Below, in pieces: positions 1 to 64,000 of a stretch of DNA of 64,000 nucleotides (positions are counted from its first letter, which is position 1; every line of letters begins with the position of its first letter). A model generated the notes under the pieces. It did no database searches, had not been told where the DNA came from, and saw only the letters and a list, made by a program, of their open reading frames with translations. A program made the translations under genes and the position numbers. The stretch is from Psychrosphaera saromensis (GTDB lineage: Bacteria > Pseudomonadota > Gammaproteobacteria > Enterobacterales > Alteromonadaceae), in NCBI RefSeq assembly GCF_002954545.1, contig NZ_MSCH01000003.1, positions 558,001-622,000 on the forward strand, in the 5' to 3' direction.

Positions 1-519
1 TAATTTTTTGGTGCGCTGCTCTAGCTGTTCAATAGATTGCTGCTGAACTTCTAACTGCTTTTGGCTTTCGGTGTTGGTTTTATCTTTATCTATTAGTCGG
101 TTAAGGATTAATAACTGCTGATTAAGCTGATCTTTAAGCATCACAATAAAAGCAAGATCAGCCACATTAAAGTGTTGTGGGGATGTTTGTTTATTCAGCT
201 TTTCCTTTGCAATATACGGATTATGTATTGGTGAGTTTGGCAAGCTATGCAGCAGTAATAAATTATATTCAGCGGCTTGATTACCGCTGGATTGTTTAAG
301 CTGTTGTTTATCTATTTCGGCAATTAATTCATCATTATTTAAGCTTTTTATCCATAAATAATAGTTACCGTAAGAAGAGTGTTCCTTGTCGACAATTTTA
401 ATGCTATCGCTATCTTCGCTGGCTTTTTTCGCCATTAATTGGCAGCCGCCAAGTGAGACAGAAAACGCAATTAACAAAGTCACTCGCAGTAAAGATGGCT
501 GAGTTGAGAAGGTGATCAT
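1..519 (-). CDS. qseG: QseG/YfhG-like outer membrane lipoprotein (partial, C-terminus beyond window)
   Basis: An open minus-strand frame of 173 codons runs off the left edge; it starts at the ATG whose complement is 517-519. The N-terminus has a hydrophobic stretch ending in a lipobox (S-L-G-G-C near residue 27), so it should be a lipoprotein. The rest is Gln/Leu-rich and ends in a predicted coiled coil (QQQSIEQLEQR). It begins 2 nt after the histidine kinase stop codon, so the two are translationally linked. In Enterobacteria the order is glrK-qseG-glrR, and QseG is needed for kinase signalling. The identification rests on that position, the lipobox and the coiled coil, since the sequence itself is poorly conserved. 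The response regulator gene would lie just outside the window. Confidence 0.7.
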   Translation of the reverse strand, partial: MITFSTQPSLLRVTLLIAFSVSLGGCQLMAKKASEDSDSIKIVDKEHSSYGNYYLWIKSLNNDELIAEIDKQQLKQSSGNQAAEYNLLLLHSLPNSPIHNPYIAKEKLNKQTSPQHFNVADLAFIVMLKDQLNQQLLILNRLIDKDKTNTESQKQLEVQQQSIEQLEQRTKKL

Positions 520-521
520 AA

Positions 522-2006
522 TTAAGATTTTTCCAGATGATGAATTTTTGTCGGTGTCATTAATTGTGTTTTAGGCAAGCTTATTTTGAATGTCGTGCTG
601 GTTGACGCAATACTTTCAATCGTAATGGTGCCATTTAAGCGCATAAGCAATTCTTTCACTATGGTTAGCCCTAAGCCACTGCTTTTTATTTGGCTATTGT
701 GTGCTGTCGGTCCTTGATAAAAAGCATCAAATATTTTGTTATAAAGTGATGGTTCAATACCAACACCTTGATCTGTGATGGTCAGTTGTAGTCTTTGCTG
801 CTCTATCCAGGCTTTTATCGTAATTGAGCCTTTATTGGGAGAGAACTTAATCGCATTAGATAAGATGTTATCTAAGATGACGCTAAGCTGCTTACTGTTG
901 CATTGCAACGAAATATCATCAACTTGCTTAATCACAGTTAACTGCTTTCTTTTTATGTCCAACGCCCACAAAGACAAAGCCTGCTCAATCTCTTGGTTTA
1001 GATTAATGACTTCGGCATCTTGCAAACTGGTTGAGTCCAATACGATATTAAAATCCAGCAAGTCTTCTATTAATCGTTGTAAACGAGTGACACTTGTACG
1101 AATAATATTAGTGACTTCTTGCTGATCGTTATTTAAGTCGCCCACACTGTTATCGTAAAGTAATTCAGTGCCTTCTCTAATCGCTGCTAGTGGGGTTTTT
1201 AACTCATGAGATATATGGCGAATAAAGCTAGATTTTTGCAATTCTAGTGCATGTAAGCGTCTGCGCATTAATTCTAACGCATCGGCAATTTCTTCTATCT
1301 CCGTTGACCCTTCAACCGTAATAGGTAATTGAAAGTTACCTTGCTCCAATAATTTTATTTTATTGATCAACTCTTTTAATGGCCGCGTAATCAATACTAT
1401 AAACACGCCAGCGATGAGTAATGTCATTGGGATAACTAATAAGCTGAACATCATGGTCTTTTTAACTTGATCACCAGATGCCACCATATTGTTAGCTTGC
1501 TGATTGATGATCTGGTTTGAGTGCAAGGATAGTTTTTGATTCACCAGTGCAAGCTGCTTAAAACGACTTTGTAATAATTCTAAATTTACTGAGTTAGCCG
1601 AGGGCGTTTGAATTAATTGATCTATCTCTTTTACTTTACCGTCAAACTGCTGCACTAAAATAGAGAACTGTTCATCGTTATAAGATTTAAACTCGCGTGC
1701 CAAAACCGTTTTCAACTCATGCTTTTGTTCTGTGTATTGCTTAAGTAACTCTTGTTCTTTCAATACTAAATATTGGCTTGCGAACCTTTCAAGACGGATT
1801 AAGGTTTGGCTAATCTGGCGATTATTTTCAACCAACTCAGCTACATTGAAAATAGCTGACGTACCTTGTTGAGATAATTGATTAACCTGATTTGCACTAT
1901 ACAGAAACGCAAAAACCAAAGGTAAAGCAACTAAGCCAAAGCCCATCAATGTCAGTGTTTTAATCGACAGATGATAAATCGATAAGTTTTTAATCCATTG
2001 CTGCAT
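522..2006 (-). CDS. glrK: Sensor histidine kinase GlrK/QseE
   Basis: 494 residues: an N-terminal membrane segment (about 18-40), a periplasmic helical region, a second membrane segment (about 185-207), HAMP (about 208-260), a HisKA domain with the phospho-acceptor in HISHELKTPLAAI (about 265-277), and an HATPase domain with the N box (NAIKFSPN), G1 (DQGVGI) and G2 (SSGLGLTIV). The segment after the H box (REGTELLYD) is typical of GlrK/QseE. The kinase would phosphorylate the sigma-54 activator GlrR/QseF. The gene is followed by qseG in the family's usual order. In E. coli the sRNA glmY lies just upstream of glrK; here that place is taken by the divergent EF-hand genes with their own sigma-54 promoter. 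Confidence 0.85.
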   Translation of the reverse strand: MQQWIKNLSIYHLSIKTLTLMGFGLVALPLVFAFLYSANQVNQLSQQGTSAIFNVAELVENNRQISQTLIRLERFASQYLVLKEQELLKQYTEQKHELKTVLAREFKSYNDEQFSILVQQFDGKVKEIDQLIQTPSANSVNLELLQSRFKQLALVNQKLSLHSNQIINQQANNMVASGDQVKKTMMFSLLVIPMTLLIAGVFIVLITRPLKELINKIKLLEQGNFQLPITVEGSTEIEEIADALELMRRRLHALELQKSSFIRHISHELKTPLAAIREGTELLYDNSVGDLNNDQQEVTNIIRTSVTRLQRLIEDLLDFNIVLDSTSLQDAEVINLNQEIEQALSLWALDIKRKQLTVIKQVDDISLQCNSKQLSVILDNILSNAIKFSPNKGSITIKAWIEQQRLQLTITDQGVGIEPSLYNKIFDAFYQGPTAHNSQIKSSGLGLTIVKELLMRLNGTITIESIASTSTTFKISLPKTQLMTPTKIHHLEKS

Positions 2007-2082
2007 TAATTAATGTACTTCTATATTGAAAATAAATAACCAAGACCTTGATTTAACCCTGTTTGAGCAGGATAAACAACAT

Positions 2083-2100
2083 TGTCTTAAATTGACGACA
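2083..2100. promoter_or_regulatory. Candidate GlrR/QseF activator site 1
   Basis: The sequence is exactly TGTC-N10-GACA, the known binding motif of GlrR (QseF) in Enterobacteria. It lies about 200 bp upstream of the predicted EF-hand transcription start, a normal place for a sigma-54 enhancer. The kinase gene for GlrR is next door. Confidence 0.55.
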
Positions 2101-2204
2101 GTCATTAAGCCTTACTGGAGAACAATGTTAGTTATTGTTTTTAAAGGATAAATTAAACTTCTTCCTTAATTTACTGCAAAGATACTAAATTGAAATATTT
2201 TAAC

Positions 2205-2222
2205 TGTTGCTAATTGGCGACA
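2205..2222. promoter_or_regulatory. Candidate GlrR/QseF activator site 2
   Basis: TGTT-N10-GACA, one mismatch from the TGTC-N10-GACA motif, about 90 bp upstream of the predicted start. With site 1 it makes a pair of upstream sites. Confidence 0.4.
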
Positions 2223-2273
2223 CAACCAAAGCTGCAAAATTCACTTTTCCTTTAAATATCAATAGGTTACAAG

Positions 2274-2291
2274 TTGGCACGTTGAGTGCAA
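2274..2291 (+). promoter_or_regulatory. Sigma-54 promoter of the EF-hand pair
   Basis: TTGGCACG then GTGCAA, with exactly ten bases between the -24 GG (2276-2277) and the -12 GC (2288-2289). This is a near-consensus sigma-54 promoter. The predicted start is near 2301, giving a leader of about 50 nt to the first EF-hand ATG. Confidence 0.75.
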
Positions 2292-2352
2292 TATCCATTG
2301 TGATACTACACAAACCTACGGGTTTAATTTTAATAATAAGAAGGAAAATAAA

Positions 2353-2625
2353 ATGTTTAATTTAAAAAATATCACTCTAGCTATCGTTGGTTCTTTAGTA
2401 GTTACATTCTACGCAAGTGCAAATGCACCAGTTACAACTAAAGTAGCTACTGCGCCAAAAGCAGACCTAGTAAAATTATTAAGCCAGTTTGATGCTGACA
2501 AAAATGGTTCATTAAGCAAAGCTGAAGTTGCTGCAAGCAATAACAAAACATTAATGGCAAATTTCGGCAACATCGACACTAACAAAGACGGTGAGTTAAG
2601 TAAGCAAGAACTTAAATCATTTTAA
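2353..2625 (+). CDS. Exported EF-hand calcium-binding protein, copy 1
   Basis: 90 residues. A signal peptide (residues 1-25, cleavage probably after Y-A-S-A-N-A) precedes two canonical EF-hand loops: DADKNGSLSKAE at 47-58 and DTNKDGELSKQE at 75-86. Both have D at positions 1, 3 or 5, G at 6 and E at 12, so both should bind calcium. The start is preceded by a good Shine-Dalgarno (AAGAAGGA). The gene is followed 50 nt later by a close paralogue and transcribed from the sigma-54 promoter upstream. The role is unknown: small periplasmic calcium-binding proteins of this type are common in marine gammaproteobacteria, usually without a known function. Confidence 0.85.
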   Translation: MFNLKNITLAIVGSLVVTFYASANAPVTTKVATAPKADLVKLLSQFDADKNGSLSKAEVAASNNKTLMANFGNIDTNKDGELSKQELKSF

Positions 2626-2675
2626 TATATTGATAACTAACACATTTTAGTAAAAAAACAGAAAGGAAAATTAAT

Positions 2676-2948
2676 ATGTTTAATTTAAAAAATATCACTT
2701 TAGCTGCAGTTGCGTCTTTATTCGTTACATTCTACGCAAGTGCAAATGCACCTGTTACCGCTGAAGTAGCTGGCGCTCCAAAAGCAGACCTAGCTAAATT
2801 ATTAAGTAAATTTGATACTGACAAAAATGGTTCATTAAGCAAAGCTGAAGTTGCTGCAAGCAATAACAAAACATTAATGAATAACTTTAACAGCATCGAT
2901 TTCAACAAAGATGGTGAGTTAAGTAAAAGAGAACTTGAATCATTTTAA
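2676..2948 (+). CDS. Exported EF-hand calcium-binding protein, copy 2
   Basis: 90 residues, same length as copy 1 and differing at only a minority of positions, including a nearly identical signal peptide. EF-hand loops are DTDKNGSLSKAE (47-58) and DFNKDGELSKRE (75-86); all main calcium ligands are kept. It has its own Shine-Dalgarno (GAAAGGA). No promoter is evident in the 50-nt gap, so it should be cotranscribed with copy 1, and a strong terminator follows. The pair is a recent tandem duplication. Confidence 0.85.
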   Translation: MFNLKNITLAAVASLFVTFYASANAPVTAEVAGAPKADLAKLLSKFDTDKNGSLSKAEVAASNNKTLMNNFNSIDFNKDGELSKRELESF

Positions 2949-3022
2949 TAGAATGATGAATGGCATACGTTAACTAGTTCGCCCTGGATTAAATGAACTA
3001 GCTAGCGACGTTATCTAATGTT

Positions 3023-3061
3023 AACCAGCTATTTCCCCGCACGGAAATAGCTGGTTTTTTT
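3023..3061 (+). terminator. Intrinsic terminator of the EF-hand operon
   Basis: A perfect 14-bp stem (3023-3036 with 3043-3056), a 6-nt loop, and a run of T after it. Confidence 0.9.
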
Positions 3062-3086
3062 ATAGTGAACTATGAATTTTATATCT

Positions 3087-3710
3087 TTACTGAACATCAA
3101 TACCGTTCAAAAATTTAGCAATATCAATTTTATGCTTTTCAACTAACTTGCTACCTGTATATGCAAGATACTGAGTTGCACTTTCAGCGTCCGAGTAATA
3201 ATAGCCAAAATACGTTATTTCCATACTCTTTACAGTGCCTTGCATTTCCATATAAATAACTTTCAAGCCATTTACATTTCTATACTCTTTTTTTATCACT
3301 TTCATATTAGGAGCTGCGGACTGTGCAGTAGAAAAAGCAATATTAACAAGCTCTTCAAGTTTGATCTCTATACTTTCTGTAATGATCATACCGTAAAGAT
3401 CTGAGCCTTTAGAATATAGATTGTATTCAATAGCAGCTGAATCATTATTTTTCTTAAAGCTCCATTTTTTAGGATTGAGCCAAAAAGCTGAATTATTTGT
3501 CGAGCTTTTTAGTTTAAATGTAGAGTCTGGCTCTTTAATGAAATTTTGACTATTTTCTGTTAATTTAACTTCTTCAATTTCAGATTCGTAAGTCCATGTA
3601 CCATTACTTTTTAATATCACCACATCACCATTATCAGTAATGGCTTTTTTATCTTCAGCTACCGCATTAAAAGTTATAATTACTAGCACTAAAACTAATA
3701 TTAATCTCAT
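3087..3710 (-). CDS. Exported protein of unknown function
   Basis: 207 residues. A signal peptide (about 1-18, ending F-N-A-V-A) is followed by a short motif (ITDNGDVVILKSNGTW, about 25-40) seen at the N-terminus of several small secreted proteins of gammaproteobacteria (DUF3157-like). The middle and C-terminal parts have no motif I recognise; they look like an alpha/beta fold with no membrane segments. It stands alone between the EF-hand terminator and a VF530-like gene. I assign no function. Confidence 0.6.
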   Translation of the reverse strand: MRLILVLVLVIITFNAVAEDKKAITDNGDVVILKSNGTWTYESEIEEVKLTENSQNFIKEPDSTFKLKSSTNNSAFWLNPKKWSFKKNNDSAAIEYNLYSKGSDLYGMIITESIEIKLEELVNIAFSTAQSAAPNMKVIKKEYRNVNGLKVIYMEMQGTVKSMEITYFGYYYSDAESATQYLAYTGSKLVEKHKIDIAKFLNGIDVQ

Positions 3711-3787
3711 ATATATCCCTGTCTCTATTTTTAATTACTTTAATATTTCAGTAAGTTAGCAAGCCCATTAAAAAATTACAAACCCGT

Positions 3788-4258
3788 TCATTTCCTGCGG
3801 GACATTCCCCAAGGGTCTTCCGCTGTAGACGCCTTTTGTCTAATCGAACGAGTTAAATTGGCTTTTTGTTTGTTGTAACGTACACGTTCTGCATCTTCCA
3901 AGCTAAGTTCTCTTGGCGTTCTCGGTTTTTGAGTCAAAGGGACAATGCGATCACGTGGCGGTAATTCAAATTGAGTATCGTCAGGCTTTGGTAAGTTTTT
4001 AAGTTTATACATATAAAAACCTTCAACTTTCTCTAACGCCCACTGAGTTTTTCTTAAAAATTTACAACTAGATTCAACACTTGGATTAGTTTTAAAGCAG
4101 TTAATATTAATGTACGCAAATAGAATACTCCAACCATAGAAGTCAACAAGCTCTTCTAAAATCTGCTCTAATTTTTTACCGTGTAATGGATTGTTTTTGT
4201 ATATTTCTTCGTTGCTCATGGGATATCGAATTACTGTTAATCTGTTAGATGGGTTCAT
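3788..4258 (-). CDS. VF530-family (DUF2132) DNA-binding-like protein with C-terminal extension
   Basis: 156 residues. The central segment (NNPLHGKKLEQILEELV, then YGWSILFAYININCFKTNP and KFLRKTQWALEKVE) matches the VF530 family, a small fold of about 75 residues thought to bind DNA. The C-terminal 60 residues are basic and Pro/Arg-rich (PPRDRIVP, PRTPRELSLEDAERVR) and are not part of the usual domain. The true start may be Met14 (complement of 4217-4219), which would leave MSNEEIYKNNPLHG at the N-terminus as in the family; neither start has a clear ribosome binding site. Confidence 0.7.
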   Translation of the reverse strand: MNPSNRLTVIRYPMSNEEIYKNNPLHGKKLEQILEELVDFYGWSILFAYININCFKTNPSVESSCKFLRKTQWALEKVEGFYMYKLKNLPKPDDTQFELPPRDRIVPLTQKPRTPRELSLEDAERVRYNKQKANLTRSIRQKASTAEDPWGMSRRK

Positions 4259-4624
4259 TATAGTTTGTATGACTTTTTTAAGATAGTCGGCACATAGACT
4301 TACAGTGCCAAAAATTACAAAAACGGCTTAGAACAAGTCACTTTTATCAGACATTTTATATTGATGATTGTTAAATCTATAACGGGAATAATTAAACACC
4401 TTGATCTTTATAAGAAAACATTTCACTATCATTGTGCATTTTTTAGCTAACTTCCGTTTACTTTTAGTCAAAAATAGCCAATTATGCAGATTCAAATGCA
4501 AAAAAAACAATGTAAATCAATGGTTAATGCAACTTAGATATAACATGCGCGTTTATGGCTCTATTTAATTTCAGCCATAAAAAATCTACAACAAGTAGTG
4601 TAATAAAGGGTTTAGTTTATTCAT
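4259..4624. other. Intergenic region upstream of nasT
   Basis: No convincing gene. A minus-strand frame of 60 codons exists (4328-4510), but it has no ribosome binding site or recognisable motif. A 9-bp inverted repeat (4552-4560 with 4573-4581, TTTATGGCT/AGCCATAAA) lies 44 nt before nasT; it lacks a T run on either strand, so it is not a terminator and may be part of the nasT leader. No NtrC or sigma-54 motif was seen. Confidence 0.4.
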
Positions 4625-5245
4625 ATGTCTGTACAACAACTATCATCCACGACAGCAAAATTATTAACTGTCTTAATTATTGATGACAATATGGATCGAG
4701 CGTTAACGTTTGAAACTGCGTTAAAAGACACCCCTTATTTAGTAAAGCATTTAGCTCATACGAGTGTATCCCTGTTAAAAGAAGTAGAAAATACTGAGCC
4801 AGATATCATCCTCATTGATATTGAATCACCAAACCGCGACACAATTGAAAGCTTAAGTACCATATCAGCCTTTAATCCTAAACCTATCGTGATGTTTTCA
4901 GAACAAGATCAGCCTGACTTAATGCGTGAGTCGATAAAAGCAGGCGTTAGTGCTTATGTTTCCGGCGATACAAATCCAGATCGTGCAAAATTCATTTTAG
5001 ATGTTGCTGTCGCAAGATTTAATGAACACCAAGGTCTTAAAAACGAATTATCCGATGCTAAACGCCAACTAGAATCCAGAAAGTGGGTTGATCAGGCAAA
5101 AGCATTATTGATTGAAAAACAAAATATGACCGAGCAAGAGGCCTATTCCGCCATCCGAAAAATGGCGATGGATAATGGCCAAAAAATGGAAGATGTCGCA
5201 AAAAACCTTATCTCCATGATGCAGTTAATGGGTGGAGCAAAATAA
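4625..5245 (+). CDS. nasT: NasT nitrate-responsive antiterminator (REC-ANTAR)
   Basis: 206 residues: a receiver-like domain (about 15-130; IIDDN near 19-23, DIILIDIE near 59-66) and a C-terminal three-helix ANTAR domain (about 145-202; WVDQAKALLIEK, EQEAYSAIRKMAM). ANTAR domains bind RNA with paired hairpins that have hexanucleotide loops, and stop formation of a terminator. NasT is held inactive by NasS and is released when nitrate or nitrite binds NasS. Here nasT and nasS are 1 nt apart and lie before nasA, and four leaders in this window carry matching RNA motifs. The Shine-Dalgarno (AAGGG) is rather far (about 14 nt) from the ATG, but an internal start would cut the receiver domain. Confidence 0.93.
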   Translation: MSVQQLSSTTAKLLTVLIIDDNMDRALTFETALKDTPYLVKHLAHTSVSLLKEVENTEPDIILIDIESPNRDTIESLSTISAFNPKPIVMFSEQDQPDLMRESIKAGVSAYVSGDTNPDRAKFILDVAVARFNEHQGLKNELSDAKRQLESRKWVDQAKALLIEKQNMTEQEAYSAIRKMAMDNGQKMEDVAKNLISMMQLMGGAK

Positions 5246-5246
5246 C

Positions 5247-6332
5247 ATGACTACACAGAACCGAACGTTAGAACAAACTGAATTAAACATAGGCATAGTT
5301 GCACTTACCGATTGTGCACCACTGGTTATGGCCAAGCATTTAGGTTTCTTTAAGCAATGGGGACTTGATGTCAACTTACACATCCAGCATTCGTGGGCAA
5401 CCGTTAGAGATCGTTTACACGCAGGTTTATTAGACGCCGCACAAGTATTAGCTCCTATGCCCTTTGCGAGTACGCTAGGATTAAATGGTGCAAAATGTGA
5501 TGTTATTAACGCTTTCAATTTAAGTATGAATGGCAATGGCATTACAATTTCTGTTGCCTTATTTGACCAGATAACAAAACTGAACCATGGCGAAGAACCG
5601 TCATTACCTCTTGATTCATCATGGATAAAACAAGTTGTAATAAACAGACAAAAAAATGGTGAAGCTAAGTTACGTTTTGCTGCCGTTTATCCATATTCTT
5701 GTCACTTCTACCAACTAAGAGATTGGTTATCTTTAGCTGGAATCGATGTTGATAATGACATTGAGATTATCATTATCCCGCCAACTGAAATGACAACCTC
5801 ACTAGAAAAAAATGATATAGATGGTTTTTGTGTTGGTACGCCTTGGAATACCAAAGCTGTAAGAGCAGGCATTGGCGCAACCGTGATCACCTCATGTGAT
5901 ATTTGGCATGAAGCACCAGAAAAAGTATTAGCTGTAACTAAACAGTGGCAACAAAAAAATCCAAACACGTTTTTAGCTATGTTAGCCGCGGTACAACAAA
6001 CCTGTGAATGGTTAGATTCCATTGCCAACCGATTTGAAGCAGCCAGAGTGCTACAAACGTACCTAGATGAATCTTTAGATGTTATAGCGCCATCGCTAAT
6101 TGGTAGTTGTTTAACCACCAAAGACGGCGCACCTAGAAGTATCCCAGCTTATAATCGCTTTATAAGTAAAGACGCGAACCTACCACAATTAAGCCAAGGC
6201 AGAGTTTTATTGGACAAGATGGTTTTAGCCAATCAATTGCCAAAAGACTTTACACAAGCAATGAAACAACAACTTCTAAAAGACGTTTACCGACCTGACT
6301 TATACCAAGAGATGTTAAATTTAAGAAGGTAG
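5247..6332 (+). CDS. nasS: NasS nitrate/nitrite sensor, partner of NasT
   Basis: 361 residues of the NrtA-like nitrate-binding protein fold, but without a signal peptide, so cytosolic, as expected for NasS. Family motifs: LTDCAPLVMAKHLGFFKQWGL at the N-terminus in overlapping form, LRDWLSLAGI, and GFCVGTPWNTKAV; the latter two match [10 protein letters not shown] and [13 protein letters not shown] in the NrtA encoded at 31262-32686. The chosen ATG (5247) has a Shine-Dalgarno (GGTGGAG) 9 nt upstream and begins 1 nt after the nasT stop; a GTG at 5232 would overlap nasT and is less likely. NasS binds nitrate and so frees NasT to act on the leaders. Confidence 0.92.
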   Translation: MTTQNRTLEQTELNIGIVALTDCAPLVMAKHLGFFKQWGLDVNLHIQHSWATVRDRLHAGLLDAAQVLAPMPFASTLGLNGAKCDVINAFNLSMNGNGITISVALFDQITKLNHGEEPSLPLDSSWIKQVVINRQKNGEAKLRFAAVYPYSCHFYQLRDWLSLAGIDVDNDIEIIIIPPTEMTTSLEKNDIDGFCVGTPWNTKAVRAGIGATVITSCDIWHEAPEKVLAVTKQWQQKNPNTFLAMLAAVQQTCEWLDSIANRFEAARVLQTYLDESLDVIAPSLIGSCLTTKDGAPRSIPAYNRFISKDANLPQLSQGRVLLDKMVLANQLPKDFTQAMKQQLLKDVYRPDLYQEMLNLRR

Positions 6333-6375
6333 ATGACCCAATTAGGTGACAATAAATAATAATCATGGACGATTA

Positions 6376-6390
6376 GCACCAACAGTGTGC
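6376..6390. promoter_or_regulatory. Candidate NtrC site upstream of nasA
   Basis: GCACCAACAGTGTGC keeps the GCAC-N7-GTGC form of NtrC sites and lies about 120 bp upstream of the predicted sigma-54 start. Confidence 0.5.
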
Positions 6391-6474
6391 AAGTAAAATC
6401 CCCCTACATTTACTGCATGAAAAATAAGATCATTAATAACAAACAGTTAGCCTAATTAATTGATTTATTTGTTA

Positions 6475-6491
6475 CTGGCATATAACTTGTT
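6475..6491 (+). promoter_or_regulatory. Candidate sigma-54 promoter of nasA
   Basis: CTGGCATA and CTTGTT in -24/-12 positions; GG is at 6477-6478 with ten bases before the -12 G at 6489. The -12 C is replaced by T, so the match is imperfect. The predicted start is about 6502, giving a leader of about 160 nt with an upstream hairpin (6508-6515 with 6534-6541) before the ANTAR hairpins. Confidence 0.5.
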
Positions 6492-6579
6492 ACTTAATAT
6501 TCATCGCCGAATAATCAATTACCTAATAAAAGCATTATTCGTTATCAGCTAAGAGTTTTAAAACTCTATATCACTAGCT

Positions 6580-6623
6580 CCTCAATGTAGAGGTAAAAAC
6601 TAATTAAACAAGCAAAGGCGCTT
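6580..6623 (+). promoter_or_regulatory. ANTAR-target RNA, hairpins P1 and P2, in the nasA leader
   Basis: P1 is CCTC-[AATGTA]-GAGG (6580-6593). P2 is AAGC-[AAAGGC]-GCTT (6610-6623). Both have hexanucleotide loops with A at position 1 and G at position 4, the defining feature of RNA bound by ANTAR proteins. The 16-nt linker is free of strong pairing. P2 shares 6614-6623 with the terminator hairpin region, so P2 and terminator cannot form together. Confidence 0.85.
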
Positions 6624-6649
6624 CCTGAAAAGGTTGTCGCCTTTTTTTT
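6614..6649 (+). terminator. Regulated terminator in the nasA leader
   Basis: Stem AAAGGCG (6614-6620) with CGCCTTT (6638-6644), an inner CCT-[GAAA]-AGG tetraloop hairpin, and eight T (6642-6649). It ends 11 nt before the nasA ATG. Its 5' arm is the loop and 3' arm of ANTAR hairpin P2, so NasT bound to P2 should block it. Confidence 0.88.
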
Positions 6650-6660
6650 GTGAGTAAAAA

Positions 6661-9429
6661 ATGACCCAACAATTTGAACAAAAAACAATTAGATCAAGTT
6701 GCCCATATTGCGGGGTAGGTTGTGGCGTGGATATCACCACCACAAATGGCATTCCAAGCGCCGTTGTTGGTAGCCCAAATCACCCAGCTAATCTTGGCCG
6801 TTTATGCGTTAAAGGGTCAAACTTAATTGAAACCATAGATCACGATGGACGCTTATTGCATCCTATGATTGATGGTAAACAAGTAGATTGGCCACAAGCA
6901 ACTCAACATGTTGCAGAAAAGTTCAGTCAGATCATTGATGAATTTGGACCTGACTCTGTCGCTTTTTATGTATCCGGACAAATCTTAACGGAAGACTATT
7001 ATATTGCCAATAAACTGATGAAAGGTTTCATTGGTTCAGCCAACATAGATACTAATTCACGCTTATGTATGTCTTCGGCAGTAGCTGGTTATAAACGTGC
7101 ATTTGGCTCAGATACCGTTCCTTGTAGTTATGAAGATTTAGACCATACCGAGCTTTTAGTCTTAGTAGGCTCTAACGCAGCCTGGACACATCCGGTTTTA
7201 TTTCAACGCATGGAAAAAGCCAAGCTGGCCAATCCTAACGTCAAGATCATCGTTATTGATCCAAGACGTTCAGCCACGGCAGAGTTAGCAGATGCTCACT
7301 TACCGTTAAAAGCAGGCAGCGATGTGGCTTTGTTTAATGGCTTATTACATTACTTAATTCAGAACGACGCAATAGATAACCAATACATAAATGCTCATTG
7401 TGAAGGCTGGGCAACAACAGCAAAAGCGGTTGCAAGTAGTGACTTAACAACAACCGCTTTATTATGTGATTTAACAGAACAAGAATTGGAGCAGTTTTAT
7501 CAGTTATTTGCTCAGTCAAAAAGTAGCGTTACTTTCTACTCTCAAGGGGTTAATCAATCTAGCCAAGGTGTAGATAAATGTAATGCCATAATTAACTGTC
7601 ATTTAGCCACAGGTAAAATTGGAAAATTGGGTTCTGGACCTTTTTCTATCACAGGACAACCCAATGCCATGGGTGGCCGTGAAGTAGGTGGCTTAGCCAA
7701 TATGTTAGCCGCACACATGAATATTGAAGACAAAACTCACCGTGATTTAGTACAAGAGTTTTGGCAGTCTCCCACTATTTGTCAAAAGTCAGGGGCTAAA
7801 GCCGTCGACTTATTCGATAAAATTAACTCAGGCGAAATTAAAGCAGTTTGGATCATGGCAACCAATCCGTTAGTCAGCATGCCCAACAGAAACGTGGTGG
7901 AACAAGCACTTAAAAAATGTGAGTTTGTTGTGGTATCTGATTGCATGGAAAAGAACGATACGCTTACCTATGCAGACGTTAAATTACCTGCCACGACTTG
8001 GGGTGAAAAAGACGGAACCGTTACCAACTCTGAACGCAGAATCTCTCGTCAAACAGGCTTAATGGCCGCTCCTGGTGAAGCCAAACATGACTGGCAAATT
8101 ATTCGTGATGTGGCTCATAAAATGGGCTTTACTGAGCACTTTAATTATCAACACTCTGCCGACATATTTAAAGAACACGCACGTTTGTCTGGTTATAAAA
8201 ATGGCACTGATGGTTATGCCGTCCGTGACTTTGATATTTCAGCTTTATCTCAATTATCACTTAATGAATACAACCGACTAACGCCTATTCAATGGCCGGT
8301 TAATAGTACTTATCCTAATGGGCGTCAGCATATTTTTGATGATGGGAAATTCTATACACCATCACAAAAGGCGCAATTTATAAATGTAGTAGCGCAATTA
8401 CCGCAACAAATACCAAATGTTGAATATCCATTTATTTTAAATTCTGGCCGACTAAGAGATCAATGGCACACTATGAGTCGGACAGGGAAATCTGCCGCCT
8501 TAGCCAAAAATGTAAAAGAACCATTTTTATTTATTCGCCCGGAAGAAGCAGAAAAATTAGGTTTAACTAAGTCTGACTTAGTTAAAGTAGCCAGCCCTTA
8601 TGGTGAAGTAATACTACCGCTGCAGTTTGATAAAGGTTTACAAACAGGTAACTTATTTGCGCCGATTCACTGGAGCCAGTTAACCGCGCCAACCGCCAAT
8701 ATCGCTAAATGTTTTGGCTCTTTTGTTGACCCTATTTCGGGTCAACCAGAATGTAAATTCACTGTGGTTAAAGTCGAAAAATATGAAACCAAACAATTTA
8801 TCCAATGCTTCTCTACCTCTGAATTTGAACCGCAAAGTGACTATTGGGCCAAAGTAAAAATAACCTCAGGTTTTGAGTATATTTGTGCAACGTCTAACTC
8901 TATTGATTTGGCCATAAATTGGTGTCGTGAGCATAACCAGGTGTCTGGTGATTGGAGTTATTTTGAAAACAGTCAAAGTGGCATTCGTACGGTACTTTGT
9001 ATCAAAGAAAACAAACTGCAATTTGCTGCATTTTTAGCAGACTATAAACCAGAGATAAATGCCGATTGGGTAGAAAGTTTATTTGCTCAACCAAGTGTTA
9101 CCGTTGAACAAATCAACCGTATTTTACGTGCCGACGTAGAGCAAAATTTCTTAAACGGTAAAACAATATGCAGTTGTTTCAAAATTGGTGAAACGCAAAT
9201 TATAAATGCCATTGTTGATAACAATGACAATACAACTGAGTTGTTAGGTAAACGACTTAAGTGCGGTACTAACTGTGGTTCATGTAAAAGTGAATTGAGA
9301 TCGCTGATCAACGAATACGGGCAAAACAATAGCCAAACAACTAACTCGCTATCTACAAATAAAAATATCAGTAATAGTGTGGCACAGCAAAATGCCAAAT
9401 TAGTTCAAATCCCAATTACAGAAATATAG
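6661..9429 (+). CDS. nasA: NasA assimilatory nitrate reductase, catalytic subunit
   Basis: 922 residues. The N-terminal [4Fe-4S] motif has Cys14, Cys17, Cys21 and Cys49 (CPYCGVGCG and GRLCVKGS). Molybdopterin oxidoreductase domain follows (SNAAWTHPVLFQRM, ATNPLVSMPN, TWGEKDGTVTNSERR), then the molydopterin dinucleotide-binding domain (NSGRLRDQWHTMSRTGKS). The C-terminus (about 835-885) is a Bfd-like [2Fe-2S] domain (CSCFKIGE and CGTNCGSCKSEL), which marks the NasA type that takes electrons from a NADH-linked partner. It reduces nitrate to nitrite in the cytoplasm. It is the first gene after the NasT-regulated leader, with cobA 11 nt downstream. No separate NasC/NasB-type electron donor gene is seen in the window. 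Confidence 0.96.
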   Translation: MTQQFEQKTIRSSCPYCGVGCGVDITTTNGIPSAVVGSPNHPANLGRLCVKGSNLIETIDHDGRLLHPMIDGKQVDWPQATQHVAEKFSQIIDEFGPDSVAFYVSGQILTEDYYIANKLMKGFIGSANIDTNSRLCMSSAVAGYKRAFGSDTVPCSYEDLDHTELLVLVGSNAAWTHPVLFQRMEKAKLANPNVKIIVIDPRRSATAELADAHLPLKAGSDVALFNGLLHYLIQNDAIDNQYINAHCEGWATTAKAVASSDLTTTALLCDLTEQELEQFYQLFAQSKSSVTFYSQGVNQSSQGVDKCNAIINCHLATGKIGKLGSGPFSITGQPNAMGGREVGGLANMLAAHMNIEDKTHRDLVQEFWQSPTICQKSGAKAVDLFDKINSGEIKAVWIMATNPLVSMPNRNVVEQALKKCEFVVVSDCMEKNDTLTYADVKLPATTWGEKDGTVTNSERRISRQTGLMAAPGEAKHDWQIIRDVAHKMGFTEHFNYQHSADIFKEHARLSGYKNGTDGYAVRDFDISALSQLSLNEYNRLTPIQWPVNSTYPNGRQHIFDDGKFYTPSQKAQFINVVAQLPQQIPNVEYPFILNSGRLRDQWHTMSRTGKSAALAKNVKEPFLFIRPEEAEKLGLTKSDLVKVASPYGEVILPLQFDKGLQTGNLFAPIHWSQLTAPTANIAKCFGSFVDPISGQPECKFTVVKVEKYETKQFIQCFSTSEFEPQSDYWAKVKITSGFEYICATSNSIDLAINWCREHNQVSGDWSYFENSQSGIRTVLCIKENKLQFAAFLADYKPEINADWVESLFAQPSVTVEQINRILRADVEQNFLNGKTICSCFKIGETQIINAIVDNNDNTTELLGKRLKCGTNCGSCKSELRSLINEYGQNNSQTTNSLSTNKNISNSVAQQNAKLVQIPITEI

Positions 9430-9440
9430 GCAGGTACATT

Positions 9441-10361
9441 ATGTTTAATTTAACGTTTAACTTATCTCATTTAGCAATGTTTCGTTTAACTGCGCTGCGT
9501 TCAAATATGTTCCGTTTATTTAGCTTTGACTTAGCAAAAGAACAATTAAAAAAGGCTCGTGCTGATAAAGCTAAATTAACTAAACCAGCTAATTCTATTG
9601 GTCATGTACATTTAGTTGGCTCAGGTCCTGGTGATGCTGAATTATTAACACTAAAAGCTTACCGTTTATTACAAACGGCTGACGTTGTTATGTACGACTG
9701 GTTAGTCAGTCCTGAGATCGTGAATATGATCCCTAAGAATGTAGAGAAAGTATTTGTTGGTAAAAAATGTGGGCGTCATAGCATGACGCAAGATGAGATT
9801 TGTCAGTTGTTATCTGAACGCGCGCTTGCTGGGCAAGATGTCGTACGTTTAAAAGGTGGTGACCCATCTATATTTGGCCGAGCAGCAGAAGAAATTGAGC
9901 ATCTACAACAGCATAATATAGACTTTGCGATTGTACCCGGCGTAACAGCAGCATCTGGTTGCGCAGCCTGGTCTGGTATTCCTTTAACGCACAGAGATTG
10001 TGCGCATTCGGTTCGTTTTATTACTGCACATTTTAAAAGTGACGAGATTGCGGCTGATTGGAAAAACTATGCAGAATCTAACGATACTTTGGTTTTTTAC
10101 ATGGGCTTAAATAAAGTAAAACACATAGCAGACAATCTGATCTCGTACGGAAAAACAGCGACAACCCCAATGGCGATCGTTGACCAAGGCACCACAAACA
10201 ATCAAAAAACCTACATTTCTAACTTGGCTGATATTGAACAAGTATTAAATAGTGAAAATATTATTGGTCCTGCTTTGATTGTGGTCGGCGATGTTATAAA
10301 TTACCAAGCTCAAGTTAATATTGATTTGCTTCATGCAAAGTCAACACACGCTGCGGCGTAA
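9441..10361 (+). CDS. cobA: CobA uroporphyrinogen-III C-methyltransferase (SUMT)
   Basis: 306 residues. The methyltransferase core starts near residue 52 with VHLVGSGPGDAELLTLKA, followed by DVVMYDWLVSPEIV, VRLKGGDPSIFGRA and IVPGVTAASGCAAWSGIPLTH in the usual order. It adds two methyl groups to uroporphyrinogen III, giving precorrin-2 for siroheme, the cofactor of NirB. It has an unusual N-terminal extension of about 50 residues (two short hydrophobic stretches, then a Lys/Ala-rich part) not found in typical SUMT. The gene is in the nasA operon. The siroheme synthase at 48123-49094 has a degraded methyltransferase half, so this is the only intact SUMT in the window. Confidence 0.93.
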   Translation: MFNLTFNLSHLAMFRLTALRSNMFRLFSFDLAKEQLKKARADKAKLTKPANSIGHVHLVGSGPGDAELLTLKAYRLLQTADVVMYDWLVSPEIVNMIPKNVEKVFVGKKCGRHSMTQDEICQLLSERALAGQDVVRLKGGDPSIFGRAAEEIEHLQQHNIDFAIVPGVTAASGCAAWSGIPLTHRDCAHSVRFITAHFKSDEIAADWKNYAESNDTLVFYMGLNKVKHIADNLISYGKTATTPMAIVDQGTTNNQKTYISNLADIEQVLNSENIIGPALIVVGDVINYQAQVNIDLLHAKSTHAAA

Positions 10362-10377
10362 CGGTAAAACAATAAAA

Positions 10378-11358
10378 ATGAATGAATTTTCGCAATACAT
10401 AAAGCTAATTGGCAAAGGTAAAAATGCGGGTAAATATTTAACCATGGAGCAGGCCTACAGCGCCTTTTATCTATTGTTAAAAGGCCAAGCTGAACCTGAA
10501 CAAATTGGTGCTTTTTTAATGTTATTGCGTGTTAGAGAAGAGTCTGCTGAAGAACTCGCTGGATTTGTTAAAGCCACCCGCGAATATACACCAACGCCAG
10601 TACAACAAATCAATGTCGATTTAGACATGGGCTGCTACGCCGGAAAACGTCGCCATTTACCTTGGTTTTTATTAGCCATGTTATGCCTTGCTCAATCCGG
10701 TAAGCGGATATTTTTACATGGCTGTAAAGAGCCAGACTCAAATAGACTGTACTTGCCCGACGTATTTAAACAGCTAAACATACCAATTTCACAAACCGCA
10801 GCACAAGCCAATGAGCAATTGGATAAAACCAATTTTGCTTATATGGATTTAGAACAAGTAAACCCTAAGTTAAATCACTTAATTCAAATGCGTCGTTTGT
10901 TTGGACTGCGCTCGCCTGCTAATACTTTAGCCAGAATGTTAAACCCAACATCAGCAACCTATAGTTTTCATGGCGTATTTCATCGTCATTTTGATGAAAG
11001 GCATATTCAAGTCGCTAAATTATTAGGCGACAAACATGTATCTTGTATTCGTGGTGAAGGCGGAGAAGTGGAAGTAAATCCTGAACGAGGATTTATCCAA
11101 CACTTAGTTAATAATAACGACATATCCAGTAATGAGTTTCCAACCTTACTACCTAACTGGCAAATAAAACCAAGAGAACTTGAGCCTTTAGAACTAAGAA
11201 AATGTTGGACTGGTGAATTGCAATTTGAATACGCACAACAAGCTATTGTTGGCACAATTGCCACTTACTTAACCTTGTTGGATTCTATTAGTGTTGAACA
11301 GGCATTACAGCAAGCTGAAACTATGTGGTTAAATCGCAATACCTCCTTTGAATTTTAG
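10378..11358 (+). CDS. TrpD2/YbiB-like glycosyltransferase family protein
   Basis: 326 residues with the anthranilate phosphoribosyltransferase fold: an N-terminal helical domain (AYSAFYLLLKGQAEPEQIGA, LRVREESAEELAGFVKA) and the larger domain (LARMLNP, FHGVFHRHFDERH, IRGEGGEVEVNP). The usual PRPP-binding glycine-rich loop of TrpD is not kept, as in TrpD2/YbiB proteins, one of which is a DNA-binding LexA-regulated protein. The ATG at 10378 fits the family's N-terminus; an earlier ATG at 10321 would lie inside cobA. It lies 16 nt after cobA, so it belongs to the nasA operon. The link to nitrate use is by position only. Confidence 0.8.
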   Translation: MNEFSQYIKLIGKGKNAGKYLTMEQAYSAFYLLLKGQAEPEQIGAFLMLLRVREESAEELAGFVKATREYTPTPVQQINVDLDMGCYAGKRRHLPWFLLAMLCLAQSGKRIFLHGCKEPDSNRLYLPDVFKQLNIPISQTAAQANEQLDKTNFAYMDLEQVNPKLNHLIQMRRLFGLRSPANTLARMLNPTSATYSFHGVFHRHFDERHIQVAKLLGDKHVSCIRGEGGEVEVNPERGFIQHLVNNNDISSNEFPTLLPNWQIKPRELEPLELRKCWTGELQFEYAQQAIVGTIATYLTLLDSISVEQALQQAETMWLNRNTSFEF

Positions 11359-11466
11359 TAATTTGAATTAAAGCCGTGATATTCGCTAAATAATCTTCTT
11401 TCATCTATATTTACTGGACGATTTTTAACCTTGCTTGTTTATCTCAGCGCGAGTCACTGATATTGG

Positions 11467-12378
11467 ATGCTTATGAGAATCTTATTTATTAGCCTGTTTA
11501 ACTCATCCGTTTTATATATTCTAGTATTTAGCTTATTAGCTTCAACTCCAGCCATCGCATTAGATAAAATAAAGGTCAACAAGGGCCAATCAGAAATAGA
11601 TATAAGAACTGGATACACCTACGACATTTTAAATAAAGCATTGGCTATTGGTGTTGATAAATTTGGTCCTTATGAAATTGAGGTTGCTGGTTTCTCCATC
11701 CCTAATCATCAAACATTAAAAGAGCTCACAAGGGGGGAATTCATCAATGTTGCCATGGCTTTGTCCACCGAAGAATGGGAACAAAACAGCATACCAGTTC
11801 GTATTCCGCTAAGACGTGGTATTTTTAGTTATCGTTTATTAGCCATCAATAAATCCAACGCAGAAGTGTTCAATAATATTAATACCCCAGAGCAACTTAA
11901 GCAGCTCACCATAGGCCTGCGAAAAAGTTGGCGAACACGTGAAACATTCAACGCATTAGGTTTTACCATTTCCGACGCCTATTCTTATGACTCTATTTTT
12001 GCCATGTTAGATAAAAATAGATTTGATTACATACCTAGAGGCATACATGAAATATACGATGAGATTGAGATCAGAAAAACCTCATTCCCAAACCTAGCTG
12101 TTGAGCCAAGATTAGCCCTACATATTCCCGCACCTTTTTATATGTTTGTATCAAAAACCACGCCGCAAATAGCTGAGCGTTTGTCATGGGGATTAGAAGA
12201 ATTGGTCAAGCAAGATATTTTAAAAGACACTTTTGAACAATATTATGGGGAACATATTAAAAAAGCAGATTTGGAAAACAGAACCATTATTCACTTAGGT
12301 AATCCGGTATTACCAAGTAAAACACCACTGGAACGAAAAGAGTTATGGCACTCATTTTCGATACCAGAAGATCAATAG
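11467..12378 (+). CDS. Periplasmic solute-binding protein, family 3-like (orphan)
   Basis: 303 residues. A signal peptide (about 1-31, ending P-A-I-A) precedes a bilobed binding-protein fold (YDILNKALAIGVDKFG; TPEQLKQLTIGLRKSWR; SIFAMLDKNRFDYIPRG), like the transporter substrate-binding proteins used alone or as sensor parts. No permease or ATPase is near. It lies 108 bp after the TrpD2-like gene on the same strand and ends 11 bp from the convergent epimerase gene. A second ATG at 11473 is an equally possible start. The ligand is unknown. Confidence 0.7.
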   Translation: MLMRILFISLFNSSVLYILVFSLLASTPAIALDKIKVNKGQSEIDIRTGYTYDILNKALAIGVDKFGPYEIEVAGFSIPNHQTLKELTRGEFINVAMALSTEEWEQNSIPVRIPLRRGIFSYRLLAINKSNAEVFNNINTPEQLKQLTIGLRKSWRTRETFNALGFTISDAYSYDSIFAMLDKNRFDYIPRGIHEIYDEIEIRKTSFPNLAVEPRLALHIPAPFYMFVSKTTPQIAERLSWGLEELVKQDILKDTFEQYYGEHIKKADLENRTIIHLGNPVLPSKTPLERKELWHSFSIPEDQ

Positions 12379-12389
12379 CGCTTAGCTAA

Positions 12390-13238
12390 TTAACAAACAT
12401 CACGACTAAAATCGATAGCCATTACATCGGGATAAACAAACTGATAATTTAGTCTAGCTTTCACTTTAGCGTTATCAATAACCTTAAATGCAGGTGTTGA
12501 ATTCGTTTCACACTGAGCTGGTTCTACGCCCAAAGATTTGGCAGCGTGAGTATAAAACTCTTGTTTATTTGGGTGAGTATCTGAGCAAACGTTAAAGTCT
12601 TCCGACCAAATATCTTCATTTATTATCTGACAAATAATATTAAGACAATCATCTCTGTGAATAAGATTCACTTTAGCCTGTGCATTTTTAATGGTTTTAC
12701 CGTTACGGAAAAAACGACCTGGATGACGTTCATAACCAATAAGCCCACTAAAGCGGATCACCGTAGTATCAAATGAATTTGATTGCTTAAACAACCACTC
12801 TATTTTCGATAATGGATGTTCAGCAGACTCTAACTTGTCTGACTCGGAAATCACGCCGTTATTATCTGGATAAACTGATGTAGAGCTAATAAACATCACA
12901 TGTTTAATTGGCGACTGTTCAATTTTTTCAATTAACGCTGCAAATGCAGGGATATTCTTATTAGTGATATTAACAACTAATACTTCAGCGTTTAAAAAAT
13001 CAGTAACATCACTCGATAGGTTTTCTATATCGACTAAAAACGCCGATAAAGCTTTAGCCTTAATTTGGGTGTTAGTGTCCATGTCAGTGTTAATGTCAAA
13101 GGAATGTTTTCTTTGCTGTGAGCGTGTGGAAAGGTTAACACTGGCACCTAATTGAACAAGCTCTTGCGCAAGTGGATAACCTAGCCAACCGCCACCTAAC
13201 ACACTAATTTTACGACCTATCATCTTGCTAACACTCAT
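12390..13238 (-). CDS. NAD(P)-dependent epimerase/SDR-like protein (YeeZ-like)
   Basis: 282 residues. The N-terminal Rossmann motif is SVLGGGWLGYPLAQELVQLGA (ISVLGGG start), typical of the YeeZ-type subgroup. MFISSTSVYPDN carries the Ser/Tyr active-site region seen in extended SDRs, and VIRFSGLIG and HRDDCLNII follow. The substrate is not known; YeeZ relatives are annotated as putative nucleoside-diphosphate-sugar epimerases. The preferred start may be Met6 (MIGRKI). The gene lies 20 bp after the YkgJ-like gene on the same strand, so they may be cotranscribed. Confidence 0.8.
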   Translation of the reverse strand: MSVSKMIGRKISVLGGGWLGYPLAQELVQLGASVNLSTRSQQRKHSFDINTDMDTNTQIKAKALSAFLVDIENLSSDVTDFLNAEVLVVNITNKNIPAFAALIEKIEQSPIKHVMFISSTSVYPDNNGVISESDKLESAEHPLSKIEWLFKQSNSFDTTVIRFSGLIGYERHPGRFFRNGKTIKNAQAKVNLIHRDDCLNIICQIINEDIWSEDFNVCSDTHPNKQEFYTHAAKSLGVEPAQCETNSTPAFKVIDNAKVKARLNYQFVYPDVMAIDFSRDVC

Positions 13239-13258
13239 GCTTTATATTGCTTAAGTAA

Positions 13259-13555
13259 CTAATCATTGCGCTCTTCCTGACACTCAAACGATCCCATTTC
13301 AAATTCTCGGCAAATTAGCGGACGAACTTCATAAATGCTGCACATATGGGTGTCTCGGTCTAACGCAGCACACCAACCATCATCGAGTCTTAGCATCACT
13401 TCAGAACCCCATTTGTCGGTTTTAATGTAACGTTCTGGCACGCCAGTTTCTGTGATCAACATCACTTCCAACTTGCAACAGTTAGCTCGGCAAGTGGAAC
13501 AAGTTACATCTGGATTTATCTCAGATATATCTTCTATTGGGATCAAATCGGACAT
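13259..13555 (-). CDS. YkgJ-family cysteine-cluster protein
   Basis: 98 residues. Conserved cysteines: CSTCRANCCKLE near 19-30, C-A-A-L-D near 63, MCSIYEVRPLICREFEMGSFEC near 71-93. This is the CxxCxxxCC metal-binding pattern of the YkgJ/UPF0153 family, possibly binding zinc or an iron-sulfur cluster. Cytoplasmic, no membrane segment. Function is not known beyond the family. Confidence 0.85.
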   Translation of the reverse strand: MSDLIPIEDISEINPDVTCSTCRANCCKLEVMLITETGVPERYIKTDKWGSEVMLRLDDGWCAALDRDTHMCSIYEVRPLICREFEMGSFECQEERND

Positions 13556-13693
13556 GAGCTAACGTTTCCTAAAATAAATAAAGTGATGAATTCACCTACA
13601 ATCATAAATGAGTTTAATCGACAGATTAAAGTCTCAGGACTATGCCACAACGCAGCTAGATCCCATATGACTAATTGCCTTATCGCCTTATCG

Positions 13694-14023
13694 CTAGTCT
13701 TGAGTCAGTACAACTGACATTGAACATTCAATGTGCTTTAACATGTCACTGACAATTTTAGGTACTTGTTGATTAACATCAACCATTTCCATGTTGACCA
13801 TTATCGAAATATCACAGTCATCCAATGTCAGTTGTTGCTTGATATAAAAATCAATAATATCGTTAAGACTCATTGGCGTTAAAGGCACCATGCCTATGTA
13901 TTGCTTTTTCTCTTCTACCTCAATGCAATAAGCATCCATCAACTCTTTATTTAGAGTAAAACTCTGCATACGATTAAGTGATAAAAAACGAAACATCACT
14001 TGGACTGAGCTTGCTACATTCAT
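13694..14023 (-). CDS. Hypothetical protein
   Basis: 109 residues, no signal peptide or membrane segment and no family I recognise. It is acidic, with a motif-free middle (LTPMSLNDIIDFYIKQQLTL). Met10 or Met19 are alternative starts. It lies on the same strand as its neighbours with 68 bp to the EamA gene. Reality is supported by the long open frame and neighbours on the same strand only. Confidence 0.5.
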   Translation of the reverse strand: MNVASSVQVMFRFLSLNRMQSFTLNKELMDAYCIEVEEKKQYIGMVPLTPMSLNDIIDFYIKQQLTLDDCDISIMVNMEMVDVNQQVPKIVSDMLKHIECSMSVVLTQD

Positions 14024-14091
14024 TTAATACTGCCTGTTATATTGTCCATATAAACCTTATCTATTTTATACCTGCAACCACAAAGAAAAAA

Positions 14092-14982
14092 TCAAGACTT
14101 GGTATAATAACGACGCCCCATTATCACTATTAAAATACCGCCGAGAACTAATAAAGACGAGATAACTAACCTAATAGAAATTGGTTCGCTAACAAATAAC
14201 ACGCCACCAATAGCCGCTAATATTGGCACCAAAAGTTGTATCACAGCAGCTTGAGTCACTGATATATCTTTAAGTACTAGATACCAAAGTGCATATCCCA
14301 TAGCAGAGGTAACAGCTCCCGATAAGACAGCATATACCATGCCCCACTCAGTAATTTTGCTGTATTCAAAAGTGAGTAAAATCAACACAAGTACAAAAGG
14401 AATCGTGCGTAGGAAATTCGCAGTCGTATCCATTATTGGCTGCTTAGAACCTCTCCCCAATAAAGTATAAATCGCCCATGCGATACCAGATAAAGACATT
14501 AAGATAAAACCTAATAAGGACGGCGTTGATAAGCTAGGCATAACTAAATAAATCACACCGAAAAAGGCTAACGCTATCCCGAACCATTCTGCAAAATGTA
14601 ATTTATTACCGTACAACGCACCAACAATGATCATTGTAAGTTGCACTAAGCCAAATAAAATTAATGCCCCAGTACCCGTATCTAACGATATATATCCATA
14701 AGAAAACGTAACCGCATAAACAAATAACATTAAACTGGCTAACCAGGTTTTTAACGAGTTTTGTTTTTTAAATTGCTGCACAACAGTAACAACATTACCT
14801 TTAACTATAATGAGACTGATAACGAGCAAAGAAACAATGCCAGACAACAGGCGTATTGATGTAAAACTTGAAGCATCAATTAAACCTTGCCCCAAAGCCA
14901 GACGACACAAAACTGAATTTCCAGCAAAAGCGATTAACGCAAAACTAATAAAGGCGAGTAACTTAACGGTTTGAATAGGCAT
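14092..14982 (-). CDS. EamA/DMT-family transporter
   Basis: 296 residues, ten predicted membrane segments in two EamA repeats (N-terminal AGNSVLCRLALGQGLIDASS; second repeat near GFILMSLSGIAWAIYTLLGRGS). Drug/metabolite transporters of this type export small metabolites or amino acids. The cytoplasmic C-terminus is basic (MGRRYYTKS). No gene near it hints at the substrate. Confidence 0.87.
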   Translation of the reverse strand: MPIQTVKLLAFISFALIAFAGNSVLCRLALGQGLIDASSFTSIRLLSGIVSLLVISLIIVKGNVVTVVQQFKKQNSLKTWLASLMLFVYAVTFSYGYISLDTGTGALILFGLVQLTMIIVGALYGNKLHFAEWFGIALAFFGVIYLVMPSLSTPSLLGFILMSLSGIAWAIYTLLGRGSKQPIMDTTANFLRTIPFVLVLILLTFEYSKITEWGMVYAVLSGAVTSAMGYALWYLVLKDISVTQAAVIQLLVPILAAIGGVLFVSEPISIRLVISSLLVLGGILIVIMGRRYYTKS

Positions 14983-15101
14983 AATTAACTTAAGATATTG
15001 TGACCAATTGGGTTAATTCTTTAACCCTCAATTGGTCTTACTGATATGAACACGAGTAATTCATTTACTCTGCTACTGGCTTTTATTATGAGTGCTTAAA
15101 C

Positions 15102-15512
15102 TTACTCAGGGTAACGGGCGTATTTATTTGCGGCTTGGCCTTCATCCAACCAACAGCTTTTTTCTTGCCAAAATATATTAGCTGACGGACGTATTTTTGG
15201 ATCTTCATTTAAGTAACCGGCAGGGATAGCCAATGTAGAACCATCTCGGCTTAAATAAGGTACTTGTGAACCACAAGCAGTACAGAAACTATTACTAAAA
15301 CGTATAGCATCGGGTAAGTCATAACGTTTCACTAACTCTTGCCCTGACACCCATTCTATTTTATCTGGGTCGGTAAAAATTAATGAAGCAAATGCAGAAC
15401 CGGTTTTTTTCTGACAACGGTCACAATGACATTGGTAAAATCTTTTAAAAGGCCCAGTTACTTTACTAACAACCTGACCACATAAACAACTTCCACTAAT
15501 AGTCTCACTCAT
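15102..15512 (-). CDS. GFA-domain (Mss4-like) zinc protein
   Basis: 136 residues. Zinc ligand pattern of the GFA family: SGSCLCGQV at 7-15, YQCHCDRCQKKTGSAFAS at 27-44, and SFCTACGSQ near 75-83. Once called glutathione-dependent formaldehyde-activating enzymes, most members have no proven reaction. Single gene with its own space on both sides. Confidence 0.88.
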   Translation of the reverse strand: MSETISGSCLCGQVVSKVTGPFKRFYQCHCDRCQKKTGSAFASLIFTDPDKIEWVSGQELVKRYDLPDAIRFSNSFCTACGSQVPYLSRDGSTLAIPAGYLNEDPKIRPSANIFWQEKSCWLDEGQAANKYARYPE

Positions 15513-15867
15513 AAAATCTTACCTACTCAGTTAAAACTCAAACTTAGTAACAATTATTCGTTACCCGTATATATACCTAAGTAGCTAGACTATCGAAGTA
15601 AACTTCACTTGCCAAACTTTTTATACCAATTGGTATTAATATTTTATTTGATTTTACTAAGAAATATTTGAGTGGAGGCTTATACAAAAAAACAATGATG
15701 AACAAAGGTCATATTGAAATTCGTTATAAAAGCCAATAAACTGAACAACAGTCATATTATTACTGACCATTATTCATAACAAACTATCTAATTGATATTA
15801 ATAAATTTTACTTCAACCTACATTAAGTTTTCATTTCATCAAAACAGAAAGGGAACCAGTTGTGGCA
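15513..15867. other. Intergenic region without a recognisable gene
   Basis: 355 bp, very AT-rich, between the GFA gene and the end of the PP2C-kinase gene. I see no open frame of note, no terminator hairpin and no repeat. Confidence 0.5.
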
Positions 15868-17694
15868 TTAGCGATAAAACAAATACGTTTGAATAATTAA
15901 AATACAGGTAAGCACAGCGCTTAACATTTTCCAGAACCCAACAGGATTTCTCTCAAGCAAAGGGGCTGTCTCTATTTTGTTTACCATAGCTATATTAGGT
16001 GTTGTGAGGTCTTTTAGAAATTCAGACAAAGCTAAATAACGGCTAGATATATTAGGTTGTGTGGCTTTTTGTAAGGCTAAGTCTAGCCAAATAGGAATGT
16101 CTTTTCTGACTCGTTTAGCAAAACGATATTGCCACTGGTCAAAGTTAGTCACTTGTTGATGTTGTACTAATGGTGTTTTAAATGGCAGTTCGCCCGTTAA
16201 CATTTCGTAAACGATAACACCTAGTGAGAATATATCTGAACGATGCACTCCTTGCTGTCCCAACAAATATTCTGGTGCTATATACCCAACTGCACCGGCT
16301 AATGTGTCTTCAATCAAGGGTGAGTTTATCTCTGCCAATCCACTCACTTGCACAGTGCCAAAGTCGATAAGTTTAATATTACCGTCATTCTCAATCATGA
16401 TATTTTCAGGTTTTAAATCACGGTGCACCATACTTTGACGTTGAAATACTCGCAGCCCAGCAATAATTTTTGCCGTAACTTCACGCACTAAGCTTAAGCT
16501 CGGATTTGGATTGTCATACATCCATTGTCTTAACGTTATGCCTTCAACGTATTCACAAACATGATATAAAAACGGGCTCATCGCTTGGCCATTCTCTTTT
16601 ACCCTAGGGTAAATTTTCATTATGGCTTTATTATTTATACGACTGCCAACCCACTGCTCACGGACAAAACCTTCGAGGTAATTTAAGTCTTCGGCAAAGT
16701 TGTCGGACGGTGCTTTTAATACTACTTTTTGCCCAGTGTTTTTATCTTTGGCGACATACACATGACTACGTGCACCACTGTGAATTACTTTTTCAATTAA
16801 ATAATTGTCTATGGTTACGCCAGCTTTCATCACAGGCGGAATTTTTAATGCGGTGAGCTGTTGATGAACTTCATCAATGTCTTTATTAGGTAAATTGCTA
16901 ACCTCTGCAATTATGCAGCTTAAATTATCTTTACTGCCAGCCTCTTCAGCTGCTAAACAGATTTCCGTGGCTATCTTTTCTAAACTTAGTTCTTTGTTTA
17001 CTAGATGCGCTTCAAGTTGTTTGTTGGTTAAGCAGTCGTGTACGCCATCGGTGGTGAGTAAAAATCGGTCATTTAGTTGTAAATCACGCTGAATAAAATC
17101 CACTTCTAAATGGCTATCCATTCCCAATGCACGCGTTAATACACTATTGTCTTCATTTGGAAAATAACTGTGATCTTTAGTCAGCTGCTCAACTTTACCC
17201 TGCCGATATAAGTAAACTCGACTGTCTCCGGCATGGCATAAATACGCGGTATTAGACTTAAAAATTACCGCACTAAAAGTGGTAACCAATTGATTTTGAC
17301 GACAGCTCGCTTGTTGTCCGTGGTGGAATAACCAGGAATTTAACGAGGATAAAACCCGTGCTACCGAATCTTTGGTAGACCAAGATTCAGGTGTACTAAA
17401 ATAGTCTCGAATAAAGGTAGTAACACTCGTTTGACTTGCTTGTTGTGCATTCTCACTACAACTTGCACCATCGGCAATACAAACAACACTACCTTTTAAT
17501 TCCCGAGCCGATCCTTTAGCTTGTTGTGCAGCAAAAGCATCTTGATTTTCAGCCTTAACACCTTTGTCAGAAAACCCTCCAAACAAAACATCTAACATTT
17601 TACCTGCCGATACAGTCAACGCTTCCTTAGAAACGTTACTGTCGGTTAAAGGCGCATCCATAGAGCTTTGTTTTGGTGTTATAAAATCAGGCAA
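15868..17694 (-). CDS. Bifunctional PP2C phosphatase / Ser-Thr protein kinase
   Basis: 608 residues. Residues about 30-270 form a PP2C phosphatase (NQDAF, CIADGAS, CHAGDSRVYL, LTTDGVHD, GSKDNLSC). Residues about 295-570 form a protein kinase (VVLKAP lysine, HRDLKPENIM, DFGTV, GYIAPEYLLG). A single membrane segment ends the protein (about 588-606), so both domains face the cytoplasm. Such fusions are commonly beside narK/nasA in Pseudomonas and Alteromonadales; the substrate is not known. It follows narK by 73 bp on the same strand, so it should share the narK leader. The frame opens with TTG (complement of 17692-17694); ATG at 17661 is the alternative and would shorten it by 11 residues. Confidence 0.92.
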   Translation of the reverse strand: MPDFITPKQSSMDAPLTDSNVSKEALTVSAGKMLDVLFGGFSDKGVKAENQDAFAAQQAKGSARELKGSVVCIADGASCSENAQQASQTSVTTFIRDYFSTPESWSTKDSVARVLSSLNSWLFHHGQQASCRQNQLVTTFSAVIFKSNTAYLCHAGDSRVYLYRQGKVEQLTKDHSYFPNEDNSVLTRALGMDSHLEVDFIQRDLQLNDRFLLTTDGVHDCLTNKQLEAHLVNKELSLEKIATEICLAAEEAGSKDNLSCIIAEVSNLPNKDIDEVHQQLTALKIPPVMKAGVTIDNYLIEKVIHSGARSHVYVAKDKNTGQKVVLKAPSDNFAEDLNYLEGFVREQWVGSRINNKAIMKIYPRVKENGQAMSPFLYHVCEYVEGITLRQWMYDNPNPSLSLVREVTAKIIAGLRVFQRQSMVHRDLKPENIMIENDGNIKLIDFGTVQVSGLAEINSPLIEDTLAGAVGYIAPEYLLGQQGVHRSDIFSLGVIVYEMLTGELPFKTPLVQHQQVTNFDQWQYRFAKRVRKDIPIWLDLALQKATQPNISSRYLALSEFLKDLTTPNIAMVNKIETAPLLERNPVGFWKMLSAVLTCILIIQTYLFYR

Positions 17695-17767
17695 AAGTAA
17701 TTACTCGGCTGTTTATCCAAAAGGCTGCACTTAGTTAATTTAATTTAAGTAACGTTAACAGTGCAAT

Positions 17768-19258
17768 TTAACTAACTGATATTAGCTCTACCGTACCATC
17801 TTCTTGTACTTCTGCAATATGACCTTCTGGTTCTTTCATCATTAATAATGCGATAAAACCAACCACAGCCGTTGCAGCAATAACTAAAAAGAAAGTACTG
17901 TAATCTACCAAGGACAACACAGTTAAATACACAACCGCACCTACGTTTCCGTATGCACCTGTCATACCTGCAATTTGTCCTGTCATGCGGCGTTTAATTA
18001 ATGGAACTGCCGCGAATACAGCGCCTTCACCCGCTTGCACAAAGAATGAACATGCCATTGCAGCAACAACCGCTAACCATACAGTCCAAGAGCTATCTAC
18101 TTGTCCCATCACAAAATAACCAATCGCTAAGCCTGCCGTCAATATTAACAATACTGGTTTACGACCGTAACGGTCAGACAACCAACCGCCACCAGGGCGA
18201 GACATCAAATTCATAAAGGCGTATGCAGAAGCAACCATTCCCGCAACCACTGGCGTTAATTCAAACGTCTCAGAAAAGAACAAAGGCAGCATAGAAATAA
18301 CCGCTAATTCAGAACCAAAAGTCGCAAAATATAAAATATTTAATACCGCAACTTGTTTGAAGCTGTACTTGTGAATTTCAGCCACTGGCTCAACAAATAT
18401 ATTTTTATTCACTTGCCACACATGGTAACTATCAAACAAATACAACGCCGCTAAACCAATATAAATAGTATTCACGACAAATTCGCTAAACATGCTTATT
18501 CCAGCTGGCGATAACTTCCAGGTTAATAAAGCGAGTGCACCATACATAGGTACTTTCATTACTAGCAATAACCAGAAATCACCTTTTGATGTTACTTCCA
18601 TCGCGCCTGCTTTTTTAGGACGATAATAAGTTGCACCTTTTGGTGTGTCTGACACATTTTTATAAAAGATAAATGAATACAGTAAACTAACTAAACCAGT
18701 AAGACCCATAGCCCAGCGCCAACCTTCTTCACCACCAAATACGCCTGCACAAATTGCAGCTACTGTCGGTAATGTGAATGCTGCAGCGGCAGAACCAAAA
18801 TTCCCCCAACCGCCGTATATCCCTTCTGCAGTACCTAATTCATTATGCGGAAACCATTCAGAAACAAGACGAATACCCACAACAAAACCGGCACCAATAA
18901 GACCTAAAGCAAAACGAGCAATCGCAGCTTGAGTAAATGTATCGGCCATAGCAAAGGCAAAACAAGGAATAGAACATATCGCTAACAAGCCAGTATAAAT
19001 TAACCTTGGCCCATATTTGTCAGTCAACATACCAACAATGACTCGTGCGGGAATAGTGAACGCAACGTTTAAAATAAGTAGAGTTTTGACTTCTGCAGTT
19101 GTTAATCCTAACGATTCTTTCACTGCCATTAACATAGGGGCAAAGTTAAACCACACCATAAAGGTAATAAAAAAAGCAATCCAACTTAGGTGTAATATTT
19201 TCATTTTCCCTTGAAAGGAAAAGATATTGAATTTCTCTGGGGTTGCATTTGTAGTCAT
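17768..19258 (-). CDS. narK: NarK/NasA-type nitrate/nitrite transporter (MFS)
   Basis: 496 residues from the chosen start. Twelve membrane segments, with NNP-family nitrate signature segments (FALGLIGAGFVVGIRLVSEW; GGWGNFGSAAAAFT and GMTGAYGNVGAVVYL). It imports nitrate for assimilation. I choose the ATG at 19258 (MTTNATPEKFN): upstream ATGs at 19300 and 19381 would place the N-terminus inside the terminator and the ANTAR hairpins of the leader. A purine-rich site (GAGACGAG) lies before it. First gene of an operon with the PP2C-kinase. Confidence 0.93.
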   Translation of the reverse strand: MTTNATPEKFNIFSFQGKMKILHLSWIAFFITFMVWFNFAPMLMAVKESLGLTTAEVKTLLILNVAFTIPARVIVGMLTDKYGPRLIYTGLLAICSIPCFAFAMADTFTQAAIARFALGLIGAGFVVGIRLVSEWFPHNELGTAEGIYGGWGNFGSAAAAFTLPTVAAICAGVFGGEEGWRWAMGLTGLVSLLYSFIFYKNVSDTPKGATYYRPKKAGAMEVTSKGDFWLLLVMKVPMYGALALLTWKLSPAGISMFSEFVVNTIYIGLAALYLFDSYHVWQVNKNIFVEPVAEIHKYSFKQVAVLNILYFATFGSELAVISMLPLFFSETFELTPVVAGMVASAYAFMNLMSRPGGGWLSDRYGRKPVLLILTAGLAIGYFVMGQVDSSWTVWLAVVAAMACSFFVQAGEGAVFAAVPLIKRRMTGQIAGMTGAYGNVGAVVYLTVLSLVDYSTFFLVIAATAVVGFIALLMMKEPEGHIAEVQEDGTVELISVS

Positions 19259-19300
19259 GGAATTTCTCGTCTCATTGTTAGTCTTGTTTTTTTTAGACAT

Positions 19301-19344
19301 AAAAAAAGCCACCAAGACAAAGTGATTCACTTTTTCTTGGTGGC
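19301..19344 (-). terminator. Regulated terminator in the narK leader
   Basis: Perfect 10-bp stem (19308-19317 with 19335-19344), extended by an inner AAAGTG/CACTTT stem, followed on the minus strand by seven T (19307-19301). The start of its 5' arm (19344-19342) is the 3' arm of the ANTAR hairpin P2, so the two structures exclude each other. Confidence 0.9.
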
Positions 19345-19388
19345 TTCTTTGCCGTACTTTCAACTTTAAACATAAACACATAGGTTTA
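19342..19388 (-). promoter_or_regulatory. ANTAR-target RNA in the narK leader
   Basis: P2 is GGC-[AAAGAA]-GCC (19353 to 19342 on the minus strand) with A1 and G4 in the hexaloop. The upstream hairpin P1 is probably TAAAC-[CTATGT]-GTTTA (19388 to 19373), a six-base loop without A1/G4, so P1 is a weaker match. P1 begins about 3 nt from the predicted transcription start. Confidence 0.75.
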
Positions 19389-19401
19389 ATGCATTGAAAA
19401 C

Positions 19402-19417
19402 TGCACCTTTAATGCCA
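19402..19417 (-). promoter_or_regulatory. Sigma-54 promoter of narK
   Basis: On the minus strand, TGGCATTAAAGGTGCA: the -24 TGGCAT and -12 GTGCA with ten bases between GG and GC. The predicted start is near 19391. Confidence 0.7.
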
Positions 19418-19513
19418 CCTATACTAAATCCATGTATAACAACAAGTTAAATTAAACATGCATCATATTTTAATCAATTATTTATAACGTATGCACAACA
19501 ATGATCCAAACTC

Positions 19514-19541
19514 GCACTGAAAAAGCGCAGTTAATTTGTGC
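19514..19541. promoter_or_regulatory. Two overlapping NtrC-like sites upstream of narK
   Basis: GCAC-N7-GCGC (19514-19528) and GCAG-N7-GTGC (19527-19541), each one base from the GCAC-N7-GTGC form. They lie about 125-145 bp upstream of the predicted sigma-54 start. Confidence 0.45.
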
Positions 19542-19647
19542 CAAACAGTAATTCAATATTTATTATTAATTTTTCTTGTTCTTTTATTGTTAAATGCTGA
19601 GTACACTTCATGCTTACGCTAATTTAAATACTCATACAGGATTAATA

Positions 19648-20244
19648 ATGAGAAACGTCCTTATCATTTTGGCACACCCCAATTTGGCAAATTCCCAAAT
19701 AAACCAAGCCTTATTAAATGCCGTTAACAAGAATGACAAGGTAACGATTCACGATTTGTATTCCATTTATCCTGACGGTGTTATTGATATCGACGCCGAA
19801 CAACAGAAACTAACAGATGCTGATGCAGTGATATTTCAACATCCATTTTATTGGTATAGCGCCCCTGCAATCCTCAAAGAATGGCTTGATCTAGTTTTAC
19901 AATTTAATTATGCCTATGGCCCAAAAGGTGAAGCATTAAAAGGTAAACAATGGTTAACCGTACTCACCACAGGTGGAAGTAAGAATGCTTATTCTACGGA
20001 AGGACATAACCGATTCACTATCAGAGAGTTATTAACTCCATTTGATCAAACTGCACATTTATGTGGAATGGAATTTTTACCTCCTTTGGTTGCTCACGGC
20101 GCTAGAAATTTAGGTAAATCCCCTGAGAGACTCAAACAATTATGCGACCAATACCAATCATTTATAACTGAGTTACAAAGTGATGATTTTGATAGTAATA
20201 CCGTTAACCATTTAGAAATATTAAACCAACGTTGGGAGCAATAA
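19648..20244 (+). CDS. kefF: KefF-like NAD(P)H oxidoreductase (flavodoxin fold)
   Basis: 198 residues. Flavin-binding start VLIILAHPNLANSQINQALL, then FQHPFYWYSAPAILKEWLDLV and the LTTGGS loop, typical of the NQO1/KefF family. KefF is the cytoplasmic partner that activates KefC. The start ATG at 19648 has AGG 8 nt before it; an upstream ATG at 19594 would add residues outside the domain. One nt separates its stop from the kefC ATG. Together they form a glutathione-gated potassium efflux pair, which protects against electrophiles. Confidence 0.88.
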   Translation: MRNVLIILAHPNLANSQINQALLNAVNKNDKVTIHDLYSIYPDGVIDIDAEQQKLTDADAVIFQHPFYWYSAPAILKEWLDLVLQFNYAYGPKGEALKGKQWLTVLTTGGSKNAYSTEGHNRFTIRELLTPFDQTAHLCGMEFLPPLVAHGARNLGKSPERLKQLCDQYQSFITELQSDDFDSNTVNHLEILNQRWEQ

Positions 20245-20245
20245 C

Positions 20246-22099
20246 ATGGAACATGGAAATCTGTTATTTGATGCCTTTATCTATTTGTGTGCAGCGGTTA
20301 TATCAGTACCAATTGCCAAGCGATTAGGTTTAGGTTCAGTACTCGGCTATCTAGTGGCTGGCGTATTAATTGGGCCATTTGTTCTTGGCTTTGTTGGTGA
20401 CCAAACAGATGTAATGCATTTTGCTGAATTTGGCGTTGTTATGATGCTGTTTTTAGTCGGATTAGAGTTAAAACCTAGTTTACTATGGAAAATGCGCGGT
20501 CCTATTGTTGGTACTGGTGGCTTGCAAGTTTTATTAAGTACCGCTGCAATAACCTTATTTGGTATGTACTTAGGCTTAATTTGGCAGCAAGCATTAGCCA
20601 TAGGTATGGTATTAGCCTTGTCTTCAACCGCTATTGTTTTACAAAGCTTACAAGAAAAAGGCTTAATGAAAACATCTGCCGGACAAAGTGCCTTTGCCGT
20701 ATTGTTATTTCAAGATATTGCGGTTATTCCTATGTTAGCCATTTTGCCTTTATTAGCGGTATCTTCACCAGAACTATTAGTTAACTCTAACTCACCTCAT
20801 CTTGGCGAAACTGGCTGGGTTCAAGGCCTTATTGTTGTCAGTGTTATTGCTGCCATAATATTTGGTGGTAAATATTTAATGAATCCAATTTTTGGTTTTA
20901 TTGCTAAATCTAAACTTCGTGAAATTTTCACAGCGTCTGCTTTGTTATTAGTAATTGGTGTTGCCCTTGCAATGCAAGCTATTGGTTTATCACCAGCATT
21001 AGGGACGTTTATCGCAGGTGTGGTTTTAGCAGAAAGTGACTTCCGCCACGAATTAGAAAGTAATATTGAGCCGTTTAAAGGTTTACTACTTGGTTTGTTC
21101 TTTATCAGTGTTGGCGCAGGCATAAACTTTGCGCTGCTATTTGATGATCCTTTAGTAATAATCGGCCTTACCGCGGCTCTAATCGTCGGCAAGTTTTTAG
21201 TATTATTTATCTTGGCAAAAACCAACAAACTTGCCAAACCTGACGCTTGGTTATTTTCAGTTGCACTTGCTCAAGGTGGTGAATTTGCTTTTGTATTATT
21301 TGCCTTTGCAAGCACCAGCGGCGTATTACCCACTGGATTAATTGGGTTATTAACCTTAGTGGTTGCCACTTCAATGTTATTAACGCCATTAATGCTAATA
21401 GCCAATGAAAAGTACATATCGCCACGGTTTGCTACGCACAAAAAACCGCACAGAGATGCCGACGTCATCGACGAAGATAATCCAATAATTGTCATTGGAT
21501 TTGGTCGCTTTGGACAATCAGTTGGTCGTTTATTATTAGCTAATAATATAAGCGCAACGGTACTTGATCATGACGCCAGCCAAATTGAAATGGTAAAAAA
21601 GTTTGGTTTTAAAGTGTATTACGGTGAAGGGGAAAGTGCCGAGCTATTACACAGTGCAGGTGCTGACACAGCCAAAGCGATTGTGGTTGCAGTGGACGAC
21701 CAAGAAAGCAGCTTAAATATAGTGCACATGGTGCAAAAGCATTTCCCGCATTTAAAAATCTTAGTGCGCGCTATTAATAGATTACACGCTGTTGAGTTAC
21801 ACCGTTTAGGTGTGAACGACATTGAACGTGAAACCATGGCATCGGGTGCAGAACTTGGAGCAAAAGCTTTGGTAGCATTAGGTTGGCAAAGTAATATTGC
21901 TTATCGCAAGAGTCGTTTATTCAAAAAACACGATGATAAAAGTGTAATGGAACTGGCTGCTTATGATGGTGATGAAAATGAATACATCTCAAAAGCAAAT
22001 GAAGCGAAACGGCTACTAGAAGAAACATTAAAACAAGATACTCATTGGCCACATGAAGCCGATGAACATGCATGGGAAAAGCCGGGAAAACTAAAATAA
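20246..22099 (+). CDS. kefC: KefC/KefB-type potassium:proton antiporter
   Basis: 617 residues. The N-terminal CPA2 domain (about 1-385) has many membrane segments (YLVAGVLIGPFVLG; LALSSTAIVLQSLQEKG; LALAQGGEFAFVLF part of a conserved stretch). It is followed by an RCK/KTN domain (about 402-520) with a NAD-binding GFGRFGQSVGRLL motif. It exports K+ in exchange for H+ when gated by glutathione adducts. A Shine-Dalgarno GGGAG inside the kefF end serves it. A small ACT-domain gene follows 13 nt later. Confidence 0.92.
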   Translation: MEHGNLLFDAFIYLCAAVISVPIAKRLGLGSVLGYLVAGVLIGPFVLGFVGDQTDVMHFAEFGVVMMLFLVGLELKPSLLWKMRGPIVGTGGLQVLLSTAAITLFGMYLGLIWQQALAIGMVLALSSTAIVLQSLQEKGLMKTSAGQSAFAVLLFQDIAVIPMLAILPLLAVSSPELLVNSNSPHLGETGWVQGLIVVSVIAAIIFGGKYLMNPIFGFIAKSKLREIFTASALLLVIGVALAMQAIGLSPALGTFIAGVVLAESDFRHELESNIEPFKGLLLGLFFISVGAGINFALLFDDPLVIIGLTAALIVGKFLVLFILAKTNKLAKPDAWLFSVALAQGGEFAFVLFAFASTSGVLPTGLIGLLTLVVATSMLLTPLMLIANEKYISPRFATHKKPHRDADVIDEDNPIIVIGFGRFGQSVGRLLLANNISATVLDHDASQIEMVKKFGFKVYYGEGESAELLHSAGADTAKAIVVAVDDQESSLNIVHMVQKHFPHLKILVRAINRLHAVELHRLGVNDIERETMASGAELGAKALVALGWQSNIAYRKSRLFKKHDDKSVMELAAYDGDENEYISKANEAKRLLEETLKQDTHWPHEADEHAWEKPGKLK

Positions 22100-22112
22100 G
22101 GCAGGAATTATC

Positions 22113-22511
22113 ATGGTTGGAGAAACAAACTTAACAAAACTACTGCAATCTATGTCGCCGCAGTTAATGCCAGAGCAATACGTTTTTTGTTGTGTTCAAG
22201 GAGGTTTTGCTGATTATCAAAACTTATCTCCGCTGGCTATGTTTAGAGAGACAGAAGGTCTGACTTTAGTGGTGACTAAAGCGCAAGCACAAGCAAACGG
22301 CTTTGTATTTGAGTCTGTCTTTAGTGGCATAACATTAACCGTGCATTCAAGTTTGGACGCGGTTGGTTTAACCGCAGCAGTAGCCACAAAATTAGCTGAG
22401 TACGATATTAGCGCTAACGTTATTGCAGCGTATTATCATGATCATATTTTTGTGCAGACAGAAAAAGCGGAATTGGCATTGAGGGCATTAAGAGAATTTA
22501 ATGTCGCTTAA
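22113..22511 (+). CDS. ACT-domain protein
   Basis: 132 residues with an ACT-like arrangement in two halves (LVVTKAQAQANGFVFESVFSG; SSLDAVGLTAAVATKLAEYD; a C-terminal HDHIFVQTEKAE). ACT domains bind small ligands, mostly amino acids. It is in the kefF-kefC run with a 13-nt gap; whether it senses something for the antiporter is not known. Confidence 0.82.
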   Translation: MVGETNLTKLLQSMSPQLMPEQYVFCCVQGGFADYQNLSPLAMFRETEGLTLVVTKAQAQANGFVFESVFSGITLTVHSSLDAVGLTAAVATKLAEYDISANVIAAYYHDHIFVQTEKAELALRALREFNVA

Positions 22512-22643
22512 TCTATGCTTTTCTTTATCGTAAGCTGGCTATTTTTGCACGCCATACATTAGACTTTGCTAATGTAGAGGTGTAACCTAAAGATAATAAA
22601 TTTAAGTCTCTAATTTTACTAACTCACAACTGAGGAAATAAAG

Positions 22644-23117
22644 ATGAATGATATCGATATAGGTATAAGTAAAGAAAATAGAACTGAGATTTCAGAAGGA
22701 CTAAAAAGGCTTTTAGCTGACTCTTACACTTTGTATTTACAAACACATAACTTCCATTGGAATGTTACAGGTATGCAATTTCGTGAGTTACATTTAATGT
22801 TTGAAGAGCATTACACTGAACTTGCCCTTGCTGTAGATGAAATCGCAGAGCGTATTAGAACTCTTGATGTTCCAGCACCTGGAACTTACAAAGAATTCGC
22901 AAAATTAAGTTCAATTAAAGAAGTTGACGGTGTACCAAGTTCAGCTGAAATGGTTTCGTTATTAACCAAAGGTCATGAGCAAGTGATCAGAACTGCGCGT
23001 CAAGTTTTGAAAGTAGCTCAAGAAGCTGATGATGAATCAACTGCAGCTTTAGTGTCAGACCGTATGCGTTTGCACGAAAAAACTGCATGGATGTTACGCG
23101 CTACACAAAAACGCTAA
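22644..23117 (+). CDS. dps: Dps-family ferritin-like protein
   Basis: 157 residues. Ferroxidase pattern of Dps: HNFHWNVTG near 36-44, and [22 protein letters not shown] near 52-73 with His and Glu/Asp ligands. It stores iron and protects DNA from peroxide as a 12-mer. A GAGGAAA Shine-Dalgarno lies upstream. It has its own 130-bp upstream region, so it is probably transcribed alone. Confidence 0.93.
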
Positions 23118-23134
23118 GCACTTATTTACAGTAT

Positions 23135-23163
23135 AAAAAAGACGACAAATGTCGTCTTTTTTT
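23135..23163. terminator. Bidirectional terminator between dps and the BI-1 gene
   Basis: GACGAC-AAAT-GTCGTC (23141-23156) with an A run before and a T run after, so it can end transcription from both sides. Confidence 0.88.
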
Positions 23164-23188
23164 ATTGTTTTCGATATATCCGTTTAAA

Positions 23189-23845
23189 TTATTTACGCCC
23201 CAGTATTCTTAAAATACGTAGGAATAAATTGATGATATCCATATATAACGCAGCTGCACTATCAATCGCATTATCTATCGTTTTTGGTATTTGATTGGCT
23301 CTAGACCAGTCATAACCGATATAACCACAGAAAATTAACACCACAATCCAATCTAGTATTCCGTGATGAATGCCAAATACAAATATCTCAATCATTTCTA
23401 CGACGATGACCAATAACAAAGCAATCGTAAGAGCGCCCGATATTTTTTGGAAAAACTTAGGATACATAGAACCTAAAAACATCATTCCCACTGTCACTAG
23501 CCCAGTAATTTTAATAGCCTCTGTTACTAAAGCAGCATCATAGTTACTCACCACCAAGTTGATAATGAAGCCAAATGGTACAACAACAAAATTGTAACCA
23601 ATAAAACTAACAAGCGGTTTATTTGACTTATTAAACAGATAAATACCAAAGAAACATGAAGCAAAATAACCAATGAAAAATATCCATGGATTCACATTAG
23701 CAATAGATTGAGGTTCTATACTGGTCACCATTAACCAGTTAATAAAAAAGCCCCAACATAAGGTTAACCCGATGACAAAGTTATAAGCTGAATCACTAAT
23801 TATTTGATCTGTTGTGCTGCGCCTTTCAAATACATTTGACTTCAT
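23189..23845 (-). CDS. Bax inhibitor-1/YccA-family membrane protein
   Basis: 218 residues, seven predicted membrane segments. The C-terminal part has the family stretch IFCGYIGYDWSRANQ and a following DSAAALYMDIINLFLRILRIL motif, nearly the same as in YccA/BI-1 proteins (YLDIINLFLxLLRILG). Inner membrane; proposed roles in this family are calcium leak or protease modulation. Confidence 0.88.
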   Translation of the reverse strand: MKSNVFERRSTTDQIISDSAYNFVIGLTLCWGFFINWLMVTSIEPQSIANVNPWIFFIGYFASCFFGIYLFNKSNKPLVSFIGYNFVVVPFGFIINLVVSNYDAALVTEAIKITGLVTVGMMFLGSMYPKFFQKISGALTIALLLVIVVEMIEIFVFGIHHGILDWIVVLIFCGYIGYDWSRANQIPKTIDNAIDSAAALYMDIINLFLRILRILGRK

Positions 23846-24000
23846 ACGACTGCCTTTTTATTTTTCTTTCTTTAGTGCTTTAGCGCACCTTTATTAATAC
23901 TCTAGTGTAGCCAAGTTGGCTTACACACTTACTATGTAAAAAGTGATAGTTAATCCACTTTACAACTGTTCTAGCCCCACAGCTTTAAATTAAGCTATGG

Positions 24001-24690
24001 TTAGTTACTTGCCTCAACCAGTGAAACTAGCAAAACCATATCATCATACAGCTCGCCCACTATGCTTGAATTTACAAAACTAGGGGGGATATCGCCGCCC
24101 AAATCAGTATGAATAAGCATAGTGAACTTGGTAGATAATTTATCAATAGCTTCTATCGTGTATAGAACATTTGATTTAGCTCTCACCAAATCTGATTTTA
24201 TAACCACTTCAGTGCTGGGACTTAAAGCTAAAGTCGTCACATTCGTTTTAGCATCGACATTAAATAACGAATGGAAAATAAAATCACGACTAGTTAACGG
24301 CCACGGCATATCAATACTGGTGTACACCAAGTTTTCATTTTCATTCACTTTTTTAACTACTTTTGATGACAAGCAGCGCGATTGCCACTTTAAACACTCA
24401 CTTCCATCACCAAAGACAGAAACTACGTCAGCGAGATTTGCTGCCAAAGTTACTTCCACTTTTATTTGTAAGAAATCAGAACCCGCTTTATCTTGGCTAT
24501 AAATATAAATGTGATCTTTTTGTTTTTCCAAATGCCAATTGGTCGCTGTATTTGCGTAAGTTACGCAGCTTAGCGAGCAAATAACTAACCAGGTGAGCTT
24601 GCACCAGCCTTTACATATTCTTTCACCCAGTACTTTTATATATCGGCTTTTCATCTTAATCACATCTTTGGTTAGTTTTAATTTAAGCAT
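24001..24690 (-). CDS. Exported START-domain lipid-binding-like protein
   Basis: 229 residues. A hydrophobic N-terminal segment (about 27-44, ending V-T-Y-A-N) is a signal peptide preceded by a long basic n-region, so a shorter start at Met13 is possible. The rest fits a START-like fold: DFLQIKVEVTLAANLADVVSVFG, MPWPLTSRDFIF (a conserved W-P-x-x-x-R-D turn), and a C-terminal GELYDDMVLLVSLV helix. These proteins bind a hydrophobic ligand; none is known here. Confidence 0.75.
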   Translation of the reverse strand: MLKLKLTKDVIKMKSRYIKVLGERICKGWCKLTWLVICSLSCVTYANTATNWHLEKQKDHIYIYSQDKAGSDFLQIKVEVTLAANLADVVSVFGDGSECLKWQSRCLSSKVVKKVNENENLVYTSIDMPWPLTSRDFIFHSLFNVDAKTNVTTLALSPSTEVVIKSDLVRAKSNVLYTIEAIDKLSTKFTMLIHTDLGGDIPPSFVNSSIVGELYDDMVLLVSLVEASN

Positions 24691-24857
24691 ATTTAATCAA
24701 CACCTAAACCCGTCTGTTTAGGTTGATTTTAGGCGGCATTATCATTTTCTTTACACTACGGGAAATTTGTCTGAACGCAAATAAAACAGTTAATTGAAAT
24801 AGCAAAAATTAATGTATAGGATATTAAGCTAACCTCAAGATTTTAAAAGGACTTTTA

Positions 24858-27800
24858 ATGAGTGCCTCCTCTATTTTTTCGTATCTAGCATTAGCTAGAA
24901 AAACACTAGGCTTTAGATTTCTAAATAACACGCTATTAACCTTAGGGTTATTGGTTGGCCTTGGTTATACAAGCACAGCCTATAGTGCAATAAGTATCGT
25001 TACTGAAGCTAAGTGGACGGTATTTGAAACCGACAGTTTCCGCATTCATTACACCGCAGAATATAGAGATTGGGCTATTTCAGCAGCTCACGACATGGAA
25101 GCCGCAGCTAAAACAGTGAAAGACCACCAAAACAGAGACTTAAAAATGAAAGTCGATGTTGTTGTTTTTGACCCTTTCAATGACTCTAACGGCTTTGCGA
25201 TTCCATTTAGTAACAAACCAATTATGGCGCTGTTTGCCACACCTCCTCAGTCAGATTCCATCATTTCAAACTCTAGTAGCTGGCAACAATTATTAAGCTT
25301 GCATGAATATGTTCATTTGGTTCATATAGGCCAGCCTTCTCGTCAAAGTTTTAAACAATCTTTATCTAAGTATTGGGATTTATACGATATTTATAAATCG
25401 TCAGGCATGCCGCGCTGGGTAACAGAGGGTTACGCAACTTTACTTGAGTCTAAACTTACCGGCAGGGGGCGTTTATTCGATGTGCAAGTCGAAGCCATGT
25501 TATTACAATTTGCCCGTGAAGGTGCATTACCTAAATACAGTGAGTTAAGTAATACCAGCGGACGTTACCAAATAGGCAGCATGGCTTACTTAGTTGGTGT
25601 GCGTTATTTATCTTGGTTAGAAAAAAACTACTCAGAAGAAACACTAGATTCAGTATGGACACGTTTACGCGGTAAAAAAAGTCGTTCATTTAACGATGCA
25701 TTTAAAGGCGTATTTTTAGAGACGCCTGAATATTTATACCAACGCTTTGTTGCTGAATTTACATTTAACGCGCTTGCAATGCAGAAGCAACTAGAACAAA
25801 CCAAACCTACTAATTCTTCTATTTGGTTAAATGCCGAATACGATATGACCGCCCCAGCTTTAAGCCCAAACAACAAATACCTAGCTGTTATAGAATCAGA
25901 TGAAGATAAAAGCATTGTATTAAATGTTTACCAAACGGCTGATAACAAAGAAGCTCAAGACGATTTTGAAAAAGAAAAAGTTGAACTGCTAGAAAATGAT
26001 CCTGTAGATATTGGAGACAGTGCTCCAAGCGTATTTAAACGAAAAGTAGAACATACTCTGCAACAAACTAACTTCTCAGGCATAAGAAATCCAAGATGGC
26101 TAGACGATGACCATATTTTATATGGTGCAAAAACTATCGACAGCAACGGCATGCAGCATCAAGATTTATTTCAATGGCAATTAAGCACAGGTGATGTCAG
26201 CCAATTAACTCGTCATGCTAATTTACGCCGTTTTGATGTTACTCCGACGGGTAAAGTAATCGCCGAGCAAACTCGTGGAGGTTATTCAGGTTTAATCTCT
26301 TTTGAATTATCACAAATAGATGGTTCCACTCTGGGAGAGGCAGAGTTAACTAAACTGAGTGAGTTTTCATTAGCTCATATATATGACTTTCCAAGAATTA
26401 ATCCAAGTGATGCCACCCAACTGGCCTATTTAAAAAGCACACATAACCAACCGTGGAGCCTTTACATTACCTCCTTGTCAAATGGCACAGATAGCGCATT
26501 AAAAGCAATGCAGGTAAACATGCCAAAGGGTTACCAATTTTTATCATTCCCAGAATGGGCAGCTGATGGCAAGTCTCTATATTTTGTTGCTGGAGTAAAA
26601 GACACATTAAAAGTTTATGAATTTACACTAGCTACAGGTCAGCTTATGGCGGTAACTCATGGGCAAACAACTGTGTCTTGGCCAATTGAGCTTGTGCAAA
26701 AACCTGAAACAGACCCAGATACAAATCAAGAGCAACAAGAAACAACACGTTTACTTAATATATCTGTGCAAAGCCGTGGGCCAGATATATTTACTCAGCC
26801 GTTAATCGCTAAAAACTTCTCTAATATCACAGAGTTTGCTGATGTAAAAACATTAAGTACAGCATCCAATAATTCAGACTCACCAATACAAATGCCAGCA
26901 GCTAAATTAAGCGCAGACACCTCAATTGGTAAAGAATATGACTACCATGTAAAAGATCAAGATATCACTTTTGTTTGGATTGGTTCTGAATCAAGTGCAT
27001 CAATAGGAACGAGTGAGATTGGCATTAAAGGCAGCGACTTATTGCAAAAAACAAATTGGGATATTAATTTTCTAGCCAGTAGCAGAGGTGGATTAACCAA
27101 GGGCGTATCAGCTAATTTTACTTACAGTAGCTTGCCAGTTAAATTTTCGGCCCATGTATATGACTTTGAATTAGACGCTAGCGAACAAAAAAACTCATCT
27201 GCACTTAGTGCTGAATCTTATACCGGTTATAGTGTCAGCGCTAACCTTCCGTATTTGCTCACTCATGGCTTGTTGGCTTCATACCAAGGTGAATTAAGCG
27301 CCAGTTACAATGCACAAGAACAAACCTTAATTGAAACTACAATAACAGAGCTCCGTCATCAACAGTCTTGGTATTTAGACAAGCAAACATGGGGATTAAC
27401 TCAATCTTCCGACTTTACCTATTTGGAAGGTGAGACTGATATTGCAAGCTTAACGACAACTGAACAATGGAATGGCTCTCAAGGTGCATTGTCATTTGGT
27501 GGCCATATTTTCGGTATAAAATTAACTGTCTCAGAGCAATTTGCAAAACGTAATGACAGCAGTTTAAACCTACTAAGTTTAGGTGGTGTTGAAACCAATA
27601 TCATTAACGCTAAAGCCCATTCAAACTGGCTATTTTCACCCGAATTACCGTTTCATTTCCAGACAGGTAACGACTATAAAAATACAACCGTTAGCTTAAA
27701 CGGGCGCTCCTCATCTTGGGAATTATATTATTCAGCCCCTGAAATGGATGATGTTAATCGCGCTAAAATCATAGGATTCAAAGACAGTGCATCAATAGAT

Positions 27801-27914
27801 ATGTTCCGCTCAGGTATCACTAATTTAGAAATTAAATACGGCATTGCCGATGTACAGCTAGATGAAGACGGCCATAAAATCCAAGCCTGGTTACTAGGAC
27901 TATATCGCTTTTAA
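24858..27914 (+). CDS. Large surface protein: peptidase-MA-like domain, beta-propeller and outer membrane barrel
   Basis: 1018 residues. A signal peptide (to about residue 43) is followed by a gluzincin-like zinc site: HEYVH at 149-153 and Glu190 in TEGYA, 36 residues later. Residues about 320-620 contain TolB/WD-like propeller repeats (ALSPNNKYLAVIESDED; FPEWAADGKSLYFVAGV). The C-terminal 300 residues alternate polar and hydrophobic and end in LLGLYRF, a terminal Phe typical of outer membrane barrels. I infer a metallopeptidase exposed on or under the outer membrane. Both metallopeptidase ligand sets look intact. Monocistronic. Confidence 0.78.
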   Translation: MSASSIFSYLALARKTLGFRFLNNTLLTLGLLVGLGYTSTAYSAISIVTEAKWTVFETDSFRIHYTAEYRDWAISAAHDMEAAAKTVKDHQNRDLKMKVDVVVFDPFNDSNGFAIPFSNKPIMALFATPPQSDSIISNSSSWQQLLSLHEYVHLVHIGQPSRQSFKQSLSKYWDLYDIYKSSGMPRWVTEGYATLLESKLTGRGRLFDVQVEAMLLQFAREGALPKYSELSNTSGRYQIGSMAYLVGVRYLSWLEKNYSEETLDSVWTRLRGKKSRSFNDAFKGVFLETPEYLYQRFVAEFTFNALAMQKQLEQTKPTNSSIWLNAEYDMTAPALSPNNKYLAVIESDEDKSIVLNVYQTADNKEAQDDFEKEKVELLENDPVDIGDSAPSVFKRKVEHTLQQTNFSGIRNPRWLDDDHILYGAKTIDSNGMQHQDLFQWQLSTGDVSQLTRHANLRRFDVTPTGKVIAEQTRGGYSGLISFELSQIDGSTLGEAELTKLSEFSLAHIYDFPRINPSDATQLAYLKSTHNQPWSLYITSLSNGTDSALKAMQVNMPKGYQFLSFPEWAADGKSLYFVAGVKDTLKVYEFTLATGQLMAVTHGQTTVSWPIELVQKPETDPDTNQEQQETTRLLNISVQSRGPDIFTQPLIAKNFSNITEFADVKTLSTASNNSDSPIQMPAAKLSADTSIGKEYDYHVKDQDITFVWIGSESSASIGTSEIGIKGSDLLQKTNWDINFLASSRGGLTKGVSANFTYSSLPVKFSAHVYDFELDASEQKNSSALSAESYTGYSVSANLPYLLTHGLLASYQGELSASYNAQEQTLIETTITELRHQQSWYLDKQTWGLTQSSDFTYLEGETDIASLTTTEQWNGSQGALSFGGHIFGIKLTVSEQFAKRNDSSLNLLSLGGVETNIINAKAHSNWLFSPELPFHFQTGNDYKNTTVSLNGRSSSWELYYSAPEMDDVNRAKIIGFKDSASIDMFRSGITNLEIKYGIADVQLDEDGHKIQAWLLGLYRF

Positions 27915-27964
27915 AGCTATATCCCGCTTAAATAGCGGGTTCAATTACCTTTTATTTAGCGCAT

Positions 27965-28017
27965 AAAAAAACACAATATTTACCAGCAGAGTTTTGCTCT
28001 TGCCGGTAAATATTGTG
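27965..28017 (-). terminator. Terminator of the nrt-porin operon
   Basis: A 13-bp stem (27972-27984 with 28005-28017) followed on the minus strand by seven T (27971-27965). It ends the nrtABD-porin transcript. Confidence 0.85.
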
Positions 28018-28056
28018 CCTTACTCTCCTATAGCGGAGTTTATTTAAGTCTTTTAA

Positions 28057-29220
28057 TTAAAACGTATAACCCGTCCAAATCCATAATTTATCTGTATCTA
28101 CTTTACCGGCATCTTGATCGCCTGCTGTATACATAGCGTATTTAACCCCAACAGGAAAATCAGCTATTTTAGTGGTGTAAATCACATTAAGCTCAGTACC
28201 CAAATCATCAACCGTTGCAGACGCTTCATCTGCAGCATAACTATGGAAAGTAGCTGACCATTTGCCACCACCCGCTTTTCCCGCAACCGTTGCATATAAA
28301 TCATTTAAACCAACACCTGGCGTACCAAGGAATTGATCTGACCAACCATTAAATTTATGTAATGTGGCCAATGGCGTTGCAAAACCTACCGCTCCATCAT
28401 CAGAGCCTAATGACTCATAACCGGCTTTTACGCTAACACCACCAAATTTTGTCCCTACTTCGCCAAGCATGTAACTTGTGTCGTATTCCATACCTGCACT
28501 TTCATTGGTTTGAGTAGCAAACTCTACCGTATAAGAAATATCACTTTTAGCACCGACTAAACGAGCACCAAAGGTGTTTAGTGAATTGTCTGTGCCATTA
28601 TCCGTTTCTAATAAATAACCGTAACCTGTGACCGTGCCGAACTCTGTTTTTAAAGCCGCATTTAACAAGATATCACTTGAATCTATATCTGCTGCGTCTT
28701 CGAAAATACGATTACGTTTTGTGATATAAGCCGCTGAAACTTTTAATTTTTCAGACGCATTATAAGTAGCAGATAATGCATCAAACGTTTGTTTGTCGTT
28801 ACGCCAACCTACGTGACCAACAAAACGATGGTTGTCCATAGTGATCACCTGACGACCCAGCTTTACACTAACTTTATCTTGGGTATACCCGATATAAGCT
28901 TGGTCTAACTCGGTGGTTGCTGGATCAGCAATGACTGAATAACCCGTCTCACCATTTTGCGTACTGTTATAATCTTCAATTAACGCCACTGAGTTTTCTA
29001 ACTCAACAAAGCCATAAAAACCACTATAAGCATTGGTTTTAAAGTTGGCTTTGGTCCTTAACGTTAACGCATTTGCATCTTCAAGCGCGTTGTCTTGAGT
29101 AACTGATTCATAACGTAAACGTAAGTCGACATTAGCTGTACCTAGGTTCGTTTCAATAGCGGCATAAGACGCCGTAGATGCCAGTACCGGAATTAATGTC
29201 GCAAGTATTTTTTTGTTCAT
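28057..29220 (-). CDS. Outer membrane porin (alginate-export-like) in the nrt operon
   Basis: 387 residues. A signal peptide (1-20, ending A-S-Y-A) is followed by a barrel with repeated aromatic girdles (LRLRYESV, KLGRQVITMDNHRF, WTGYTF at the C-terminus ending in Phe). The segment LGRQVITMDNHRFVGHVGWR is a hallmark of alginate-export-family barrels. It is 158 bp behind nrtD on the same strand, with no clear terminator between. The position suggests an outer membrane channel for nitrate; this is inferred from location only. Confidence 0.8.
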   Translation of the reverse strand: MNKKILATLIPVLASTASYAAIETNLGTANVDLRLRYESVTQDNALEDANALTLRTKANFKTNAYSGFYGFVELENSVALIEDYNSTQNGETGYSVIADPATTELDQAYIGYTQDKVSVKLGRQVITMDNHRFVGHVGWRNDKQTFDALSATYNASEKLKVSAAYITKRNRIFEDAADIDSSDILLNAALKTEFGTVTGYGYLLETDNGTDNSLNTFGARLVGAKSDISYTVEFATQTNESAGMEYDTSYMLGEVGTKFGGVSVKAGYESLGSDDGAVGFATPLATLHKFNGWSDQFLGTPGVGLNDLYATVAGKAGGGKWSATFHSYAADEASATVDDLGTELNVIYTTKIADFPVGVKYAMYTAGDQDAGKVDTDKLWIWTGYTF

Positions 29221-29378
29221 GATTATTCCCTAATAAGTTTTGTAGTTATTCTTTTATATTTTGGTTATTACTATTATTTTTGTTTTCTATTTTGTGCATT
29301 TTTAATGCATCTATTTGTTATGTTCTTGCCACTTGGGCAATCCCTGTTTTGTATTCGTGTTAGACAACGCCAGCTTGT

Positions 29379-30182
29379 TTAAACTTTGCGTTGTTTTTCA
29401 TATAAGAAGGTTAACACTTCTGAACGGTACTGGTTGTACTGTGTGTCCTTAGCAAGCTCTAATCTACTACGAGGTCTTTCTAAATTTACATCGAGTATCT
29501 CGCCAATAGTGGCTGCGGGGCCGTTAGTCATCATCACAATACGGTCAGATAACAACACAGCTTCATCAACATCGTGGGTTATCATGATGACCGTATTGTT
29601 TAACTCATCTTGAATTTCCATTAACGAGTCTTGCATGTGGGCGCGAGTTAACGCATCTAATGCTCCAAACGGTTCATCCATTAACAGCACTTCTGGTTGC
29701 ATAGCTAATGCTCTTGCAATACCTACGCGTTGCTTCATACCGCCAGATATTTCATCTGGACGTTTGTGCATGGCGTGATCCATATGCACTAGCTTTAAGT
29801 TGTATTCAATCCAGTCTTTCATTTCTGCTGCTGACTTAGTTTTTGCAAAAACCTGTTTAACCGCCAGCTCCACATTTTGATAGGTTGTTAACCAAGGTAA
29901 TAAAGAATGGTTTTGAAATACCACAGCGCGTTCAGGGCCAGGTTCGTTCACTTCTTTACCCGCTAAAATCACGCCGCCACTGGTTGCTTGATACAAGCCA
30001 GCAACCACATTTAATACGGTAGATTTACCACAGCCAGAGTGACCAATTAACGATATAAACTCGCCTTTGTTTATCTTTAAATCCACGCCTTTTAACGCGG
30101 TAAAATCACCTTTTGGGGTAGGAAACACCATATCTATGTTACTAATATCGAGTAGTAATTCGTTTTTAACAGTCATATTCAT
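29379..30182 (-). CDS. nrtD: Nitrate ABC transporter ATPase NrtD/NasD
   Basis: 267 residues. Walker A GHSGCGKST near 50, Q-loop VVFQNHSLLPW, signature SGGMKQRVGIARAL, Walker B EVLLMDEPFGALDAL, and switch His in MITHDVDEAV. This is the single-domain ATPase type of the nitrate/sulfonate/taurine family. It lacks the C-terminal binding domain of cyanobacterial NrtC. It is placed after nrtB with an 8-bp gap. Confidence 0.94.
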   Translation of the reverse strand: MNMTVKNELLLDISNIDMVFPTPKGDFTALKGVDLKINKGEFISLIGHSGCGKSTVLNVVAGLYQATSGGVILAGKEVNEPGPERAVVFQNHSLLPWLTTYQNVELAVKQVFAKTKSAAEMKDWIEYNLKLVHMDHAMHKRPDEISGGMKQRVGIARALAMQPEVLLMDEPFGALDALTRAHMQDSLMEIQDELNNTVIMITHDVDEAVLLSDRIVMMTNGPAATIGEILDVNLERPRSRLELAKDTQYNQYRSEVLTFLYEKQRKV

Positions 30183-30190
30183 CTCCTTAA

Positions 30191-31228
30191 TTACCGAACT
30201 TCAGAGTTTTTGTCCCAAGACAAAATACGCTGTAGTTGCATCATAGTGCGGTCTAATAAAAACCCGATTAAGCCAATAACGATAACAGCCGTCATGATCC
30301 GACTTAGAGACTCAGAGCTACCGTTTTGAAATTCATCCCAAACAAATTTTCCCAAACCTGGATTTTGTGCCAGCATTTCTGCGGCGATTAATACCATCCA
30401 AGCTATGCCTAATGACAAACGCATTCCGGTAAAAATGGCAGGAACTGAAGCAGGTAAAACAATTTTTTGAATATGCGTAAACGCAGACAATCTTAATACT
30501 TTACTCACATTCACCCAGTCACTGTTTAGTGAAGCGACACCTACAGATGTGTTAATCACCATTGGCCAAATACAACACAAGGTGACGGTGATCATGGAAA
30601 CAATAAATGACTTAGCAAACATAGGATCTGTCGAGGTATAAACCGCACTCACCACCATAGTGACCAAAGGCAGCCAAGCGAGTGGGGATACAGGTTTAAA
30701 TATTTGAATAATCGGGTTTATAGCTGTGTTTAACGACTTACTTAAGCCAATGGCAATACCTAATGGAATGGCAACAATAGCCGCAACTACAAAGCCACTT
30801 AACACAGTAATTAAACTAGTAATAATTTGATCAATAAAGGTTTCTTTACCTGTGTAGGCACGAGTTTTAGGCTTATACATTGGATCTTTAGCTAACCGTG
30901 CTTGGTTTCTATTTTCTTGGCGCTCATAAAAAGCGGCTTCTTTTTCTCTGCTTTCAACATGCTCATTAAATAAATTGCCTACTTGCGTCATCACTTGTGA
31001 AGGTCCAGGGAACTTACCTAGCGATGTATCTATATTATTTGCACCTACAGTCCAAAACAGTAGGAAGATTAATATACCAATTGACGGTAACGTCACTGCC
31101 TTAAAAAAGTTAACTATAAAAGGAGGTAACTGTGCTTTTATCACAGATTCATTTTTACGAGTGATAAGCCGAGCAATTAAACTAGCCATTCTTAAATCCT
31201 TATACTTAAAAAAGGTGTGAGAAAACAA
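30191..31228 (-). CDS. nrtB: Nitrate ABC transporter permease NrtB
   Basis: 345 residues. A first membrane segment (about 44-66), then a long polar insert (about 90-140, rich in charged residues), then five more segments. The EAA-like loop (VSKVLRLSAFTHIQKIVLPASVPAIFTG) contacts the ATPase, as in NrtB. It is 33 bp after nrtA. Confidence 0.93.
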   Translation of the reverse strand: MFSHTFFKYKDLRMASLIARLITRKNESVIKAQLPPFIVNFFKAVTLPSIGILIFLLFWTVGANNIDTSLGKFPGPSQVMTQVGNLFNEHVESREKEAAFYERQENRNQARLAKDPMYKPKTRAYTGKETFIDQIITSLITVLSGFVVAAIVAIPLGIAIGLSKSLNTAINPIIQIFKPVSPLAWLPLVTMVVSAVYTSTDPMFAKSFIVSMITVTLCCIWPMVINTSVGVASLNSDWVNVSKVLRLSAFTHIQKIVLPASVPAIFTGMRLSLGIAWMVLIAAEMLAQNPGLGKFVWDEFQNGSSESLSRIMTAVIVIGLIGFLLDRTMMQLQRILSWDKNSEVR

Positions 31229-31261
31229 AGGTGTTTTCCCACATTAAGGTTGAAGGTGAGG

Positions 31262-32686
31262 TTAAAGCTTATCTTTGGCTTTTAAACCAATATCAAATTT
31301 ATCAATGTATTCATTCGGTTTTGTACCGTCATACACTATGTTGTCGATGAAATGAGTTTGCGGAGAACGATAACCATCTTCACCTTTTAAACTTGAAAAT
31401 TCAGACGCTGGTACTAATTTATCTGCAATTAACGATTTGACCGCAGCCATATAAATATCTGGGCGATATACTTTTTTAGCAACATCTGCATACCAAGCAT
31501 CCGATTTTTGTTCGCTAATTTGTCCCCAACGGCGCATTTGCGTTAAGTACCAAATAGCGTCTGAGTAATACGGATAAGTCGCGTTGTAACGGAAGAACAC
31601 ATTGAAGTCAGGTACTGCTCGTTTATCACCTTTTTCATATTCAAAGGTGCCAGTCATGCTGTTTGCGATAACTTCATAGTCAGCACCAACATAGTTTGAC
31701 TGAGATAATATTTTTACTGCAGCAGGACGGTTAGCATTGTTGTTTTCATCCAACCACATGGCTGCACGAATAAGCGCACGAGTTAAACGAATTGTGGTAT
31801 TTGGATATTTTTCAGAAAATTCTTTAGTGATACCAAATACTTTCTCTGGATTGTCTTTCCAAATTTCATAGTCAGTCACAACAGGAACACCAATTCCTTT
31901 AAATACAGCTTGTTGATTCCACGGTTCACCAACGCAATAACCATATATAGTTCCCGCTTCTAACGTGGAAGGCATTTGTGGTGGTGGAGTAACTGACAAT
32001 AAGGCTTGAGCATCAATTTTTCCCGACGTATCACCTTTATGTGGAGCATAAAAACCAGGGTGAATTCCACCAGCGGCTAACCAATAACGTAATTCGTAGT
32101 TATGAGTAGAAACGGGAAACACCATGCCCATATTAAACGGCTTACCTGCATCTATATATTTTTCTACTACAGGTTTTAATGCATCAGCTTTGATTGGGTG
32201 AACGGGACGTCCGTCGGCCATTTTAGGAATGTTTGGCTTCATTTGCTCCCAAATTTCGTTGGATACCGTAATTGCATTACCATTTAAGTCCATTGAAAAG
32301 GGGGTGATGATCTCGGCTTTGGTACCGTAACCTATGGTTGCTGCAATTGGCTGGCCAGCCAACATATGCGCGCCATCCAATCTGCCGTCAATAACGCCAT
32401 CTAACAGGACTTTCCAGTTAGCTTGGGCTTCAATAGTGACGTACAAACCTTCGTCTTCAAAATAACCATTTTCATAAGCGACCGCGATTGGCGCCATGTC
32501 AGTTAATTTAATAAAACCAAATTTAAGCTCTTCCTTTTCTGGATAACCTAACTCAGCACTGGCACCAAAACTGATTGATGTAGCAATTAACCCCGTTGCG
32601 ACGATCATTGTCTTCATCTTACTCATTGCGCTTGTTAACGGCTTCATTGCCTTTATAAGCTTTGTTGTTTTTATTTGTGTTTCCAT
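31262..32686 (-). CDS. nrtA: Nitrate ABC transporter substrate-binding protein NrtA
   Basis: 474 residues from the chosen ATG (32686), which has GGGA 9 nt upstream; ATGs at 32740 and 32692 are less suited. A long N-region precedes the hydrophobic signal core ([19 protein letters not shown]), without a lipobox, so it is periplasmic. The nitrate-binding fold is shown by [31 protein letters not shown], and [14 protein letters not shown]. It is a paralogue of NasS (5247-6332). First gene of the nrt operon behind an ANTAR leader. Confidence 0.94.
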
Positions 32687-32786
32687 TGTCATGCTTCCCG
32701 TATTATTTTTATTAATGACCATCGACAAATACGTTTGCAATCAGGAGCGTTAAACAGCTAATTAAAATTATTAAGTTCCAGAAAGC

Positions 32787-32831
32787 AAAAAACCACCGCC
32801 CATCATTCCCTAAAGAATGTTGAAACGGTGG
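32787..32831 (-). terminator. Regulated terminator in the nrtA leader
   Basis: Stem CCACCG (32793-32798) with CGGTGG (32826-32831), an inner CATTC/GAATG hairpin (32804-32819), and six T on the minus strand. It overlaps the ANTAR hairpin P2 by two bases. Confidence 0.82.
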
Positions 32832-32870
32832 CTTCTTTGCCGAACTCACTTGCCTCTCCGAAAGTGAGTT
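32830..32870 (-). promoter_or_regulatory. ANTAR-target RNA in the nrtA leader
   Basis: P2 is GGC-[AAAGAA]-GCC (32841 to 32830), identical to P2 of the narK leader, with A1 and G4. P1 is a 9-bp stem (32870-32862 with 32851-32843) and a 10-nt loop that is not a simple hexaloop. P1 starts about 4 nt from the predicted transcription start. Confidence 0.75.
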
Positions 32871-32884
32871 ACTGGCTGTGTAAT

Positions 32885-32900
32885 TGCATTTACAATGCCA
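32885..32900 (-). promoter_or_regulatory. Sigma-54 promoter of nrtA
   Basis: TGGCATTGTAAATGCA on the minus strand: -24 TGGCAT, -12 ATGCA, ten bases between GG and GC. The predicted start is near 32874. Upstream only NtrC half-sites (GCAC at 32975 and 32997) are visible. Confidence 0.68.
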
Positions 32901-33108
32901 TTGTAAATTTTCTGTTTAATAACATAGCATTAACTTTTATTGCTGAGTTTAAAAACACATATCGAATGATAATTGCACTATTTTAGTTTGTAACATGCAC
33001 AACTTTGATACAAAATAACCTTTATAATCAACGGGTTAATTTAATTCACTTAACGAATTAACTTTACTAACTTATAAACTTATTTTTACTTGCTGGCGCA
33101 GTAATTTA

Positions 33109-34593
33109 TTAGCTGTTAGCCAATGGCAAACTAAAACTAAAACAGGTTCCTTTGCCTAATTCGCTTTCTACTTTCAATTCTGAATTCAATAATGCCACCA
33201 GCTTTTGACTAATCGCTAAACCCAAACCTACATGGGTACTTTTATCTTCTTGGGCATTACTTGCTCTGTAACGGGCATCAAAAATATGAGCAATTTCATT
33301 ACGGTTAATACCCGTTCCGGTATCTCGTATGTCTATCCGCAATTGATTTTTTTGTTCTTTTAACATGTTAACTGACAAGGTAATAACCCCATTTTCTTGA
33401 GTATGCCTAATCGCATTTTCAATTAAGTTAGTTAACACGCGTTCCAGTTTACCTATGTCAGCAAAAACTAAATAGTTAGCCACTAAAGGTTCTACTTCCA
33501 ACCGAACTCCTTTTTTTGTCGCGTTAAGCTCAAATTTAGCCGTCACATCAAATAATAAATCCGCCAATGGGAAAGGTTCGTGATGAACGGTCACTTGGCC
33601 GCCATCTAAGTAAGCGAGTTCAAATATCTGGTCTATTAGTCGTTTTAAGTTATTGGCATTACGCATAGATATATCCACAAACTTTTGTCTTTCTTGCTCT
33701 GACAACTTACCGCCATGAATGGATAATGTTTCTATGTAACCTTGTAGATTAGCCAGTGGTGTTCTTAAGTCGTGGGAAAGATCAGCCAGTAAAACACGTC
33801 TGTGCTCATCAATATTTTCTAATTGCACTAACTGACTTTGCACTTGTTTTATTAATGAATTAAAGGCTGAGGCTAAAACGTTTATTTCATTGTTTGAGTC
33901 TTTGGATACACTGAAGTCTATTTCCACCTGACTAAGGTTATTTTGATCAATGGCTTTTATGGCCGTTGCCATTTTATTAAGTGGTGCAGTAAATGATTTA
34001 AACAGACCCAGCAGTAAAACAAGCAACACGCCTAAACTGGCAACAATCACAATAGAGACATCTTTTAAACTATGACTGTCTTGTACAGATTTAACGATGG
34101 AGTCGTGTATTTCACCGCCAATGATCATATACAAATAGCCTTGCAGCACTCCCTCTTTATAAACAGGAGAAGCTGAGAATATTTTTTGTTTTTCTAGATT
34201 TCTTGGGTCGTCGCCCAGCACAGGCAATTCAACCTGATTGGATAACAAAGACTGAATTGGCGCTACATTTACCAGCTCACGCTTAACTTTCCCCGGCTCA
34301 GCAGAATATGTGAGTACCTTGCCGTTTGGATCTAAATAATAGAACTCGAAACTAGGGCCTAACATCATCAAGGTATGGAATAGGTTTTTTAAGCCGTCGT
34401 AATCATAAACCCCCTCAGCCAATAAAGGATTGTCAGTCACTAAGTGCTCCGCCAGTCCCAGATGAAGTCTTTGTTCAGATTCCAACTGAGTACTTTGCTG
34501 AAGCTGACTGCTCCACAAAAATGACAAATAGAGTATGACTGAAAATGCCAATGTTAAAGACAAGGCAATACGTTGATAAAGAGATAATGACAT
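33109..34593 (-). CDS. Sensor histidine kinase of the spondin operon
   Basis: 494 residues. Two membrane segments (about 9-30 and 178-200) flank a periplasmic domain of about 145 residues. HAMP (about 201-255) follows, then H box (SHDLRTPLANLQGY near 274), N box (NLIENAIRHTQ), G1 (DTGTGI) and G2 (VGLGLAIS). It overlaps the upstream regulator gene by one base (stop and start share an A). The signal is unknown; the spondin lipoproteins upstream suggest an envelope cue. Confidence 0.9.
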   Translation of the reverse strand: MSLSLYQRIALSLTLAFSVILYLSFLWSSQLQQSTQLESEQRLHLGLAEHLVTDNPLLAEGVYDYDGLKNLFHTLMMLGPSFEFYYLDPNGKVLTYSAEPGKVKRELVNVAPIQSLLSNQVELPVLGDDPRNLEKQKIFSASPVYKEGVLQGYLYMIIGGEIHDSIVKSVQDSHSLKDVSIVIVASLGVLLVLLLGLFKSFTAPLNKMATAIKAIDQNNLSQVEIDFSVSKDSNNEINVLASAFNSLIKQVQSQLVQLENIDEHRRVLLADLSHDLRTPLANLQGYIETLSIHGGKLSEQERQKFVDISMRNANNLKRLIDQIFELAYLDGGQVTVHHEPFPLADLLFDVTAKFELNATKKGVRLEVEPLVANYLVFADIGKLERVLTNLIENAIRHTQENGVITLSVNMLKEQKNQLRIDIRDTGTGINRNEIAHIFDARYRASNAQEDKSTHVGLGLAISQKLVALLNSELKVESELGKGTCFSFSLPLANS

Positions 34594-35309
34594 TAGTTAA
34601 TACCTTGAGAATTGAGTTTATAACCAACGCCCCAAACCGTTTGAATTATATTGGCTTGGGCAGGGTTTTGTTCTAATTTGGCACGCAAGCGATTGATATG
34701 AGAATTCACTGTATGTTCGTAACCACTGTGGTGATAACCCCATACGTTTTCCAATAACTGAGCACGGCTGAATACTTGGTCTGGGTGTTTGGCAAAATGC
34801 TTTAATAAGTCAAATTCAGTCGCGGTGAGATCCAATGTCTGGTCGGATAATTTAGCGCTGTGTTGTTGCTGATTGATGATCAATTTGCCAACAATCAATA
34901 AATCATCTTGAGGCATGACCGCAGACGGTCTTTGTTGCAGTAAGTTAGCTCTTCTTAACTGCACCCGAACTCTAGCTTGGAGTTCACGAACACTAAAAGG
35001 CTTGGTCATGTAATCATCTGCACCTAGCTCTAAACCTAATACTTGGTCGGTTTCAGAGTTTTTTGCGGTAAGCATGATAATAGCTTGTTCTGGTTTTGCC
35101 TGTCTTACCTGTCTGCATATATCTAAGCCAGACATATTAGGCAGCATAACGTCCAGTAGTAACAAGCTATAATCATTTTCCAATGCGGATTTTAGTCCCA
35201 TTTGACCATCACACTGGTGCTCAGTGTTTACGCCTAATTCATCTAAGTTAACTCGAATTAGGTCCGCGATATCTTTATCGTCTTCTACAATGAGCACAGT
35301 GTCGGTCAA
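34593..35309 (-). CDS. OmpR/PhoB-type response regulator
   Basis: 238 residues. Receiver with acidic pair VEDDKD near 9, phospho-Asp in LLLDVMLPN near 56, Lys in DDYMTKPFS near 105. C-terminal winged helix (ATEFDLLKHFAKHPDQVFSR; VWGVGYKL). Five bp after the spondin lipoprotein gene, one-base overlap with the kinase gene. Confidence 0.94.
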   Translation of the reverse strand: MTDTVLIVEDDKDIADLIRVNLDELGVNTEHQCDGQMGLKSALENDYSLLLLDVMLPNMSGLDICRQVRQAKPEQAIIMLTAKNSETDQVLGLELGADDYMTKPFSVRELQARVRVQLRRANLLQQRPSAVMPQDDLLIVGKLIINQQQHSAKLSDQTLDLTATEFDLLKHFAKHPDQVFSRAQLLENVWGYHHSGYEHTVNSHINRLRAKLEQNPAQANIIQTVWGVGYKLNSQGIN

Positions 35310-35314
35310 AAGTT

Positions 35315-36034
35315 TTACTCCATTCGTGTAATCACTACATAAGTTGCTGGATTATCAAATTTATGGGCTTGGGTTAACACAGAAGTAGCTAAACCATCAT
35401 CCATTGATACAACACCAGAGTGCATACCAACAAAATCAACATCGTCTCTTTCAGCTTCAAATCCGGTACCACCATCAGCAGGACCAGGAATGGTTCCTTG
35501 TGCTTCACTGTTACCTTCTGTGCCAGCATCGTAAACCGATGTATAGGTAGACCAAGTGTCTCCAACAGACAATCCAGATAAATCTATATTACTAAGACCC
35601 GTAAAACCGTCATTTGTATTCACCAACATAGTGGCTAATGACAACATAGAGTCAGTTTGCTCTTCAATAGTCACAGTTAACGTCTCTGTAGCGCCCGAAC
35701 CTAAAGGTGCTGAGCCACTTACACTGGCGTTAACTATTTCTAGTGCTAATAACTCTGAGTTATCACCACCTTCCGCCATTGTTTCAAGTGCCGTTGATGC
35801 CGACTCGCCAATGGTCCACAAAGAACCCGTGTCATGTAAAATAACAGCAACAGGTGATAATGGTTGTGCATTAGTAAGGTTAGTAATAGTTACTTCATAA
35901 CTTACATTGACCGGAGTCACTACCTCAGGTGCTATAACTTCTTCATCTTTATCGTTGTCACTATCACAACCCGCAAGAATAAGTGAAGACATAATTGCCA
36001 GTGCTGGAATATATTTTGATTTAAAGTTTTTCAT
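35315..36034 (-). CDS. Spondin-domain lipoprotein
   Basis: 239 residues. A lipobox (LILAGC at 18-23) makes it a lipoprotein. The body fits the spondin_N-type fold (VTITNLTNAQPLSPVAVILH, MAEGGDNSELL) as in the next gene, with which it is clearly paralogous. It ends YVVITRME. Nine bp after its paralogue, and 5 bp before the response regulator, so it is in one operon with a two-component system. The role of bacterial spondin domains is poorly known. Confidence 0.82.
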   Translation of the reverse strand: MKNFKSKYIPALAIMSSLILAGCDSDNDKDEEVIAPEVVTPVNVSYEVTITNLTNAQPLSPVAVILHDTGSLWTIGESASTALETMAEGGDNSELLALEIVNASVSGSAPLGSGATETLTVTIEEQTDSMLSLATMLVNTNDGFTGLSNIDLSGLSVGDTWSTYTSVYDAGTEGNSEAQGTIPGPADGGTGFEAERDDVDFVGMHSGVVSMDDGLATSVLTQAHKFDNPATYVVITRME

Positions 36035-36043
36035 ATTGCCCCC

Positions 36044-36766
36044 TTACTTAACGGTAACGGTAAACATAGCAACAGGGTTTAACCAACGATGAACTGTGCT
36101 GTCTAAATCACTATCGCCACCTGCCACATCCGTATCGCCAATAACACCACGATGTACATGCACCATAGTATTATCTTCAACATCAGTAACACCTAAAGCG
36201 CCCGTACCATTTGCAGCACCGGGATCAGCTGGAATTCCTGCAACACCAGGTGCGCCGCCGCCATTTAAAATTTCGTCATTAGCTTCTGTGCCAGCATCAT
36301 AACCATTAAGGTAAACTGTATAAGTACCGGCTTCTGTTGGGATCATCCAGCTGTCTAGGCCAACAAAACCGTCGTTAGTTGGAAGCAACATTGAACCAAC
36401 CGATAAATACATATTGGTATCAGCGGTAGAAAGCGAACCTTCTGCCGACGCGCCAGGTGCTAGTAAGCCTGCTGCTGGGTTTTCTAATACATCAGCACTT
36501 GCTGCCGTTAATGCAGTTGATAGTCCAGAAATGTCGCCACCTTCAGCCATCATTTGTAATTCGTCAGAGGCTGCGGTACCAAGTGTATAAATGCTAGCGT
36601 CACTTGTGTGAGCAGCAATAATGACAGGAGTGAAATAAATACCTTGTGTAAGGTTAGTGATTTTAACGTCTATTTCAGCAGCAAAGGCAGATTGACTAAG
36701 TAAAGCGCCACCTAAAATGGCTAGTGTTGTTGCAGTTTTTCTCATTGTTTTAGTTTTTGTGATCAT
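36044..36766 (-). CDS. Secreted spondin-domain protein
   Basis: 240 residues. A Sec signal peptide (about 1-29, ending S-A-F-A) then the spondin_N pattern (VKITNLTQGIYFTPVIIAAH; MAEGGDISGL; LDSTVHRWLNPVAMFTVTVK). No Cys, so soluble periplasmic or exported. First gene of the operon; 380 bp of non-coding DNA precedes it. Confidence 0.82.
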   Translation of the reverse strand: MITKTKTMRKTATTLAILGGALLSQSAFAAEIDVKITNLTQGIYFTPVIIAAHTSDASIYTLGTAASDELQMMAEGGDISGLSTALTAASADVLENPAAGLLAPGASAEGSLSTADTNMYLSVGSMLLPTNDGFVGLDSWMIPTEAGTYTVYLNGYDAGTEANDEILNGGGAPGVAGIPADPGAANGTGALGVTDVEDNTMVHVHRGVIGDTDVAGGDSDLDSTVHRWLNPVAMFTVTVK

Positions 36767-37146
36767 GTTCTTTCTCTTGTTATTAATCTGATAACAAGAA
36801 TGAACGTCAATTATCCCAAAAGTATCACAGAGGTTTCACAAAATGATAAAGAAGCCATTTCATTTGTGTAACAAGGTTTGGTTGAAATAGGAATTGGGTG
36901 AATTGGGAATTGGTTGAAAAACGTTAATCCAATTTCTATGAACTCCAGAGCTAGTAACAAGTAAAATAATCTGATACTAATAAGTCATCTGTGAAAGTGA
37001 GAACGTTTTGGGTAGAAAAATACCCCCAATCGCTCACTATTAATTGTTATGCTTTTCTACCGTAATTTTTTTACGGCAAGTCTGTATTGGTATGCTAGAA
37101 TGCTTTTGTGGCCTAATAAAGTGTTATGTAAGAGAGGATAATAGAA
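36767..37146. other. Intergenic region between the divergent spondin operon and AAA ATPase genes
   Basis: AT-rich, no open frame. A short hairpin CCGTAA-TTTTT-TTACGG (37060-37076) lies 70 bp before the AAA gene but has no T run, so it is not a normal terminator. Both divergent promoters must be here; none is clear. Confidence 0.4.
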
Positions 37147-38268
37147 ATGTTGCAAGATTTCTCTGTAAGAGGGTTCAGAAACTTTAAGGATTGGTATAAT
37201 TTTAGTCTTAGAACTAAAAAAAGCTATGAATTTAATTGTAAATCCATTGTAAATGGACTCGTAAACGATGCTGTAATTTATGGTCAGAATGGTTGTGGCA
37301 AGTCTAATTTAGGCTTAGCAATGTTAGATATAACATGTCATATTAACGATATTCCTATCATGCAATCACTTACAAAAAACTATTTAAATGGTTACATTGA
37401 CGAAGAAGGTTTTGCTGAATTTAATTATAAATTTCAATTTGGAACAGATATTGTTGAGTATTTATATGGGAAATCTTCAGCTACAAATACTATTTATGAA
37501 AGATTAACCATTAATAAAGATGTTATTGTTGAAATTGACCGAAGAAAATCTAATAAACTTAATGTAAGGCTCTCTGGAACAGAAACTCTAAATCGAGACC
37601 TATCTTCCTCGACTATATCCGCAATTAAATACATAAAATCTAATTCAGTTTTAGATTTGTCTGATAAAAACTCAATAACATTTAATAAGTTTACTGAATT
37701 TGTTTCTGGGATGGTTTTCTTTAGGACATTGACTCAAAATGCAGATTATTATGGGCAACAACTTGATACAAGTAGATTATCAAAAGAAATAATAGATGCT
37801 GGAAAGTTAAGTGATTTTGAGATTTTTCTAAATGAAGCGGGAGTTGAGTGTAGTCTTGATGTTAGAGGAGAAGGAGCTGAAGAAAGAATCGTTTTTAAAT
37901 ATAATGACTCTTATGTCGATTTTGGTATCGCTGCTTCTACGGGAACTATGTCACTCGGAATATTCTATTTTTGGTGGCTTAAACTAGATAGCAATAAACT
38001 TTCGTTTGCATATATCGATGAATTTGATGCTTATTATCATTATTCACTTTCGAAGTTAGTAGTAAAAAAATTAATTAATGTTAATTGCCAAACATTATTG
38101 ACTACACACAATTTAAGTATAATGACAAATGACCTTCTTAGACCAGATTGTTATTTTATTTTAGGTGATAAGCAATATCCATTTTATGAGCTTGTAGATA
38201 AAGATTTAAGAAAAGCTCATAACTTAGAGAAAATTTACAAAGGCTTAAAATATGAATCCAAAGAGTAA
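37147..38268 (+). CDS. AAA15/RloA-like ATPase (possible defence protein)
   Basis: 373 residues. N-terminal FSVRGFRNFKDW is the usual start of the SMC-like/AAA15 ATPase group. Walker A is GQNGCGKS (46-53), Walker B is FAYIDEFDA (about 288-295), and a switch His is in LLTTHNLSIM. There is no long coiled coil, so it is a compact single-chain ATPase. It overlaps the following TOPRIM-type gene by 17 bp. Base composition is even more AT-rich than its neighbours. ATPases of this kind paired with RloB/TOPRIM proteins occur in phage-defence loci; here that role is an inference. Confidence 0.8.
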   Translation: MLQDFSVRGFRNFKDWYNFSLRTKKSYEFNCKSIVNGLVNDAVIYGQNGCGKSNLGLAMLDITCHINDIPIMQSLTKNYLNGYIDEEGFAEFNYKFQFGTDIVEYLYGKSSATNTIYERLTINKDVIVEIDRRKSNKLNVRLSGTETLNRDLSSSTISAIKYIKSNSVLDLSDKNSITFNKFTEFVSGMVFFRTLTQNADYYGQQLDTSRLSKEIIDAGKLSDFEIFLNEAGVECSLDVRGEGAEERIVFKYNDSYVDFGIAASTGTMSLGIFYFWWLKLDSNKLSFAYIDEFDAYYHYSLSKLVVKKLINVNCQTLLTTHNLSIMTNDLLRPDCYFILGDKQYPFYELVDKDLRKAHNLEKIYKGLKYESKE

Positions 38269-38977
38269 TATTCTTTGTATATTTGAAGGTGAGAAAAGAG
38301 AAGTTCAATACTTTAAGACACTAAAAAATATATATTTTAGTGAATTAAGTATTCTCGTCTGCAGCTATGGGAATGATATTTATGAGTTATTTAAAGAGTT
38401 AAAAGAAGATGTAGATCTGGATATAATTGAGTTGCTTCGTGAATCTAAAAATGTTCCTGAAAATGAAAAAATATTAGAGGGATATGAAAGAGATGACTTT
38501 AGCCAAGTGTTTTTATTTTTTGACATAGAGTGTCAAGATGAACAGTTCAATACTGATAACCTTCTTTCATTAATAGATATTTTCAGCGAAGAAACTGACA
38601 ATGGTAAAGTATTTATTAGTTACCCTATGATAGAAGCTATACGTGATATTCCTACGTATGAAGAGTATTTGTCTCACAAAGTAACAGTTGAAAATTGCAC
38701 TGGTAAAAAATACAAATCTCTGTCCGTAAATGGGTTGCAAAAATTTAATGATCCTAGGCACAACAACAAAGCTGATTGGAATCAACTAGTAAAAATAAAT
38801 GTGGAAAAAGGGAACTATATATCTCTAGGCACCAAAGGTGAATTTACTAAAATACCAGAACAAAAAGAAATAGCTGTAAAGCAAATAATTTCTATTTCAG
38901 AGGAAAATAACATATTCGTCCTTAGCTCTTATCCACTTTTTGTTTTTCATCAAAAACCTTCATATTTTTCTTTTTAA
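38252..38977 (+). CDS. RloB-like TOPRIM-domain protein
   Basis: 241 residues. The N-terminus ILCIFEGEKREVQYFKTL matches the EGExxE...YF start of RloB-like proteins (a TOPRIM nuclease relative). A second acidic motif VFLFFDIEC (Asp91, Glu93) is where the DxD of TOPRIM stands; here the second acid is Glu. It starts inside the end of the ATPase gene, so the pair is translationally coupled. The C-terminal half has no recognised motif. Confidence 0.78.
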   Translation: MNPKSNILCIFEGEKREVQYFKTLKNIYFSELSILVCSYGNDIYELFKELKEDVDLDIIELLRESKNVPENEKILEGYERDDFSQVFLFFDIECQDEQFNTDNLLSLIDIFSEETDNGKVFISYPMIEAIRDIPTYEEYLSHKVTVENCTGKKYKSLSVNGLQKFNDPRHNNKADWNQLVKINVEKGNYISLGTKGEFTKIPEQKEIAVKQIISISEENNIFVLSSYPLFVFHQKPSYFSF

Positions 38978-38995
38978 TCCGAAACCTAACAAGCA

Positions 38996-39090
38996 CTAAC
39001 AGAAACAGACACTTAATTTCATATCCTTTCAGATTAAGCCCATAAAAAACCACCAAATGATTAAACATCACTGGTGGTTTTTAATATCAA
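38996..39090. repeat. Repeat copy A, ending in a bidirectional terminator
   Basis: CTAACAGAAACAGACACTTAATTT, then ATTAAGCCCATAAAAAA, then a hairpin CCACCA (39050-39055) with TGGTGG (39072-39077) between A and T runs. The same order of elements is found at 44371-44470. The hairpin acts as a terminator for both the RloB-like gene and the histidine kinase gene. Confidence 0.75.
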
Positions 39091-39134
39091 TTCAACAAGG
39101 TTTCACCCTTATATTTTATGCTTTGAGCACACAA

Positions 39135-40484
39135 TTAATGCGGTAAAAATACGGTGAATTTTGCACCAGATAAACGTTCGTCTTGGCCAATCTCTAAACG
39201 CCCATCATGCCAATGTAATATACGAGTGACTATGGCTAAGCCAATACCAAAGCCTTTTACTGCGCTTCTGGTTTTGTCGCCACGGATAAAAGGTTTAAGT
39301 ATATTTTCACGTTCAGATTCTGGTATTCCTGCGCCATCATCGGCAATAATAATTTCACAACCATCATCATGTTGTTTAATGGTTACTGTTACTTGTGATG
39401 TGGCATATTGCAGCGCATTTTGAATTAAGTTATTCAGTAACATTAGCAAATAACCTCTGTCTGCAAACACCTCTAATTCCGCTGTGCTAGTACTAATATC
39501 AGTGCCAATACCTGTATCAGTGCCAATATCTGTACTAGTGCCAACATCCGTAATCAGGCTGAGTGTTTTGGTATCGCTTTTTTTACTATCAAATATTTGG
39601 TTTATTAAAGGTATTAAAGAAACCTTAGATTTATCAATATTAAGCATGGCTTGGTCTAGCCGTGCGTAATTCAATAAGGTTTCCACCAACTCAATCATAG
39701 AGTCTACGTCTTTGCTGATCAGTTGTTCAAACCGCTTTCTTAGTTCTGGTTCTTCAACTTCTTGCAAGGTGTCTATACCAAAACGAATGGATGACAAAGG
39801 CGTTCTTAAGTCGTGGGAAACCGCACTGCTGAGCAGTTTGACGTCAGAAACTAAGTCATCAATACGCTGAGCCATACGGTTGAACTCAAACTCTAAGTCT
39901 CTGATGTATGATACTGATCCTAATTTAACTCGCTGCTCCAGGTTACCTTCACCAAACGCTTTTGCAGTTTTTCTGAGAATTAGTAAGCGTTTTATTAATG
40001 GGTTTAGCCATAACAGCATTAACATTAATAACGTAAAATAAAACAATCCGGTAAACAAGTATGCACTGGAACGAGGTTCGTTTACGGCATGTGAAATAGG
40101 CGCGGTAAGGACTAAACGTTGATGATGGCTGGGTAAATAAAAACTAATTTCTATGTGCTCTTTGGTTTCTAGCACTAAACGGTTTTCATCAAAGAACTGC
40201 TTTAATAATGGCTTTGGTAAAGGCATGTTATCCACCGACTGCAACGTCAGTTGGTAGTCACTAACGTTTGGCCAATTAGCTAACAATTCATCTGGTGTGT
40301 TGGAAGAGTTAATAAGCTGGCTCACATTGCCACCAAGTTGCTCCATTACGCTTACAACATCACTTTGTTTGTTGGATTTGTCGTCTATGTATTGCAAATA
40401 AATAGTGTCGAACAGCCATCCCAAACCTACAGTTGCAAATAAAATAGCGGCAAATAAAGACGCGACTAACCAGCGCATTACCAA
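39135..40484 (-). CDS. Sensor histidine kinase of the MipA-DUF3019 operon
   Basis: 449 residues. Two membrane segments (about 8-30 and 160-183) flank a small periplasmic domain. HAMP follows, then H box (SHDLRTPLSSIRF near 224), a N box (NLIQNALQYA), G1 (DDGAGI), G2 (FGIGLAIV). A Thr/Asp/Ile/Gly-rich stretch near 300-320 (TDVGTSTDIGTD) is a low-complexity insert made of short repeats. RR start codon region overlaps by 7 bp. Confidence 0.9.
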   Translation of the reverse strand: MVMRWLVASLFAAILFATVGLGWLFDTIYLQYIDDKSNKQSDVVSVMEQLGGNVSQLINSSNTPDELLANWPNVSDYQLTLQSVDNMPLPKPLLKQFFDENRLVLETKEHIEISFYLPSHHQRLVLTAPISHAVNEPRSSAYLFTGLFYFTLLMLMLLWLNPLIKRLLILRKTAKAFGEGNLEQRVKLGSVSYIRDLEFEFNRMAQRIDDLVSDVKLLSSAVSHDLRTPLSSIRFGIDTLQEVEEPELRKRFEQLISKDVDSMIELVETLLNYARLDQAMLNIDKSKVSLIPLINQIFDSKKSDTKTLSLITDVGTSTDIGTDTGIGTDISTSTAELEVFADRGYLLMLLNNLIQNALQYATSQVTVTIKQHDDGCEIIIADDGAGIPESERENILKPFIRGDKTRSAVKGFGIGLAIVTRILHWHDGRLEIGQDERLSGAKFTVFLPH

Positions 40485-41239
40485 ACATCCTTAACAAACA
40501 AATAACCTTTTCCCCAAATAGTTTTAATACGGTCTATTTGGTTATCTGAGCTTTTATCGGCTGAGCTAGTTGTTGGACTGCCATTCAGTTTTTTACGTAA
40601 CCGTGAAACTTGTAAGTCAATTGAACGGTCAAAGCCGTCGTATTCAAAACCACGTAAATCCGCTACCAATTGTTCCCGAGACACAACCTGACCTGCATTT
40701 TTAGCAATGAGCCACAACACATCAAACTCTTTGGTAGACAGGTTTATTTGCTCACCTGCCAAAGTGACTTGCCGAGTAGATGCATTAATTATTAGTTGAT
40801 TAAAGCGCAATTCACTTTCATTTGATGGGACATTTCCCTGCGGTTCTTCACTTTGATCTACTGACGTTTGATTTTGTTTATGCAGTAAAATTTTAATACG
40901 ACTTAACAAAGCGCGCGCTCGTATGGGTTTTACTAAAAAATCATCTGCACCCATTTCTAGGCCTAAGACTTCGTCGGCTTCTTCATCACGGGCGGTGATC
41001 ATAATAATGGCGTTGGTAAATTCAGGACGCACGGTTTTACAAACATCCACACCGTCCATGCCCGGTAACATACCGTCTAACAAAACCAAGTCAGGATTAA
41101 GAGACTGAATAAGAGTAACGGCTTCATCACCTCTTGCGGTTTGCGTGACTTTAAACCCGCGCATAGTAAGGTATTCTGCAATCCAATCTGACAGGGACTG
41201 TTCATCTTCTACTAATAAAATATGTTGTTGATTTTCCAT
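40478..41239 (-). CDS. OmpR-type response regulator of the MipA-DUF3019 operon
   Basis: 253 residues. Receiver: VEDEQS near 10, phospho-Asp in LVLLDGMLPGMDG, Lys in DDFLVKPIRA. C-terminal winged helix (NLSTKEFDVLWLIAKNAGQVVS; IKTIWGKGYLFV). Follows the DUF3019 gene by 109 bp and overlaps the kinase gene by 7 bp. Confidence 0.93.
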   Translation of the reverse strand: MENQQHILLVEDEQSLSDWIAEYLTMRGFKVTQTARGDEAVTLIQSLNPDLVLLDGMLPGMDGVDVCKTVRPEFTNAIIMITARDEEADEVLGLEMGADDFLVKPIRARALLSRIKILLHKQNQTSVDQSEEPQGNVPSNESELRFNQLIINASTRQVTLAGEQINLSTKEFDVLWLIAKNAGQVVSREQLVADLRGFEYDGFDRSIDLQVSRLRKKLNGSPTTSSADKSSDNQIDRIKTIWGKGYLFVKDVW

Positions 41240-41348
41240 AAGCCCTTAACGATTTAATTACTCTTGCTAATTACTCTTGCTAATTACTTTCACTAATTAC
41301 TATTACTTTCTCTATCACCGGTGACTCTTTCATACTGATAAAAGGATC

Positions 41349-41843
41349 CTAAAATAAGCGCCACCAGGTTGTCGGCTTGCCGCGTCTTTTGTGTACCCAC
41401 GCCATTTCTAGCTTACTTTGGGCTAATCGCACATTGGTTTGTTGTTTACGTAATGTATAAATAACATTTTGCTTTGACGCAACTTCCTGCTGAAAGCTGC
41501 CTCTTGAAGTATTTGACCAACACTTTAGTGCTTTTTCCTGCCCAGAACTAAACAAACAATATTCACCAATATTTGATGTTTGCCATTGCAACTCAATATC
41601 CACATAACAAGTTTGTCCCTCTGTCATTGCAACGCACTGATCTGGTGATATTGTCATTTTTGCTGAAAATTGTTGCTCTGTTTGTTTGTTATCTGCCCAT
41701 ACAGAAGGGTGAGTAAATAACAGCATTAACAATATAACGGCAATGCACCAACGCCATAACTGGACTAATTGTTGGTGCTTACTTGGCTGAACCCAAACTT
41801 GTAGATCTGGTTGTAAATTAGCTTGAACAGCGACTAAGTTCAT
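41349..41843 (-). CDS. DUF3019-family exported protein
   Basis: 164 residues from the ATG at 41843, which has AAGGTG 6 nt upstream (earlier ATGs at 41864 and 41849 are less likely). A hydrophobic segment (about 36-50) ends in SVWA, so it is exported. The family pattern is SPDQCVAMTEGQTCYVDIEL, then Cys pairs in EYCLFSSGQ and LKCWSNTS, and a C-terminal WWRLF. DUF3019 proteins are usually found with a MipA protein and a two-component system, as here. Confidence 0.88.
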   Translation of the reverse strand: MNLVAVQANLQPDLQVWVQPSKHQQLVQLWRWCIAVILLMLLFTHPSVWADNKQTEQQFSAKMTISPDQCVAMTEGQTCYVDIELQWQTSNIGEYCLFSSGQEKALKCWSNTSRGSFQQEVASKQNVIYTLRKQQTNVRLAQSKLEMAWVHKRRGKPTTWWRLF

Positions 41844-41853
41844 GTTCATCACC

Positions 41854-43080
41854 TTACAACACAAAACTTAACAATAAACCTGAGCGAGCACCTGAGTATG
41901 AATCATCGCTAGCGTCTTTATAAGTTATAGCACCTGGTAATGCGCTGTCTGACTCGCTATAGGCAAAGAATCCACCAAGCACCCAGCTTTTACTAAGAGG
42001 ATATTCAAAACCAATTTCTAGGTCCTGATTCAATCTACTTTTTCGTTCAGTAAAGTCGACCGGAGCGTCCTCATAATAACTCACTACCTGCTTTGGCTGA
42101 TACTGCACACCTAAGCTGCCGTAAAAACTCCAATTTCTAACTTGCCAATAACGGGTATACGATAACGATCCTGCAATGCCGTCATCTTCTTGATTTGAAC
42201 GACTGTATGGACTCATATTTATTTGAAGTTGAGACGAATCCCAAAATCCCGTTAAGCGTATACCGGCACGTTTTTCTTTGGTTCTAGATTTAATGCCCTG
42301 TAAATCACGAATAGCACCTGTATCACGTTCTTTGTATAAGTCTAAGCGCCAGTTATCCGTGTTGTAAAAGTTAATCCCCCAAGATTTACCAGCATATAAA
42401 CCATGAATGCGGCGTGTCGCCATGCCCGGAGACTCTATAAATAAACTCGCAATTTGGATTCGATAAGATGCATAAGTGTTTATGTCGGTAGACTCACCAG
42501 ACGCTTGGTAAATATCATCTCCGCCGCTGCTAACAAAACTAAAGGCGTAATGAAAACCATCTTGTGGATTACAAATAGAGCTAGAAAATGTCCAGCAATC
42601 TCTCTCGTCTTCTTCTTCAGCGTTGTCAAAATCAACTTCTATATTGAACCTATTTTGTTTCTTCTGAACCGGTCGCTTAATGTAGAACTCGTCTGCTTCT
42701 GTAACCGCAATACTTTCAGCTTCTGACTGCTCACTTAAATTTTCATCTTCATCTACGCTAGGCAGCAAGGTATATGACGTAAAATCTTCATTGAATTTCA
42801 CTTGCTGAAAATTATTAGGTTCAACAATTTTGAATACTTTATTCTTTTTGTCTTTTTTGTCATCTTCAGCATTTATTTTAGTATCAGGCTCAGTGGCGTC
42901 TGTTAACTCTTTTGTGGCTGAAGCTTCTCTAGCCTGTAACGATTGTTTTTTATCAGTCAGTTTTTTTTGCTCCAAAGGAGCATTTTCAACTAGAGTCTTT
43001 GCAATCACATTGGTTGCAAATAAACATGCTGCAATAACTAGTGAAGTATAAGTGTGTTTTAAATTAATGATTTTTTCCAT
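41854..43080 (-). CDS. MipA/OmpV-family outer membrane protein
   Basis: 408 residues. Signal peptide (1-27, ending V-I-A), then a Lys/Asp/Glu-rich linker (about 30-150, not part of the family), then the MipA barrel (SFYGSLGVQYQPKQVVSYYED; SKSWVLGGFFAYSESDSALP), ending LLSFVL. MipA-like barrels scaffold murein enzymes in E. coli; the operon with DUF3019 suggests an envelope or peptide stress role, inferred. The low-complexity linker is unusual for the family. Confidence 0.85.
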   Translation of the reverse strand: MEKIINLKHTYTSLVIAACLFATNVIAKTLVENAPLEQKKLTDKKQSLQAREASATKELTDATEPDTKINAEDDKKDKKNKVFKIVEPNNFQQVKFNEDFTSYTLLPSVDEDENLSEQSEAESIAVTEADEFYIKRPVQKKQNRFNIEVDFDNAEEEDERDCWTFSSSICNPQDGFHYAFSFVSSGGDDIYQASGESTDINTYASYRIQIASLFIESPGMATRRIHGLYAGKSWGINFYNTDNWRLDLYKERDTGAIRDLQGIKSRTKEKRAGIRLTGFWDSSQLQINMSPYSRSNQEDDGIAGSLSYTRYWQVRNWSFYGSLGVQYQPKQVVSYYEDAPVDFTERKSRLNQDLEIGFEYPLSKSWVLGGFFAYSESDSALPGAITYKDASDDSYSGARSGLLLSFVL

Positions 43081-43347
43081 GAGGTCACTCTCTATTTATA
43101 TTGGACTAAACGAATAAATAGATATTAATGGGGATTGATTGAAATAGTCGTATCATGATTTTTAAGAGTGTATCAAATTGTATCAGCACAATCATTAGAG
43201 CTACATAACAGAGACACCCACTCGTATTTGACCGTGATTTAAAGTCTAACTTAGTTAACTCTTCGCATTAGATGCTTTCTTGATGGTGGAGTTTTGGTTC
43301 CTTGGCGCTAAAATGTTATAACTCTAAATTTTTAGTGAGTTTATAAT

Positions 43348-43584
43348 ATGAGTAATTTAACAAAGCGCTCAACGGTTTATTTTGAGCCAAGTACCCATCA
43401 AGCTTTAAAAATTCGCGCGGCCTCTTCTGAGACTTCTATGTCAGAGTTAATAAACGATGCTGTACGATTACTCATGTACGAAGATCAAGAAGATTTAGCA
43501 GCCATTTCAGAGCGCTCAGATGAGCTGGTAGTCATTTATGAAGATTTCATCAATAGGCTGAGAGTTGATGGAAAAATAAAATAA
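43348..43584 (+). CDS. Solitary RHH-type antitoxin-like protein
   Basis: 78 residues with a ribbon-helix-helix pattern (RSTVYFEPSTHQALKIRAASS, then MSELINDAVRLLMYED). The C-terminal part (EDFINRLRVDGK) is like the toxin-binding tail of RelB/ParD antitoxins. No toxin frame follows: only 51 bp separate it from the convergent ccdB. So it is an orphan or a remnant of a lost pair. Confidence 0.72.
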   Translation: MSNLTKRSTVYFEPSTHQALKIRAASSETSMSELINDAVRLLMYEDQEDLAAISERSDELVVIYEDFINRLRVDGKIK

Positions 43585-43635
43585 ACATCCTACAAATTGA
43601 CAGTCATTTAAGATCGGTAGAAATGGTTTACTTCA

Positions 43636-43953
43636 TTATATTCCGGTGATTAAAAAATCCAGCGCTGCGATGATTTCGTTTCTGAATGTACTTAAGTCGC
43701 GTACTTCTTCTTTAAGGACTTTGGTCGGAACACTTGTCATTTGTTGAGTTAGAATGACAAAACTGCCTTCTTCTAACTGAATAACTGGGCATAAATGAGT
43801 TGGCGCTTTTGTATCAAGTAGTGCTAACGGTGTTAATGGAATAACCATTCTAGACTCAAGACCACTCAATAAGTCTGACTGCACATCAATTAAATACGGA
43901 TATGCTCTAGACGAAGATTTATCTTTATTTATATAGAGTGAAAACTGAGCCAT
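43636..43953 (-). CDS. ccdB: CcdB-family toxin with altered C-terminus
   Basis: 105 residues. The CcdB pattern is clear: YLIDVQSDLL, RMVIPLTPLALLD, MTSVPTKVL. The C-terminus reads FLITGI; in F-plasmid CcdB it is FWGI, and Trp99, Gly100 and Ile101 are needed to poison gyrase. Gly and Ile are kept but Trp is Thr. Start and stop of the pair share a base with ccdA. Confidence 0.88.
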   Translation of the reverse strand: MAQFSLYINKDKSSSRAYPYLIDVQSDLLSGLESRMVIPLTPLALLDTKAPTHLCPVIQLEEGSFVILTQQMTSVPTKVLKEEVRDLSTFRNEIIAALDFLITGI

Positions 43954-44198
43954 TAAAACTTCCTATATGAATCCGAGAATAATCCAAATTCTTCGGTTAG
44001 TTTATTGCAGGCATCTACCGCTTCTGTGTTGTTTTTAACCCACTCTTCTTTTAACTTTTTACTTACTTCTTGCTCCAATGCTTTCTCCATTGTGGCTGAT
44101 AAGTTTATATTAAGCCTTTTCGCCTCTGCTAATAACTCAGTACTTAAACTTAAATTAGCTGCTTTCTTTGTTGTTTTCTGTATCTGTGCGTTTCTCAT
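43953..44198 (-). CDS. ccdA: CcdA-family antitoxin
   Basis: 81 residues. N-terminal RHH part (LSLSTELLAEAKRLNINLSATMEKAL) and C-terminal part (WVKNNTEAVDACNKLTEEFGLFSDSYRKF), the latter like the CcdB-binding tail (ENQEGM..FIEMNGSFADENRDW in F plasmid, shown in two pieces). ATG at 44198 has an AGGA 8 nt upstream; ATG at 44216 is less likely. Overlaps ccdB by one base. Confidence 0.9.
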   Translation of the reverse strand: MRNAQIQKTTKKAANLSLSTELLAEAKRLNINLSATMEKALEQEVSKKLKEEWVKNNTEAVDACNKLTEEFGLFSDSYRKF

Positions 44199-44304
44199 TT
44201 TATCAATCCTGCGCATGCTTTATGCGTATAACTTTAGTGCATTACAGAACATATAACAAGTTTGTAAATAATGATCTTACTTTATTCAAACAAAACATCT
44301 ACCA

Positions 44305-44403
44305 ACATTCCTAACAGAGACACCCATCTTAATTTTCACATTCCTAACAGAGACACCCATCTTAATTTTCACATTCCTAACAGAGACACCCGCTTTAATT
44401 TTT
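44305..44403. repeat. 33-bp tandem repeat, three copies
   Basis: Copies start at 44305, 44338 and 44371; the first two are identical, the third is altered near its end. Core is CCTAACAGAGACACCC. The same core appears once at 43208-43220 and in a changed form at 38996-39010. No coding frame. Confidence 0.85.
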
Positions 44404-44470
44404 ATACCCTTTTAAATTAAGCCCATAAAAAAAACCACCAAATGATTAAACGTCACTGGTGGTTTTTAGT
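44371..44470. repeat. Repeat copy B, ending in a bidirectional terminator
   Basis: Carries AACAGAGACACCC, ATTAAGCCCATAAAAAA and the hairpin CCACCA (44435-44440) with TGGTGG (44457-44462), matching copy A at 38996-39090 nearly base for base over about 60 bp. Terminates nirBD. Confidence 0.75.
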
Positions 44471-44560
44471 ATTCATTACAACAAGCTTGTAATTAACAAG
44501 CTATTAGCTTTGCCTTTATAGCTGCAGCGCTTCTTTTAACTCTACAACTTATGCTGCAAC

Positions 44561-44893
44561 TTACGCCTGCAACTGAACTAAACCGTCTTGTTGGCGCACC
44601 ATGTAGGTTTTTAAAATCACGCTGTCATCTTCCAAACACTTACCAGACTCTAATGAGAACTGTTGTTTATACAGTGGTGATGCCAAAACCAATTGGCCGT
44701 CAACATCGCCAATGATGCCACGTGATAACACGTTTGCTTCACCAAATGGGTCGTAGTTTTGTAGAGCAAATAATTGTTCTTCTTTCCCTACTTTAAAAAT
44801 CGCGACTTGTTCACCGTTATGCAGTGCACAAACACCTGTGTTTTTATTGATATCTGATACGTTACAGATGGTTTCCCAATTTATATTACTCAT
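44561..44893 (-). CDS. nirD: NirD small subunit of nitrite reductase
   Basis: 110 residues with a Rieske-like fold (VCALHNGEQVAIFKVGKE, YDPFGEANVLSRGIIG, SPLYKQQFSLESGKCLED). As in other NirD proteins, the Rieske metal ligands are not kept. It is the partner of NirB, 30 bp downstream of it. Confidence 0.95.
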   Translation of the reverse strand: MSNINWETICNVSDINKNTGVCALHNGEQVAIFKVGKEEQLFALQNYDPFGEANVLSRGIIGDVDGQLVLASPLYKQQFSLESGKCLEDDSVILKTYMVRQQDGLVQLQA

Positions 44894-44923
44894 ATTCTTT
44901 TCCTCTACTCTTTTATCTGTAAC

Positions 44924-47506
44924 TTAAACTTCCAATGCCGGGATCTCTTCACCTTTGGCTTTACTTTCTCTTACCGAAGGTTGCGCAATACGCGCTTTAC
45001 TTTGACCACGGTCAGCTTCATACGCCAAACGATCGTCCGTTGCATCAGAGTTAATAAAGTGAGCAAAACGTTTTAGTCTTTCTGGATTGTTAAGTGTTTT
45101 CTTCCATTCACATTCGTAAGTGTCGATAACGCGGTTCATATCAGTTTCAAAGTCTTCACAAAGACCAAGTTTGTCATCAATAACCACTGATTTAAGGTAG
45201 TCTAGGCCGCCTTCCATATTATCCATCCAAACCGACGTACGTTGTAAACGGTCTGCTGTACGGCAATAGAACATAAGAATGCGGTCAATGTATTTAATTA
45301 ATGTGGCGTCATCCAAATCAGAGGCGAATAAGTCACCGTGACGAGGTTTCATACCGCCGTTACCGCACACGTATAAGTTCCAACCTTTGTCCGTGGCAAT
45401 AACTCCAAAATCTTTACTTTGTGCTTCAGCACATTCACGAGTACAGCCAGACACACCTAATTTAAATTTATGTGGTGAACGTAGACCTTTGTAACGCATC
45501 TCTAAATTAATCGCCATGGACACAGAATCCATCATGCCGTAACGACACCAAGTACTACCAACACAAGACTTAACGGTACGCAAAGACTTACCATAGGCGT
45601 GGCCTGTTTCAAAACCAGCTTGAATCAATTCATCCCAAATTAATGGTAATTCGTGTAATTGCGCGCCAAAGAAGTCGATACGCTGACCGCCTGTAATTTT
45701 GGTGTATAAGTCATACTTAACACCAATTTGGCCTAAGTCGATTAAACCTTGTGCTGAAATTTCACCAGCTGCAATACGTGGTACAACGGAATAAGTCCCG
45801 TCTTTTTGCATGTTACCTAGGAAGATGTCGTTAGTGTCTTGTAACTGAATATTATCATCGGACAATACGTATTCATTCCAATACGTTGCTAACATAGAGC
45901 CAACTGCAGGTTTACATGTCATGCAACCATGACCGCTGCCGTATTGCTCTAACAACTCATCAAAGGTTTTGATTTTTTTAGTGCGGATAACATCAAATAA
46001 TTCTTGGCGAGTGTACTCAAAATGTTCACAAAGGTTATTATTAACCTCCATGCCCATGTTTTCTAACTCAGCATTTAATACCTGTCCAACCATGGCTGAA
46101 CAGCCACCACAACCAGTACCCGCTTTGGTACATGATTTAAGCTCACTAAGCTCTGTTGCACCAGCATGAATAGCTTCTATCAAGTCACCTTTTGTTACGT
46201 CATGACAAGAACAAATTAAAGCAGAATCTGGTAGTGCAGCTACGCCAAATGCACTTGCACCGCCCTCAACTTGCGGCAATATTAATACTTCAGGAGCATC
46301 TGGCAGTTGCATTTTCTCTAACATCATAGGTAACAAAGTACCGTATGCGTCGGTGTCGCCAACAAGAACCACACCTAATAATGTTGATTTGTCAGCAGAG
46401 ACGATTAAACGTTTATAAATACCTTCTGCGTCATTTATATAAGTATAGGTTTGTGCGCCTTCCGTGCGTGCATGTGCATCACCAATACTAGCAACGTCAA
46501 CACCCATTAATTTAAGTTTGGTACTCATATCCGCACCAGTGAATTGTTCACTACCGCCAGTAATATGCGAAACCGCGGCTTTTGCCATGGTGTAACCAGG
46601 GGCAACTAGACCAAATATTTTGCCATCCCACAATGCACATTCGCCAATGGCGTAAATGTCTTTGTCAGAGGTAAGGCAATTGTCATCAATGGTAATACCG
46701 CCACGTTCACCAATTGCGATGTCGAACTGACGAGCAAGTTCATCCTGTGGACGAATACCAGCAGAGAATACAATCATGTCTGTTTCAATATGACTGCCAT
46801 CCGCAAAGTTCATACGGTAACGACAGGTTTCACCCGCTACGATTTCTTTGGTATTTTTTTCTGTGTGAACGTGTACGCCCAAATCTTCAATTTTAGTACG
46901 TAATAAAGCACCGCCGCCTTCATCTAATTGCACCGCCATTAAGCGTGGCGCAAATTCAACAACATGGGCTTCTAGGTTTAAGTTATGTAGTGCTTTTGCA
47001 CATTCAAGACCCAACAAACCGCCACCGATAACAACACCCACTTTACTGCCTTTGGCAGATGCAGTAATACGCTCTAAATCTTCAATAGTACGGTAAACCA
47101 AACAATGTTCAGCGTCGCCACCAGGAATGGGTGGAACAAATGGGAATGAACCTGTGGCTAGAATAAGTTTGTCGTAGCTTTCTACTCGGCCACTTTCTGT
47201 GGTGATAGTTTTTGCTGCTCGGTCAATAGTAGACACTTTGTCTTTGATTATGTATTTAACGCCATGTTGGTCGTAATAATCTTCCGACGTTAGCATTAAG
47301 TCATCGGCTGTTTTGCCAGAGAAATATGCCGACAGTTGAACGCGGTCATACGCTAAACGAGGTTCTTCAGAAAAAGTAATAACTTGATAGTTTTCATGAT
47401 CTGGGTGATTAACCACGTTTTCAATGAATTTGTGACCAACCATACCGTTACCGACAACGATAAGTTTTAATGGTTTTACTGTTTGTAGATCTGTTGTATC
47501 TGGCAT
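44924..47506 (-). CDS. nirB: NirB large subunit of NADH-dependent nitrite reductase
   Basis: 860 residues. FAD/NAD domains (VGNGMVGHKFIENV; VIGGGLLGLECAKAL), a Bfd-like [2Fe-2S] domain (ICSCHDVTKGDLIEAI; CTKAGTGCGGC), and sulfite/nitrite reductase domains with the siroheme/[4Fe-4S] ligands (VGSTWCRYGMMDS; SGCTRECAEAQSKD). It reduces nitrite to ammonium with NADH in the cytoplasm. First of a nirBD operon, with a leader of about 280 nt. Confidence 0.96.
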   Translation of the reverse strand: MPDTTDLQTVKPLKLIVVGNGMVGHKFIENVVNHPDHENYQVITFSEEPRLAYDRVQLSAYFSGKTADDLMLTSEDYYDQHGVKYIIKDKVSTIDRAAKTITTESGRVESYDKLILATGSFPFVPPIPGGDAEHCLVYRTIEDLERITASAKGSKVGVVIGGGLLGLECAKALHNLNLEAHVVEFAPRLMAVQLDEGGGALLRTKIEDLGVHVHTEKNTKEIVAGETCRYRMNFADGSHIETDMIVFSAGIRPQDELARQFDIAIGERGGITIDDNCLTSDKDIYAIGECALWDGKIFGLVAPGYTMAKAAVSHITGGSEQFTGADMSTKLKLMGVDVASIGDAHARTEGAQTYTYINDAEGIYKRLIVSADKSTLLGVVLVGDTDAYGTLLPMMLEKMQLPDAPEVLILPQVEGGASAFGVAALPDSALICSCHDVTKGDLIEAIHAGATELSELKSCTKAGTGCGGCSAMVGQVLNAELENMGMEVNNNLCEHFEYTRQELFDVIRTKKIKTFDELLEQYGSGHGCMTCKPAVGSMLATYWNEYVLSDDNIQLQDTNDIFLGNMQKDGTYSVVPRIAAGEISAQGLIDLGQIGVKYDLYTKITGGQRIDFFGAQLHELPLIWDELIQAGFETGHAYGKSLRTVKSCVGSTWCRYGMMDSVSMAINLEMRYKGLRSPHKFKLGVSGCTRECAEAQSKDFGVIATDKGWNLYVCGNGGMKPRHGDLFASDLDDATLIKYIDRILMFYCRTADRLQRTSVWMDNMEGGLDYLKSVVIDDKLGLCEDFETDMNRVIDTYECEWKKTLNNPERLKRFAHFINSDATDDRLAYEADRGQSKARIAQPSVRESKAKGEEIPALEV

Positions 47507-47589
47507 GGGGTAACCCTCAGAATAATTGAATTGAATTTATTTCAACCTGAGCAGCAATTTCAACTTTGAAATTACGAATCTTGTGGGAC

Positions 47590-47624
47590 CACCGTCGTTG
47601 GTGTCAGAAACTTAACTGTTTCTG
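47590..47624 (-). promoter_or_regulatory. ANTAR-target RNA in the nirB leader
   Basis: P1 is CAGAAAC-[AGTTAA]-GTTTCTG (47624 to 47605), A1 kept, position 4 is T. One base later P2 is CACC-[AACGAC]-GGTG (47603 to 47590) with A1 and G4, the loop known from several proteobacterial nas leaders. No terminator with a T run follows; instead there is an 8-bp inverted repeat (AATTTCAA/TTGAAATT) and a small GGG-TTA-CCC hairpin over the ribosome binding site. Confidence 0.72.
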
Positions 47625-47797
47625 GCTTCTGGCGAAGCTGGCTTAACGCCTAATCTATTAAACCGCTGCATTGCACTTTTTATAAAATATGCTGATAAAT
47701 AAAATATATTGATAAATAAAGTCTATTTATTAACAAAAATTGAATTAGTAAAGTACGGATTAATAGCTTTGTATTTTTTATAACTTATCTACAAGGT

Positions 47798-47814
47798 AGC
47801 AATATGAATACCAA
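47798..47814 (-). promoter_or_regulatory. Candidate sigma-54 promoter of nirB
   Basis: TTGGTATTCATATTGCT on the minus strand, GG-N10-GC spacing, -12 TTGCT good, -24 TGGTAT one or two bases off. Predicted start about 47787, 142 bp from the NtrC site. Confidence 0.5.
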
Positions 47815-47920
47815 ACCCATGTTATTTATAATGAAAATCAAAAACTTGTTATTTTTTAATGAGTAACAAACTTAGTTACGTTAACTGCGGAAAAATAGAC
47901 AAGTAAAATCAGAGGAGGGA

Positions 47921-47937
47921 TGCACGTGTGTGGTGCA
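47921..47937. promoter_or_regulatory. NtrC-type site between nirB and the siroheme synthase gene
   Basis: TGCACGTGTGTGGTGCA: TGCAC-N7-GTGCA, nearly the NtrC consensus. It could serve both divergent genes. Confidence 0.65.
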
Positions 47938-48122
47938 CAATTTAAAAAATAATCACTAATTTGTAGCACTGAGGTTGATTCGCCTAAAAAGGCATATTCA
48001 CAAACATTTATATCTTATCTTCTTTAGTTGTTGTTATAACGCCAACCATTTTCTATAGTCCCATCATTATCGTGTCTTTAAACACATGAATTAGCTTTTG
48101 GCTTCTCTTTATTTGGATCATC

Positions 48123-49094
48123 ATGAATACATTACCTATTTTTGTTAAGTTAGAAAACAAGCCTGTTTTAGTTGTTGGCGGCGGCACCGTTGCCCTTAGA
48201 AAAATCCAAACTCTGTGTAAAACAGGCGCAAAGCTGACTGTAGTTTCTCACGAGATATGCCAAGAAGTGCAAAATTTGGCTCAAACATATTCTATAAAGT
48301 TAATCGTCGGCGATTACGATAAATCTTTGTTGCCTGACAAATGGTTAGTAATAGCCGCAACGGACGACAACGCCTTAAACAGACAAGTACAAGCCGAAGC
48401 ATTAGCACAAAAAATATTTGTAAACGTGGTGGACGATCCTGAATATTGTCATTTTATAACGCCTGCGATAATTGACCGTTCGCCAATTGTAGTGGCTATT
48501 TCATCTGGTGGTGAAGCGCCAGTATTAGCGCGTTTGTGGAAAGAAAAGTTTGAGTCATTAATGCCGCAATGGACAGGCAAGTTAGCTTCATTAGCAGGTT
48601 CTTATCGCCAACAAGTAAAAGCCACCATTACCGACTTTACTTCTCGCCGTCATTTTTGGGAGCGTTTTTTCCGTGGTGATATCGCCGCCAAAGCAGGCCA
48701 ACAAGATTGGGATGGCGTAACACAGTTAATAGAACAAACCCTGTCTGCGGATAACCAATTAGCAGGGTCCGTTTTTTATGTAGGCATTGGTAATAACAAT
48801 CCAGAAAACCTAACATTAAAAGCCTTACAAGCCATGCAATTAGCCGACTTAATTGTGCACGACAACAAGGTTTCAAACGAAATAATAGAGCTAACACGTA
48901 AAGACAGTGACAAGGTAATACCCGCACAAAACGCTATTGTATCAACTATTCAAGACGCGTTAGACAGAGGCGAAATTGTAGTAAGGTTAGTCCACGGCTG
49001 CCCTGAAAAAAGCCTAGAAAGCCAACAAGAATTAAAACAAGCCACGTTCAACGCCACAAAAATCCAAGGCATATGTTCAGGGTGTTTGGTTTAA
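48123..49094 (+). CDS. CysG-like siroheme synthase with degenerate methyltransferase half
   Basis: 323 residues. The N-terminal part (about 1-205) is the precorrin-2 dehydrogenase/ferrochelatase of CysG/Met8 (VLVVGGGTVALRKIQTL, AATDDNALNRQV, VNVVDDPEYCHFITPAIIDRSP). The rest (about 215-323) resembles the first third of a SUMT domain, but its glycine-rich GxGPGD loop reads GIGNNNPE and the later catalytic segments are absent. So it should make siroheme from precorrin-2 while CobA (9441-10361) supplies the methylations. Divergent from nirB. Confidence 0.88.
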   Translation: MNTLPIFVKLENKPVLVVGGGTVALRKIQTLCKTGAKLTVVSHEICQEVQNLAQTYSIKLIVGDYDKSLLPDKWLVIAATDDNALNRQVQAEALAQKIFVNVVDDPEYCHFITPAIIDRSPIVVAISSGGEAPVLARLWKEKFESLMPQWTGKLASLAGSYRQQVKATITDFTSRRHFWERFFRGDIAAKAGQQDWDGVTQLIEQTLSADNQLAGSVFYVGIGNNNPENLTLKALQAMQLADLIVHDNKVSNEIIELTRKDSDKVIPAQNAIVSTIQDALDRGEIVVRLVHGCPEKSLESQQELKQATFNATKIQGICSGCLV

Positions 49095-49160
49095 CAAGCA
49101 GCTTGCTACATTTGTAGCATGACGCATCAGCCTAAACTAATTTATTAACGGAGAAATAAT

Positions 49161-49382
49161 ATGACAACAGTAAATATTAAACTCGATAAAGATTTAATAA
49201 ATCGGGCTGATAATGTAGCAAATAAATTAAACCGAACAACAGCCAAGCAAATTGAACATTGGGCGAAAATTGGTGAAATGATGGAAGATAATCCTGATTT
49301 ACCTTATGAATTTGTTAAACAAGCCATCATTGCAAAAGCAGAAAAAGAAGCTAGGAAACTAGAGGAATATAGTTTTGGCTAA
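49161..49382 (+). CDS. ParD-like antitoxin
   Basis: 73 residues, ribbon-helix-helix start (TVNIKLDKDLINRADNVAN) then TAKQIEHWAKIGEMMEDNPD, the ParD-like family pattern, and a charged C-terminal tail. GGAGAA Shine-Dalgarno before the ATG. Ends inside the next frame by 8 bp, as TA pairs do. Confidence 0.85.
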   Translation: MTTVNIKLDKDLINRADNVANKLNRTTAKQIEHWAKIGEMMEDNPDLPYEFVKQAIIAKAEKEARKLEEYSFG

Positions 49383-49665
49383 TATTAAGCAGGTTTTACA
49401 AACTCCTAGCTTTAAAAGGGCTGTTAAAAAGCTGCACAATAATCAAAAACTAGAACTCGACAAAGAGATTAAAAAAGCAATAACCGATCCTTTATTAGGA
49501 GAGCCTAAAAAAGGAGATCTTGCATTTATGAGGGTTTATAAGTTCAAAATGATCAAACAGCTAACACTCTTAGGTTATAGCTATGAAGACGGAGCAATAA
49601 TTTTAGAGCTGGTTGCTTTAGGAACTCATGAGAACTTTTACCGCGATGTCAAAAAGCTGTTTTGA
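49375..49665 (+). CDS. RelE/ParE-type toxin
   Basis: 96 residues. FKRAVKKLHNNQKLELDKEIKKA, GDLAFMRVYKF, and a C-terminal LVALGTHENFYRDVKKLF, typical of the RelE/ParE fold. The start is probably TTG (49375) with AGAGGA 8 nt upstream inside the antitoxin gene, giving an 8-bp overlap. A typical two-gene module. Confidence 0.85.
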   Translation: MANIKQVLQTPSFKRAVKKLHNNQKLELDKEIKKAITDPLLGEPKKGDLAFMRVYKFKMIKQLTLLGYSYEDGAIILELVALGTHENFYRDVKKLF

Positions 49666-49748
49666 ATCCCCCTATATCCAGATAAAACGTTATTTTCGCG
49701 TACTCAAAAAACTATCGTTACTTACTCCATCTTTTTAATAAAGCGTCT

Positions 49749-50195
49749 TTAATAAAGAGTGTTTAATAGTTTTTCATCCAGCATATTCACAGAAAAAGAA
49801 TCACCTTGAGCTGATCGGCTACTATTTATTCCTCTGAATTTAGAAATTAATGCAGGGTCAGCAGAGTAAGTTTGACCATTAACAGTCATAAAATCGTCGG
49901 AAAAATAAACCTTCAATATCTTATCCAAGTTTGAAGGAGCCAACAATAATACATCTGCATTTTTCAAGTTAGTTGCTCTTTTGCGAACGCCATCTTTTAA
50001 TGTGGTTGTTTTTATAAAGTCTTTTAACAACTCAAAACTCCCCCAATTACCATAAGCTATTGCTTTATTTTTTTCTTGATTCAGCCAATAGATGGCTTTG
50101 GTGTCCTCAACGGTATTACGAACGTCAACCCCTGCACTAGAAGCAAACACTCCATTTGAGAGTAAACATAAACACAAAAATAAATACTTAGTCAT
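49749..50195 (-). CDS. Exported protein of unknown function
   Basis: 148 residues. Signal peptide (about 1-18, ending V-F-A-S) then a short alpha/beta protein (NADVLLLAPSNLDKILKVYF) without recognised motifs. It is 16 bp after a membrane protein gene on the same strand, so probably cotranscribed. Confidence 0.6.
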   Translation of the reverse strand: MTKYLFLCLCLLSNGVFASSAGVDVRNTVEDTKAIYWLNQEKNKAIAYGNWGSFELLKDFIKTTTLKDGVRKRATNLKNADVLLLAPSNLDKILKVYFSDDFMTVNGQTYSADPALISKFRGINSSRSAQGDSFSVNMLDEKLLNTLY

Positions 50196-50211
50196 TGTCT
50201 AACATCCTTAG

Positions 50212-51024
50212 TTATTGAATAGAATTAGGGTGGCTGTCCAAGTTATCAGCATCGTCCAAGTTATCAGGAGCATTTTGCTTATCAGTTATGTCTTTATATA
50301 TTAAAGACAATACGCCTATTTCTATTATTGCAACGGCTCCCCAGATTAATGCGACACCTACAGAATAAATATAGGAATCATAGCTAGGTATAAAGCTTAT
50401 TATCGTATCAGTGATAACTGGCAATAGACCTACACCAACAAAAAGCTTACCTGAATAGTCATCTGAAACCTGCCAAGCACCATGAATTGATAAGCTATGA
50501 TCTAGTGCAGCTGAAGGTAAAACAATCGCTAACCTAGACCAAAAAAATGCAATTATTAAGGTTGTTATCAAACCTATACCGAAAAGAATATATTCATTCT
50601 CAGTACTTTCAGTAATCCCTATTAAATACCCCCCAATAACAAGCATAATAGCGATACCAATCAATAGCATAACTAGGTTCAGCACTATAAAATTTTTAAC
50701 AAAACGAAAGTCTCTTCTCGTTAGTTTAAACAATTCTTTTATCGTGGCATGTTCATTTAAAATAAACGTTCTATGAGTATGAACAATCGACTTACCTAAA
50801 ATGATAAAAAAAGTGATGATGCTAATAAAAATCAGAGATACATAAGAGAATGTTAATTTTGCTGAAGGTTGTTGTATTCCAATGTTTAAGGTGTATAAAA
50901 CAATGCTTATTGCTCCCAACATAATAAAGGTTGGGATAAAGTTTTTAAGGAACAATATTTTATTTTGACTAAATATATAAAAAGCCTTAATGATTATTTT
51001 TTTAATTTCCATATTTAAATTCAC
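50212..51024 (-). CDS. Membrane protein of unknown function
   Basis: 270 residues with six predicted membrane segments (for example LMLGAISIVLYTLNIG region, LMLLIGIAIMLVIGGYLIGI, FVGVGLLPVITDTIISFI). The C-terminus is polar and Asp/Asn-rich (NLDDADNLDSHPNS). The two cytoplasmic helices are reminiscent of bacterial glycerophosphodiesterase-associated membrane domains, but I do not make that call. Confidence 0.6.
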   Translation of the reverse strand: MNLNMEIKKIIIKAFYIFSQNKILFLKNFIPTFIMLGAISIVLYTLNIGIQQPSAKLTFSYVSLIFISIITFFIILGKSIVHTHRTFILNEHATIKELFKLTRRDFRFVKNFIVLNLVMLLIGIAIMLVIGGYLIGITESTENEYILFGIGLITTLIIAFFWSRLAIVLPSAALDHSLSIHGAWQVSDDYSGKLFVGVGLLPVITDTIISFIPSYDSYIYSVGVALIWGAVAIIEIGVLSLIYKDITDKQNAPDNLDDADNLDSHPNSIQ

Positions 51025-51068
51025 TCTAGTTATTTTATTTTATAAGACTCACGCAATAAGTTAGCGTC

Positions 51069-51626
51069 TTAAGCTTCAATTGCAATACAAAACTCAACAA
51101 GCGCTTTGGTTAATAGATTCGCCAACTCTTCATTTTTAGTAATACCGATACTATCTAATTCACTACCTAATAAAGGGATAGAAACACAGGCTTGTTCAAT
51201 TATATTTCCAGACATAGTGACAAGAACCTCCCGTAGAGACTCTTGAGCATGCGATGCTCTAGGCGAGGTATTGATCAGCATAATTGGCGTATTGGGGAAC
51301 TCTGCGCTACTGACTAACCAGTCAAGGGCATTTTTTAACGGGCCGCTAATACCATGAGCATATTCAGGCGTTGCCAGTATTAATCCGGCGCAGTCATTTA
51401 GAGATGACTTTAGCTTTTCTAACGCGGGAATATGTTCATTTTCACGGTCAGGATTAAATAGCGGTAACTCACTAATATCGCCTACAACTATATCTACACT
51501 TACACCTGCATTTACACCTGCACCTACATGACTAGACGCCAATGATTTTAGTGCATGTATTGCAGCGGTATTGTACGACACCTTACGAAGGCTTCCCGAC
51601 AACGCCAAAATCTTTAACTTTTCCAT
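51069..51626 (-). CDS. NADPH-dependent FMN reductase-like protein
   Basis: 185 residues. Flavin-binding start LALSGSLRKVSYNTAAIHAL and the ATPEYAHGISGPLKNALDWL loop, as in NADPH:quinone/chromate reductases of the ArsH/YieF type. It likely reduces quinones or metal oxyanions with NADPH in the cytoplasm. Confidence 0.88.
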   Translation of the reverse strand: MEKLKILALSGSLRKVSYNTAAIHALKSLASSHVGAGVNAGVSVDIVVGDISELPLFNPDRENEHIPALEKLKSSLNDCAGLILATPEYAHGISGPLKNALDWLVSSAEFPNTPIMLINTSPRASHAQESLREVLVTMSGNIIEQACVSIPLLGSELDSIGITKNEELANLLTKALVEFCIAIEA

Positions 51627-51797
51627 TTACTACGTAACTTCCCAGTGGTGGCATTGAACCATTCGACTTTAACCATTAGATCATGCACAGCGATAAGTTT
51701 TATTCTTATGTGATTTTTAACAAATTATATAACCTATTACTAGGCATAAAAGTTATTTAAACATAGAGGTAGCATTGGTGAAGTTGAAGTATAGGGA

Positions 51798-52037
51798 TTA
51801 GGTTTTTTGTTCTGCTTTTTGGCTGAATATCACTTTGGGTTTTGCCGGCAACGCAAGATTAATAGAGGAAACATTTACAGCAGAGCTTAGCGGCGTAAAA
51901 ACTAATGAGCAAAATAGAAAAGTAGTTAACAGCATTAATTTCGATGGCTTAGGTAAATAGCTTTTTCCCTCAAGACCAATGGCTAACATGTCTAATGCGG
52001 TTTGGTATTCTTCTTTTTTGCTTTTATAGCGTTTCAT
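51798..52037 (-). CDS. Small single-span protein of unknown function
   Basis: 79 residues with one membrane segment (about 31-50) and a charged N-terminus. AGGA lies 7 nt before the ATG. No family recognised. Confidence 0.45.
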   Translation of the reverse strand: MKRYKSKKEEYQTALDMLAIGLEGKSYLPKPSKLMLLTTFLFCSLVFTPLSSAVNVSSINLALPAKPKVIFSQKAEQKT

Positions 52038-52154
52038 ACAGCCATCCTATTGCAATAAACCCCAGTTAGCGTGCTTTCCTTAATACCTTACTAACTGGGG
52101 CTAAATTTTCTATTTACAATATTCTGCTTTAATAAACGCTTTTACTTAAAGCTT

Positions 52155-52225
52155 ACAGCTGTGGCGAAGCCATTCTTACAGCTCGCTCTACAGCTAGTGG
52201 CGAAGCCATTCTTACGGCTCGCTCT
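52155..52225. repeat. 35-36-bp direct repeat over the 3' end of the RND gene
   Basis: GTGGCGAAGCCATTCTTAC followed by (A/G)GCTCGCTCT occurs at 52161-52189 and 52197-52225. The second copy spans the stop codon of the permease gene (52212-52214). Confidence 0.85.
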
Positions 52226-55200
52226 TGTCTTTCTTACTGCGATAATAAGCAATAGGAATAACAATCAGTGTCAGCACTGAAGACACTGCCATACCAAATA
52301 TTAACGAGACCGCTAAGCCTTTAAATATTGGATCTGACAAGATAAACAAGGCACCTATCATGGCAGCGAGTGCCGTTAATATAATTGGTCTGGCACGCAT
52401 TTTAGCCGAGGCAACCACTGCCTCTTTTAAATCCACACCTTGGGCTAATTGTTGCTCAATAAAGTCCACCAGCAAAATAGAGTTACGCACTATTATTCCA
52501 GCGAGTGCAATCATACCTATCATAGACGGTGCGGTAAATTTAGCGTCCATAATCCAATGTCCTGGGAATATACCAATCATAGTTAACGGAATTGGCGCCA
52601 TAATAATTAACGGCAAACGGTAGTTTTTAAACTGACCAACAATTAACAAATAAATAAGTAACAAACCCACACCATAAGCTATGCCCATATCGCGGAATGT
52701 TTCATAGGTTATTTGCCATTCACCATCCCACTTTATTGCATTGGTATAAGGTTGATCTGGCGCTTGAGTATAGAATATTTCCACCTCTGGATTTTGCTCT
52801 GAAAACGAACCACCAGCTTCAAACATGCCGTACAAAGGACTGTCCGTGTCGCCAGCCATATCAGCCATAACGTAAATCACAGGACGTAAGTTTTTATGAT
52901 AAATAGGTTGGTCTTGTGTGACTTGCACTATCTCAACAAATTCACTTAATGGTACTAATAACCCTTGGTCATTTGCCATTTTGGTATTCAACCAAGCCTG
53001 CATATTTGCCTTATAAGTAACATCACCAGACACAATAATTGGCGTTGGTGTATTGCCCAATCTGTCATGTAAATAGCCAATTGGCTCGACTGATAACAAC
53101 TGATACAACATGCTTTGAGCTTGCGCTTTTACAATACCAAGCTGCTGCGCTCTTTGTTGATTAATCACCACTTGCCATTTAACTTGTTGCGCTGCAATTG
53201 TGGTGTCGGTATCAACTATTTCATTGGTTGTATTAAATGCATTTAACAGAGCACTTGCCGTTTGTTCTCGACTCGCCTGGTCTGGGCCATAAATCTCAGC
53301 CACAATTGGCGCTAACGTTGGTGGGCCAGAAGGCTCTTCCACCATTTTAAAGTTAGCATTAAGTTTATTGGCTATCGGCAATAACAACGAACGCATTTGT
53401 TTGGCTAAGTCATGGCTGCCTTCGTCACGATCTTTGTTGCCAACAATAGTTAACGTGATCTCACCTTGGTGCGACATAGCACGCATATAATACTGACGTA
53501 CTAAACCGTTAAAGGTAATTGGCGCATTGGTGCCAGCATATAACTGATAATTCACCACGTAATCTTGTTTAGCCAACTCAGACGACATTTCTTGCAACAC
53601 AGCTAACGTTGTTTCAACCGTTGTGCCCTCTGGCATATCAACGGCAATTTCCATGGTCGCCTTGTTATCAAACGGCAGCATTTTTAATAACACTAACCCA
53701 GTTACGGGCAATACCATGACGGCGATCATTAATGTCACTATGCCAACAAACAACTTCCACTGATTAGTCAGCGAGTCTTTTGCTGTAATAAATTTACTTA
53801 AGAAATTACCCGCAATACGGCCAATAACATCGGCTGACTCTTTATGCTGTGTATTTTTATCATCGACTACAGCTTTACCATCAGTATTATCGTCTTTGTG
53901 TTCGCCTTTTAATAAACGCACAGCCAACCAAGGTGTAATGGTGAAAGCAATAACCAGAGACAACAACATGCCAGTACTGGCATTAATGGGAATAGGGCTC
54001 ATGTACGGCCCCATTAAACCAGACACAAACGCCATAGGTAACAAAGCCGCGATAACGGTAAAGGTAGCCAGAATAGTTGAGCCACCCACTTCATCAACCG
54101 CTTTAGGAATTAACTCAACTAACGACTCTTCAGGATGAGAGTGTTGGCGGCGATGGATATTTTCCACCACGACAATAGCGTCATCCACCAAAATACCAAT
54201 TGAGAAGATGAGCGCGAACAAGGAGATCCTATTTAAGGTAAAGCCCCAAGCCCAAGAGGAAAACAAGGTAATTAATAACGTAAGGCCAACCGCCAATCCA
54301 ACAATAATCGCCGCGCGTTTACCCAGAAAAAACAACACTAAAATAACTACAGCCATAGTTGCAAACAGCAGTTTTTGAATAAGTTTATTGGCTTTTTGTT
54401 GTGCGGTTAAACCGCTATTACGAGTCACACTATATTGAATATTATCGGGTATAACTTTGCCTTTTAATGCCTCTGCGGTGTCCAGCACTGCATTAGCAAC
54501 ATCAATCGCGTTTCTACCTTCTTGCTTGGCCACACTTAAAGTAACCCCTGAATGTAAACCTGTGCTTTCAACCGATGCTTGGCCAAAACCCATTTGTACA
54601 TAACTGGTTGGTTTTATGCTGGACAAACTAATGTCAGCAATATCGCGTAAATAAACTAATTTAGTACCTTGGCTAACGCCTTGTTCAGACGAGGGCTTTG
54701 CAAAGACAACTAAGTCTTTTACATCTTGTTCATTGGTTAAAAACTGGCCTATTGCCACCACCACATCTTTATTATCAGTTTGAATAGGTAGCTCTGGTGA
54801 ATGTCCACCAAATTGCTGCAAAGCACTTAACACCGCTCTAACATCAACACCAAATGCTGCTGCTTTTACCGGGTCAATTGTCACGTTTACTGCATTTTGT
54901 GCGTAGCCGGTCACTTCAATATTTCGGCTACCCTCAACACGTTGTAATACCTGGCTTACCGAAGTCGCAACCTGGCCAATTTGTGTTTGGCTAACGGAAG
55001 CATCGTCGCTCCAAAAAGTAAGACTCACAATTGGAACGTCATTTATTCCTCTTGCTCTAACCGCCGTCTGACCCACACCATATTGCTGCGGCCAATACAG
55101 CTCTGTCATCACCTGATTCCAGGTTTTCACTAACGCTTCTTGACGTTTAATACCCACGGTAAATTGCACAGTAACAACCGAACGACCTTGCATAGACACA

Positions 55201-55463
55201 CTGTAAACGTCTTCTACACCAGCCATTTGTGACATGGCATTTTCAGCTTTTATCGAAATCTGTTGTTCTACTTCACCACTGCTTAACCCCGGAGCCGAGA
55301 TAAACACATCAACCATAGTCACGTTGATTTGTGGGTCTTCTTCTTTTGGGGTAATTAAAATCGCAATTAAGCCTAAAATCACAATCATAATTGCAAACAA
55401 AGGTGTAATTGGATTGTTTAGCGATAACTTCGCAATACGTCCTGAAATGCCCATATTATTCAC
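52212..55463 (-). CDS. RND efflux permease (HAE1-like)
   Basis: 1083 residues with twelve membrane segments and two large periplasmic loops. TM4 has the proton-relay pair in SIGILVDDAIVVVENIHRR. LALAGIIVRNSILLVDFIEQQL is the matching TM10 region. HAE1-type permeases export drugs or similar amphiphiles. Two bp after the adaptor gene; no outer membrane factor gene is in the operon, so a shared TolC is expected. The substrate is unknown. Confidence 0.92.
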   Translation of the reverse strand: MNNMGISGRIAKLSLNNPITPLFAIMIVILGLIAILITPKEEDPQINVTMVDVFISAPGLSSGEVEQQISIKAENAMSQMAGVEDVYSVSMQGRSVVTVQFTVGIKRQEALVKTWNQVMTELYWPQQYGVGQTAVRARGINDVPIVSLTFWSDDASVSQTQIGQVATSVSQVLQRVEGSRNIEVTGYAQNAVNVTIDPVKAAAFGVDVRAVLSALQQFGGHSPELPIQTDNKDVVVAIGQFLTNEQDVKDLVVFAKPSSEQGVSQGTKLVYLRDIADISLSSIKPTSYVQMGFGQASVESTGLHSGVTLSVAKQEGRNAIDVANAVLDTAEALKGKVIPDNIQYSVTRNSGLTAQQKANKLIQKLLFATMAVVILVLFFLGKRAAIIVGLAVGLTLLITLFSSWAWGFTLNRISLFALIFSIGILVDDAIVVVENIHRRQHSHPEESLVELIPKAVDEVGGSTILATFTVIAALLPMAFVSGLMGPYMSPIPINASTGMLLSLVIAFTITPWLAVRLLKGEHKDDNTDGKAVVDDKNTQHKESADVIGRIAGNFLSKFITAKDSLTNQWKLFVGIVTLMIAVMVLPVTGLVLLKMLPFDNKATMEIAVDMPEGTTVETTLAVLQEMSSELAKQDYVVNYQLYAGTNAPITFNGLVRQYYMRAMSHQGEITLTIVGNKDRDEGSHDLAKQMRSLLLPIANKLNANFKMVEEPSGPPTLAPIVAEIYGPDQASREQTASALLNAFNTTNEIVDTDTTIAAQQVKWQVVINQQRAQQLGIVKAQAQSMLYQLLSVEPIGYLHDRLGNTPTPIIVSGDVTYKANMQAWLNTKMANDQGLLVPLSEFVEIVQVTQDQPIYHKNLRPVIYVMADMAGDTDSPLYGMFEAGGSFSEQNPEVEIFYTQAPDQPYTNAIKWDGEWQITYETFRDMGIAYGVGLLLIYLLIVGQFKNYRLPLIIMAPIPLTMIGIFPGHWIMDAKFTAPSMIGMIALAGIIVRNSILLVDFIEQQLAQGVDLKEAVVASAKMRARPIILTALAAMIGALFILSDPIFKGLAVSLIFGMAVSSVLTLIVIPIAYYRSKKDKSEP

Positions 55464-55465
55464 CT

Positions 55466-56518
55466 TTATTCAGATTCTGACGAAAGCAGTTTTGCACCGT
55501 TAGCCGCCACTTGTTCTCTAACCGACAAACCAGACAAAATCTCTATCACCTGATTATTTTTATCTGCCATAAACTTCTCACCCAACAGCACCTGACGTAA
55601 CGCATAAGTCTCATCTAACTTTACATAAACCGCAGACAAGTCACCCTGGTTAAACACCGCACTGATTGGTACTACTAATGCAGAACGCGGGTCGGTTTTA
55701 ACCGCCACTTTAATAAAACTACCTGGGCGTTGGTTAAAGTCATCTTTGTTAATATTGGCTCTTACTAAAATGGTATGGGTTTGAGTATCTAAATTTGGCG
55801 CTATGGTTAAATTGCTTAATGTTTTCCAGCTACCATTACTGGTTTGTGCCAATAACGTTTTTGTGGTTTCTACATCTTTGATCAGAGAATTTGGCACATG
55901 CACAATCAGACGGTTTTGGTTTAATGCAAACCCCGTTAACAGCGCTTGACCAAAGTTTGCAGTTTCCCCCACTTCAATATGACGCGCAGTGACCACACCA
56001 GAATATGGTGCAATAATCGTTGTATAGCTGAGTTGTTGTTTTACTTCTGAGATTTGAGCTTTCGCTAAACTAATATTGGCACTAGCAACATCTACGGCGC
56101 TAGACGCTTTGGTGATATCGTTTTGACTAACAAAGCTGTCTGCCGCCAAACCTTTTAATCTTTTAAATTCACTTTTGGCTTGTGCCTCATTTGCCTGAGC
56201 CACTTTAAGTGATGCATTCGCCTTAGCCAATTGTGCTTTTAATTCAGTGTCGTCCAGTTCAATAAGCACTTTGCCTACGGCCACCTGATCATCCACATCT
56301 ACATAAATCTTTTTAACTTTGGCATTGACTTGAGCAGACACCGTTGACTCATTAATCGCCTCAACATGGCCATTTAACACAACTTTAGAATCTAATTGAA
56401 TACGCTTAGCCGCAACAAATTCAATCTCTTGTGTCTGTGCTGAACTCGCTATTGCGCTGCTTGCTGTTAAAGAGCTAAGTAAACTGATAGCTAAGGTGAA
56501 TAAGTGTCTAATTTTCAT
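55466..56518 (-). CDS. RND efflux periplasmic adaptor (MFP)
   Basis: 350 residues from the ATG at 56518 (a longer frame starts at 56560 but the signal peptide begins at MKIRHLFTLAI). Then barrel-sandwich, hairpin (a long Ala-rich coiled coil about 95-165) and beta-barrel domains (GHVEAINESTVSAQVNAKVK; IIAPYSGVVTARHIEVGET). It links the permease with the outer membrane channel. First gene of the pair. Confidence 0.9.
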   Translation of the reverse strand: MKIRHLFTLAISLLSSLTASSAIASSAQTQEIEFVAAKRIQLDSKVVLNGHVEAINESTVSAQVNAKVKKIYVDVDDQVAVGKVLIELDDTELKAQLAKANASLKVAQANEAQAKSEFKRLKGLAADSFVSQNDITKASSAVDVASANISLAKAQISEVKQQLSYTTIIAPYSGVVTARHIEVGETANFGQALLTGFALNQNRLIVHVPNSLIKDVETTKTLLAQTSNGSWKTLSNLTIAPNLDTQTHTILVRANINKDDFNQRPGSFIKVAVKTDPRSALVVPISAVFNQGDLSAVYVKLDETYALRQVLLGEKFMADKNNQVIEILSGLSVREQVAANGAKLLSSESE

Positions 56519-56866
56519 AATAATTCTGCTTTTAATTAAGTTACTTTGACTGCCTGCCAAAATAATAGACCAATATTGATTAAATAATAGAAGTTATAAT
56601 ATATTAGAAATTACTAATACACAAAATAAAAGTGACCCCAAAAGTTAACGCCATTAGGCACAAACAACAAATCACCACAAAAATCACAGCCCAAACTAGC
56701 TTCACCGCACATATTAATTTCACTGATTTTTTAATATAGGGAAAACCCTTAAATAACTAAAAAATTGTATTTAACTGCTTGAATATAATCCAAAGTCACT
56801 TAATATACGCCGCAACTAAACATTGTTTTTTACGGACAATACTTTCAATATCAATAAGGATAATCA
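56519..56866. other. Intergenic region between the RND operon and the lipoprotein array
   Basis: Highly AT-rich. It holds a perfect -10 box (TATAAT, 56784-56789) for the first lipoprotein gene, with no clear -35, and the minus-strand promoter of the RND pair (not resolved). A short minus-strand frame at 56796-56984 is not a convincing gene. Confidence 0.4.
56784..56789 (+). promoter_or_regulatory. Candidate -10 box for tandem lipoprotein gene 1
   Basis: TATAAT about 80 bp before the ATG; no good -35 at 17 bp. Confidence 0.4.
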
Positions 56867-58468
56867 ATGACTTCTTATAAATTATACAAACCTCTATTTT
56901 TATCACTAAGCTTAGCGCTTGCAGGTTGTGGCGGCGGCGGTGACGACGATGAAACTCCTGAAGTAACAACTCCTGAAGTAACAACTCCTGAAAGCACGCT
57001 TTCAGTTGCTAACCCAATTGCTGACATAGAGTTGATTTTTGGTGAAAAATTAGAGTTCAGTATCGCAGACGACACGTGTGTTGACAGTAACGGTGCCGAT
57101 ATTACTTATAACTTAACTCTTAGCAATAATGTTGGTCTTTCATTAGTTGGCTCTACAATAACTAGCTTTACAAGGTTAGAGGGTGTTGCAGATGAGATTG
57201 GTGTCGTTAGTGTAACTGCTACTTGTAGCACAGCTACTGACACGTTGACGGATGCATTTACCGTTACCGTTGTTGAATCTGAATTCTCGCCAACTGTTTC
57301 ATTATCATTCCCATTAGCGGTTGGTAAATATAACGAAGACTCACTTGATATGTTTGGTAACGTTGAAGCCGCTACAGGTACTACGTTAAATTCAGTAACT
57401 GTTTTTGTTGACGATGTTGAAACTGCAACCACATTAAACGCAGATAAAACGGCATGGCGTGTTAGTGATGTGACAATTGATGCCAGCTCTATAATTGATC
57501 AAAAGATCACTGTAGTGGCAGATGCAACCATAACGGCAACTAGCGCAAGTATTCAAAAATATGAAGAAGTCTCTCTGACTAATGACTTATTTAAAACGAC
57601 TATCTACGAAAATATTTCTGATATCGCAGTAAATGACGCAACTGATGATATTTATGTACATTCAGATGGGAAGTACTTAAATCTTAATAAATTTAATTTA
57701 ACTTCAGGATCTAACAGTGCATTCAATTACACACGTGATGCAACTTATGGAAACTCAGCCATTACAAGTATTGCAACAGACTCTGAAAACTTATATTTAA
57801 GTACTGCCACTGCAGTTACAAAAATTGATTTATCAACCAATATTGAAACTATTCTTTCTGATATTAATAACGGTACAAGTAGCTCTGCTGATCCAGAATT
57901 TATTTTTGATATCAATTTTACAGCTCTAAATGGTTTATTATATGCAGCTGATAATACTGCGAACGAAATATATACAATTGATCTTACAACAGGGGATCGT
58001 AATACTATATTTACACAACTTTCTTTACTTTCTATAAAGGTTAATTCGGCAACAAACACACTATATGCAGCTGTAAATTCTCCAATTGATGACACAACAA
58101 CGATAGGTTCTTTAAATGCAACGTCAGGTGTTTATAAAGAAGACTTGGCTACAATAGATGCTAAAGGCCCAATAACTGATTTTGCAATTAATGAAGTTAA
58201 TAATGAATTATTTTTTGTTGACAGTACTGGTAACCTTATAAAAGTTGCATTAGACACTAATACTCAAACTACAATCGTTACTGCTTTATTTAGTGTGGAA
58301 GCTGCTTTCAATACTACATCACCTTTAACTGGTCTTCATTACAACACTGAACGTAATGTAATCATTGCCGCAGGTAGAGATGCTGACGGTACTAACAAGC
58401 TATTAGTGATTGACCCAGTATCTGGTGATTACGCTAAAGTAGCGGCTGGTACAGTTGATGCTGATTAA
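56867..58468 (+). CDS. Tandem array lipoprotein, copy 1
   Basis: 533 residues. Signal peptide with lipobox (LALAGC near 16-21), a Gly run (GGGGDDD), a Glu/Thr/Pro-rich spacer, a cadherin/Ig-like part (about 45-140; ANPIADIELIFGEKLEFSIADDTC), then a beta-propeller-like region (about 240-530; YLNLNKFNLTSGSN; YAADNTANEIYTIDLTTGD) and the shared C-terminus IIAAGRDADGTNKLLVIDPV. No catalytic motif seen. Copy 1 and copy 2 are almost identical through the propeller. AAGGA lies 6 nt before the ATG. Role unknown; an outer-surface or periplasmic lipoprotein. Confidence 0.82.
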   Translation: MTSYKLYKPLFLSLSLALAGCGGGGDDDETPEVTTPEVTTPESTLSVANPIADIELIFGEKLEFSIADDTCVDSNGADITYNLTLSNNVGLSLVGSTITSFTRLEGVADEIGVVSVTATCSTATDTLTDAFTVTVVESEFSPTVSLSFPLAVGKYNEDSLDMFGNVEAATGTTLNSVTVFVDDVETATTLNADKTAWRVSDVTIDASSIIDQKITVVADATITATSASIQKYEEVSLTNDLFKTTIYENISDIAVNDATDDIYVHSDGKYLNLNKFNLTSGSNSAFNYTRDATYGNSAITSIATDSENLYLSTATAVTKIDLSTNIETILSDINNGTSSSADPEFIFDINFTALNGLLYAADNTANEIYTIDLTTGDRNTIFTQLSLLSIKVNSATNTLYAAVNSPIDDTTTIGSLNATSGVYKEDLATIDAKGPITDFAINEVNNELFFVDSTGNLIKVALDTNTQTTIVTALFSVEAAFNTTSPLTGLHYNTERNVIIAAGRDADGTNKLLVIDPVSGDYAKVAAGTVDAD

Positions 58469-58570
58469 GCTATAGCACTAAATGTGAGATGCTGAATAAA
58501 AGCTAGAAGCAATTTGCTACTAGCTTTTTACAAGCTATCAGTTACGAGATTTTTATTACAAAATAATAAA

Positions 58571-58637
58571 GCCGCTGTTTACATTAATTCAAGATAAAGT
58601 ACTTAGATTGATGTAAACAGCGGCCTTTTTTTTTTAC
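58571..58637 (+). terminator. Repeated long hairpin terminator after gene 1
   Basis: 14-bp stem (58571-58584 with 58611-58624) and a long T run. Its loop and stem reappear after genes 2 and 3. Confidence 0.88.
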
Positions 58638-58670
58638 GGACAATACTTTCAATATCAATAAGGATAATCA

Positions 58671-60245
58671 ATGACTTCTTATAAATTATACAAACCTTTA
58701 TTTTTATCACTAAGCTTAGCGCTTGCAGGTTGTGGCGGCGGCGGTGACGACGATGAAACCCCTGAAGTAACAACTCCAGAAAGCGCTCTTTCAGTTGCTA
58801 ACCCAATTGCTGATATAGAATTAATTTTTGGTACACCGTTAGATTTCAGTATCGCAGACGACACGTGTGTTGACAGTAACGGTGCCGATATTACTTATTC
58901 AATGAACTATAGTAATAACCTTGGTTTTACATTATCTGGCACTTCAACCACTAGCTTGACGAATTTAAAGGGGTTAGCAAACTCAACTGGTGTCGTTAAT
59001 GTAACTGCTACCTGTAGCACAGCGACTGAAAGCTTAACGGATGCATTTACCGTTACCGTTGTTGAATCTGAATTCTCGCCAACTGTTTCATTATCATTCC
59101 CATTAGCGGTTGGTAAATATAACGAAGACGCTATTGATATGTTTGGTACCGTTGAAGCAGCTACGGGTACTACGTTAAATTCAGTAACTGTTTTTGTTGA
59201 CGATGTTGAAACTGCAACCATATTCATATTAAACACTGCTAAAACAGCATGGCGTTTAGAAGATGTGACACTTACTGACGATTCGAAGGTCACAATAGTA
59301 GCAGATGCAACCATAACGGAAACTAGCGAAAGTATTCAACAATATGAAGAAATTTCTCTGACTAATGATTTATTTGCAACGACTATCGACGAAAATATTT
59401 CTGATATCGCAGTAAATGACGCAACTGATGATATTTATGTACATTCAGATGGGAAGTACTTAAATCTTAATAAATTTAATTTAACTTCAGGATCTAACAG
59501 TGCATTCAATTACACACGTGATGCAACTTATGGAAACTCAGCCATTACAAGTATTGCCACAGACTCTGAAAACTTATATTTAAGTACTACCGCTGCAGTT
59601 ACAAAAATTGATTTATCAACCAATATTGAAACTATTCTTTCTGATATTAATAACGGTACAAGTAGCGATGCTGATCCAGAATTTATTTTTGATATCAATT
59701 TTACAGCTCTAAATGGTTTATTATATGCAGCTGATAATACTGCGAACGAAATATATACAATTGATCTTACAACAGGGGATCGTAATACTATATCTACACA
59801 ACCTTCTTTACTTTCTATAAAGGTTAATTCGGCAACAAACACATTATATGCAGCTGTAAATTCTTCAGTTGATGACAGAATAAGGATAGTTTCTTTAAAT
59901 GCAACGACAGGTGTTTTTATATATGAATTGGCTTTAATAGATTCTAAAGGCCCAATAGCTGATTTTGCAATTAATGAAGTTAATAATGAATTATTTTTTG
60001 TTGACAGCACAGGCAACCTTATTAAAGTTGAATTAGACACTTACACGCAAACTACAATCGTTACTGCATTATTTAGTGTAGAAAATGCTGAGACTGCTAT
60101 ATCACCTTTAACTGGCCTTCATTACCACACTGAACGTAATGTAATTATTGCCGCAGGTAGAGATGCTGACGGTACTAACAAATTATTAGTGATTGACCCA
60201 GTATCTGGTGATTACGCTAAAGTAGCGACTGGTACAGTTGATTAA
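58671..60245 (+). CDS. Tandem array lipoprotein, copy 2
   Basis: 524 residues. Same layout as copy 1 with the same lipobox and Gly run; the propeller is nearly identical. It differs in the second part of the Ig-like region (YSNNLGFTLSGTSTT) and in a stretch near residue 195. Its ATG is only 34 nt after the T run of the gene 1 terminator, and those bases are a copy of the sequence before gene 1, without the gene 1 promoter. It may depend on read-through. SD AAGGA is kept. Confidence 0.82.
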   Translation: MTSYKLYKPLFLSLSLALAGCGGGGDDDETPEVTTPESALSVANPIADIELIFGTPLDFSIADDTCVDSNGADITYSMNYSNNLGFTLSGTSTTSLTNLKGLANSTGVVNVTATCSTATESLTDAFTVTVVESEFSPTVSLSFPLAVGKYNEDAIDMFGTVEAATGTTLNSVTVFVDDVETATIFILNTAKTAWRLEDVTLTDDSKVTIVADATITETSESIQQYEEISLTNDLFATTIDENISDIAVNDATDDIYVHSDGKYLNLNKFNLTSGSNSAFNYTRDATYGNSAITSIATDSENLYLSTTAAVTKIDLSTNIETILSDINNGTSSDADPEFIFDINFTALNGLLYAADNTANEIYTIDLTTGDRNTISTQPSLLSIKVNSATNTLYAAVNSSVDDRIRIVSLNATTGVFIYELALIDSKGPIADFAINEVNNELFFVDSTGNLIKVELDTYTQTTIVTALFSVENAETAISPLTGLHYHTERNVIIAAGRDADGTNKLLVIDPVSGDYAKVATGTVD

Positions 60246-60306
60246 GCTATAAGCTATAAGCTATAAGCTATAAGCTATAAGCTATAAGCTATAAGCTATA
60301 AGCTAT
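60244..60306 (+). repeat. Heptamer tandem repeat AAGCTAT, nine copies
   Basis: Nine perfect copies of AAGCTAT that begin at the stop codon of copy 2. Six related units follow copy 3 and one follows copy 1. Confidence 0.92.
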
Positions 60307-60360
60307 AAAAATAGTTTTTAGCGAAAAGTACCACTTACAAGCTTTTTATTACAAAAGCAT

Positions 60361-60426
60361 AAGGCCGCTGTTTACATTAATTCAAGATAAAGTACTTGGA
60401 TTGATGTAAACAGCGGCCTTTTTTGT
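60361..60426 (+). terminator. Repeated long hairpin terminator after gene 2
   Basis: 17-bp stem (60361-60377 with 60404-60420) and T run; loop nearly as after gene 1. Confidence 0.88.
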
Positions 60427-60505
60427 CTTGTTGCTTTGTTCTTTTCTCCTTTGCTTCTTTGCTCCCTTGTTCCCTTGTTCCTTTGCTCCCTTGTTCCTTT
60501 GCTTC
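60413..60505 (+). repeat. A-free pyrimidine-rich tract
   Basis: 93 nt without an A, made of imperfect repeats of TTGCTCCC / TTGTTCC units. Directly after the gene 2 terminator. No gene. Confidence 0.85.
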
Positions 60506-60664
60506 ATTGTTTTTTTATTCTTTGCCAAGAGCTAAGTGTGATTTGTTAAGTGCTTTTGTGTGCTTAATAACCTAGCCAGTCACTTTCTACAAAATCACCT
60601 CATAAAACACACTTTTATTCGCTTGCTGTAATAACGTGAAATATTAATATTTTTAGCTTATCTC

Positions 60665-60670
60665 TATAAT
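60665..60670 (+). promoter_or_regulatory. Candidate -10 box for tandem lipoprotein gene 3
   Basis: TATAAT about 35 bp before the ATG, in a stretch shared with gene 4 (62911-62996). Confidence 0.5.
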
Positions 60671-60704
60671 CACGCAGAAGAAATACAACAATAATGGATA
60701 ACCA

Positions 60705-62729
60705 ATGACTTCTTATAAACTGTATAACACTTTACTCTTATCGCTTAGCTTAACTCTAACTGGTTGCGGAAGTGATAATGACGATGCAGAAATACCAACT
60801 GAGACTACAGCCGAAACGGTCACAGAAACAGATAACGGCACTACTCCTCCAGAAGCTACTCCAGAAACGACGACGCCTGAAGGGACGCTTTCACTGGCTA
60901 ACCCAATTGCAGATATGACGTTAATAGCCGACACAGCTTTAAACTTTTCTATCCCGGAAAATACCTGTGTCCACACAACAGGCGAGAGTATTAATTACTC
61001 TATGAGCCTGGCTAATAACGCTGGCTTTACATTAACTAACTTTACACAGCTAACAGGCAAACCGACTGAATTAGGTGTGGTCACTGTAACGGTTACTTGT
61101 AGTACAACTGCTGCAACTTTCACTGATGAATTTACAATTACCGTTGTAGACTTTGAAGCAGCGCCTGCTGTTGAAATAGATGCACCTAGCTTTGCTAGAG
61201 CTAATGAAACGTTCACGTTAAAAGCAGTAGCAGAAGACGTTAATTTATCTGGCTCAATTGTCTCTTATTCATGGGAAGTAACAACTGACGAGACCATTGT
61301 TTTAATAGGTAATGACACCTCAACTGTCTCATTTACTACTCCAGACACTTCAGTACAAACAACAGCTACGCTTGAAGTAACCGTCACTGACAATGATGGC
61401 GATACCACAACACAAGCCGTTACCATTGACTTAATATCGATCAATGCTCCAGAGATATCACTGTCTTTTCCATTCTCGTTAGGTACATACAATGAAGATG
61501 AAATTGATATGTTTGGTTATGCTGGTTTCAATGACCCACATAACCCTGTTACTGTGACGACTGTGTCTCTAACAGTTGACGACACGCCTTACACAGCAAC
61601 TGTTACAGACACAACATGGCGGGTTAAAGATGTAATAATTACTGACACTTCAAAAATCACAATATTAGCAACAGCATCGGATGGCTTCATTAATTATGAA
61701 GAGGTCACTCTAACCAATGAGTTATATGAAACCACTATCAACAATAATATTGCTGATATTGCAGTAAATGAATCAACGGATGAAGTGTATGTGCAAGTTA
61801 GCGGTGCAAACCCTGGAGACAATCAACTTACGCGCTTTAACTTAACTTCTGCGGTTAATAGTCTTTTCACGGTTAATCAACCAGATAATTATGCCTACAG
61901 CGACTCAGCTGCAACAAGTATCGCACTTGATTCTGAATCGGATACCTTATTCGTTAGTTACTCTAATGCTATAAGTAAAATAGACTTAAGCACTGGGAAT
62001 GAAACTATTTTATCGGATGCAGACATAGGTACAAATCATTCAACTGAAACACCAAACCTTGCTATTGATCTTAGTTATGATTCCACTAGTTCATATCTAT
62101 ATTACGCTAACCTAAGCACTGTCATACTAGACCAGAAAATTAACTATGTTATTACCGAAGATGCCCAATACCCAGATCAAAATGGCGGCTTAGTAACTGA
62201 AGTGGTTGGCGACCGACACTGGTATTTGACAGTAAGAAAACCTACATCGATTATCACCTATGGTGATCAGATTTATTTTACATATGGTTATAGCAACTCT
62301 GATTCAGGGACTATAGGGGCATATACTAATGGTTCAACTGGTCTAACAAAAACACTCCATACAGTTGAAAGCCCTGCTAACGGTGGTAATGGAGGCGCTA
62401 TTTCTGACCTGACAATAAATGGAGGTGGCGATGAACTCTACTTTATAGATGGCTCTGGTGATTTAGTTAAACTTACACTAGAGCTTTCACGCAATCCACC
62501 AGACTATGAAGAAGAATCCGCTGTAACGGCGGTAACTACAGTAGTTGAAAATTTATTTAGTGTGGAATCAATTGCTGATGACACTTCACCATTAATCGGC
62601 CTTCATTACGACACGACACGTAATGTAATTATTGCGGCTGGTAGAGATGCTGACGGTACTAACAAGCTATTAGTGATTGACCCAGTATCTGGTGATTACG
62701 CTAAAGTAGCGACTGGTACAGTTGATTAA
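60705..62729 (+). CDS. Tandem array lipoprotein, copy 3 (with PKD/REJ-like insert)
   Basis: 674 residues. Lipobox LTLTGC; Thr/Glu-rich spacer longer than in copies 1 and 2. It has a domain absent from them (about 155-245; SFARANETFTLKAVAEDVN; WEVTTDETIV; VTDNDGDTTTQAV), typical of PKD/REJ-like beta-sandwich repeats. The propeller and C-terminus (IIAAGRDADGTNKLLVIDPV) are the same family. No catalytic motif. Confidence 0.82.
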   Translation: MTSYKLYNTLLLSLSLTLTGCGSDNDDAEIPTETTAETVTETDNGTTPPEATPETTTPEGTLSLANPIADMTLIADTALNFSIPENTCVHTTGESINYSMSLANNAGFTLTNFTQLTGKPTELGVVTVTVTCSTTAATFTDEFTITVVDFEAAPAVEIDAPSFARANETFTLKAVAEDVNLSGSIVSYSWEVTTDETIVLIGNDTSTVSFTTPDTSVQTTATLEVTVTDNDGDTTTQAVTIDLISINAPEISLSFPFSLGTYNEDEIDMFGYAGFNDPHNPVTVTTVSLTVDDTPYTATVTDTTWRVKDVIITDTSKITILATASDGFINYEEVTLTNELYETTINNNIADIAVNESTDEVYVQVSGANPGDNQLTRFNLTSAVNSLFTVNQPDNYAYSDSAATSIALDSESDTLFVSYSNAISKIDLSTGNETILSDADIGTNHSTETPNLAIDLSYDSTSSYLYYANLSTVILDQKINYVITEDAQYPDQNGGLVTEVVGDRHWYLTVRKPTSIITYGDQIYFTYGYSNSDSGTIGAYTNGSTGLTKTLHTVESPANGGNGGAISDLTINGGGDELYFIDGSGDLVKLTLELSRNPPDYEEESAVTAVTTVVENLFSVESIADDTSPLIGLHYDTTRNVIIAAGRDADGTNKLLVIDPVSGDYAKVATGTVD

Positions 62730-62776
62730 GCTGTAAGCTATAAGCTATAAGCTATAAGCTATAAGCTATAAGCTTT
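62728..62776 (+). repeat. Heptamer tandem repeat after gene 3
   Basis: AAGCTGT, then five AAGCTAT copies (62735-62769), then AAGCTTT. Starts at the stop codon of gene 3. Confidence 0.9.
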
Positions 62777-62805
62777 TTATTACAAAATATTTATTACAAA
62801 AGCAT

Positions 62806-62868
62806 AAGGCCGCTGTTTACATTAATTCAAGATAAAGTACTTGGATTGATGTAAACAGCGGCCTTTTT
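62806..62868 (+). terminator. Repeated long hairpin terminator after gene 3
   Basis: 17-bp stem (62806-62822 with 62849-62865), same sequence as after gene 2, T run. Confidence 0.88.
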
Positions 62869-62953
62869 TGTCTTGTTGCTTTGTTCTTTGCCAAGTGCTA
62901 TTTGTTAAGTGCAGCTGTAATAACGTGAAATATTAATATTTTTAGCTTATCTC

Positions 62954-62959
62954 TATAAT
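62954..62959 (+). promoter_or_regulatory. Candidate -10 box for tandem lipoprotein gene 4
   Basis: TATAAT, about 35 bp before the ATG, same context as for gene 3. Confidence 0.5.
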
Positions 62960-62993
62960 CATTCCGAAAAAATACAATAATAATGGATAACCA

Positions 62994-64000
62994 ATGACTT
63001 CTTATAAGCTGTATAGCACTTTACTCTTATCGCTTAGCTTAACTCTCACCGGTTGTGCAAAAAGTGGTGATGACGAAACGGTCACAGAAACTGATGGTGG
63101 CACTACTACAGAAGTTACTACGCCTGAAGCAACACTTTCAGTTGCTAACCCTATTACTGACATAGAGTTAATTTTTGGTACACCGTTAAATTTCACTGTC
63201 GCAGACAATACATGTGTTGACAGCAGTGGTGCCGATATCACTTATTCAATGAGCTTTAGTAATAACGTTGGCTTTACATTAACTAACTTTACACAGTTAA
63301 CAGGTGAGGCGACTGAATTAGGAGTGGTAAATGTAACTGCTACTTGTAAAACTGATGCAGAAGAAGTTACTGATGAATTTACAATTACGGTTGTAGACCA
63401 AAAAGTGGATCCTACGGTTAACATTGAAGCGCTTACTTCTACCACGTTTAAATCTGGTGTTTCAGTCGCATTAAAAGCCATTGCTCAAGATGAAAATGTA
63501 TGGGGTTCAATTGTTTCTTATGAATGGAAACAAACATCTGGAATTGCCGTTACGTTAAGTGGTACAAACACAGATGAAGTCACATTTACAGCACCAGACA
63601 CTGACGACAAAGTAAAGTTAGTTTTTGCAGTTACCGTAACTGACAATGATGGCGCAACCGATACAGATACAGTAGAAATCTTTGCAAGACACCCTCTTTC
63701 ACCAGATGTATCAATATCATTCCCATTAACTGTAGGTGTATATGATAAAGAAAAAGTTGATATATTTGGTAATGTTCAGGAATCAACTGGCGACAGTCTA
63801 GATACCTTTGTTGTAACTGTTGATGACGTGGAACATACACCAACGATTACTGGTAACACATGGCGCGTTGCAGATGTAACACTTACTGACACAACGGATA
63901 TTAACGTACTAGCAACAAGCACTAACGGACTTACGAATTTTGATGAAGTTAATTTAGTTAACAATGATGTATATGCCACTACCATTAACAATGACATTGT
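62994..64000 (+). CDS. Tandem array lipoprotein, copy 4 (partial, runs off window)
   Basis: 335 codons visible. Lipobox LTLTGC near 16-21, spacer, Ig-like part (ANPITDIELIFGTPLNFTVADN), then the PKD-like insert (WKQTSGIAVTLSGT; VTDNDGATDTDTV) as in copy 3, then the start of the propeller region. The C-terminus lies outside. Copies 3 and 4 share their upstream region and the insert; copy 4 shares the Ig-like start with copies 1 and 2. Confidence 0.85.
   Translation, partial: MTSYKLYSTLLLSLSLTLTGCAKSGDDETVTETDGGTTTEVTTPEATLSVANPITDIELIFGTPLNFTVADNTCVDSSGADITYSMSFSNNVGFTLTNFTQLTGEATELGVVNVTATCKTDAEEVTDEFTITVVDQKVDPTVNIEALTSTTFKSGVSVALKAIAQDENVWGSIVSYEWKQTSGIAVTLSGTNTDEVTFTAPDTDDKVKLVFAVTVTDNDGATDTDTVEIFARHPLSPDVSISFPLTVGVYDKEKVDIFGNVQESTGDSLDTFVVTVDDVEHTPTITGNTWRVADVTLTDTTDINVLATSTNGLTNFDEVNLVNNDVYATTINNDI

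Follow-up and report, generated by a model that had tools for sequence, protein, structure and literature searches.

Paired GlrR-type sites and a sigma-54 promoter make an EF-hand gene pair a likely target of the divergent GlrK-GlrR system in Psychrosphaera saromensis

Introduction

A GlrK-GlrR-type operon of Psychrosphaera saromensis lies back to back with two genes for small EF-hand proteins, which raises the question of whether these genes are a target of the system, a part of it, or merely its neighbours. A 2018 paper describes the system for Enterobacteriaceae, where it is conserved and acts on glmY and rpoE, and calls the QseE/GlrK stimulus unknown; the Escherichia coli regulator QseF is reported to bind three TGTN12ACA sites at glmY with the assistance of IHF, and QseG to be needed for QseE activity through a periplasmic contact (PMC6075780). 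A second source gives the binding motif as TGTCN10GACA (PMC8745638). A first-pass annotation of the DNA had proposed the EF-hand pair as a likely GlrK-GlrR target, and the present study evaluated this proposal by comparison with related genomes.

Materials and methods

The window, as the whole stretch of analysed DNA is called here, comprises 64,000 nt of P. saromensis (assembly GCF_002954545.1, contig NZ_MSCH01000003.1, positions 558,001-622,000, forward strand). Candidate sigma-54 and IHF elements were scored against consensus sequences with 11 and nine specified positions.

Of 98 relatives, 25 gave a GlrK match at E ≤ 1e-60 in a first search, and a profile search found it in 143 of 295 family genomes; since only the five best candidates per genome were scored, the profile search does not prove absence of GlrK. 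The close class of 76 genomes (75 scoring at least 451 bits, plus G121, whose gene is split across two contigs) was examined in full. From the distant class (67 genomes, 208-277 bits), 48 genomes of 14 genera were sampled, gene orders being viewed for eight loci. Because the genomes are related, counts are not independent, and taking one value per genus allows for ancestry only roughly.

EF-hand counts in the close class were pooled from two gene-neighbourhood sets (43 of 52 and 22 of 24). The first figure was obtained from 47 EF-tagged rows out of 57, a total that also includes G066 and G090 of another family, by leaving out the three rows of named Colwellia loci as well as a weak match in G050. 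That match (E 1e-4, in a charged 71-aa protein) was rejected as too weak and left out of the EF-hand counts. The named Colwellia locus of C. psychrerythraea ND2E is probably the same genome as G309.

Results

The glrK operon and its regulator

The window starts within a minus-strand operon consisting of glrK, a lipoprotein-like gene and glrR. Its first gene, glrK (522-2006), encodes a qseE-type sensor kinase with HAMP, HisKA and HATPase_c domains above the Pfam cut-offs; no GlrK model was among the matches listed for it (25 of 85 NCBI families). It is followed by a qseG-like gene truncated by the window edge (1-519, minus strand; whole at L003:9935-10519) and, just beyond the window, by glrR as the last gene (L003:8514-9938, minus strand). 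The qseG-like ORF, of 194 aa, matched no Pfam family and no NCBIfam family above cut-off, and its identity is an inference from its position between the kinase and regulator genes and from a lipobox-like LGGC.

GlrR is a sigma-54 activator response regulator carrying GAFTGA, and sigma-54 is encoded in the same genome. Its best NCBI family was GlrR (618.9 bits), with NtrC second (442); as this score is below the GlrR equivalog cut-off of 763, the label "GlrR-type" rests on synteny and the best family match. Identity to nine enterobacterial GlrR proteins was 54-58%. The C-terminal sequence RNRTEFYKLL, which we take to be the DNA-reading helix, is identical in all nine. GlrR-like proteins encoded at L092, L096 and L101, loci at which no site pair was seen, share it, so that it is compatible with the motif without being proof. 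As a marker of site-bearing loci, the helix was discarded, as it fails to separate loci with sites from those without.

Deviations from GAFTGA among the compared GlrR-like proteins were mostly one-letter variants, three proteins giving no pattern match. Betaproteobacterial GlrR-like regulators at L109, L111 and L118 have GAFTDA instead, with no site pair seen upstream of glrK, and are perhaps no longer sigma-54 activators. Farther along the window, at 4625-9429, lie ORFs whose products look to us like a response regulator, a protein of nitrate-binding type and a large enzyme resembling nitrate reductase.

Operator and promoter in the intergenic region

Two predicted GlrR sites conforming to TGTC-N10-GACA lie upstream of glrK, one without mismatch at 2083-2100 (site 1 or UAS1, TGTCTTAAATTGACGACA) and one with a single mismatch at 2205-2222 (site 2 or UAS2, TGTTGCTAATTGGCGACA), 122 bases apart from start to start. 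A sigma-54 promoter (-24/-12, TGGCACGTTGAGTGCA) follows on the plus strand at 2275-2290, beginning 70 bases past the start of site 2; it agrees at 10 of 11 specified positions and is one of only two matches with at most one mismatch in the 64 kb. The region thus fulfils our criterion for a GlrR target, which asks for a sigma-54 promoter preceded by several TGTN12ACA sites. The first-pass annotation had claimed a near-consensus promoter, one perfect and one near-perfect palindrome, and an EF-hand gene pair divergent from glrK, and all of these were found again, the two EF-hand ORFs running on the plus strand (2353-2625 and 2676-2948) and glrK on the minus strand.

Taken singly, such sites occur at about the chance rate, with 18 palindromes of at most one mismatch in the window against 18.25 expected, and 35 perfect ones genome-wide against 30 for the reversed control; the case therefore rests on arrangement and conservation. 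The paired pattern was found once in the genome and not at all in the reversed control. Mononucleotide shuffles of 57 such regions yielded a pair passing the same threshold in 34 of 1140 cases, and a promoter of at least 9/11 was present in 42 of the first 57 regions versus approximately 0.5% of shuffle trials.

Between the sites, a weak IHF-like element was read by eye on the minus strand at 2128-2140, 77 bases before site 2 (7/9 positions of the consensus). The best match of the scripted scan in the window, also 7/9, lies elsewhere. Across the compared regions, 22 of 57 had their best match on the minus strand at a distance of 76-78 bases ahead of site 2, and a match of at least 8/9 was present between the sites in 44 of 57, compared with 31% of shuffles. 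Given a positional trend across relatives and a weak element in the window itself, we regard involvement of IHF as likely but unproved.

Conservation beside close GlrK

The loss of the sites in close relatives had been named beforehand as an outcome that would refute the proposal, and the gene order of relatives as a check; both came out in its favour. Already in the first search, the site pair lay beside glrK in 24 of the 25 genomes, the exception being G095 (29% identity), and 17 of the 25 had a divergent EF-hand gene. The looser pattern of a single site plus promoter occurred in 4 of 98 genomes, three times at glrK and once in G095. In the close class, the pair was kept in 73 of 76 genomes and accompanied by the sigma-54 promoter in 72; the three genomes without a pair at the threshold used (G114, G173 and G192, all of one genus) do have the EF-hand gene. 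An exported-looking EF-hand protein is encoded divergently in 65 of the 76, and a divergent EF-hand gene is present at all three named Colwellia loci. Comparison thus confirmed that both sites and the promoter are real.

The distance between the sites is 119-123 bases in 67 of 73 genomes (110, 111, 114, 127, 129 and 133 in the others), and the promoter begins 69-72 bases past the start of site 2 in 36 genomes, 80-83 in 25, 90-93 in nine and 100-102 in two, classes that differ by steps close to a single turn of the helix. A Rayleigh test on 18 genera, each represented by one value, gave R = 0.918 at a period of 10.5 (p of about 3e-7). That short motifs in AT-rich DNA should have assembled this arrangement by chance, as the frequency of single sites might suggest, is scarcely credible in view of the pairing, spacing, helical register and conservation.

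The sites might instead belong to glrK, GlrR autoregulating its own operon with the EF-hand genes as bystanders: they lie in the shared divergent region, the enterobacterial sigma-54 promoter faces glrK, and glmY-qseEGF of Proteus mirabilis is a single operon (PMC8745638). We consider this unlikely, because 72 of 76 genomes have a promoter that faces the EF-hand genes and keeps helical register with site 2, although additional control of glrK is not excluded.

A sigma-54 activator other than GlrR could also be imagined to use the sites, since the genome probably has further enhancer-binding proteins (uncounted), the GlrR helix sequence is not confined to genomes with sites, and there are no binding data. 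The strict paired pattern, found in 59 of 295 genomes against 15 for the reversed control by our own row count, nevertheless tracks close GlrK, occurring in 48 of 76 genomes with it and in 11 of the 219 others (Fisher p = 7e-25); as the motif also matches that at enterobacterial glmY-glrK, a different activator appears very improbable.

The EF-hand genes and their products

EF-hand gene 1 (2353-2625, plus strand) encodes 90 aa with a signal-peptide-like N-terminus, as judged by eye, and scores 41.7 bits against PF13202 (cut-off 25.9). Gene 2 (2676-2948, plus strand) scores 37.0 bits, and the two are 83% identical. The scan found no intrinsic terminator between them, and one with a 14-pair stem and a T tail follows the pair at 3023-3056 on the plus strand.

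An AlphaFold2 model of the gene 1 product, built from five sequences, contains an EF-hand pair with pLDDT block means of 80-87 over residues 41-90 and is of low confidence before residue 37. EF-hand proteins ranked at the top of a Foldseek search with this model, none at E < 0.001. Both export and calcium binding are inferred, and the products are probably small exported proteins that bind calcium in the envelope. As to their function, we favour a role in buffering or sensing calcium in the envelope, combined with feedback on GlrK/QseG.

In 11 of the 76 close-class genomes, the operator is present without a divergent EF-hand gene. The slot is occupied by genes for small charged exported-looking proteins in G057, G130, G157, G050, G012 and G040, while five genomes of genus g15 have no EF-hand gene in the slot, with the DUF gene described below farther along.

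A second arrangement beside distant GlrK

Of the 48 distant-class genomes, 30 have EF-hand genes no farther than 1 kb from the start of glrK, divergently in six and co-directionally, directly upstream of glrK, in 24. Tandem arrays divergent from distant-class glrK include four EF-hand genes at L215:5547-6699 and three at L212:4635-5687. None of the 24 co-directional loci had the strict pair plus promoter before the EF-hand genes at the thresholds used, so that the evidence there is one of linkage and not of an operator; many contain site-like elements below the strict test.

No EF-hand gene adjoins glrK in the remaining 18 genomes, nine of g18, four each of g42 and g45, and one of g19. At six of the 17 loci of g18, g42 and g45, a site pair 65 bases apart is combined with a sigma-54 promoter toward glrK, an arrangement much like that of enterobacteria. 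GlrR-type sites 65 apart were noted upstream of glrK at L216, L217, L229 and L247-L254 (g18 and g42), and L216 and L217 have a small membrane-protein-like ORF between the sites and glrK.

Since EF-hand genes also adjoin distant GlrK in other genera, the EF-hand protein may be both a target of the signalling system and a member of it. Its main role could even lie within the GlrK-QseG sensor, as a partner that acts in the periplasm in a calcium-dependent way and whose control by GlrR forms a feedback loop. The reason for entertaining this is that linkage to glrK occurs in either orientation: the EF-hand gene is divergent in 65 of 76 close-class genomes and adjoins glrK in 30 of 48 distant-class ones, 24 of them co-directional. 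In genus g1, to which the window belongs, GlrK and this EF-hand protein are present together in four genomes and absent together from four. QseG, moreover, acts on QseE in the periplasm (PMC6075780). Yet 11 of 76 and 18 of 48 GlrK loci have no EF-hand gene, two of the four g1 genomes lacking both are only 88-89% complete, and there is no evidence of an interaction, so that a sensor role remains a tentative possibility.

Operator copies away from glrK

In many genomes the EF-hand gene is followed by a gene for a DUF protein of about 110 aa (GDWIFEVK..VRAIRV), which matched no Pfam or NCBIfam family, gave a poor AlphaFold2 model (mean pLDDT 37) and was not found in the genome of the window. Of the loci with the paired pattern and no adjoining close glrK, 14 were tested for this protein (a fifteenth, L085, was left out), and at four of them, L060, L079, L179 and L181, the pattern precedes the DUF gene by no more than a few hundred bases. 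These operators lend independent support to a regulator acting in trans at more than one place; the matches at the other ten loci are unexplained and may be due to chance. A second paired-pattern locus of G014 (L071) combines the pattern with a two-mismatch sigma-54 match upstream of an LPMO_10 protein gene, in this one genome.

A structured RNA candidate

At all 15 sampled loci of g5, g10, g16 and g37, a sequence of about 190 bases separates a promoter-like element from the EF-hand gene (for example L241:1099-1299, plus strand, and L233:811-997, minus strand, besides 13 other loci). The element is sigma-54-like: its -24 box reads TGG, and TGT is usually found at -12. The region matched no Rfam family at the gathering score. 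In an alignment of 14 sequences, the four helices have 90.7% paired cells. Double-change cells in the helices numbered 41, against a mean of 15 in 500 shuffles, none of which reached that value, and a maximum of 11 for slid helices; the number of pairs showing double change, 10, was reached in 24 of 500 shuffles.

Covariance model R2 was used, R1, in which the outer helix was lost, having been dropped. It matched once in each of 12 of 147 genomes, exclusively in the same four genera and not in the genome of the window; nine of the 12 belonged to the model-building set, the other three being G099, G133 and G137, and the stricter search filters may have lost weak matches. By coordinates, all 12 matches lie upstream of glrK. 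The candidate thus occupies the position of glmY, without a GlmY-like action having been shown.

Discussion

The sites, the promoter, the spacing rule, the conservation and the gene linkage are direct observations. Upon them, and in the absence of binding or expression data, we build the reading that phosphorylated GlrR at the site pair drives sigma-54 transcription of the EF-hand pair in these Colwellia-like marine bacteria, to which we assign a probability of about 0.88. The initial proposal of the pair as a likely GlrK-GlrR target is well supported, on comparative evidence alone.

By analogy with E. coli QseF, the divergent glrK-qseG-glrR operon would supply GlrR, which in its phosphorylated form would bind both palindromes (2083 and 2205). 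The intervening DNA, where the IHF-like element lies, would probably bend, the help of IHF being likewise inferred from QseF. The GlrR assembly would contact sigma-54 RNA polymerase at 2275-2290, always approaching it from one side of the helix. Both EF-hand genes would be transcribed into a single message ending at 3023-3056, and their products would be small exported proteins, probably binding calcium in the envelope, as far as can be predicted from sequence.

A known activator thereby gains a new target and a new promoter layout, and this target may at the same time form part of the sensor. In the open-licence literature, which leaves subscription journals mostly uncovered, no publication was found on GlrR/QseE with EF-hand proteins or calcium, on QseF in Colwellia, or on a GlrR regulon in Shewanella. 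That marine relatives conserve an EF-hand protein as target or partner offers a concrete signal to test. More speculatively, and doubtful as it stands, the EF-hand protein could respond to calcium in the periplasm as a partner of GlrK/QseG. The input of the system would then be calcium itself or a state of the envelope sensed by way of calcium, and the slot beside glrK could be exchangeable for various GlrR-driven outputs, namely GlmY RNA, EF-hand proteins, small charged exported proteins, or a structured RNA with an EF-hand gene.

Among known systems, small bacterial EF-hand proteins such as lanmodulin likewise have EF-hand loops behind a signal-peptide-like N-terminus. Identity with lanmodulin was rejected, the window protein scoring 23.7 against the NF053806 cut-off of 135. 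At the GlrR-activated P2 promoter of rpoE in E. coli, GlrR sites, a sigma-54 promoter and an envelope-related product are shared, and the gene differs (PMC6075780).

The closest counterpart is enterobacterial glmY. The palindrome TGTC(G/T)C-N6-G(C/A)GACA, the sigma-54 promoter, the adjacency to glrK and possibly the involvement of IHF are common to both, and among the 40 of 80 named loci scanned no comparable operator was detected outside Colwellia and the enterobacteria. GlmY (RF00128) was identified by Rfam at all four enterobacterial loci submitted and at none of seven others; it was found neither on L003 nor in the genome of the window, with the control detected in E. coli, and no other Rfam family matched on L003. 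All nine enterobacterial loci have the palindrome and promoter upstream of glrK, with a spacing of 63 bases between the two promoter-proximal sites and the promoter lying 106-125 bases further on, facing glrK and yielding the RNA GlmY, whereas in the marine loci the two sites are about 121 bases apart and the promoter faces away from glrK, toward genes for EF-hand proteins. The earlier remark that glmY lies "at this same place" in E. coli therefore holds for its position upstream of glrK and not for its direction. The two operators follow a related but not identical grammar with the promoter reversed: both retain the motif of one activator and differ in the gene that fills the slot, in the direction of the promoter and in the spacing of the sites.
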